Shown here: one piece after another, positions 1-32,768 of the stretch
Position numbering within the stretch: the first letter of the stretch is position 1
How the letters are laid out: each line of letters starts with the position of its first letter
DNA from: Gammaproteobacteria bacterium
Lineage (GTDB): Bacteria; Pseudomonadota; Gammaproteobacteria; SZUA-152
Assembly (NCBI GenBank): GCA_011371455.1
Contig: DRQN01000144.1
Coordinates: 1-32,768, forward strand
Length of the DNA stretch: 32,768 nt
Direction: 5' to 3'
The notes under the pieces: model-generated
What the model saw: the letters and a program-made list of their open reading frames with translations, nothing else
The model's database searches: none
What the model was told of the DNA's origin: nothing
Program-made: the position numbers and the translations under genes

Positions 1-2
1 CC

Positions 3-1994
3 GATCAGGCCCGGGCGGCCAGCCTCGGCCTGCGCGCCAGGGGCGGCGGCAATGGCCGGGCCATGCTGCTGACGCTGGACGGCCTGAAAAGCCGCCAGGC
101 CCTGGGCATCGCATCGGCAACGGCTGGCCAGCCGGCGCAGCGCTCCCGCTCGGCGGACCCCGTCAAGCAGCTGAAACTGGACACCCTGCAGGCCATCAAG
201 GCCCTGCGGAAACGCGACGACGTGCTGTACGCGGAGCCAAACTATATCCGCCACGCCACGCGGGTGCCCACGGATCGGTATTACGACCTGCAGTGGCACT
301 ACCCGCTCATCAACCTGCCGGCCGCCTGGGACATCAGCACGGGCGATGCCAATGTCATCGTCGCCGTGATCGACACGGGGGTTTTGCTGCGTCATCCCGA
401 CCTGGCCGGGCAGTTTTCGGCCGACGGCGGTTATGACTTCATCAGCGACGACTTGAACGCCAACGACGGCCAGCCGGGCATCGACGATGACCCCAACGAC
501 CCCGGCGACAAGGACTATGGCGGCAGTTCCTTCCACGGCACCCATGTAGCCGGCACCGTGGCCGCGGCGACCCGCTTCAGCGGCACCGGCACCGGCGTGG
601 CCGGCGTCGCGCCGGGGGTGAAGATCATGCCGCTGCGCGTGCTGGGCACCCGGGGTGGCAGCGACTATGACATCATCCAGGCGGTGCGCTATGCCGCCGG
701 CCTGAGCAACGACTCCGGCGGCGTTCCCGCCCGCAAGGCCGATGTGATCAATCTCAGCCTCGGCGGCGCCGGTTATTCCCAGGCGGCGCAGAATGCCTAT
801 ACCGCGGCCCGCAACGCCGGGGTGGTCATCGTCGCGGCGGCCGGCAACGAATCCACCAGCAACCCCTCCTATCCCGCCGCCTATGAGGGGGTGATCTCCG
901 TCAGCGCGGTGGACATCGGCAAGCAACTGGCCCCCTATTCCAACTACGGCACCAGCATCGATGTGGCCGCGCCCGGTGGCAGCCTCAATCTGGACACCAA
1001 TGGCGACGGTTACCTCGATGGCGTGCTCAGCGCCGTCGGCGATGACTCCGGGGGCGGTGGTATCGATTTCGTCTACAAGTTCTACCAGGGCACCTCCATG
1101 GCCGCGCCCCACATGGCCGGCGTGGTGGCCCTGATGAAATCGGTGCACGGGGACCTGACGCCCGACGATGTGGACAACCTGCTGAGCAGCGGCAGGATCG
1201 TCGAAGACCTGGGCCCCGACGGCCGCGACAACCAGTTCGGCCATGGCCTGATCGATGCCCTCAAGGCCGTGGAGGAAGCCAGGCGGCTGGCGACGGGCGG
1301 CGCCATCCCGGACAACCCGCAGCTCAGCGTCACGCCCGCTTCGCTGAACTTCGGCGGCAGCCTCACCCGCCTTCCCCTGTCGGTGACCAACGGCGGCACG
1401 GGGACGCTGGAAATCGACACTGTCAGCGATGACGCGGACTGGCTGACGGTATCCGCCGATAGCGTGAACGCCGCCGGACTCGGCGGCTACCAGGTGGTGG
1501 TGGATAGATCGGGCCTGTCGGCAGGCACCTACACCGCCACCATTACCGTCACCCCCACCGACCCCGCCCTGCCCGCCGTCACGGTGCCGGTGATCCAGCA
1601 GGTGGGCGCACCGGCCATCGCCAGCAACGCGGGCTTTCACTACGTCCTGCTGGTGGATGTGAAGACAGGCAGGGCCTCCCGTTCGCAGTGGGCGGGCGCG
1701 CCCCGGAACGGGGAATACCGCTTCCGGCTCGACAACGTCCCCATCGCCGAAGGACAACGCTACATCCTCCTTGCGGGCACCGATCAAAACAATGACGGCA
1801 TCATCTGTGACGCGGGCGAGGCCTGCGGCGTCTACCTGTCGCGCAGCCAGCCCAAGACCATCGGCACCGGCGACAGCCATCGTGGGCTCGACTTCGTCTC
1901 CGGCTTCAGCATCGGCCTGCAAAACCAGTCGGCATCACTGATTCCGACCCGCGGCATCGCCATCCCGCGGCCGCTGGCCAAGCAAGCGCCATGA
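3..1994 (+). CDS. Subtilisin-like S8 family serine protease (5' end outside the window)
   Basis: Secreted or surface endopeptidase of the subtilase family, cut by the window edge: the frame is open from base 3, and the first in-window ATG (63) lies inside the propeptide, so the true start is upstream. Counting from that ATG, residues 38-66 resemble a subtilase propeptide end. The triad is complete: Asp104 (VIDTGV), His158 (HGTHVAG) and Ser345 (GTSMAAPH), with the oxyanion Asn262 in AAGNES. Insertions rich in Asp/Asn/Gly (about 128-150 and 311-320) look like calcium-binding loops. A BACON-like beta domain follows at about 415-510. A C-terminal domain (about 520-643) has another acidic loop (DQNNDG) and two cysteines. 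No membrane anchor or autotransporter barrel is visible. The stop overlaps the next gene's ATG (ATGA), indicating translational coupling to a PrcB-like lipoprotein. Confidence 0.93.
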   Translation, partial: DQARAASLGLRARGGGNGRAMLLTLDGLKSRQALGIASATAGQPAQRSRSADPVKQLKLDTLQAIKALRKRDDVLYAEPNYIRHATRVPTDRYYDLQWHYPLINLPAAWDISTGDANVIVAVIDTGVLLRHPDLAGQFSADGGYDFISDDLNANDGQPGIDDDPNDPGDKDYGGSSFHGTHVAGTVAAATRFSGTGTGVAGVAPGVKIMPLRVLGTRGGSDYDIIQAVRYAAGLSNDSGGVPARKADVINLSLGGAGYSQAAQNAYTAARNAGVVIVAAAGNESTSNPSYPAAYEGVISVSAVDIGKQLAPYSNYGTSIDVAAPGGSLNLDTNGDGYLDGVLSAVGDDSGGGGIDFVYKFYQGTSMAAPHMAGVVALMKSVHGDLTPDDVDNLLSSGRIVEDLGPDGRDNQFGHGLIDALKAVEEARRLATGGAIPDNPQLSVTPASLNFGGSLTRLPLSVTNGGTGTLEIDTVSDDADWLTVSADSVNAAGLGGYQVVVDRSGLSAGTYTATITVTPTDPALPAVTVPVIQQVGAPAIASNAGFHYVLLVDVKTGRASRSQWAGAPRNGEYRFRLDNVPIAEGQRYILLAGTDQNNDGIICDAGEACGVYLSRSQPKTIGTGDSHRGLDFVSGFSIGLQNQSASLIPTRGIAIPRPLAKQAP

Positions 1995-2515
1995 CTCGCT
2001 CACGGCGCTCGGCGGCAATGATGGTGGGCGTGGCGGCGCTGCTGCTCAGCGCCTGCCAGCCATGGGCCGGAAAGGCGTCGCAGCGGGAAGGCAAGGCCGC
2101 GGTGGCGGTGGTGTATTCGGGCGCGCACTGCGGCCGCCGCGAGGCCGCGCCCAGGGCCAGCTGGATAGACGACGCCCGCCAGCTGGAGGCCAGCCTGCGG
2201 CACATCCGCGCCGACCGGCTCGGCGGCCAGCCCGCCAGCCTGCCGAACCTGGATTTCCGGCACGAAATCGGCCTGCTGGTCGAAATGGGGCAACAGCCCA
2301 CCCTGGGCTACCGGCTGACGCTGGGCGAGGGTGAAGAGCTGCATATCTCCCAGGGCCGGGCGCGCCTCAGCCTGAATTGGATCCAGCCCCCGGCGGATGC
2401 CATCGTCGCCCAGGCCCTCAGCAGCCCCTGCCTGTTGTTGAAGCTCGAACGGGGCGACTACACGTCGGTACAGGTTCTGGACACCCAGGGCGCCCTCAAG
2501 GTGGAGGCGCGCTGA
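1991..2515 (+). CDS. PrcB-like lipoprotein, probable partner of the S8 protease
   Basis: 174-residue predicted lipoprotein. The N-terminus has basic residues, a hydrophobic stretch and a lipobox ending at Cys22 (LLLSAC), so it should be exported and acylated. The mature part, especially residues 85-165 (a PTLGYRL segment, a PP turn, then SSPCLLLKL and a terminal beta strand), resembles the PrcB C-terminal domain. PrcB is the lipoprotein subunit of the Treponema denticola dentilisin complex, which also contains a subtilisin-family protease. The start codon overlaps the protease stop (ATGA), so the two products are probably made together. Role inferred: assembly, membrane anchoring or stabilisation of the protease. 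Family assignment is by motif pattern only; a generic lipoprotein with protease-inhibitor-like fold is the alternative. Confidence 0.75.
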   Translation: MTRSRRSAAMMVGVAALLLSACQPWAGKASQREGKAAVAVVYSGAHCGRREAAPRASWIDDARQLEASLRHIRADRLGGQPASLPNLDFRHEIGLLVEMGQQPTLGYRLTLGEGEELHISQGRARLSLNWIQPPADAIVAQALSSPCLLLKLERGDYTSVQVLDTQGALKVEAR

Positions 2516-2564
2516 GCCCCGCCTCCCGCCGGAGCTTTACCCCGCCACGGCCCGTGCGCTATGT

Positions 2565-2593
2565 TGCACCTGAACCCACGGATTCAGGTTGCA
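2565..2593. repeat. Solo inverted repeat related to the MITE ends
   Basis: Arms TGCACCTGAA and TTCAGGTTGCA surround an 8-base loop (CCCACGGA). The 18 bases GAACCCACGGATTCAGGT are identical to the right end of the MITE-like element at 8914-9076. This looks like a single terminal repeat, or a minimal derivative, lying just upstream of pepP. As a hairpin it could also act as a weak transcription stop, but no T-run follows. Confidence 0.6.
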
Positions 2594-2610
2594 CTGCCAG
2601 ACATGTCCCC

Positions 2611-3942
2611 ATGAAACAGACCGAATTCGCCCGCCGCCGCAAGCGCCTGATGCAGATGATGGGCAAGGCCTCGGTGGCCGTACTGCCCGCCGCGCGCGTG
2701 GCCATGCGCAACCGCGACGCCGACTATCCCTATCGCCAGGACAGCGACTTCCACTACCTCACCGGCTTCGACGAGCCGGAGGCAGTGGCGGTGCTGATCC
2801 CCGGACGCCCCCACGGCGAATACATCCTCTTCTGCCGCGAGCGCGACCCCTTGATGGAGACCTGGCACGGCCGCCGCGCCGGGCTGGAGGGCGCGCGCGA
2901 GCACTATGGCGCCGACGACGCCTTCCCCATCGGCGACATCGACGACATCCTGCCCGGCCTGCTGGAGAGCTGCGAGCGGGTCTACTACGCCATGGGCGTG
3001 GACGACGCCTTCGACGCCCAGGTCACCGGCTGGATCAGGCGGCTCAAGGAACAGGCCCGCGCCGGCGTGCACACGCCCAGCGAATTCGTCGCCCTCGACC
3101 ACCTGCTGCACGACATGCGCCTGTACAAGAGCCGTAGCGAGATCACCGCCATGCGCCGCGCGGCCAGGATATCCGCCCAGGCCCACGTGCGCGCCATGCA
3201 GGTGTGCCGCCCCGGCATGATGGAATACGAGATCGAGGCCGAATTCCTCTACCACTTCAAGCGCCACGGCTGCGTACCCGCCTACGGCAGCATCGTCGGC
3301 GGCGGCGAGAACGCCTGCATCCTGCACTACACGGAAAACGACGCCGAGCTGCGCGACGGCGAGCTGCTGCTCATCGACGCCGGCGCGGAACACGACTACT
3401 ACGCCGCCGACATCACCCGCACCTTCCCGATCAACGGCCGCTTCAGCGCCGAACAGGCCGCCCTCTACCAGGTCGTGCTGGATGCCCAGAAGGCCGCCAT
3501 CGCCAGAGTCAAACCCGGCGCCCACTGGAACGAGCCCCACGAGGCGGCGGTGAAGGTGCTCACCCGCGGCCTGCTCAAGCTCGGCCTGCTCAAGGGCCAG
3601 CTGCGCGCGTTGATCAAGCAAGAGGCCTACCGCGGCTTCTACATGCACCGCACCGGCCACTGGCTGGGCATGGACGTGCACGACGTGGGTGACTACAAGG
3701 TAGGCAATGCCTGGCGCGAACTGGAGCCGGGCATGGTGCTGACCATCGAGCCCGGCCTCTACATCGCCCCCGGCGCCCGCGTCGGAAAACGAAAAGTGGC
3801 GAAGAAATGGCAGGGCATCGGCATCCGCATCGAGGACGACGTGCTGGTCACCAGGGACGGCTGCGAGGTGCTGACCCGCGACGTGCCCAAGGAAATCGCC
3901 GACATCGAGGCGTTGATGGCGGAGGCGGACCACCACAAATAA
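2611..3942 (+). CDS. pepP: Xaa-Pro aminopeptidase (aminopeptidase P)
   Basis: Cytoplasmic dimetal (Mn) exopeptidase of family M24B that removes N-terminal residues preceding proline. The 443-residue length matches E. coli PepP (about 440). The N-terminal creatinase-like domain (about 1-170) contains the typical DSDFHYLTGFDEPEA segment. The C-terminal pita-bread fold carries the metal ligands: Asp256 and Asp267 (LLIDAGAE and ADITR), His350 (RTGHWLGM), Glu380 (IEPGLY) and a Glu in GIRIEDD. The ATG at 2611 is chosen because upstream in-frame sequence is intergenic repeat. Linkage pepP-ubiH-ubiI is the classical gammaproteobacterial arrangement; here 183 bp of repeat sequence separates pepP from ubiH. 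Confidence 0.96.
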   Translation: MKQTEFARRRKRLMQMMGKASVAVLPAARVAMRNRDADYPYRQDSDFHYLTGFDEPEAVAVLIPGRPHGEYILFCRERDPLMETWHGRRAGLEGAREHYGADDAFPIGDIDDILPGLLESCERVYYAMGVDDAFDAQVTGWIRRLKEQARAGVHTPSEFVALDHLLHDMRLYKSRSEITAMRRAARISAQAHVRAMQVCRPGMMEYEIEAEFLYHFKRHGCVPAYGSIVGGGENACILHYTENDAELRDGELLLIDAGAEHDYYAADITRTFPINGRFSAEQAALYQVVLDAQKAAIARVKPGAHWNEPHEAAVKVLTRGLLKLGLLKGQLRALIKQEAYRGFYMHRTGHWLGMDVHDVGDYKVGNAWRELEPGMVLTIEPGLYIAPGARVGKRKVAKKWQGIGIRIEDDVLVTRDGCEVLTRDVPKEIADIEALMAEADHHK

Positions 3943-3946
3943 TATT

Positions 3947-3976
3947 CACCACAGAGACACGGAGGACACAGAGGTG
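3947..3976. repeat. Fragment of the CACCACAGAGACAC intergenic repeat
   Basis: ATTCACCACAGAGACACGGA and following bases belong to a low-complexity intergenic repeat found several times in this window (near 5370, 15179, 16297 and 16560). It is non-coding. Any ORF through it is spurious. Confidence 0.6.
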
Positions 3977-4020
3977 AACGACAGGGACGAATTGACGAGA
4001 GAAATCATAGATGCAGTCTC

Positions 4021-4103
4021 GTAGGGTGGGCACGTCTTTTGTGCCCACACATTACCCCATGCCCTGCAATACCACGTGGGCACACAAAACGTGCCACCCC
4101 GAC
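4021..4103. repeat. Long imperfect inverted repeat (GGGTGGGCACGT type)
   Basis: The left arm (4024-4048) begins GGGTGGGCACGT and the right arm (4076-4099) ends ACGTGCCACCC. The arms pair over about 24 bases with small bulges around a 27-base centre. It lies between pepP and ubiH and could form a hairpin in the transcript. It resembles dispersed intergenic palindromes of proteobacteria; no function can be read from it. Confidence 0.7.
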
Positions 4104-4125
4104 TTTTGAAGCTGGCATCCGACAA

Positions 4126-5361
4126 ATGACAACAACGGACTACGACATCCTCATCATCGGCGGCGGCATGGTCGGCGCCAGCCTGGCCATCGCCCTGCGC
4201 GGCCAGCCGCTGCGCGTCGGCATGGTGGAGGCGGCGCCGTTCCGCGCCGCGGCCCAGCCCGGCTACGACGACCGCGCCATCGCCCTGTCGCAGGGCAGCC
4301 GGCGCATCTTCGACGCCATGGGCGTGTGGCAGGGCCTCGCCCCCGCCGCCACGCCCATCGAGCGCATCCACGTCTCCGACCGGGGCCACTTCGGCGTCAC
4401 CCGCCTGGACGCGCGTGAGGAGGGCGTGGAGGCCCTGGGCTACGTGATCACCGGCCGCGCCCTCGGCCAGGGACTGGTGGCGAAGGCCGGCGCTCTCGAC
4501 GGTCTCGACCTGATCAGCCCCGCCAGTCTGTGCGAACTCAAGCTGGGCGAGGACCACGCCACCGCCGTCATCGAACGCGACGGCAGCCGCGAGCCCTTCA
4601 CCGCCTCGCTGGTGATCGCCGCCGACGGTGGCGACTCCGCCGTGCGCCGCCTGCTCGACATCGCGGTGACGGAAAAGGACTACCACCAGACCGCCATCAT
4701 CGCCAACGTCACCCCGCAGCGGCCGCACCGGAACGTCGCCTACGAACGCTTCACCGCCCACGGCCCGCTGGCCCTGCTGCCCCTGGATGCCGACGGCAAC
4801 GACAACCGCTGCTCGCTGGTATGGACCCATGACCCGGCGCGCAGCGAGGAACTGCTGGGGCTGGACGACGCCGACTTCCTGCAGGAACTGCAAGACGCCT
4901 TCGGCTGGCGCTTGGGGCGACTACTCAAGGTTGGACGGCGCGCCGGCTACCCGCTGCGGCTGATCCGCGCACGCGAACAGATCCGCCCGCGCCTGGCGCT
5001 GATCGGCAATGCCGCCCACACCCTGCACCCCATTGCCGGGCAGGGCTTCAATCTCGGCCTGCGCGACGTGGCGGCGCTGGCGCAGGTACTGGCCAATGCC
5101 CGCGAGGCCGGGCGCGACCCGGGCGAGCTGGCGGTGCTGGAGAACTACGCCAACTGGCGCACGAGTGATCACCGCAAGGTCATCGGCTTCACCAATGCCC
5201 TGGTGCACACCTTCTCCAACCGCTTCCCGCCACTGAGCCTGGCGCGCAACCTGGGCCTGGTCGCCACCGACCTGCTGCCGCCGCTCAAGCACGCCCTGGC
5301 GCGCAACGCCATGGGCCTCGGTGGCCGGCTGCCGCGGCTGGCTCGGGGATTGCCGCTGTGA
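4126..5361 (+). CDS. ubiH: 2-octaprenyl-6-methoxyphenol hydroxylase (ubiquinone C1 hydroxylase)
   Basis: FAD-dependent monooxygenase that hydroxylates the ubiquinone ring precursor using O2 and NAD(P)H, acting in the membrane-associated Ubi complex. The 411 residues show the N-terminal dinucleotide motif IIGGGMVGAS (residues 10-20), a central DG motif (VIAADGGDSAVRR) and the FAD-ribityl motif GNAAHTLHPIAGQGFNLGLRD. UbiH-type signatures are DDRAIALSQG, IHVSDRGHFG, YERFTAHGPLALLP and FGWRLG. The ATG at 4126 starts the conserved N-terminus; upstream in-frame ATGs fall in a repeat. The first 63 bases are almost identical to those of ubiI (three differences). The usual ubiH-ubiI adjacency is broken by the insert at 5784-7496. 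Confidence 0.93.
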   Translation: MTTTDYDILIIGGGMVGASLAIALRGQPLRVGMVEAAPFRAAAQPGYDDRAIALSQGSRRIFDAMGVWQGLAPAATPIERIHVSDRGHFGVTRLDAREEGVEALGYVITGRALGQGLVAKAGALDGLDLISPASLCELKLGEDHATAVIERDGSREPFTASLVIAADGGDSAVRRLLDIAVTEKDYHQTAIIANVTPQRPHRNVAYERFTAHGPLALLPLDADGNDNRCSLVWTHDPARSEELLGLDDADFLQELQDAFGWRLGRLLKVGRRAGYPLRLIRAREQIRPRLALIGNAAHTLHPIAGQGFNLGLRDVAALAQVLANAREAGRDPGELAVLENYANWRTSDHRKVIGFTNALVHTFSNRFPPLSLARNLGLVATDLLPPLKHALARNAMGLGGRLPRLARGLPL

Positions 5362-5396
5362 AGTCTATTTGCCACAGAGACACAGGGTTCACACTT

Positions 5397-5496
5397 GTGA
5401 CACCGCTCCGCAGTGTCACATACCCTGTGGCGCTCAGCGCCACTCCAGCCATGACGGATGAAACCAGCGCCAGCGTTACACCGCTGAGCGGTGTAA
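5397..5496. repeat. Three consecutive short palindromes downstream of ubiH
   Basis: Three separate stems occur within 100 bases: GTGACAC/GTGTCAC (5397-5419), GTGGCGC-TCA-GCGCCAC (5427-5443) and a perfect 21-base palindrome centred on 5486 with 10-bp arms (TTACACCGCT / AGCGGTGTAA). All have a centre related to GCTNAGCG, like REP-type sequences. They may end or stabilise the ubiH transcript. The third palindrome is the start of the direct repeat that recurs at 7567. Confidence 0.7.
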
Positions 5497-5562
5497 TAAG
5501 AGAAAATATCTTTTTCTTTGCGTCCTCTGCGTTGAATCGGCGGGGTTCGGTCGTGAAAGCAA
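5477..5562 (+). repeat. Direct repeat, left copy flanking the OLD-nuclease insert
   Basis: This 86-base stretch recurs at 7567-7669. Shared blocks are TACACCGCTGAGCGGT, then AGAAAATNTCTTTTTCTTTG plus CGTCCTCTGCG, and finally TTGAATNGGCGGGG and TCGTGAAAGCAA. The right copy differs by a 17-base insertion and a few substitutions. The two copies bracket the AAA/TOPRIM gene. The segment also belongs to a dispersed 'TTTGCGTCCTCTGCG' type repeat, so it may be either insertion scar or recombination substrate. Confidence 0.75.
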
Positions 5563-5608
5563 AACCATTTACCATAAAGATACGGTGTACACAAAGGAAA
5601 ACATCTCT

Positions 5609-5645
5609 TTCACACCGCCATTCCCGCGAAAGCGGAAATCCATAA
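5609..5645 (+). repeat. CATTCCCGCGAAAGCGG-type intergenic repeat
   Basis: CCATTCCCGCGAAAGCGGAA and the following TCC match the very common proteobacterial intergenic repeat that translates as RHSRESGNP. The stem is TTCCCGC/GCGGAA. It is non-coding and explains a spurious ORF here. Confidence 0.75.
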
Positions 5646-5736
5646 ACTACGACATCTACGCTAACGCACAGGCAAGGAAGTACAGCAACACGCCCAGCGA
5701 GATGCAATGAAAAAGCTTTCCCAACCCCATCTTCGT

Positions 5737-5742
5737 TATAAT
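5737..5742 (+). promoter_or_regulatory. Putative -10 box for the OLD-family gene
   Basis: A perfect TATAAT lies 41 bases before the ATG at 5784, in AT-rich sequence. The hexamer at -35 spacing (AGCTTT around 5714) is poor, so the promoter call rests mainly on the -10 and its position. It suggests the insert is transcribed on its own rather than as part of the ubi operon. Confidence 0.45.
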
Positions 5743-5783
5743 TCATGCAATGATTGGGGCGCTTCCCTCTTGGATAACCAGGC

Positions 5784-7496
5784 ATGCTTACACATATCAC
5801 TATCCGTAACTTCAAAGGGTTCGACGAGGTTTCATTTGAGCTAGGTGACCGCGTCGTACTCATTGGGCCAAACAATTCAGGCAAGACTTCGTCGCTTCAA
5901 GCGGTGGCGTTATGGGATATTGGTCTTAAACGCTGGATTGAGAAACGAGGAACAGGAGCCACCCCAAAAAAACGATCGGGAGTTGCCATTAACCGTCGCG
6001 ACCTCATCACGGTGCCTGTTCCTAGCGCCAATCTCCTCTGGAGAAATTTACATATGCGGGAATCCGTAAGGGGAAAGGGAACGCAGAACATCCGCATTGA
6101 AATCATCGTTGAAGGAGTCTCCGCTGGAAAGGCCTGGACTTGCGGGCTTGAATTTGACTTTGCCAACGAAGAGTCATTTTACTGTCGACCTTTGCGTAGA
6201 GAAGAGGATGGCGAATATGAAACACTGGCAATCCCAGAATTGGCTTCTGAGGTGCGCGTCGCTTACCTTCCGCCCATGTCGGGATTAACGGCCACAGAGA
6301 CACGTCTGGATTCCGGAGCTATTAATGTCCGGCTTGGTGAAGGGAGAACTGCCGAAGTGCTTCGAAACCTGTGCTATCAAATCGCTGAAAGCGAAAACGG
6401 CCCTCAGCGCTGGCCCCTCCTGGTCGAACAAATCAAAGATTTTTTCGGCATTGAGTTACAGGAGCCCAGGTATATCGCTGAAAGGGGTGAAATAACACTT
6501 GCCTATAAACACCGTGGCGTACAACTGGATATTTCATCTTCAGGCCGTGGTTTACAGCAAACTTTATTACTGCTTGCTCACATGATGGTTAACCCAAAAT
6601 CAGTCCTTCTCATGGATGAGCCCGACGCACACCTGGAAATTCTACGCCAGCGCCAGATCTACCAATTGCTCACTGATACCGCTAGAGAGAATGGCAACCA
6701 GATTATTGCTGCAAGCCACTCGGAAGTTATTCTTAATGAAGCGGCAGACCGGGACATGGTTATCGCCTTTGTCGGCAAGCCACATCGAATTGATGACCGG
6801 GGCTCTCAGGTCTACAAATCATTAAAAGAAATAGGATATGACCAGTATTACCAGGCCGAGGAAACCGGCTGGGTGCTTTACCTGGAAGGCTCCACCGATC
6901 TTGCAATATTACGCAGTCTTGCTGAGACGCTAGACCATCCCGCCAAAAAATGCCTTGAGCGGCCATTTGTTCATTATGTGCTCAATCAGCCGAAAAAAGC
7001 ACAAGAGCATTTTTATGGCATTAGGGAAGCAAAACCAGACCTCGTTGGAATTGCAGTTTTTGACCGGCTTGATAGCGATCTTCCTTCTGATCCTAACCTC
7101 GTGCAACACATGTGGAAACAACGTGAACTTGAAAATTATCTTTGCAACAAAGAAGCAATCCTGGAATTGACCAAGACTATAGCTAACAGGAATGCCGAAG
7201 GGCCTTTGTTTGCTGCCCCCTGGATTGACACAATGACCACTATAATCGCTGAACTTGAGTCAGCTCTTGAAATGTTAAACAAGCCTTCGCCCTGGGGAAA
7301 GGATATCAAGGTAACAGATGATTTTCTGGACCCGCTCTTTGAGAAATTTTTTGAAAAAATCGGACTTCCAAACCTTATGCGAAAAACGGATTATCACGAG
7401 CTTGCAAAATTCGTTGCTCCCGAGAGTCTCGACCCTGAGGTGCTGGAGGTACTAGACGCCATTCAGAAAGTGTCAGAACGAGCAACCCCCCAATAA
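5784..7496 (+). CDS. OLD-family AAA ATPase with C-terminal TOPRIM nuclease domain
   Basis: 570-residue ATPase/nuclease of the overcoming-lysogenization-defect (OLD) class. The N-terminal ABC/SMC-type ATPase has Walker A GPNNSGKT (28-35), a signature-like SSSGRGLQQ (251-259), Walker B VLLMDEPDAH (274-283) and an H-loop AASHSEV (309-315). The TOPRIM-like part has Glu368 in LYLEGSTD, an acidic cluster FDRLDSD (426-432), and the RELENYL segment (448-453) common in these proteins. OLD nucleases cut DNA and often act in anti-phage defence; that role is inferred here. No helicase (GajB), reverse transcriptase or other partner gene is adjacent, so a complete Gabija or retron system is not supported. 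Base composition is clearly more AT-rich than its neighbours and the gene interrupts ubiH-ubiI, which points to horizontal acquisition. Confidence 0.88.
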   Translation: MLTHITIRNFKGFDEVSFELGDRVVLIGPNNSGKTSSLQAVALWDIGLKRWIEKRGTGATPKKRSGVAINRRDLITVPVPSANLLWRNLHMRESVRGKGTQNIRIEIIVEGVSAGKAWTCGLEFDFANEESFYCRPLRREEDGEYETLAIPELASEVRVAYLPPMSGLTATETRLDSGAINVRLGEGRTAEVLRNLCYQIAESENGPQRWPLLVEQIKDFFGIELQEPRYIAERGEITLAYKHRGVQLDISSSGRGLQQTLLLLAHMMVNPKSVLLMDEPDAHLEILRQRQIYQLLTDTARENGNQIIAASHSEVILNEAADRDMVIAFVGKPHRIDDRGSQVYKSLKEIGYDQYYQAEETGWVLYLEGSTDLAILRSLAETLDHPAKKCLERPFVHYVLNQPKKAQEHFYGIREAKPDLVGIAVFDRLDSDLPSDPNLVQHMWKQRELENYLCNKEAILELTKTIANRNAEGPLFAAPWIDTMTTIIAELESALEMLNKPSPWGKDIKVTDDFLDPLFEKFFEKIGLPNLMRKTDYHELAKFVAPESLDPEVLEVLDAIQKVSERATPQ

Positions 7497-7566
7497 ATAA
7501 ATTCGGCCATCGTTTCTCGCTGTGTTTATGGGAGGGGTTGCCGTTGTGAATATGCATTATTTGCGC

Positions 7567-7669
7567 TACACCGCTGAGCGGTTTAGCGAGAGAAAATGTC
7601 TTTTTCTTTGCGTCCTCTGCGTCTTTGCGCCCTTTGCGTTGAATTGGCGGGGGCCAGTCGTGAAAGCAA
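7567..7669 (+). repeat. Direct repeat, right copy flanking the OLD-nuclease insert
   Basis: Right-hand counterpart of the repeat at 5477-5562, with an extra internal 17 bases (TCTTTGCGCCCTTTGCG) that looks like tandem expansion of the TTTGCG unit. Its opening palindrome carries one mismatch. It ends about 20 bases before the ubiI start, immediately upstream of the ribosome binding site. Confidence 0.75.
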
Positions 7670-7690
7670 TACACCTTCCGGAGGCACTGC

Positions 7691-8893
7691 ATGACAACTA
7701 CCGACTACGACATCGTCATCATCGGCGGCGGCATGGTCGGCGCCAGCCTGGCCTGTGCGCTGGCCGACAGCAGCCTGTCCATCGCCGTCGTCGAGGGCCG
7801 TGAACCGCCCACCGAGTGGCCGGAGGACAGCTTCGACATCCGCGTCAGCGCCATCACACGCGCCTCGGAAAACCTGTTCCGCCGCCTGGGCACCTGGGAT
7901 AAAATGACCACGCTGCGCGTGCAGCCCTATGAGGCCATGGAGGTATGGGACGCCACTGGCTCCGGCCACATCCACTTCGACGCCGCCGAGCTGGGCGAAC
8001 CCAACCTCGGCCACATCATCGAAAACCGCGTCATCACCCGCGCCCTGCTCAACCGCCTGCGCAGCCACGACAACATCGACTACCGCTCCCCGGCCAGCCC
8101 CAAGCGCCTGTTGCTGCGCAGCGGCCAGGCCCAACTGCAACTGGACGACGGCAAGCTGCTCAACGCCAGGCTGGTGGTTGGCGCCGACGGCGCCCACTCC
8201 TGGCTGCGCCAGCAGGCCGGCATCGAGGTGCAGGAACGCCACTATCGGCAAACCGCCGTGGTTACCACGGTGCAGACCGGGCAATACCACCAGGACACCG
8301 CCTGGCAGCGCTTCCTGCCCACGGGGCCACTGGCCTTCCTGCCCCTGCCCGAGGGCCGCAGCGCCATCGTCTGGAGCACCAGCGCGGAGGAGGCCGAGCG
8401 CCTGCTGGCGCTGGACGCGGCCGATTTCATGGCCGAACTGGGCGAGGCCTTCGAACACCGTCTCGGCGCGGTCACCGGCGTCGGCCCACGCGGCGCCTTT
8501 CCGCTCAAGGGCCGCCATGCCAGGGAGTACGTCAAACCACACCTGGCCCTGGTGGGCGATGCCGCCCACACCATCCACCCGCTGGCCGGCCAAGGTGTCA
8601 ACCTGGGCCTGGCCGATGTCGAGGAGCTAGCCTCCGTGGTGCTGGCGGCGCACCGCGCCCAGCGCCCCGTTGGCAGCTTCAAGACCCTGCGCCGCTACGA
8701 GCGCGCGCGGCGCGGCGACAACCTGCTGATGCTGGACGCCATGGGCGCCTTCAAGGCCCTGTTCAGCAACGATACCCCGGTCCTGCGCGAGCTGCGCAAC
8801 CTGGGCCTCGATCTGACCGACCACGCCGGCCCGCTGAAAAATCTCATCGTTGCCCGGGCCATGGGCCTGGGCTCCCTGCCAGGCAAGCCCTGA
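7691..8893 (+). CDS. ubiI: UbiH/UbiF/VisC-family ubiquinone hydroxylase, probably UbiI
   Basis: FAD monooxygenase of ubiquinone biosynthesis, 400 residues. It carries the N-terminal IIGGGMVGAS motif, the UbiI/VisC-like FDIRVSAITRASENLFRRLGTW segment, VVGADGAHSWLR (DG motif) and the C-terminal GDAAHTIHPLAGQGVNLGLAD motif. The FDxRVSAI segment and long GHIIENRVI motif separate it from UbiH and support UbiI (C5 hydroxylation); UbiF activity (C6) cannot be excluded from sequence alone. A good ribosome binding site (CGGAGG) sits six bases before the ATG. It was probably once directly behind ubiH, and now has the OLD-nuclease insert upstream. Confidence 0.9.
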   Translation: MTTTDYDIVIIGGGMVGASLACALADSSLSIAVVEGREPPTEWPEDSFDIRVSAITRASENLFRRLGTWDKMTTLRVQPYEAMEVWDATGSGHIHFDAAELGEPNLGHIIENRVITRALLNRLRSHDNIDYRSPASPKRLLLRSGQAQLQLDDGKLLNARLVVGADGAHSWLRQQAGIEVQERHYRQTAVVTTVQTGQYHQDTAWQRFLPTGPLAFLPLPEGRSAIVWSTSAEEAERLLALDAADFMAELGEAFEHRLGAVTGVGPRGAFPLKGRHAREYVKPHLALVGDAAHTIHPLAGQGVNLGLADVEELASVVLAAHRAQRPVGSFKTLRRYERARRGDNLLMLDAMGAFKALFSNDTPVLRELRNLGLDLTDHAGPLKNLIVARAMGLGSLPGKP

Positions 8894-8913
8894 CCGTTCA
8901 TGGGTATTTTTCG

Positions 8914-9076
8914 ACCTGAATCCGTGGGTTCGGGGCGGATGAAGTACGCAACTGTTTGATTCGTATCGCGTAATGAAAAATCGAGGGAATAGCGGGGATT
9001 GTTGCCGAGATTTTTCATATAGCGAGGCGGATCAATGAGTTGTGTCATTCGCCGTCATGAACCCACGGATTCAGGT
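8914..9076. mobile_element. MITE-like non-coding element, copy A (163 bp)
   Basis: Terminal inverted repeats ACCTGAATCCGTGGGTTC are perfect over 18 bases. Imperfect pairing continues inward for roughly 55 bases, including matching CAACT and TTGAT blocks. An internal stem ATGAAAAATC/GATTTTTCAT (8973-8982 and 9009-9018) fills the centre. No ORF is present. A shorter copy lies at 16412-16520 and a solo end at 2565-2593. A 3-base TCG on both sides could be a target duplication, but this is weak. The structure fits a transposase-dependent MITE; the source transposase is not in the window. Confidence 0.8.
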
Positions 9077-9125
9077 TCGATATTGCCTCGGTGCTGTTCG
9101 GCTTTATCAATCGCCGTTACATCGA

Positions 9126-9269
9126 GCCGCCGGCGAACCGCGCGAGATCATCCTCGCTATTACCCATGTAATCGTCGTATTCTCCATTTCCGTGCAAGGG
9201 CTTACCATTGGCAGGCTGGTGAAGAGCGCCACCCGGGCAGGATCAAGTCGCGCAACGGACGGCCGCTAA
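9126..9269 (+). pseudogene. C-terminal remnant of an NhaP-type cation/proton antiporter
   Basis: The frame translates to AGEPREIILAITHVIVVFSI followed by SVQGLTIGRLVKSA, which is the characteristic last transmembrane helix and end of NhaP/CPA1 sodium-proton antiporters. No upstream part of the gene remains: the frame runs directly back into the right end of the MITE-like element. A full antiporter has over 400 residues; only about 45 are recognisable. This is a decayed 3' fragment, probably truncated by deletion linked to the element. Confidence 0.7.
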
Positions 9270-9317
9270 ATCGAGGGCGCAGCGCCCATTTCCGAGAGCC
9301 GACAGACAACCGCCAAC

Positions 9318-10196
9318 GTGATCCAGCATTCCACCTTTTTCCCCCCTTGGCTGATCCCGTTTCTCACTGGATCGTGGCTGCTGTGCATCGGCGCCCCGCA
9401 GGCGGCGGAACCCGCCGGGACGCCCCCGGCATACCGCTTCGGCGTCTTTCCCTATCTGAGTCCCACCCGCATCGAACAGGCCTATGCCCCCCTGGCCGCT
9501 GCCTTTGCCGAACAGCTGGGCCGCTCACTGCGCCTGGGTACGGCGAAGGATTTCGATACCTTCCGCACGCGCATGCTGCGCGGTGACTTCGACATCGCCC
9601 TCGTGCCCCCCTTTGCGGTGGTGCCGCTGGTCGATCGGCGGGGCTACGTCCCGCTGGCGCGGCGGCCATCGAGTCCCGTGCGTATCGTGGTGCTGATCAA
9701 CAGTTCCCTCGAGCATGTCGGCGACCTGCGCGGCCACAGCCTGGGGCTGCCGCCGGCCCGCTCCCTGGTAAGCGTGGTCATTCACGTCGATCTGGAGGAA
9801 CGCGGCCTGCAGGCCGGCAAAGACTTTCAGGCCCGGCGCTTTCCCAGCACCCCCGCCTGCCTGCACAACCTGCTGGTCAACCGCGTCGACGCCTGCGCCA
9901 CCGCCGGTGGCGCGGGCCTGCGCTCCTTCGAGCGCAAGATGGGGGTCCGCCTGCGCACCCTCTATCAGAGCCAGCCCTTTCCACACATGCTGTTCGTCGC
10001 CCGGCCGGATTTTCCGGCCGATGAGGCCGACAGGCTGAAGCGCTTCCTTGCCGGCCTGCAGGACAGCGATGAAGGGCGCGAGCTGCTTCGCCACATCAGC
10101 CCCGACAGCCGTTTTGTTCCCTACCGCCCGGCGGACTACGATGTCATCCGCCGTTACCGGGAAACCATGCGCCGCCATGCCCAGACTCTCCCTTAA
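9318..10196 (+). CDS. PhnD-like periplasmic substrate-binding protein, probable kinase co-sensor
   Basis: 292-residue exported protein of the phosphate/phosphite/phosphonate-binding (PhnD-like, SBP type 2) family. The start is GTG at 9318 with no strong ribosome binding site. A signal peptide spans about residues 1-30 (hydrophobic FLTGSWLLCIGAPQAA). The mature protein begins YRFGVFPYLSPTRIEQAYAP, followed by DFDTFRTRMLRGDFDIALVPP, both typical of PhnD folds. No ABC permease or ATPase gene is nearby. Instead its 3' end overlaps the next gene, a membrane histidine kinase, by 20 bases. Inference: it binds a small anion or other ligand in the periplasm and passes the signal to the kinase. The ligand cannot be deduced. 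Confidence 0.85.
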   Translation: MIQHSTFFPPWLIPFLTGSWLLCIGAPQAAEPAGTPPAYRFGVFPYLSPTRIEQAYAPLAAAFAEQLGRSLRLGTAKDFDTFRTRMLRGDFDIALVPPFAVVPLVDRRGYVPLARRPSSPVRIVVLINSSLEHVGDLRGHSLGLPPARSLVSVVIHVDLEERGLQAGKDFQARRFPSTPACLHNLLVNRVDACATAGGAGLRSFERKMGVRLRTLYQSQPFPHMLFVARPDFPADEADRLKRFLAGLQDSDEGRELLRHISPDSRFVPYRPADYDVIRRYRETMRRHAQTLP

Positions 10197-12402
10197 ATTC
10201 CGCATCACGGTGACCATGTTCCTGCTCCAGGCCGCGATCCTCGGCGCGGTGCTGACGCAGGCCCTGTCCAGCTACCTGGACGGCAGCCGCGATCAGCTGC
10301 AACAACAGGAGATCGCCGCCCTCGACCTGATCGAGGGCTTTGCCCGCACCGCCCTGCTGACCAGCCAGTACGACGACATCCAGCCGCAGCTGGAGCAGCT
10401 CACCCGCAACGACTTTATCGAACTGGTGGTGCTGGCGGACGAGTGGGGCATCATCGTCGCCGCCAGCGAGCCGGGCTGGGTGACCAAGTCGCTGGTGGCG
10501 ATGAAGGACTACACCAACTATCCCCAGCTGCTGTGGAAGGAGCGCGCCCTGGAAAATGCCGCCGGGCCGCTGGGGACACTGGGCATCGCCTTTTCCGAGG
10601 CGCCGCTGCTGGCCCTGCACGACCGGGTGCAGGAACTGGCCGTGGCCTGGTCCGCCGGCGGGCTGATCCTGATCCTGCTGGTCTCGTTGCTCAGCGCCCA
10701 CGTCCTCACCCGCCGTCTGGAGCGCATCACCGAGGCCGCCAGCGCCGTTGCCGGTGGCGATCTCAGCGCCCGTTCGGGGATTACCGGCAATGACGAAATC
10801 GCCGAACTCGGCAGCGTCTTCGACAGCATGGTGTCGAGCATCCGCATCGAACGCGACCGGCTGTCGGAGCGTGAACAGCACCTGTCCCTGACCCTCGACA
10901 GCATTGGCGACGGGGTAATCGTCACCGACGCCGAGGGGCGCGTCACACGCATGAATCCGGTCGCCGCCTCGCTCACCGGCTGGCAGGAAGACGAGGCGCG
11001 GGGCCATCACCTGCCAGAGGTATTCCATATCGTCAGCGCCGCCACCCGCGAGCCCATGGACAACCCGGTGGACAAGGTGCTGCAAAGCCAGCACATCATG
11101 GGCCTCGCCAATCACACGGTGCTGATCAGCAAGAGCGGCCATGAATACCAGATCGCCGACAGCGGCGCACCCATCATCGATGGCCACGGCAATGTCCTCG
11201 GCATCATTCTGGTGTTCCGCGACGTCACCGAAGACTACGCCCAGCGGGCGGCGCTGAGCATGAGCCAGAGGATGCTTTCCGAGGCGCAACGCATCTCGCA
11301 CGTCGGCAGCTGGGAGCTGGAACCGAAAAAGAACCGTCTGCGCTGGTCCGAGGAAACCTACCGCATCTTCGAGCTGGATCCGGAAACCGTGAGCCACCTC
11401 TCCGGCGAGCAGTTTTCTGACGCCCATATCGCGCATTTCCGCAGCACCGTGCACCCGGACGACCTGGCGCAGCTCGATGCGGCCTATGTGAAGTCGGTCA
11501 AAGAGCGCACGCCGTTTGACAGCCGCCACCGCCTGCAGATGCCCGATGGACGCATCAAGTACGTGCACGAACGCGGCGAGACCCTCTACGACAGCGACGG
11601 CACCCCCCTGCGCAGCATCGGCACCGTGCAGGATGTCACGGAACGGACCCTGGTCGAACAAGAGCTGGCGGCCTACCGCAGTACCCTGGAGGAGCGTGTC
11701 GCGGCGCGCACCGCCGAGCTGCTCAATGCCAACGAAGAGCTGGAGGCCTTCGCCTATTCGGTGTCGCACGACCTGCGCGCGCCGCTGCGGGCCATCCATG
11801 GCTTCAGCCAGATCCTGCAGGAAGACTACGGCCAGCGGCTCGACGACGAGGGACGCGACTATCTGCAGCGCGTGTGCACCAATGCCAAGCGCATGAGTGA
11901 GCTCATCGACGACCTGCTCGGCCTGTCCCGCATCAGCCGCCACCAACTGGATATCGGCACCGTCTCCCTCACCGATCTGGCGCGGGAAATCAGCGAAAGC
12001 CTGCAGCGGCAGAATCCCGAACGCCAGGCCCGCTTCGAGATCCAGCCCGACGTCTCGGCCCGTGGCGATGCCAGCCTGCTGCGCATCGTGCTGGTCAACC
12101 TGCTCGGCAATGCCTGGAAGTACACCAGCAAATCCGACAATGTACGGATCCAGTTCGGCTGCTGCCGGCAGGACGACATGCAGGTCTTCTTCGTCCGCGA
12201 CAATGGTGCGGGCTTTGACAGCCAGTACGCCAGCCAGCTGTTCATGCCCTTTCAGCGCCTGCACACGGAAAGCGAATTCGAGGGCACCGGCATCGGCCTG
12301 GCCACCGTGCAGCGCATCGTCCAACGCCACGGCGGGCGGATCTGGGCCGAGGCGGAGCCGGGCGAGGGCGCAACGTTTTACTTCATCCTCGACCCGACCT
12401 GA
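10177..12402 (+). CDS. Membrane sensor histidine kinase (HAMP-PAS-PAS-HisKA-HATPase)
   Basis: 741-residue inner-membrane sensor kinase. Transmembrane helix 1 is at about 10-32, a periplasmic domain at 33-155 and helix 2 at 157-176. HAMP follows (177-230), then PAS 1 (236-352), PAS 2 of the PAS_3 type (372-490) and a short coiled coil. HisKA has the phospho-acceptor His531 in YSVSHDLRAPLRAI, the form common in phytochrome-like kinases. The catalytic domain has the N box (NLLGNAWKYT), G1 (DNGAGF) and G2 (GTGIGLA). The ATG at 10177 is chosen because it starts the basic N-terminus just before helix 1; it lies inside the end of the PhnD-like gene, giving translational coupling. No response regulator is adjacent, so the output partner is elsewhere. 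Confidence 0.92.
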   Translation: MPRLSLKFRITVTMFLLQAAILGAVLTQALSSYLDGSRDQLQQQEIAALDLIEGFARTALLTSQYDDIQPQLEQLTRNDFIELVVLADEWGIIVAASEPGWVTKSLVAMKDYTNYPQLLWKERALENAAGPLGTLGIAFSEAPLLALHDRVQELAVAWSAGGLILILLVSLLSAHVLTRRLERITEAASAVAGGDLSARSGITGNDEIAELGSVFDSMVSSIRIERDRLSEREQHLSLTLDSIGDGVIVTDAEGRVTRMNPVAASLTGWQEDEARGHHLPEVFHIVSAATREPMDNPVDKVLQSQHIMGLANHTVLISKSGHEYQIADSGAPIIDGHGNVLGIILVFRDVTEDYAQRAALSMSQRMLSEAQRISHVGSWELEPKKNRLRWSEETYRIFELDPETVSHLSGEQFSDAHIAHFRSTVHPDDLAQLDAAYVKSVKERTPFDSRHRLQMPDGRIKYVHERGETLYDSDGTPLRSIGTVQDVTERTLVEQELAAYRSTLEERVAARTAELLNANEELEAFAYSVSHDLRAPLRAIHGFSQILQEDYGQRLDDEGRDYLQRVCTNAKRMSELIDDLLGLSRISRHQLDIGTVSLTDLAREISESLQRQNPERQARFEIQPDVSARGDASLLRIVLVNLLGNAWKYTSKSDNVRIQFGCCRQDDMQVFFVRDNGAGFDSQYASQLFMPFQRLHTESEFEGTGIGLATVQRIVQRHGGRIWAEAEPGEGATFYFILDPT

Positions 12403-12446
12403 GCGGCAAAAGGAAGGCCGATCGAAGCCGCAGATCGCTTGTGGGC

Positions 12447-12475
12447 TTGACGCACTTAATGAGAATCATTATCGT
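12447..12475 (+). promoter_or_regulatory. Promoter overlapping a Fur box upstream of the iron transporter
   Basis: TTGACG (12447-12452) and TATCGT (12470-12475) are 17 bases apart and form a plausible sigma-70 promoter. Within it, 12455-12473 (CTTAATGAGAATCATTATC) matches the 19-base Fur consensus at 16 positions. Fur-Fe(II) bound here would block RNA polymerase. The site lies just before the ferric-iron binding protein gene. Confidence 0.85.
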
Positions 12476-12496
12476 CTAGGGACGATTCAACTTGGC

Positions 12497-13534
12497 ATGG
12501 TTCCCCTGATGAAAACCAGACAGATCCTTTCCACCTTGCTGCCGACCACCCTGCTGCTGGGCGGCCTGCTGTTCAGCGCCATCCCCGCGATTGCCGACGA
12601 GACGCTGGTGATCTATTCCGGGCGCAGCGACAAATTCGTCAAGCCGGTGATGAAGGCGTTCACCGAACAGACCGGCATCGCGGTGACCCTGCACAGCGGC
12701 AAGTCCACCGCCCTGCTCAACAAGCTCAAGCTGGAAGGCGCCGCCACCTCGGCCGATCTGTACCTCAGCAACGACGCCGGCAACCTGCAGAAGGGCAGCG
12801 ACCTGGGCCTGTTCCGGCCCGTGGACGCCACGCTGGCGGCGCCCATCGACGCCAACTACCGCGCCGGCGACAACAGTTGGATCGGCCTCTCGGCGCGCGC
12901 CCGCGTGCTGGTGGTGAACACCGAGGGTGAATGGGCGGACAAGCTGGACTCCGTGTTCGATCTCGCCGATCCGGCGCTGAAGAGCCAGCTGGCCATCACC
13001 AACTCCAGCAATGGCAGCTTCATCGCCGGCGTTACCGTCTACATGCTGGCGGCGGGCAAGGAAAAGACCCGCCAGTGGCTGCAGGGCATGAAGGCCAATG
13101 TCGACGGCAGGGTGTTCAACAAGCACAGCAAGATCGTCAAGGCGGTGGCGCAGGGCCGGAAGCAGGTGGGGCTGGTAAACCATTATTACATCTACCGCCA
13201 CCTCGCCAGGCACCCCGACGCGCCGATCAGGATCGTGCTGCCGGACCAGGGTCCCGACGGCATCGGCGTGGCCTGGAACGTCGCCGGCATCGCCATCAGC
13301 AAGCACAGCAAGAAATCCGCCCAGGCGGAAAAGCTGGTGGCCTTCCTGGTCTCCAGGGCGGGACAGAAGATGTTTGCCGAGATGAACATGGAATACCCCA
13401 CGCGTGGTGGCGTACCGGCCGCCAAACAGGTGCCGCCGGCCGGCAGCTACAAGGTGGCCGACGTGCCCATGGCCGAGCTGGGCCGCCAGCGCGACGCCAC
13501 CCTGGACCTGATCGAAGCCGTGGGCATGCCCTGA
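12497..13534 (+). CDS. fbpA: Ferric-iron ABC transporter periplasmic binding protein
   Basis: Periplasmic Fe(III)-binding protein of the FbpA/FutA/AfuA type, 345 residues from ATG 12497 (a second in-frame ATG at 12509 gives MKTRQIL and is equally plausible). The signal peptide ends near AIPAIADE. The mature protein begins TLVIYSGRSDKFVKPVMKAF, the family start. The GLVNHYYIYRHL segment provides the tandem tyrosines that bind iron in this family. The Fur box upstream independently supports an iron role. The permease gene follows after 39 bases. Alternative: another metal such as Mn, less likely given the YY motif and Fur control. Confidence 0.92.
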   Translation: MVPLMKTRQILSTLLPTTLLLGGLLFSAIPAIADETLVIYSGRSDKFVKPVMKAFTEQTGIAVTLHSGKSTALLNKLKLEGAATSADLYLSNDAGNLQKGSDLGLFRPVDATLAAPIDANYRAGDNSWIGLSARARVLVVNTEGEWADKLDSVFDLADPALKSQLAITNSSNGSFIAGVTVYMLAAGKEKTRQWLQGMKANVDGRVFNKHSKIVKAVAQGRKQVGLVNHYYIYRHLARHPDAPIRIVLPDQGPDGIGVAWNVAGIAISKHSKKSAQAEKLVAFLVSRAGQKMFAEMNMEYPTRGGVPAAKQVPPAGSYKVADVPMAELGRQRDATLDLIEAVGMP

Positions 13535-13573
13535 TTTGGGCGTGACCGCGCGATACCGGGCCCCGGCGCCGGC

Positions 13574-15169
13574 ATGACCACCGCCGCCCTGCGCCGCCTC
13601 CCCGGCCTGCGCCTCTCCCCGCTCGCCACCCTGGCGAGCGTTGTGGTCCTGGCGGCCGCCATGCCATTGCTGTATGTGGTCTGGAACAGCCTGCAATTGA
13701 GCGGCGCGCAGTGGGCCGGGCTGTGGACCACGCGCCTGCCGGCGCTGTTGTGGAACACCCTCTCGCTGGCGGTGCTGGTGGCCATCGGCAGCGTGCTGCT
13801 GGGCGTCTCCAGCGCCTGGCTGATCGCGCGGCGCGAATTCGCCGGCCGGCGTCTGGCGGTGTGGCTGATGGTGCTGCCGCTGACCGTCCCGACCTATGTC
13901 TTCGCCCACATCTACACCACTCTGCTGGAGGAAGACGGCTGGCTGGGGCGGCTGTGGATCGCCCTCACCGGCAGCGACCGCTACCTGCCCGACCTGTTCA
14001 ACGTCTGGGGCGCCGGCCTGATCCTGACCCTGGCCGGTTTTTCCTACGTGTTTCTGCTCGCCCATGCGGCGCTGGGGGTGTCCACCCGCAGCCTGGAGGA
14101 GGCCGCGCGCATCCAGGGCGCCTCGCGTGCCGAGGTGTTCTGGCGCATCAACCTGCCGCTGCTGCGCCCGGCCATCGCCGCCGCGCTGGCGGTGGTGATA
14201 TTGCACGTGCTGTCCGACTTCGGCGCCGTGAGCATGCTGCAGTATCAGACGTTTACCCTCAGCATCTACTTGCAGATGAGCGGCCGCTTCGACTACCAGG
14301 CCGCCGCCGGGCTGTCACTGGTGCTGGTGCTGCTGAGCCTCACCTTTCTGTTGCTGGAGCGTTTCTTCCGCAGCCGCCAGCGCTATTACTCGACCCGCCA
14401 GCCGCGCCGCCAGCCGCGCCGCCGCGCCACGGCGCTGGAGGCCGGCCTGATCTGGGCCTGGCTGGGGCTGATCACCCTGCTGGCCTTCGGCCTGCCGCTG
14501 GCGTGGATGTTGAGCTGGAGTTGGGTGGCCTGGCAGGAGCGGCTCATCGACGCGGAATTCTGGGGTTATGCCTATAACTCCCTGCTGGTGGCGGCGCTGG
14601 CCGCCAGCGTGGCGCTGGTGGCCGCATTGCCGGTGGCCCTCTACCACGCCCGCCGGCACAACCTGCTGGGCGACGCCCTGCTGCAGCTCTCCAGCGTCGG
14701 CTTCGTGCTGCCCGGGCCGGTGATCGCGCTGGGCATCCTCAGCCTGTTCCTCGCCCAGCTGCCATTGCTCTACGGCGGCCTGGCGGCGCTGGTGATCGCC
14801 CTGGTGATCCGCTTCCTGCCGCTGGCGGTGCAATCGCAGGACGCCGCCATGGCCCAGCTCACCCCCTCCCTCGAACAGGCCAGCCGCAGTCTCGGCGCCG
14901 GGCCGCTGGAGACCCTGTGGCGCGTCACCCTGCCGATGATCCGCGGCGGCCTGGCCACCGCCTGGGTGCTGGTATTCATCGATGCGCTGAAGGAGCTGCC
15001 GGCGACCCTGATCCTGCGCCCCACCGGCTTCGACACCCTGCCGGTGCGCATCTGGATCGAGGCCAGCGAAGAGATGCTGGAACAGGCCGCGCCGGCGGCG
15101 CTGATGCTGGTGATCGGCACCCTGCCGGTACTGTGGATCCTGCTGCGCGGCGAGCGCCGCGGCGCCTGA
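13574..15169 (+). CDS. fbpB: Ferric-iron ABC transporter permease (two-domain, FbpB type)
   Basis: Inner-membrane permease of 531 residues with about 12 hydrophobic helices in two homologous halves, each containing the cytoplasmic EAA loop that docks the ATPase. These are EEAARIQGASRAEVFWRINLP in the first half and EQASRSLGAGPLETLWRVTLP in the second. The double permease is characteristic of Fe(III) transporters of the FbpB/SfuB/AfuB class. It forms an operon with the binding protein. The expected ATPase (FbpC) is absent: the next gene is a glycosyltransferase on the other strand, behind a repeat hairpin. The transporter must therefore use an ATPase encoded elsewhere. Confidence 0.92.
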   Translation: MTTAALRRLPGLRLSPLATLASVVVLAAAMPLLYVVWNSLQLSGAQWAGLWTTRLPALLWNTLSLAVLVAIGSVLLGVSSAWLIARREFAGRRLAVWLMVLPLTVPTYVFAHIYTTLLEEDGWLGRLWIALTGSDRYLPDLFNVWGAGLILTLAGFSYVFLLAHAALGVSTRSLEEAARIQGASRAEVFWRINLPLLRPAIAAALAVVILHVLSDFGAVSMLQYQTFTLSIYLQMSGRFDYQAAAGLSLVLVLLSLTFLLLERFFRSRQRYYSTRQPRRQPRRRATALEAGLIWAWLGLITLLAFGLPLAWMLSWSWVAWQERLIDAEFWGYAYNSLLVAALAASVALVAALPVALYHARRHNLLGDALLQLSSVGFVLPGPVIALGILSLFLAQLPLLYGGLAALVIALVIRFLPLAVQSQDAAMAQLTPSLEQASRSLGAGPLETLWRVTLPMIRGGLATAWVLVFIDALKELPATLILRPTGFDTLPVRIWIEASEEMLEQAAPAALMLVIGTLPVLWILLRGERRGA

Positions 15170-15178
15170 TTTCCGATT

Positions 15179-15243
15179 CACCACAGAGACACAGAGAAAA
15201 TATTTTAACGGGTTTTCTCTGTGTCTCCGTACCTCTGTGGTGG
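15179..15243. repeat. CACCACAGAGACACAG inverted repeat, full copy
   Basis: The arms CACCACAGAG and CTCTGTGGTG at the ends, plus ACAGAGAAAA/TTTTCTCTGT inside, fold into a long hairpin with the loop TATTTTAACGGG. It lies between the convergent fbpB and glycosyltransferase genes and could stop transcription from both sides. Split or partial copies occur near 3947, 5370, 16297-16329 and 16521-16567. Confidence 0.8.
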
Positions 15244-15270
15244 ACACCTTTCGGTATCCCCGCGAATCCA

Positions 15271-16281
15271 CTACCCCACCATCAGGTAATCCACCCCGCG
15301 CTCATAGCCCATCGCCTCCAGCCTTGAGGCAATGTCCTCGCGCGCGCCATGATTGGCGACATAGGACAGCACGAAGGGCCGCGCATCGCGCGCCAGCCAC
15401 TCGGGCGCCACCACCGGCACGCCCCGCAGGCGGTTGCCGATCTTGCGCGGGTCGATGTCCACCCAGGCGATGGGCGTGAAGCCCCGCTCGATGAGCAGCT
15501 TGCAGCGGCGGCGGGTCTTGCGGCCGGCGCCCCAGAAGGCCAGGGGACGACCCCGCAGGCGGGGGTCGCGGGCCAGATAGCTGGCGCGCAGGCGGTCGAA
15601 GGCCTGGCGTGAACAGCGCGGATCGGTGCGCGACAGGCGGCCCGCGCTGTCGCGCCAGTCCAGCAGCACCCGCGGCAGCTTGGCCATCCTCACCCCGCGC
15701 CGGGCCAGGCGCAGCCAGAGGTCGTAGTCCTCGGGAAAGTCGCCCGCGCGGTAGCCGCCGGCGGCCTGCACCACACGGCGGCGAAACATCACCGAGGGAT
15801 GGGCGAAGGGCGACTCGACGTAGATCTCGTCGGCGATGGTGGCGGGGTCGCAGCAGGCATTCTGCCAGCGGATGTATTCACGCAAACCGTCCTGGAGGCG
15901 TGCATCGGGAAACGGGCGCACCCGGGTGGCCAGCAGGCCGAGGCCGGGTTCGGCGCTCAGCCCCGCATGCTGGGCGGCGAGGCGCTCGGGGTGCATGCGG
16001 TCGTCGGCGTCCATGCGCGCGATGAGCGGCGCGCGGGCCTCACGCAGGCCGCGGTTGAGGGCCGCCACCAGGCCCAGCGGCGGCTGGCGGATGAGACGGA
16101 TGCGCGTATCCCGCTCTGCGCGCTGGGCGACGAGCGTGGCGGACGCATCCCGAGAGCCGTCGTCGATGGCCAGCAGTTCGTAGTCGGCGAGGGTCTGCAC
16201 GGCGATGGAGTCCAGGCACTCGGCCAGCGTCTCGTGCGCGTCGCGGAAGGGCAGAAGGATGCTGACCGGTGGCGTGTTCAT
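15271..16281 (-). CDS. Family 2 glycosyltransferase with C-terminal Rossmann-like domain
   Basis: 336-residue inverting glycosyltransferase (GT-A fold), probably cytoplasmic and acting on a surface polysaccharide. The N-terminus PVSILLPFRDAHETLAECLDSI, then AIDDGSRDAS and ARMDADDRMHPERL, supply the nucleotide-sugar and metal (DxD-like) sites. A C-terminal extension (about 245-336) starts FWGAGRKTRRR and contains WVDIDPRKIGN and GVPVVAP, a Rossmann-like pattern seen in some sugar-processing fusions. The start ATG (16281) precedes the conserved MNTPPVSILLPF; an upstream extension would run into repeat sequence. No other polysaccharide genes are near, so the acceptor is unknown. Confidence 0.87.
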   Translation of the reverse strand: MNTPPVSILLPFRDAHETLAECLDSIAVQTLADYELLAIDDGSRDASATLVAQRAERDTRIRLIRQPPLGLVAALNRGLREARAPLIARMDADDRMHPERLAAQHAGLSAEPGLGLLATRVRPFPDARLQDGLREYIRWQNACCDPATIADEIYVESPFAHPSVMFRRRVVQAAGGYRAGDFPEDYDLWLRLARRGVRMAKLPRVLLDWRDSAGRLSRTDPRCSRQAFDRLRASYLARDPRLRGRPLAFWGAGRKTRRRCKLLIERGFTPIAWVDIDPRKIGNRLRGVPVVAPEWLARDARPFVLSYVANHGAREDIASRLEAMGYERGVDYLMVG

Positions 16282-16296
16282 GGGCCGGCGCCGGAT

Positions 16297-16329
16297 TTCA
16301 CCACAGAAGCACGAAGTACACAGAGAAAA
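16297..16329. repeat. Left half of a split CACCACAGAG repeat
   Basis: TTCACCACAGAAGCACGAAG and following bases up to CACAGAGAAAA match the left arm of the repeat at 15179-15243. The matching right arm starts at 16521. The 191 bases between hold a second repeat with CCGCCAAGGACGCCAAG/CTTGGCGGC ends (about 16346-16398) and the MITE-like copy B. The pattern suggests successive insertions into one repeat. Confidence 0.6.
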
Positions 16330-16411
16330 AATCAAAAGCAAATAACCGCCAAGGACGCCAAGACAACAATAGCCAAAACCTTGCGTTCCTTGGCGGCAAA
16401 ATTTGATGAGT

Positions 16412-16520
16412 GCCTGAATCCGTGAGTTTAGGGCGGATAAAGCATGCAACTGCTTGACCCATATAGCGAGACGGATCAATGAGTTGTGTCATTCGCCGTC
16501 ATAAACTCACGGATCCAGGT
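16412..16520. mobile_element. MITE-like non-coding element, copy B (109 bp)
   Basis: Shorter relative of the element at 8914-9076. The left end GCCTGAATCCGTGAGTTTA and right end TAAACTCACGGATCCAGGT are inverted repeats. The inner blocks GGGCGGAT, GCAACTG and ATATAGCGAG, and a 20-base run CGGATCAATGAGTTGTGTCA near the right end, are shared with copy A. It lacks copy A's internal hairpin segment of about 54 bases. A matched G-to-A change in both ends (GTGAG/CTCAC) preserves pairing between them. Confidence 0.8.
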
Positions 16521-16567
16521 AAATATTTTAACGGGTTTTCCCTGTATCCCCGTGCCTCTGTGGTGAA
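16521..16567. repeat. Right half of a split CACCACAGAG repeat
   Basis: AAATATTTTAACGGGTTTTC followed by CCTGTATCCC and CCTCTGTGGTGA is nearly identical to the centre and right arm of the hairpin at 15179-15243. It abuts copy B of the MITE-like element exactly at base 16521. Confidence 0.7.
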
Positions 16568-16585
16568 TGTTTTTGGCGGGAATGA

Positions 16586-16981
16586 TCAGCCCTTGAGCAA
16601 CTCGGCGACCTTCTGCAGCTTGCCGCGCACCTCGCTGGCCAGCTCGGTGACGGCGGGACTGTCGACCATGCCGAGCACGGCCGCGGGATCCATGAACAGC
16701 ACGCTGACACTGCCGTCGTCTTCCTCGCGCACCAGCACGTTGCAGGGCAGCAGCAGGCCGATGTCGGGCTCGGCCTCGATGGCGCGGTTGGCCAGCACCG
16801 GGTTGCAGGCGCCGAGGATGGTGTAGGGACGGCGCTCCACATCGATCTTTTTCTTCAGGGTGGCCTTGACGTCGATGGTGGTGAGGACGCCGAAGCCCTC
16901 GGTCTTGAGCGCCTCGATGGTCTTGTCGATGACTTCGTCGAAGCTGCCGGGCACGGTGACGCCGAATCCGTAGTTGCTCAT
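16586..16981 (-). CDS. DUF302 domain protein
   Basis: 131-residue cytoplasmic protein consisting of one DUF302 domain: YGFGVTVPGSFDEVIDKTIEALKTEGFGVLTTIDV at the start, the central YTILGACNPVLANRAIEAEPDIGLLLPCNV, and VLFMDPAAVLGMVD. The conserved Cys (GACNP) and LPCNV segment are family hallmarks. The function of DUF302 is unknown; members are common in sulfur-oxidising and metal-stressed bacteria. A good ribosome binding site (GAGGAG) lies eight bases upstream. No signal peptide is seen. Confidence 0.9.
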   Translation of the reverse strand: MSNYGFGVTVPGSFDEVIDKTIEALKTEGFGVLTTIDVKATLKKKIDVERRPYTILGACNPVLANRAIEAEPDIGLLLPCNVLVREEDDGSVSVLFMDPAAVLGMVDSPAVTELASEVRGKLQKVAELLKG

Positions 16982-17063
16982 GGTCTGTCTCCTCGGGGGA
17001 ATGATAAATTAGAGAAGCCTGATATTGTGCCCCTTGGCGCAATATGCAAGCCCGCGGGCCAAC

Positions 17064-17531
17064 TCAGCGCCCGCGTTGTTGCATCTCGAACCAGGCATCG
17101 TACACCGGCTGCGGCCACAGGGACTGGAACCAGGCGATCACCGCGGTGATCTCCTGCTCCGAGAGCTTGCCTCGCCAGGCCGGCATGCGGCCCTTGCCGT
17201 CCGGGCTGCCGTTGCGGATGAGATCTGCCAGCACCTCCGTGGAGTGGTGCCAGGCATGGCCGGAACCATTCAGCGGCGGCGGCGGGAACAGGCCGTCGGC
17301 GTCGCGCTTGCGCCAGTTGGGGTCACCGCTGGCGTCGGCGGCGTGACAGCCCGCGCAGTGCTGGCGGTAGACCTGCTCGCCCTGGGCCAGCAGGGCCGGG
17401 TCGGCGTTGCGTGCGACGCCCTCGGGCACCGGCAGGCCACCGCGCAGAGCTGCGCTATTCCCCCCTTCGTCCCCGCAGCCGGCCAGGGCCAGCAATACCC
17501 CTACGACGAACATCCCGCGCAAATTCTTCAT
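17064..17531 (-). CDS. Class I c-type cytochrome, lipoprotein
   Basis: 155-residue exported electron carrier with one haem. A lipoprotein signal ends at LLALAGC near residue 19. The haem site is CAGCH (about 60-64) and the probable axial methionine is in GRMPAW (about 115). The C-terminal helix ITAVIAWFQSLWP is typical of small class I cytochromes. The start at 17531 is preferred over 17543 because GGGGAG lies five bases ahead of it. It is probably anchored to the membrane and donates or accepts electrons in the periplasm; the partner is not identifiable. It is transcribed away from the phosphorelay cluster that starts at 17606. Confidence 0.9.
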   Translation of the reverse strand: MKNLRGMFVVGVLLALAGCGDEGGNSAALRGGLPVPEGVARNADPALLAQGEQVYRQHCAGCHAADASGDPNWRKRDADGLFPPPPLNGSGHAWHHSTEVLADLIRNGSPDGKGRMPAWRGKLSEQEITAVIAWFQSLWPQPVYDAWFEMQQRGR

Positions 17532-17605
17532 CTTGCTCCCCATTATTCTTAAAGGCGCTGGAAGGCGTGGCCGATAAATGCCTGCCCCAGCCGTGATTTC
17601 AACAG

Positions 17606-18400
17606 ATGAATAAAAACACCAGCCTCGACAAGGCGCAACGGATTCTCCAGCAACTGCGGGACAATTTTCTCGACGAGCTGCCGGAACGCTGTGACGCCAT
17701 CGAGGAAGGCATCCTGGCCCTGGCTGAGGATAGAGAGGGCGAGCATTTTCAGCGCCTGTTTCGTGAGGTCCACAGTCTCAAGGGCAGCGCCGGCACCCAC
17801 GGCATCGTGGCCATCAGCACCATCTGCCACCAGCTGGAGGACGGCCTCACCACCGCCCAGGCAACGGCGCCGCACGCGCCCGAACGCATCGATCTCTATC
17901 TGCGCTACCTGGATCTGATCCACCGCTGCATCGAGATTGCGCGAGACAAGCGCGGCAACTATGCCGAGATCGATCAGGCCCTGGAAGATATCCGCCGCCA
18001 CAGCTCGCCACACCAGCTGAGCGGCCTGATCGTGGAGAATTCACCCGCCATGATCGCCCTCTACCAGGGTGCGCTGGCGGATCAGCCGGTGCAGCTGGCC
18101 GTGGAGCAGGACGGCATGGTAGCGCTCAACCGCCTGCTGCACGAGCGTTTCGACCTGCTCATCATGGGCGCTGAGACGCGCACCCTGAACGGCATCGGCG
18201 TGCTCTATGCCCTGCGCGCCGCCAACGGCATCAACCGCCACATCGAGGTCATCCTGGTAAGTTCCAGCCAGCGGCAGAATTTCGCCAAGGCGCTGGCGCC
18301 GGACGTGCTGGTACCTCGCGGCCCGGAAATGATTCCGCGCCTGGCCACGGCGGTGAGCGGGATCGTCCGGCGCGCGCGAAGCGGAGGCAGACGGCCATGA
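17606..18400 (+). CDS. Hpt domain protein with degenerate receiver domain
   Basis: 264-residue cytoplasmic signalling protein. The N-terminal Hpt four-helix bundle (about 10-130) has the phosphorylatable His56 in VHSLKGSAGTHG. The C-terminal part (about 138-258) keeps the receiver pattern (LSGLIVENSPAMIALY, then FDLLIMGAETRTLNG, then VILVSSS), but alignment puts Gly188 where the phospho-Asp should be, and the acidic pair is reduced to EN. It is therefore probably a pseudo-receiver that binds but is not phosphorylated. First gene of a four-gene phosphorelay; its stop overlaps the next start (ATGA). Confidence 0.86.
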   Translation: MNKNTSLDKAQRILQQLRDNFLDELPERCDAIEEGILALAEDREGEHFQRLFREVHSLKGSAGTHGIVAISTICHQLEDGLTTAQATAPHAPERIDLYLRYLDLIHRCIEIARDKRGNYAEIDQALEDIRRHSSPHQLSGLIVENSPAMIALYQGALADQPVQLAVEQDGMVALNRLLHERFDLLIMGAETRTLNGIGVLYALRAANGINRHIEVILVSSSQRQNFAKALAPDVLVPRGPEMIPRLATAVSGIVRRARSGGRRP

Positions 18401-19749
18401 AGGGCGACCGCCTCCGCTTCGCGCTGTTGCCGTTTACCGCTCCCTGGGTCCCGGAGGCCGGTGCCGCCGGTCCCTCCGGCACCCAGGCCGGCACCGCCAT
18501 GGCGCTGGTGATCGCGGTGCTGCTGGTATTGATGGCGGGACTGGCCCTGCACCGCGAGCAGCGCCGACGGGAAGCCGTCGAGGAGGCGCTGACGGCCAGC
18601 AATATCCAGCAGCAGGCGCTGATCGATACCATGGTGGACGCGGTGATCATCATCGATGAGACGGGAACGATACAGAATTTCAACCCGGCGGCGGAGGCCA
18701 TGTTCGGCTACACCGCCAGCGAGATGGTCGGACGAAACATCCGCCTGCTGATGCCAGAGCCTCACCGCAGCGCCCACGACGGCTATCTCGCCCGCCACCG
18801 CGAAACCGGCGCGCGCAACGTGCTGGGCCGGCGCAGCGAGGTGGAGGCATTGCGCCGTGACGGCAGCCGCTTCCCCGTCGAGCTGGCCGTCACCGACATG
18901 AGGATCCACGGCCGGCGCCTGTTCAGCGGCCTGCTGCGCGACATCACCGAGCGCCGCAAGGTGGAGCGGCTCAAGGACGAATTCATCGCCACCGTCAGCC
19001 ACGAACTGCGCACCCCGTTGACCGCCATCCGCGGTTCTCTCGGTCTGGTCAACGGTGGCGCCGCCGGCGAGCTGCCGGCGCAGCCTGCCGCCCTGATCCG
19101 GCTCGCCCACGACAACAGCGAACGCCTGCTGCAGCTCATCGACGACCTGCTCGACGTGGAGCGCCTCGGTTCCGGGCGCATGGAATTTCACTTTGCCCCG
19201 CTGGCACTGATGCCCCTCATCGAAGAGGCCATCGCCGGGAATGCCGCCCTCGCCGAGAAACACGCCGTGCCGTGCAGGATCACCCGGACGCTCGGTGATG
19301 CCCGCGTGCATGGTGACCCGCAGCGCCTGCTGCAGGTGCTGGGCAACCTGCTCTCCAATGCCTGCAAGTTCTCGCCCCGCGGCAGCACGGTGGAGATCGA
19401 GGTTACGCGCCGCGGCGACCGGGTACGCATCGCCATCCGCGACCACGGTCCCGGCATCGCCGAGGCACTGCGCCCGCACCTGTTCAGCCGCTTCGCCCAG
19501 GGCGACACCGGCAACACCCGCCAGAGCGGCGGCACCGGCCTCGGCCTGTACATCAGCAAGGCCATCGTCGAACGGCACGGTGGCGAAATCGGCTTCACCC
19601 CCGCCACCGGAGGCGGCACCACGTTTTATCTGGAATTGGCGGCGCTCGGCACGATGCCGGGGCCCGTTCAAATACCGGCTCTCATGACGAGGTCCAATGC
19701 CATCGGCCAGGGAAGCAGGAAAGAAAGGAAAACCTATGAACAGCAATGA
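18397..19749 (+). CDS. PAS-domain histidine kinase with FixL-like PAS
   Basis: 450-residue kinase with one membrane helix (about 34-52), a PAS domain (72-185), HisKA (His202 in ATVSHELRTPLTAI) and a HATPase domain (N box Asn321 in LLSNACKF, G1 DHGPGI, G2 GGTGLGL). The PAS closely follows FixL: FNPAAEAMFGY, then RLLMPEPHRSAHDGYLARHR, with His127 where FixL has its haem ligand, and arginines downstream (GRR). It could sense O2 or another gas, or be a haem-free relative. It overlaps the preceding gene (ATGA) and the following one by 14 bases. The C-terminal tail of about 30 residues looks unstructured. Confidence 0.9.
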   Translation: MKGDRLRFALLPFTAPWVPEAGAAGPSGTQAGTAMALVIAVLLVLMAGLALHREQRRREAVEEALTASNIQQQALIDTMVDAVIIIDETGTIQNFNPAAEAMFGYTASEMVGRNIRLLMPEPHRSAHDGYLARHRETGARNVLGRRSEVEALRRDGSRFPVELAVTDMRIHGRRLFSGLLRDITERRKVERLKDEFIATVSHELRTPLTAIRGSLGLVNGGAAGELPAQPAALIRLAHDNSERLLQLIDDLLDVERLGSGRMEFHFAPLALMPLIEEAIAGNAALAEKHAVPCRITRTLGDARVHGDPQRLLQVLGNLLSNACKFSPRGSTVEIEVTRRGDRVRIAIRDHGPGIAEALRPHLFSRFAQGDTGNTRQSGGTGLGLYISKAIVERHGGEIGFTPATGGGTTFYLELAALGTMPGPVQIPALMTRSNAIGQGSRKERKTYEQQ

Positions 19750-20128
19750 ATTAGAGCGCATCCTCTTCGTCGAAGACGAAGCCGATATCCAGGCCGTCGC
19801 CCAGGTCGCCCTCGAGGCGGTGGGCGGCTTCACCGTCAGGATCTGCAGCAGCGGCGAGGAGGCGCTGCGGGTCGCCGAGGCCTTCGCCCCGCAGCTGATC
19901 CTCTCCGATGTGATGATGCCGGACATGGACGGCCCCGCGACCCTCATCGCCCTGCGCCGGTTGCCGGCGCTGGCGGATACCCCGGCCATCTTCATGACCG
20001 CCAGGGTACTGCCGCAGGAGGTGGAACAACTGCGCGCCTGCGGCGCCATGGCGGTCATCGCCAAGCCCTTCGACCCCATGACCCTGGCGCAACAGATCAA
20101 GGACATCTGGGGACAGAGCCATGCCTGA
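19736..20128 (+). CDS. CheY-like single-domain response regulator
   Basis: 130-residue stand-alone receiver with all active residues: acidic pair Glu13/Asp14 (VEDE), phospho-acceptor Asp58 in LSDVMMPDMDG, Thr88 (FMTA) and Lys110 (AKPFDP). There is no output domain, so it acts by protein contact or as a relay between the kinase and the adjacent Hpt proteins. The start at 19736 follows an AAGGAA ribosome binding site. It overlaps the kinase gene by 14 bases and the Hpt gene by 8. Confidence 0.93.
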   Translation: MNSNELERILFVEDEADIQAVAQVALEAVGGFTVRICSSGEEALRVAEAFAPQLILSDVMMPDMDGPATLIALRRLPALADTPAIFMTARVLPQEVEQLRACGAMAVIAKPFDPMTLAQQIKDIWGQSHA

Positions 20129-20462
20129 CGAATCCGACATCCAGGCCCGCCTGCAGGCCCTGCGCACGGCCTACGCCGAACAGCTGCCGGACAAGCTGGC
20201 GGAGGTGGCCCGGCAATGGGCCGGGATGCAGGCCCAGCCGTGGAACCCCGAGCAGGCCGCCGTCCTCCACCGCCGGCTGCACACCCTCGCCGGCTCCGCG
20301 CCGACCTTCGGCTTTGCGGACATCGGCCGGCGGGCGCGCCAGGCCGAACGGCTGTTGAAGGCATGGAACAACGATCTGCGCAAACCCGGCGAGGGGGAAA
20401 CCGCCGAACTGAACGGGCATATCCAGGCCCTCTGCACGGGCCACGGCGACCTGCGCACCTGA
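20121..20462 (+). CDS. Stand-alone Hpt phosphotransfer protein
   Basis: 113-residue protein with an Hpt pattern: LHRRLHTLAGSAPTFGF with His54 as the likely phospho-acceptor, flanked by amphipathic helices. It overlaps the receiver gene by 8 bases and ends the four-gene phosphorelay. It most likely passes phosphate between the CheY-like protein and a distant output regulator. Confidence 0.85.
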   Translation: MPDESDIQARLQALRTAYAEQLPDKLAEVARQWAGMQAQPWNPEQAAVLHRRLHTLAGSAPTFGFADIGRRARQAERLLKAWNNDLRKPGEGETAELNGHIQALCTGHGDLRT

Positions 20463-20515
20463 GCGGTAGTCGCGGAACCCGTGCCGCGGCAAGGGCCGCC
20501 AGCCACTATCAGCCA

Positions 20516-21118
20516 CTACAAGGCGGGGCGGTTATGGAATTCCAGCATCAGGCCACGCTCGCCCTGGCGGCAACGGGTGAAACAGGCATTGCCCACCGCC
20601 ACGCGATAGGCGCACCGCAGGTCCGCTTGCAGCACATGCGCCAGGGTGGCGCGGATCACCCCGGCGTGGGCCACCACCAGCACGTGTTCACCGGCATGTT
20701 CCCTCAGGCAGCCGTCGAAGGCCGCCGCCACGCGGGCGGCGAAGTCCGGCAGGGATTCGGCGCCCTCGGGCCGGCAGTTCAACGGGTCACGAAAGAACGC
20801 CGCATACGCCTCGGGTTCCTCATCCCGGATCTGGTCTGGCGTGCGTCCCTCCCAACTGCCGAAACCCACCTCGCGGAAACGCATCTCCACGGATACCGGC
20901 AGGCCTGAACGCCCGCCCAGGGCCTCGGCAAAGTCACGGCAACGGATCAGCGGCGAACTGACGATGCGCGTCCACGGCCAGCCGGCCTGTTCACCCACTG
21001 CCGCCCACATCTGCGCCCAGCCCTTCTCGCTCAGCGGATCGTCGATGCCATGGCCGCGATAGGCGCGCCCGCCCTCGGGGGTGCCGTGGCGCAGTAAATC
21101 GATGACGGTGTCGCTCAT
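20516..21118 (-). CDS. Histidine phosphatase (phosphoglycerate mutase-like)
   Basis: 200-residue cytoplasmic phosphatase of the branch 1 histidine phosphatase superfamily. The catalytic RHG motif is LLRHGTPEGG near residue 10, with the second histidine in VVAHAGVIRATL; substrate-side arginine is in VSSPLIRCRDFA and the acid in REVGFGSWEG. It resembles CobC-type alpha-ribazole phosphatases, but no cobalamin genes are near, so the substrate is left open. A GGAGA ribosome binding site precedes the ATG. Confidence 0.88.
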   Translation of the reverse strand: MSDTVIDLLRHGTPEGGRAYRGHGIDDPLSEKGWAQMWAAVGEQAGWPWTRIVSSPLIRCRDFAEALGGRSGLPVSVEMRFREVGFGSWEGRTPDQIRDEEPEAYAAFFRDPLNCRPEGAESLPDFAARVAAAFDGCLREHAGEHVLVVAHAGVIRATLAHVLQADLRCAYRVAVGNACFTRCRQGERGLMLEFHNRPAL

Positions 21119-21206
21119 GGGGTCTCCATCGTTTCGTCAGGCGTGCCGGCGATTGTAACCCGGGCCGGCATACTTGCGGGATTGAGACCAAAGCGATCCG
21201 CGCGCC

Positions 21207-21248
21207 TTGAAGAGATATGCATGGCAATCTAATATCGTATGCATTGCC
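21207..21248 (+). promoter_or_regulatory. vapBC promoter and candidate operator
   Basis: TTGAAG (21207-21212) and TAATAT (21230-21235) are 17 bases apart. Two TATGCAT boxes (21216-21222 and 21238-21244) and an inverted pair GGCAAT/ATTGCC (21223-21228 and 21243-21248) overlap it. VapB-type antitoxins bind such repeats with VapC to repress their own operon; the assignment is by position and symmetry. Confidence 0.6.
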
Positions 21249-21273
21249 GTGAAGGAAAGCCGTGGAGGAAAAA

Positions 21274-21468
21274 ATGAGAACGACGCTTGATCTACCTGAA
21301 GATTTACTGGAAGAGGCCATGAAGGTGACCCATACGAACACCAAGACGGGGGTGATCATCAAGGCACTGGAAGAGTTGGTCAGAAAATCAAAGATTTCCA
21401 ATCTCAAGAAATACAAGGGGAAGATTGATCTGGAGATCGATCTGGATGAAATCAGAGATCGCCATTGA
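21274..21468 (+). CDS. vapB: Type II antitoxin, VapB-like
   Basis: 64-residue antitoxin. The N-terminal RTTLDLPEDLLEEAMKVT is the ribbon-helix-helix DNA-binding form of one VapB family (DUF2191 type), and the C-terminal GKIDLEIDLDEIRDRH is the toxin-binding tail. A strong GGAGG lies five bases before the ATG at 21274. Its stop overlaps the toxin's ATG (TGATG), typical of coupled toxin-antitoxin pairs. Composition is AT-rich compared with neighbouring genes. Confidence 0.9.
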   Translation: MRTTLDLPEDLLEEAMKVTHTNTKTGVIIKALEELVRKSKISNLKKYKGKIDLEIDLDEIRDRH

Positions 21469-21845
21469 TGGACGTCCTGGTCGACACGTCAATCTGGATT
21501 GACTATTTCCGCGGTGGCGACTCTTGCAAAGAGATGGACTTCCTGATTGATGAAAATCTCATCGTCACCAATGAAGTCATCCTGGCGGAGTTGGTGCCTT
21601 ATTTGAAAATGAAGCAGCAAAGGAAAATCGTCGAATTGCTTCATGAAGTAAGCCTGGTTTCACTGGATATTCAGTGGGAAGAAATCATCGAATTTCAAGT
21701 GAAATGCTTGAAGGCTGGCGCAAACGGCGTGGGAATCCCCGATTTGATCATTGCGCAAAATGCAAGACAGAATGCTTGCAAGGTCTATTCACTGGACAAG
21801 CACTTTCGTCTTTTAAGCCAAGCATTAAAAGTGAAGCTGTATTGA
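21468..21845 (+). CDS. vapC: PIN-domain toxin VapC (ribonuclease)
   Basis: 125-residue PIN-domain endoribonuclease that would cleave structured RNA such as tRNA when free of VapB. The acidic metal-binding residues are visible: Asp6 (LVDTSIWIDYF), Glu in NEVILAELV, Asp in GIPDLIIA and Asp in SLDKHF. Length is normal and no frame damage is seen. The ATG overlaps the vapB stop codon. With vapB it forms an apparently intact module in an AT-rich island. Confidence 0.93.
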   Translation: MDVLVDTSIWIDYFRGGDSCKEMDFLIDENLIVTNEVILAELVPYLKMKQQRKIVELLHEVSLVSLDIQWEEIIEFQVKCLKAGANGVGIPDLIIAQNARQNACKVYSLDKHFRLLSQALKVKLY

Positions 21846-21978
21846 CAAAACATACAAATATATTTAGACGAACAGTCTCGTTCTTTGCTTCAGAGCGCGA
21901 TTTATACGGCCCACAGAGTTACCATATTTTATGCGCGTGAAAAATGCTGTTTGTCCAGACATGGAAGAGGTGATGAAA

Positions 21979-22509
21979 ATGAACTTTAGGTTCAGCGAGC
22001 TGGCTGAGGATATGCTTATAAACAGGGGGCTTCTTGTCATATCATTTACCATCATCATTTCATCGATATTCTCTGGATCAACATCGCCTATTTTATGTAT
22101 GGCGTCTTTTGTTTGCGCGATTGGGTTTCTCCCACTGGCGGTCAATTCATTCGTTATCGAGTACCGAAAGAGGTTCTCGATTGACACCAAACATGATGGG
22201 CGTCATTTTGCCAATTTCATTGGTCTTTCTTCCAGCTTTATCGGTTTTCTTATAGCTTTATATAGCATCAATCTATGGCTGCCGGTTGTATTGATTATGG
22301 GGCTTGCCGTCACACTGTTCTATTTTCCATATTTGGATAAATTGGTAGAAGTAAATAAAAAGAAGGCCGGCAGGACTCGATGGGCCGGCATAAAAAACGC
22401 CAGCACAGTAGGATGCGGTGAGCTTGCGACCTCATCAATCGAGAAGCATGCTCCTCTTGTCACCACATCCCAAATATCCCAGATTTCGCAGGCTCGCCCC
22501 AGGCTGTGA
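21979..22509 (+). CDS. Hypothetical small membrane protein
   Basis: Not recognised. From ATG 21979 (AAGAGG eight bases upstream; further in-frame starts at 21931, 21961 and 21973) it encodes 176 residues. There are four hydrophobic segments, around LLVISFTIIISSIFSG, ILCMASFVCAIGFLPLAV, FANFIGLSSSFIGFLIALYSI and LWLPVVLIMGLAVTLFYF. The AT-rich part stops near codon KKKAG (about 22370). The last 45 residues are encoded by sequence resembling an intergenic repeat (GTAGGATGCGGTGAGC), so the native C-terminus has probably been replaced by read-through beyond the island edge. It lies 133 bases after vapC; no link in function is evident. Confidence 0.6.
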   Translation: MNFRFSELAEDMLINRGLLVISFTIIISSIFSGSTSPILCMASFVCAIGFLPLAVNSFVIEYRKRFSIDTKHDGRHFANFIGLSSSFIGFLIALYSINLWLPVVLIMGLAVTLFYFPYLDKLVEVNKKKAGRTRWAGIKNASTVGCGELATSSIEKHAPLVTTSQISQISQARPRL

Positions 22510-22527
22510 ATGATGGCTGTTCACGCA

Positions 22528-22695
22528 TCAGCAGTCGGCGGCTGGCGATAGAGGAATAACCTGAAATTGTTGTTGAGGTAGCATTCGCGCGACCACCGTG
22601 GTGGTGCTCCAGTAGAGGACGTTGGGGCGCCAGCCGTGACGTAGCAGGGCGCCACGATGGCGGTCGCGGATGCGTTGGCGCTGCGCCGGGGTCAT
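22528..22695 (-). CDS. Small hypothetical protein directly downstream of cbbO
   Basis: A 55-codon ORF beginning MTPAQRQRIRDRHRGALLRH and ending QVIPLSPAADC, starting 16 bases after the cbbO stop on the same strand. A GGAAA ribosome binding site lies nearby. The protein is basic at its N-terminus and contains a WRPNVLYWSTTTVVARMLP segment. I recognise no family. Spacing and codon use similar to the cbb genes favour a real gene, but a short fragment of a lost gene is also possible. Confidence 0.5.
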   Translation of the reverse strand: MTPAQRQRIRDRHRGALLRHGWRPNVLYWSTTTVVARMLPQQQFQVIPLSPAADC

Positions 22696-22711
22696 GGGCT
22701 TTCCGTGGGCG

Positions 22712-24982
22712 CTATTTGGTCAGCGCCATGAACAGCTGCGGCAGCTTTTCCGGCAACCGCTCGACGTTGTCGATGACCGTGTACTGCTGGCCGAAGATGT
22801 CGCCCACGTATTCGTCGGCGCGGCGATCGAGGTTGATGCAGTGGGTGAAGATGCCCTCGCGATCCAGTTCCTGCACGGCCTTGCGGGCATCCTCGATGAG
22901 CAGGCGTTCGTCATTGACGTCGATGTCGGCGGGCTCGCCATCGGTGAGGATCAGCAGCAGCTTCTTCTCGGCGCGGCGCGCGGCCAGGTAGTGACCGGCG
23001 TGTCGCATGGCGGCGCCCATGCGCGTGGAGTAGCCGGCCTCCATGGCGCCGAGGCGTGATTTCACGTCGTCGCCCCACTTTTCCGTGAAGCCCTTGATGT
23101 GCTGGTAGCGCACCTCGTGGCGGGTATTGGAGGAGAAGCCGGCGATGGCGAACTCGTCACCCAGCTTGTCGATGGCCCAGCCGAGCAGGGCCACGGCCTC
23201 CTGGCTCAGTTCCAGCACCGTCTGCTGACAACCCTTGGGCACCTCGGCCACCGATTGCGAGAGGTCGATGAGCAGCGACACGGCGATGTCACGGCCGGCG
23301 GTGGTGTGGCTCATGTTGATGCGCGGGTCCGGGGTGTGGCCGGTCTTGAAGTCGATCAGCGAGCGGATGGCGACGTCCAGGTCCAGCTCGCTGCCGTCTT
23401 CCTGGTAGCGCACGCGCACGAACTGCTGCGGCTTGAGCATGTCGAGGATCTGCTTGAGGCGCTTGGCCAGGGCGGCGTTCTTTTCCAGCAGCCGGTCGAT
23501 CAGCACCGGGCTGTTGCCGGGGTGCAGGGACTCGTACAGGCTCACCCAGTCGGGGCGGAAGCTCTGGGTGTGGTAGTCCCATTCGTGATAGTGGCGCGGC
23601 GGCAGGCCCGACTCGGGGCTGTCCTCTTCCTGCACTTCTTTCTCATTGAGGTCGAACAGCTCCTCTTCGTCGCCCATCTCGATGAATACCCACAGACTGC
23701 GGTTGTCGTCGCGGTAGCCCACCACCGTGTCGGTGAAGTGCACGTTGGGCAGCTGGTCGCTCTGGCGCCGGGTGCGGGCGACGAAGCTGGCGGCGAGGCT
23801 GGCCATTTCCCTGGTGCTGCTTTCGCCCTCGGCGAGCAGGGCGTGGAAGCGTTCGGCGAATTCGAGCACGTCCGGGTCGCCGTAGCCGTGATCCGGATCG
23901 AGCACGGCGCGCGAGAACAGCGCCAGGCGGTGGCGGATGCAGGATTCCGTCTCCGGGTCGCAGGCGTCTTCCACCGGCCTGGGGTGCAGGCTGAGGAGGA
24001 TGCGGCGCAGGCCGGGGTAACGGCGCATCACCAGGGTGTCGATGCGGCAGTCCTCGAACAGCTCGATGGCGACGCGCTGGAAAGGGCTGAAGTTGTCGGC
24101 GATCACCGTGCCGCTCCAGCGCCGGTGGCCGGCGACGTGGGCCAGCAGGGCGCGGTAGCGGTCGAGGCCGGGGATGCCGTTGAGGTCGTCGTAGACGTCG
24201 GGCACGCGGATGCCGAGCTTGTCGAAATAGGGCTGCGGCTTGCGCAGTTCGTCGAAGCCCTCGGAATACGGCACCAGGTAGGGTTTCTCTTCGCCGCGCT
24301 CCAGCCACATGGCCCACAGGTAGAGATCGAGCTTGCGTTCGTGGTCCATGAACAGCACGCCGCGACGTTCCCGCTGCAGTACCGCGCGGCTGTCGGCGGA
24401 CTGTAACTGGAAGTAGTCGCGCTGGCGCTCGGGGTGATCGGCGTAGTTGTGGATGCCGTAGTCGACCCAGTTACGCACTCCCTCCAGCGACAGCTGGCTG
24501 AGCAGGAAGGGAATCTGTTCCAGCAGGTCGGGCAGGCCGGGGCTGGGGATGGTGCTGTGGAAGCCGTGGATGGAGCGCGTGGTGCGTTCCGCCATGTCGA
24601 AAACCAGCTCGACATAGCGCTCGAGCAACGCCAGGCTACCCAACCGGCGGCTGGCCTCGGCAATGGCCTGCAGGAAGGGCGGGATGGCCTTGCCATTGGG
24701 AGTGCGCGACAGCTTCCACACCGCCCGCGAGATCAGCGACAGGGATCCCTCGCCGACCTGCTTCGCCACCTGAGGCATGTTTTCCAGGTACACCAGAACC
24801 GGCTCGAAACCGCGCCCGATCATGCACACCAGGGAGGCGCCGTCGAGGTAGTCGTCGACGCCCCTGGGCGACAGCAGCGCCGCGGCCTCGGCCATGCAGT
24901 CGGCGAACACGTCGTCGAGCTGCGGGAAGCTGCAGGTCAGGCGTTTGCGGCAAGTGGCGAGTTGTTCTTCGCTCAGGCTCAT
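22712..24982 (-). CDS. cbbO: RuBisCO activase subunit CbbO (VWA domain protein)
   Basis: 756-residue adaptor that links the AAA+ motor CbbQ to RuBisCO, allowing removal of inhibitory sugar phosphates from the active site. The long N-terminal helical region (1-550) is CbbO-specific. The C-terminal von Willebrand A domain (about 565-750) has an intact MIDAS: DLSQS (573-577), a Thr in GYSTRMG and the Asp in LTDGEPAD. The ATG at 24982 is preceded by GGAGAG; upstream codons are not conserved in character. It lies 28 bases behind cbbQ in the same operon. Length fits the family. Confidence 0.95.
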   Translation of the reverse strand: MSLSEEQLATCRKRLTCSFPQLDDVFADCMAEAAALLSPRGVDDYLDGASLVCMIGRGFEPVLVYLENMPQVAKQVGEGSLSLISRAVWKLSRTPNGKAIPPFLQAIAEASRRLGSLALLERYVELVFDMAERTTRSIHGFHSTIPSPGLPDLLEQIPFLLSQLSLEGVRNWVDYGIHNYADHPERQRDYFQLQSADSRAVLQRERRGVLFMDHERKLDLYLWAMWLERGEEKPYLVPYSEGFDELRKPQPYFDKLGIRVPDVYDDLNGIPGLDRYRALLAHVAGHRRWSGTVIADNFSPFQRVAIELFEDCRIDTLVMRRYPGLRRILLSLHPRPVEDACDPETESCIRHRLALFSRAVLDPDHGYGDPDVLEFAERFHALLAEGESSTREMASLAASFVARTRRQSDQLPNVHFTDTVVGYRDDNRSLWVFIEMGDEEELFDLNEKEVQEEDSPESGLPPRHYHEWDYHTQSFRPDWVSLYESLHPGNSPVLIDRLLEKNAALAKRLKQILDMLKPQQFVRVRYQEDGSELDLDVAIRSLIDFKTGHTPDPRINMSHTTAGRDIAVSLLIDLSQSVAEVPKGCQQTVLELSQEAVALLGWAIDKLGDEFAIAGFSSNTRHEVRYQHIKGFTEKWGDDVKSRLGAMEAGYSTRMGAAMRHAGHYLAARRAEKKLLLILTDGEPADIDVNDERLLIEDARKAVQELDREGIFTHCINLDRRADEYVGDIFGQQYTVIDNVERLPEKLPQLFMALTK

Positions 24983-25010
24983 GGTTCTCTCCGGGGGCAG
25001 TGCTGAGTCC

Positions 25011-25823
25011 TCAGTCCTCAAACACCGCATCGATGGCATGACCCAGCGTGCTACGGATATCGGCGTCGTCGGTGATGGGACGCACCAGGGCCATGCGGCA
25101 GGCATCGCGCGCGGCGATGCCGCCCTTGATGAGGTTGGCGGCGTACACCAGCAGGCGGGTGGAGACGCCTTCGTCGAGGCCGTGGCCCTTGAGGTTGCGC
25201 GCGGTGTGTCCCACCTTGACCAGTTTCTCGGCGGCGGCCTTGTCGATGCCGGTTTCCTTGGTCAGTATTTCGACCTCCAGCGCGGCGCCGGCGTAGTCGA
25301 AGTCCAGCGCCACGAAGCGCTGCTTGGTGGACTGCTTGAGGTCCTTCATCAGGCTCTGGTAGCCGGGGTTGTAAGAGATCACCAGCTGGAAGTCGGGATG
25401 CGCCTCGACCAACTCACCCTTCTTGTCCAGCGGCAGGGTGCGGCGGTGGTCGGTGAGGGGATGAATGACCACGGTGGTGTCCTGGCGCGCCTCGACGATC
25501 TCGTCCAGATAGCAGATGGCGCCGATGCGCGCGGCCAAGGTCAGCGGGCCGTCCAGCCAGCGGGTGCCGTTGGCGTCCAGCAGGTAGCGGCCGACCAGGT
25601 CGGAGGCGGTCATGTCCTCGTTGCAGGCCACGGTGATCAGCGGCTTGCCCAGCCGCCAGGCCATGTGCTCGATGAAGCGCGACTTGCCGCAGCCCGTCGG
25701 GCCCTTGACCATCATCGGCAGGCGCGAGGCGTAGGCCGCGGTGTAGAGTGCAATTTCGTTGCCTTGCGGCTCGTAGAAGGGTTCTTGGGTGATGCTGTAC
25801 TGTGCGGTGTCTTGTGTGCTCAT
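25011..25823 (-). CDS. cbbQ: RuBisCO activase AAA+ ATPase CbbQ
   Basis: 270-residue MoxR-class AAA+ ATPase that forms the hexameric motor of the CbbQO activase. Walker A is GPTGCGKS (41-48), Walker B ICYLDEI (about 103-109), and sensor 1 lies in LVISYNPGYQ. The segment VACNEDMTASDLVGRYLL is characteristic of CbbQ/NorQ. The neighbours cbbM and cbbO identify it as CbbQ rather than NorQ. A terminator hairpin stands between cbbM and this gene. Confidence 0.96.
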   Translation of the reverse strand: MSTQDTAQYSITQEPFYEPQGNEIALYTAAYASRLPMMVKGPTGCGKSRFIEHMAWRLGKPLITVACNEDMTASDLVGRYLLDANGTRWLDGPLTLAARIGAICYLDEIVEARQDTTVVIHPLTDHRRTLPLDKKGELVEAHPDFQLVISYNPGYQSLMKDLKQSTKQRFVALDFDYAGAALEVEILTKETGIDKAAAEKLVKVGHTARNLKGHGLDEGVSTRLLVYAANLIKGGIAARDACRMALVRPITDDADIRSTLGHAIDAVFED

Positions 25824-25919
25824 GCGGTCACCTGCTTCTGCGGTTGGGTGAGGGGTATTCCCAAGCCGGTTGGCGTGAAAACCGGCCCGGGAATAGCCCT
25901 GATGCCTGATAGTCGTTTA

Positions 25920-25952
25920 GAAAAAAAGCCCCTGCAGGCAGGGGCTTTTTTC
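25920..25952. terminator. Bidirectional Rho-independent terminator between cbbM and cbbQ
   Basis: A perfect 8-bp stem AGCCCCTG/CAGGGGCT with loop CAGG (25927-25946) is flanked by seven A on the left and six T on the right, so it can stop transcription on either strand. For the minus-strand operon it follows the cbbM stop by about 30 bases. Partial read-through would give much more RuBisCO than CbbQO. Confidence 0.88.
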
Positions 25953-25979
25953 CGGTCTGCGTTCGTCCGAGCGTTCGCC

Positions 25980-27359
25980 TTACTTGTGAACGCCCAGCCT
26001 TTCGCGCCAACCCGGGTAGAGCTTGTCCGCATCGTGCGGGAAGGACTCGAAGGCGCGCGCGAATTCCTTGTGCTCCTTGGCGAACTCGATGGGGTCTGCG
26101 CCTTCCTTCCAGCACTCGTAGGCCTGGCGCAGGGAGATGGCGCCGGCGGCCGGGCTGTCGATGTGGCCGTAAGAGCCGCCACCGGCGGTGTTGATCACGT
26201 TGCCGTGGCCCAGGTTCTCGAAGAAGCCGGGCAGGCGCAGGGCGTTCATGCCGCCGGAGATGATCGGCGTGGTGGGCTTCATGCCGTACCACTCCTGGTG
26301 GTAGAAGGGGCCGTCGGCGCTGTCGCGCTCGATCATGTAGGCGATGTTGCGGTCGTCGGCGCCACCTTCCATCTTGCCGAAGCCCATGGTGCCCACGTGG
26401 ATGCCGGAGGCGCCCTGCAGGCGGGCCATCTTGGCCAGCACGAAGGCGGTATAGCCGCGCTTGGAGCTGGGGGAGGTCACGGCGCCGTGACCGGCACGGT
26501 GATAGTGCAGGTACTGGCCGGCAAAGTAGCGGCGGGCGGTGGTGACCATGCCGGGACCACCGACGTAACCGTCGACCAGCAGGGCGACCTTGTCGGCGTC
26601 GGGGCCAAAGGTTTCCAGCACGTACTCGCCACGGGCGATCATCTCGCTGTGGTCGTCGGCGGTGATGTTGGCGGAGAACAGCTTGGCCTGGCCGGTCTCG
26701 TCCTGGGCCCGCTTCATGGCGTCGGCCACCAGCGGGATCACCTTCTTCATGGGGCAGAACACCTGGTTGCCCTGGGGCTCGTCGTTCTTGATGAAGTCAC
26801 CGCCCAGCCAGAACTGGTAGGCCGCTTCGGCGAAGGGCTCGGGACGCAGACCCAGCTTGGGCTTGATGATGGTACCGGCGATGTAACCGCCGTCCTTGAC
26901 GGGGCGGCCGAGGATGCGCCACAGGTCGGAGATGTCCTTGGAGGGACCATCGAACAGCTGCAGCATGCGCGGCGGCATGTAGAAGTCCTGCATCTGCGCG
27001 TTCTTGACGTCGCCCATGCCCTGGTTGTTGCCGATGCACAGGGTCAGGAAGGAGACGATCATGGTGCGACCGTCGATGACGTTGCGATCGAACAGGTCGA
27101 TGGGGTAGGCGATCTTCATGATGCCCTTGGCCTCGTCGATTTCGTAGACCAGGGCATCGACGCCCTTGGTGAAGTCGTCGGTGGTGCAGACTTCGACGTT
27201 GGTGCCGGTGGAGGATTCGGCAGCGAAGTGGGCGGCGACTTCCAGGTAGCCGTAGCCCTCGGCGGGCTCCATGGTGTAGGCAACCAGGACGTGGTTGCCG
27301 CCGGCGATCAGTTCGTCTTCTTTCAGACTCAGGTCTGCGTAACGATTGGATTGATCCAT
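25980..27359 (-). CDS. cbbM: Form II ribulose-1,5-bisphosphate carboxylase/oxygenase
   Basis: 459-residue form II RuBisCO large chain, which fixes CO2 onto ribulose-1,5-bisphosphate as a dimer or higher oligomer without small subunits. The active-site residues fall at the standard form II positions: Lys166 (TIIKPKLG), the carbamylated Lys191 with Asp193 and Glu194 ([10 protein letters not shown]), [11 protein letters not shown], and the mobile loop 6 segment MGFGKMEG. A strong AAGGAGAT ribosome binding site precedes the ATG. The gene is divergent from cbbR and followed by cbbQO. Form II enzymes usually work at high CO2 and low O2. Confidence 0.98.
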
Positions 27360-27524
27360 TTCGATCTCCTTTCAAGGTGAGAAACCAGGCCGAAACCGCA
27401 GCCCAGAGTAAAGAAAACCGTGTCGAGCGGGTCGTGCCGCGCGGGATTTCCGCCGCTTCCCCCCTCGATCAGGATTGCCACTCTATCGCCAAAGACCCAT
27501 AATTAAAAATAAATACTTTGATCA

Positions 27525-27550
27525 TATCGATAAGGAAAAACTTATCGATA
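27525..27550. promoter_or_regulatory. Perfect palindrome between cbbM and cbbR, candidate CbbR operator
   Basis: TATCGATAAG and CTTATCGATA form perfect 10-base arms around the spacer GAAAAA, in the AT-rich core of the divergent intergenic region. LysR-type regulators bind imperfect dyads with T-N11-A spacing near the regulator's own start, so CbbR is the natural candidate. The palindrome is more perfect than usual for this family; another repressor is possible. Confidence 0.6.
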
Positions 27551-27571
27551 ACCATTGCCAGGGAAACCACC

Positions 27572-28513
27572 GTGCACCTTACCCTGCGTCAACTCAAGGT
27601 CTTCGAGGCCGTTGCCCGTCATCTCAGCTTTCGCCGCGCCGCGGAAGAGCTGCACCTCAGCCAGCCCGCGGTGTCCATGCAGATCAAGCAGCTGGAAGCC
27701 AATGTCGAGCTGCCGTTGTTCGATCATGTGGGAAAAAAGGTGTTTCTCACCGAGGCGGGGCACGAGATGTTCCATTACAGCCGCGCCATTGCCGACCTGC
27801 TGAACGAGACGGACGAGGTCATCGAGCAACTCAAGGGCGGGCGGCGCGGCAAACTGACGCTGTCCGTAGCCTCCACTGTCAACTATTTCGCGCCAGCCCT
27901 GCTGAGCACCTTCTGCCAGCGCTTCCCCGACATCAATATCAGCCTCGACGTGACCAACCGCGAAACCCTGCTGCGCCAGCTGGCCGACAACGAGGCCGAT
28001 CTGGTGATCATGGGCCAGCCGCCGGCAGGCGAGGATCTGGAGGCCGGCGCCTTCATGGAAAATCCGCTGGTGATCATCGCCCCACCGGATCACCCCCTGG
28101 CAGGGGAAAGGCGCGTGCCGCTGCAGCGCCTGGAGGACGAGACCTTTCTGGTGCGCGAACGCGGCTCGGGCACCCGCGGCGCCACCGAGCGCTTCTTCAG
28201 CCAGCACGGCATCACCCTCAATGCCGGCATGGAGGTCTCCAGCAACGAGGCCATCAAGCAATCCGTGCAGGCCGGCCTGGGGCTGGGCCTGTTGTCGCGG
28301 GATACGCTGGAGATGGAACTGGCGCTGAACAGGCTGGTGGTGCTGGACGTGGAGGGATTCCCCATCGTGCGTCACTGGTACGTGATGCACCGGCGGGCGA
28401 AACGCCTGTCGCCAGTGGCGCAGGCCTTCAAGCGCTTTTTACTGGAAGAGGCCAATACCCTGCTGCACCCGGAATTACCGGCTGGCGGGGTATCGGCCGT
28501 GGCAGAGGAATGA
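27572..28513 (+). CDS. cbbR: LysR-family regulator of RuBisCO genes (CbbR)
   Basis: 313-residue LysR-type transcription regulator. The N-terminal winged helix-turn-helix is TLRQLKVFEAVARHLSFRRAAEELHLSQPAVSMQIKQLE (residues 3-41). The effector-binding domain (about 90-300) shows KLTLSVASTVNYFAPALLSTF, FLVRERGSGTR and the QSVQAGLGLGLLS segment typical of CbbR. The GTG at 27572 with AGGGA upstream is the likely start; an earlier in-frame start would run through the operator region. Divergent placement from cbbM is the standard CbbR arrangement. CbbR usually responds to metabolites such as RuBP, PEP or NADPH; the effector here is not known. Confidence 0.94.
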   Translation: MHLTLRQLKVFEAVARHLSFRRAAEELHLSQPAVSMQIKQLEANVELPLFDHVGKKVFLTEAGHEMFHYSRAIADLLNETDEVIEQLKGGRRGKLTLSVASTVNYFAPALLSTFCQRFPDINISLDVTNRETLLRQLADNEADLVIMGQPPAGEDLEAGAFMENPLVIIAPPDHPLAGERRVPLQRLEDETFLVRERGSGTRGATERFFSQHGITLNAGMEVSSNEAIKQSVQAGLGLGLLSRDTLEMELALNRLVVLDVEGFPIVRHWYVMHRRAKRLSPVAQAFKRFLLEEANTLLHPELPAGGVSAVAEE

Positions 28514-28550
28514 CAGAAAGGCGGAAATGAGCAGCGCGGCCGGCGCCGGC

Positions 28551-28784
28551 TCAGTGCAGGTCACAGCGTTCCGGGTGCCGGGAAATGATGGCGTAGACCG
28601 TGTCGTAGAGTTTTTCCTTGCCGCGGCGGCTGCATTCCACGTACACCAGGTCCAGCAGCTGGCGGCCCTCGTCGGCCTCCTTGCCGGCCCCCATCAGGGC
28701 GCGGCAGACACTACGGCGGACAAAGCGAACCAGCGCCTTTTCCGACATCTTCGGCAGGGCATGTTCCAGTCGCTCGATCTTCAT
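28551..28784 (-). CDS. Small conserved-looking hypothetical protein
   Basis: 77-residue soluble protein beginning MKIERLEHALPKMSEKALVR and ending SRHPERCDLH. It is rich in Arg, Lys and Glu, predicted mostly helical, with three cysteines. No family is recognised. An excellent ribosome binding site (AAGGAG, five bases before the ATG) supports it as real. It converges with cbbR (38-base gap). Confidence 0.72.
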   Translation of the reverse strand: MKIERLEHALPKMSEKALVRFVRRSVCRALMGAGKEADEGRQLLDLVYVECSRRGKEKLYDTVYAIISRHPERCDLH

Positions 28785-28805
28785 GGTTTTCTCCTTCTTC
28801 CCTAG

Positions 28806-28963
28806 AGGCTGTCGGGTTTAGGTAATCGTAGCGAGCAGGTGGGAGAGCGGCCAAAATCTCCCCGATTTTTCGTTAAATACCCCCACTATTCGCCTCAAAA
28901 ATCGGGAATATTTTGACTCGCCCTCCCACCTGCGCAGTAGATTATTCCTAAATCCGACAGCCT
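28806..28963. mobile_element. 158-bp palindromic non-coding element
   Basis: The ends AGGCTGTCGGGTTTAGGTAAT and ATTATTCCTAAATCCGACAG plus CCT are inverted repeats. Further inside, CAGGTGGGAG pairs with CTCCCACCTG, CCAAAAT with ATTTTGA, and CCCGATTTTT with AAAAATCGGG, so nearly the whole element can fold into one hairpin. TA dinucleotides sit just outside both ends. No ORF is present. It is unrelated in sequence to the other MITE-like family in the window. Confidence 0.75.
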
Positions 28964-29078
28964 TCTATTCAAGAATAGTCTTGCCGATGGCGCTGGCAAT
29001 GCGTGTGATCAAATTTTTCGCATTGCATGCGCCTCACTGGGACTATCGTCCCGCAAGCAAAAAATTCCACCGCAAACC

Positions 29079-29092
29079 GTGAGCCGGCTCAC
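29079..29092. promoter_or_regulatory. Perfect 14-bp palindrome upstream of a small exported protein
   Basis: GTGAGCCGGCTCAC lies 119 bases before the start at 29211, in a region of about 250 bases with no gene. It may be an operator, but no regulator gene is adjacent. The rest of 28964-29210 holds AT-containing promoter-like sequence and an ATAATC/GATTAT inverted pair near 29142-29181, with no clear -35/-10 set. Confidence 0.4.
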
Positions 29093-29210
29093 AGCGGTAA
29101 CGATTGCCGTGCGGCACTTGCCAGATCCGCCGCGAGGGAGAATAATCGGGCGTCGATACCCGACAGAATAAGTCGGATTATCGCCCCCAGCGAAAGAAAG
29201 GAGGATCGTC

Positions 29211-29492
29211 ATGCGCAAAACCACCCTCACCGGCCTGGCCCTGACGGCCAGCCTGTTTTCCGCCAGCGTCCTGGCCTGCGACGCCATGGGCCCCAGCACC
29301 CACATGGGCCAGCTGATGTCCATCGATGCGGCCAACAGCACGTTCACCATCCGTGACGCCCAGTCCGGCGGCCCCATCACCTTCAGCGCCGATGCCGATG
29401 TTCTCAAGGCATTGAAGGCACACACCGGCAGCGTGATGGTGAATTACGAGGAAGACGAGACCGGCAACAAGGCGGTCGGCGTGTCTTTCTAA
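29211..29492 (+). CDS. Small exported protein of unknown function
   Basis: 93-residue protein with a clear signal peptide (MRKTTLTGLALTASLFSASVLA, cleavage about residue 22). The mature part of about 70 residues is MGQLMSIDAANSTFTIRDAQ and so on, an alternating strand pattern like a small OB-fold or DUF5666-type barrel. One cysteine immediately follows the predicted cleavage site. CusF-like metal binding is possible but the CusF Trp/Met ligands are not visible. AAAGGAGG lies eight bases before the ATG, and a terminator follows, so it is a single-gene unit. Confidence 0.8.
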   Translation: MRKTTLTGLALTASLFSASVLACDAMGPSTHMGQLMSIDAANSTFTIRDAQSGGPITFSADADVLKALKAHTGSVMVNYEEDETGNKAVGVSF

Positions 29493-29528
29493 AGGCCAGC
29501 GCTAAACTTGCCTTCGGGCAGGCCGAAG

Positions 29529-29551
29529 AAGGGCGGGCAACCGCCCTTTTT
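29529..29551 (+). terminator. Rho-independent terminator
   Basis: GGGCGG (29531-29536), loop GCAA and CCGCCC (29541-29546) are followed by five T. It stands about 40 bases after the small exported-protein gene and ends its transcript. Confidence 0.88.
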
Positions 29552-29648
29552 CATGCGTGTCCGGTGGCCGGGATTTTGCCCGCTCATGGCAGGGGAGTAA
29601 CATGCATATCAGATACACGATAAAGCGCCCAACAAGAACAATAACGCC

Positions 29649-30815
29649 ATGAGCCTGACCGCCACCCTGCAACGCTGGTTTCCGCCGCAGAGCGATCTCA
29701 GCGGCAAGCGCATCCTGATCTCCGCCATCGCCGCCCTGATTTCCGTGGTACTGGTGGCGCTGAGCAGCCGACAGCTCCTGGAGGGCATCGCCGGCCCCTT
29801 CCTGCTGGCCTCCATGGGCGCCTCCTCGGTGCTGTTGTTCGTCGTTCCCTCCAGCCCCATGTCACGACCCTGGCCCTTTGTTGGCGGGCACCTGATGGCC
29901 GGCCTGGTCGGCGTCAGCTGCGCGCAGCTGATTCCCGACATCGCTCTCGCCGCCGCAGTGGCCGCCGGCGGCGCCATCCTCGTCATGCACCTGCTGCGCT
30001 GCATGCACCCGCCCGGCAGCGCCACCGCCCTGCTGGCGGTGGTGGGGGGTGACACCGTGCACGACCTCGGCTATCAGTTCCTGCTCTCGCCAGTGGCCAT
30101 CAATGTCGCCATCATGCTGGCTTGCACACTGCTCTACTGGCGCCTCAGCCGGCTGCTGCGGCACACCCGCCGCCGACCGCTGGAGACGGTGATCGAGCGC
30201 GGTGAGGAAAAATGGCTCGCCAGCGGCCCCGCCTTCTCCGACGAAGACCTGCGCCAGGCAATGGCAGAAATGGACACCTTCCTGGACATCAGTCACAAGG
30301 ATCTGAAGGAGATCTACACCCGCGCCGAACAGCTCGCCCACGGCCGCCGGCTGGGCAGGCTGCGCTGCGGCGAGGTCATGAGCCAGCCGGTCATCACGGT
30401 GGAATTCGGCACCGAACTGGAGGAGACCTGGCAGCTGCTGGAGAAATACGATATCCGCGGCCTGCCGGTGATCGACCGCGCCCGCCATGTGATCGGCATC
30501 GTCACCGTCAGTGATTTCGTCCACCACGCCGACCAGCTGCCGCACGAGACCCTCGCCGAGCGCCTGGCGCACCTGCGCCGCCGCACCACGCGCCTGGAGT
30601 CGGACAAGCCCGAGGTGGCGGGCCAGATCATGACCCACCCGGTACTCACCGCGCGCGAAGACCAGCCCCTGTCCGAGGTGGCGCAACAATTCACCGCCAA
30701 CCACATCCACCACATCCCGGTAGTCGACCCAAAACGGAAACTGGTGGGCATGCTCACCCGCGAGGATGTGATGGCCGCCTGCGACTGCCCGGCGGACAAA
30801 ACGCCGCAGGACTGA
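29649..30815 (+). CDS. HPP-family membrane protein with two CBS domains
   Basis: 388-residue inner-membrane protein. The N-terminal HPP domain (about 1-175) has four to five hydrophobic helices and the name-giving MHPPGSATALLAV motif near residue 120. A linker leads to a CBS pair: GEVMSQPVITVEFGTELEET to VSDFV (about 238-295), and GQIMTHPVLTAREDQPLSEV to REDVM (about 325-380). CBS pairs bind adenine nucleotides and gate transport. HPP proteins have been linked to nitrite transport in plastids and cyanobacteria; the substrate here is unknown. The ATG lacks a clear ribosome binding site. Confidence 0.9.
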   Translation: MSLTATLQRWFPPQSDLSGKRILISAIAALISVVLVALSSRQLLEGIAGPFLLASMGASSVLLFVVPSSPMSRPWPFVGGHLMAGLVGVSCAQLIPDIALAAAVAAGGAILVMHLLRCMHPPGSATALLAVVGGDTVHDLGYQFLLSPVAINVAIMLACTLLYWRLSRLLRHTRRRPLETVIERGEEKWLASGPAFSDEDLRQAMAEMDTFLDISHKDLKEIYTRAEQLAHGRRLGRLRCGEVMSQPVITVEFGTELEETWQLLEKYDIRGLPVIDRARHVIGIVTVSDFVHHADQLPHETLAERLAHLRRRTTRLESDKPEVAGQIMTHPVLTAREDQPLSEVAQQFTANHIHHIPVVDPKRKLVGMLTREDVMAACDCPADKTPQD

Positions 30816-30851
30816 ATTTGGCGAAAATCCGCACCAGCGCACAGTTTCGGC

Positions 30852-30880
30852 TTGGGAAAAACCGAGGGCGCGGCTATACT
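30852..30880 (+). promoter_or_regulatory. Promoter of the small charged-protein gene
   Basis: TTGGGA (30852-30857) and TATACT (30875-30880) are separated by 17 bases and end 34 bases before the ATG at 30915. The -10 matches five of six consensus positions. Confidence 0.6.
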
Positions 30881-30914
30881 TTGGCGAGAAAGGCCCGAAG
30901 ATGAAGGGGGTTTT

Positions 30915-31211
30915 ATGACCTCAGTCGACCTGCCGCGCGACGACGCGGCGCTCAAGATCAACGCCAAGGCCGTTGCCAAGCGCAACGTCAAGCCCGCCGA
31001 AGGCTATCCGGTCACGCCAGCGGTAAAGGAAGAAGAGCAGCGGCATACGCCCGTGCCGCCGGTGCAGGCCCGGCAGCGGCGCCGTGAAGGGGAGCGGCGC
31101 CAGCGGGACGAGCCGGTGTTGCTGGATACGCGCAGCGGCCACGATCGCCGCAAGCAAGGCGAGGAGGGTGATGGCGATACCCCGACGGGGCATATCGACG
31201 TCTATATCTAA
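30915..31211 (+). CDS. Small highly charged hypothetical protein
   Basis: 98 residues, cytoplasmic, rich in Arg, Glu and Asp and probably partly disordered. The conserved-looking core is RQRRREGERRQRDEPVLLDTRSGHDRRK, a pattern seen in small uncharacterised gammaproteobacterial proteins. The ATG at 30915 has GAAGGGGG upstream and its own promoter. No function can be assigned. Confidence 0.75.
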   Translation: MTSVDLPRDDAALKINAKAVAKRNVKPAEGYPVTPAVKEEEQRHTPVPPVQARQRRREGERRQRDEPVLLDTRSGHDRRKQGEEGDGDTPTGHIDVYI

Positions 31212-31267
31212 CATCCGTGTCGCCAGGGCGGGTGCAGAGTGTAACGCATTGATTTAGCTGTACTTTC

Positions 31268-31296
31268 AAAAAACTTCGCCCATCGGTTGGCGAAGT
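31268..31296 (-). terminator. Rho-independent terminator for cbpA-cbpM
   Basis: ACTTCGCC and GGCGAAGT pair across an 8-base loop (31273-31296). On the minus strand the stem is followed by a run of T (A-run at 31268-31273 on the plus strand). It lies about 140 bases beyond the cbpM stop; the bases between (31297-31437) show no gene. Confidence 0.75.
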
Positions 31297-31437
31297 GTAT
31301 CCCGCGGATAAACGGGCATTTCTTGGAAGTGCCGTGGAGACAAGAGCCCGTGCCTTGTGCCGTCACGAAGGCACGGTCTCAGGGCCAAGGCGCCCGTCCC
31401 CGCGGACCCACCGCCCGGGTCAGCGCAGCGTCATCAC

Positions 31438-31758
31438 TCACTCGAAACGCCCTTCGAGGCGGCGCAGGCGGGTCTCCAGTTGCTCGATCTCGTCGAGCAG
31501 ATCGAGGATCATGGCGGTGCCGGCGAAGTTGACCTCCAGATCCCGCCGCAGGCGCAGCGCGGTGCGCGCGCGGCTCAGAGCCTCGCCCGGGAAGCGCCAG
31601 GGCAGCAGCCGCATGTCCAGCGGCTCCAGCAGGCCCTCCTGCACCATTTCCACCAGCACCATGCGCTCCACGCCACAGGCGCGGCTCAGGTCTTCCAGCG
31701 ACAGGCTGGCGGACTCGTCCAGCAGCACGCCGGCCAGTACGGTCAATTGTGTGCTCAT
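31438..31758 (-). CDS. cbpM: Chaperone modulatory protein CbpM
   Basis: 106-residue helical protein that binds the J domain of CbpA and inhibits it. It has a MerR-like N-terminal fold (LSLEDLSRACGVERMVLVEMVQEGLLEP) and a C-terminal coiled coil (LLDEIEQLETRLRRLEGRFE). It begins three bases after cbpA ends, so both come from one mRNA. Length and location match the known cbpA-cbpM pair. Confidence 0.92.
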   Translation of the reverse strand: MSTQLTVLAGVLLDESASLSLEDLSRACGVERMVLVEMVQEGLLEPLDMRLLPWRFPGEALSRARTALRLRRDLEVNFAGTAMILDLLDEIEQLETRLRRLEGRFE

Positions 31759-31761
31759 TGC

Positions 31762-32703
31762 TCAAACCTCCAGTGCGGCGCGGGGATTCATGGGCATCTG
31801 CTTCGCCATCTTGCGGTACAGGGCTTCGTCGTCCGCCGTGCGGGGCTCGGGCGTGACCATCTCCAGCACCACGTATTGATCGCCGGCGGGCTTGCCCGGC
31901 AGGCCACGGCCGCGCAGGCGCAGTTTCTGTGCCGATTTTGCCCCACGCGGAATCTTCAGATCCACCTTGCCGCCCAGAGTCGGCACCTTGATCTTGGCGC
32001 CCAGCGCCGCCTCCCAGGGGGTGATGGGCAGGTCGAGATAGATGTCGCGGCCGTCCACCCGGTACAGGCGGTGCGGCTGGAAGGCCACCTCCAGGTACAG
32101 GTCACCGGCCGGCTGGCCGCCGCTGCCCGGCGCACCCTGCCCGGCCAGGCGGATCACCTGGCCCTCGGCGATGCCCTTGGGAATGGTGACGTTGAGGGTG
32201 CGCTGCCGGGTCTGCACATGGCCGTCCGCGGTCAGGGTAGGGGCCTGCAGGGTGATGGTGCGGGTGGCGCCGTTGTAGGAGTCCTCCAGCGAGATCAGGA
32301 TCTTGGCGTGGTGGTCGCGCCCCGGCCGCTCATGGAAGCCTGGCCCCGCATAATGACGACGTCCACCGCCGCCGAACAGGCTCTCGAAGAAGTCGCTGAA
32401 CTGCTCGGCGCCGTCGCCGCCGAAACCGCCGCTGAACTCGAAACCGGCGTCCCAACCCGGCGGGGGGGTGAATTCCTCGCCCGGGCGCGCGCCGCTGCCG
32501 AGTTGGTCATAGGCGAGGCGCTTTTCCGGGTCCTTCAGCACCGCATAGGCCTCACCCACTTCCTTGAAGCGGGCCTCGGCATCGGGTTCCTTACTGACAT
32601 CGGGGTGATATTTGCGCGCCAGTTTGCGATAGGCGCGCTTGATCTCACCCTCCGAGGCATCCTTCGATACCCCCAGAATCTCGTAGTAATCCTTGAATTT
32701 CAT
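31762..32703 (-). CDS. cbpA: DnaJ-class chaperone CbpA (curved DNA-binding protein)
   Basis: 313-residue type II J-domain protein, a co-chaperone of DnaK and nucleoid-binding protein. The J domain (residues 1-70) starts DYYEILGVSKDASEGEIKRA and has the HPD motif in RKYHPDVSK. A Gly/Phe-rich linker follows (about 75-115), and then the two beta-barrel C-terminal domains with no zinc finger, which distinguishes CbpA from DnaJ. The start at 32703 is used because MKFKDYYEILG is the family N-terminus. CbpM directly downstream confirms the identity. Sequence beyond 32703 to the window end shows no gene. Confidence 0.94.
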   Translation of the reverse strand: MKFKDYYEILGVSKDASEGEIKRAYRKLARKYHPDVSKEPDAEARFKEVGEAYAVLKDPEKRLAYDQLGSGARPGEEFTPPPGWDAGFEFSGGFGGDGAEQFSDFFESLFGGGGRRHYAGPGFHERPGRDHHAKILISLEDSYNGATRTITLQAPTLTADGHVQTRQRTLNVTIPKGIAEGQVIRLAGQGAPGSGGQPAGDLYLEVAFQPHRLYRVDGRDIYLDLPITPWEAALGAKIKVPTLGGKVDLKIPRGAKSAQKLRLRGRGLPGKPAGDQYVVLEMVTPEPRTADDEALYRKMAKQMPMNPRAALEV

Positions 32704-32768
32704 GCCCTGCTGGCTCCCAATGAAAGTCTCATATGCTGTCACCTAGCATGTGGCCGCCGGGGGGCGAA

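Follow-up and report, generated by a model that had tools for sequence, protein, structure and literature searches.

The 161-bp repeat at positions 8915–9075 of the window (the whole analysed stretch of 32,768 nucleotides, contig 144 of the host assembly) is a genuine mobile element without genes, a MITE, and has been recently mobile. With a probability of about 75%, this copy, designated copy A, belongs to a widespread superfamily of fixed structure and is a non-autonomous MITE that DDE transposases of the IS1380 family move in trans by cut and paste. An earlier sequence-only reading had described it as MITE-like and as active or recently active. The MITE-like character is supported by terminal repeats, many copies, 5-bp target duplications, and empty orthologous sites. 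Recent mobility is supported by about 40 near-full-length copies in the host genome (86–97% identity), the 5-bp duplications, and the empty sites in related species.

Boundaries, copies, and target sites of the element

The following features were assigned to copy A and its flanks:

8910..8914, no strand: left copy of the target-site duplication (TSD), TTCGA; the empty sites of G006 and G003 have TTCGA once
8915..9075, + strand: full-length element, copy A, 161 bp (covariance model, 158.7 bits)
8915..8931, + strand: left terminal inverted repeat CCTGAATCCGTGGGTTC
8949..8961, − strand: IHF-like site AATCAAACAGTTG, matching WATCAANNNNTTR exactly and oriented toward the left tip
8976..9015, no strand: central hairpin AAAAATC...GATTTTT
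9030..9042, + strand: IHF-like site GATCAATGAGTTG, one mismatch, reading toward the right tip
9059..9075, − strand: right terminal inverted repeat
9076..9080, no strand: right copy of the TSD, TTCGA, from the empty-site comparison

The perfect 18-base ends noticed before are present at 8914–8931 and 9059–9076; their outermost A/T was reassigned to the edge of the 5-bp target duplication TTCGA. The element proper is CCTGAATCC...GGATTCAGG (8915–9075) with perfect 17-bp tips. The outer base is assigned to the duplication because some copies are flanked by C (TTTAC, TAAAC, TTCAC); the existence of these copies also led to the rejection of a 3-bp duplication with ACC...GGT ends. The imperfect inverted repeat beyond the ends was found to span almost the entire element, and the internal hairpin lies in its centre, where its A/T tracts are located on the inner side of both IHF-like sites. 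Folded as DNA, copy A reaches −49.9 kcal/mol compared with −19.6 kcal/mol for shuffled sequences (z −10.8).

A chance origin of the ends is excluded because the 13-mer end gave 216 matches at no more than one mismatch in the 2.1-Mb host genome (assembly G000: 2.11 Mb, 240 contigs, 74% complete), whereas the reversed control gave 0 matches. The genome-wide search thus found other copies to be plentiful; their absence would have spoken against the earlier reading. Target-site duplications, which that reading had left to be checked, were 5 bp long. Among the 37 full copies in the retrieved stretches of the host genome, to which the counts of full and 20-bp copies refer, 19 had an exact 5-bp duplication (26 if one mismatch was allowed), one had a 6-bp duplication, and none had 3 or 4 bp. 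In the same stretches, exact 5-bp duplications flanked 15 of 45 20-bp copies and 6-bp duplications four of 45; duplications of 3 bp did not occur. Controls with shifted boundaries gave about 0–0.2. Most duplications followed the pattern TNNNA, a preference for T...A.

The site of copy A is devoid of the element in G006 (...ATGGGTATTTTCGATTTTGCC...) and G003 (...ATGGACATCTTCGACATCGCC...), two species of the same genus. The 20-bp copy at 2569–2588 is missing at the same place in all six other genus members; two further 20-bp copies of the host are both absent from their sites in G006, and one of them is also absent in G003. Variable presence, which had been expected among strains, was therefore found between species. 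In G003, the gene at the copy A site encodes a sodium/proton exchanger (PF00999). The gene is present in G003 and reduced to a deleted remnant in the window (8893–9200) and in G006; its identification in G003 places copy A at approximately codon 4 of the gene, of which the window retains the remnant.

Three additional members were located in the window:

2564..2568, no strand: TSD TTGCA left of the 20-bp copy
2569..2588, − strand: 20-bp copy CCTGAATCCGTGGGTTCAGG, a likely remnant, about 25 bp upstream of a pepP-like gene
2589..2593, no strand: TSD TTGCA right of the 20-bp copy
16413..16519, + strand: copy B, internally deleted form
31212..31383, + strand: decayed, divergent relative (covariance model, 45.8 bits, E 1.4e-8)

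The family is multi-copy in the window, as the sequence-only reading had stated, but its count of three has to be extended by the decayed relative at 31212–31383, which retains one exact IHF-like site (31242–31254, − strand). Copy B is indeed a second member; its length of 109 bp was corrected to the span 16413–16519, and its deletion junction also occurs in other copies of the same genome. The supposed solo end at 2565 proved to be a 20-bp copy that is complete and has its own duplication (TTGCA/TTGCA).

The host genome also contains a truncated copy of a Sedimenticola-type subfamily (L186, G000:C162, from position 968 onward), which indicates that two subfamilies coexist within one genome. 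A separate repeat of approximately 100–140 bp at about 5390–5530 of the window has many matches of 75–90% in the genus members and is apparently unrelated to the 161-bp element.

Hairpin architecture, IHF-like core, and spread of the family

An alignment of 46 diverse copies from the host, other Chromatiales-type genomes, Thiodiazotropha, and Geothermobacter contained few gaps, with mean identities between groups of 59–66%. The aligned copies share one fold, a single long imperfect hairpin, in which 94.9% of the alignment cells are paired, compared with 30–43% for slid structures. Two-sided changes were found at 27 pairs and in 260 cells, compared with 18.8 and 86 in shuffles. Two-sided changes can also arise when one arm is corrected from the other; they therefore indicate that the palindrome is maintained, but are no evidence for an RNA.

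A search with a covariance model detected the family in every one of the seven genus members. Among the 369 sampled genomes of Gammaproteobacteria, 28 were positive (24 of 271 genera), as were 33 of 194 genomes from the Geothermobacter class (Desulfuromonadia). The matches are nearly always 158–164 bp long. The outer tips vary by lineage (CCTGAATCC, CCCTAATCC, CCTAGAAA, CCTAAATT), the core is conserved, and 5-bp duplications recur. A form of 181–185 bp with an insert of about 22 bp beside the left IHF-like site was observed in G003 (L267), G011 (L255), G006, and G001. Isolated matches of the 18-mer in Paenibacillus, Mycobacterium, and others were dismissed as chance, about seven being expected in 257 Gb by our estimate. 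The 18-mer was not found in IMG/VR and the element was not found in PLSDB; a phage or virus origin and a plasmid origin were rejected.

Selection on the hairpin as a structure of RNA or of single-stranded DNA (a terminator, an mRNA stabiliser, or a regulatory RNA), with mobility being secondary, would account for the strong compensatory change across lineages, the near-constant length of the element, and the location of one 20-bp site directly after a stop codon in two species. We consider this explanation unlikely. The arms carry a DNA–protein motif in inverted symmetry, which alone is enough to force pairing there, and the arms of a palindrome can correct each other during replication, which leads to covariation without selection on RNA. 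The insertion sites are species-specific, and no Rfam family matches the element.

The core consists of two inverted IHF-like sites (consensus WATCAANNNNTTR as quoted in PMC5896051), located 34–47 bp from each tip and flanked on the inner side by an A/T tract. In Gammaproteobacteria, both arms are within one mismatch of the consensus in 65 of 99 elements, compared with at most 0.13% of shuffles, and the sites begin at bp 34–35 from the tip. The inner sites of Desulfuromonadia, including Geothermobacter, lie at the same distance and match the IHF consensus poorly. Among IS1380 ends, an IHF-like site was present in only one of 11. In known IHF sites, the A/T tract is also located on the inner side. 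Judged by their sequence, the two inverted sites likely form an IHF-folded core, which may assist the synapsis of the tips.

IS1380-type tips and the probable origin of the 20-bp copies

The element combines CC...GG tips with 5-bp duplications, as does the IS1380 family, for which such tips and duplications of 4–5 bp are recorded in ISfinder and one member of which, ISEcp1, mobilises resistance genes. IS1380 transposases were assessed with NCBIfam NF033539 (cut-off 180 bits). In G341, the end of an insertion sequence (IS) of 1639 bp (294 bits), CCCCAATCCCCAGATAGAAAC, agrees in 20 of 21 bases with the MITE end of the same genome, CCCTAATCCCCAGATAGAAAC. A 1687-bp IS in G321 has the ends CCTAGAAAAATCAGTTA and the TSD ATGAT; they correspond to the MITE tips CCTAAAAAAATCAGTT of G215, which belongs to the same family as G321. 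The transposase of this IS likewise scores best with IS1380, but its 128 bits are under the cut-off, whereas those of G341 and G001 are above it. The IS of G001, a member of the window's own genus, is 1669 bp long (334 bits) and has the ends CCTGGATCCGAGCTTT/CCTGAATTCGAGCTTT; a matching 5-bp duplication was not found at its borders. Because IS1380 insertion sequences carry matching tips, transposases of this family probably move the element in trans.

A first PF13701 search of host genomes gave no matching ends, and a wider second search found them. The autonomous element asked for in the sequence-only reading was thus found as IS1380 copies with matching tips in relatives; the exact CCTGAATCCGTGG partner was not. 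In the host assembly, which is 74% complete, no intact IS with exact CCTGAATCCGTGG tips and only a partial PF13701 transposase match were detected. Beyond the first 16–21 bp, the similarity of IS ends to the MITE is no greater than that of shuffles, so the MITE is not a simple (Type I) internal deletion of the examined IS1380 copies. A search of the retrieved loci for an element arm joined to a transposase gene yielded truncated copies only. Near the transposase start, the IS1380 copies L300, L302, L303, and L309 possess a CACCC-NN-GGGTG-like hairpin at the transposase-proximal end, 76–89 bp from the tip. The MITE centre, often CACCCNNNGGTT at bp 75–76, recalls this hairpin, by shared origin or coincidence.

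In the proposed mechanism, the transposase would bind the 16–21-bp tips, and IHF would bind the two inner sites and bend the 161-bp DNA so that the tips can synapse. Bending by IHF is proposed because DNA of this length is too short to join its ends unaided. After synapsis, the transposase would cut and insert the element with a 5-bp stagger. The family has a named likely partner, IS1380, and a proposed, testable role of IHF in joining very short ends.

There is a small chance that another DDE family with C-rich ends and 5–6-bp duplications moves the MITE and that the match to IS1380 tips is coincidental. IS1634, with C ends and 5–6-bp duplications according to ISfinder, would be an example, and its transposases are present in some host genomes. 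However, such ends are absent from the IS1634 copies that were found, whereas IS1380 copies with matching ends occur in three lineages, in one case with the agreement of 20 of 21 bases within the same genome.

The 20-mers CCTGAATCCGTGGGTTCAGG are about as frequent in the host as full copies (48 compared with 37 in the retrieved part of the genome; 45 by a slightly different pattern), and 20-bp copies were found in nearly all gammaproteobacterial host genomes examined. Geothermobacter has one 20-bp copy compared with 29 full copies. Gammaproteobacterial left arms contain TTCAGG at bp 15–20, identical to the last six bases of the element; Geothermobacter arms mostly lack it. Many full copies have probably later been reduced in place to exactly 20 bp, with the target duplications left behind. 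The reduction could have occurred by hairpin-aided slippage between the left-arm TTCAGG and that of the right tip, the product of which would be exactly the 20-mer. The 20-bp copies are therefore likely scars of full copies, a reading based on sequence comparison, and account for a class of short palindromes that is abundant in these genomes. Slippage at TTCAGG fits Thiodiazotropha only in part, since 20-bp copies are present there although its three full copies read TTCAGA. In G003 (G003:C74, L373) and in the host (G000:C33, L157), separate 20-bp copies lie a few bases apart, just past the same stop codon.

That the 20-bp copies are independent transposition products, either a mobile 20-mer or the result of aborted transposition, appears improbable. 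Their highly uniform length and intact 5-bp duplications in many species would fit such an origin, but 20 bp are too short for two synapsed transposase sites, the 20-mers are seldom found in the absence of the TTCAGG arm repeat, and a species-specific variant in G003, CCTGAATCCGAGGATTCAGG, matches the tips of the local full copies. It is highly improbable that the 20-mer is a REP and the 161-mer a REPIN moved by a RAYT: short palindromes do occur singly and as inverted pairs with a spacer, but the ends match DDE IS1380 tips, and 5-bp target duplications of variable sequence are present at both ends, whereas REP/RAYT repeats are recognised by a GTAG/CGTC tag and the lack of target-site duplications, and RAYT-type elements, to our knowledge, make none.

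Comparison with known systems

We tentatively suggest, at somewhat less than even odds, that the elements of both classes form one ancient "bent hairpin" superfamily of about 160 bp with a fixed core of two inverted IHF-like sites and a central hairpin, whose tips have been replaced or have evolved to match different IS1380 partners and which seeds 20-bp palindromes. If so, the element would be defined by an architecture folded by a host protein rather than by its derivation from a particular IS, and the continually seeded 20-bp palindromes would otherwise pass as orphan regulatory motifs.

Searches of the available literature for the end motif and for Sedimenticola in combination with MITE gave no match, and the element fits no catalogued family among those tested (Chunjie, bcr1, and YPAL were compared by description only). 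The IS1380 family (ISEcp1, ISPme1; NF033539) shares the terminal CC...GG, the tip sequences, and the 5-bp target duplication. The element differs in having no gene; the likeness ends after 16–21 bp, and its palindromic core was not found in the IS1380 copies examined. The outside end of IS10 has a transposase tip with an IHF site just inside, which is used to fold the end, but IS10 is an autonomous IS of another transposase group with a 9-bp duplication.

Correia/NEMIS elements of Neisseria are likewise short palindromic MITEs that occur in a long and in an internally deleted version (107/155 bp); for the IHF site of the 155-bp form, binding in vitro is reported (PMC2229807). They have TA termini and one reported IHF site, in contrast to CC...GG and two inverted sites here; on account of the termini, membership was rejected. 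QMITE1 and QMITE2 of Coxiella burnetii are gammaproteobacterial MITEs with strong hairpins; QMITE1, described as unique to Coxiella, shares the WATCAANNNNTTR site, and QMITE2 decays to REP-like palindromes (PMC5896051). They differ in size and repeats (300–400 bp with 2–3-bp repeats, or 150–190 bp with 7–11-bp repeats). YPAL/RU-2 of Yersinia (approximately 168 bp; PMC2229807; PMC2267715) is similar in size, palindromic, and has a shorter deletion form. By description, it has internal inverted repeats and 3–26-bp duplications; with terminal repeats and 5–6-bp duplications, our element is set apart by definition. Chunjie of Geobacter uraniireducens is a MITE with partial copies in a Geothermobacter relative (PMC10969869); compared by size and not by end sequence, it is longer (178–235 bp, here 158–164 bp). 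The bcr1 element, a structured mobile repeat of about 150 bp with a 5-bp TTTAT motif, for which site-specific-recombination-like mobility was proposed, is by description restricted to the Bacillus cereus group and has a fixed TTTAT in place of the varying duplications seen here (PMC6542083).

The kind of element, a MITE, is thus already known. In the literature and databases searched, no single family is described that has a fixed core with variable tips, a double IHF-like arrangement, and 20-bp remnants in abundance. Bacterial MITEs are usually catalogued per species, whereas the present family, defined by its structure, occurs at almost unchanged length both in Gammaproteobacteria and in the Geothermobacter class.
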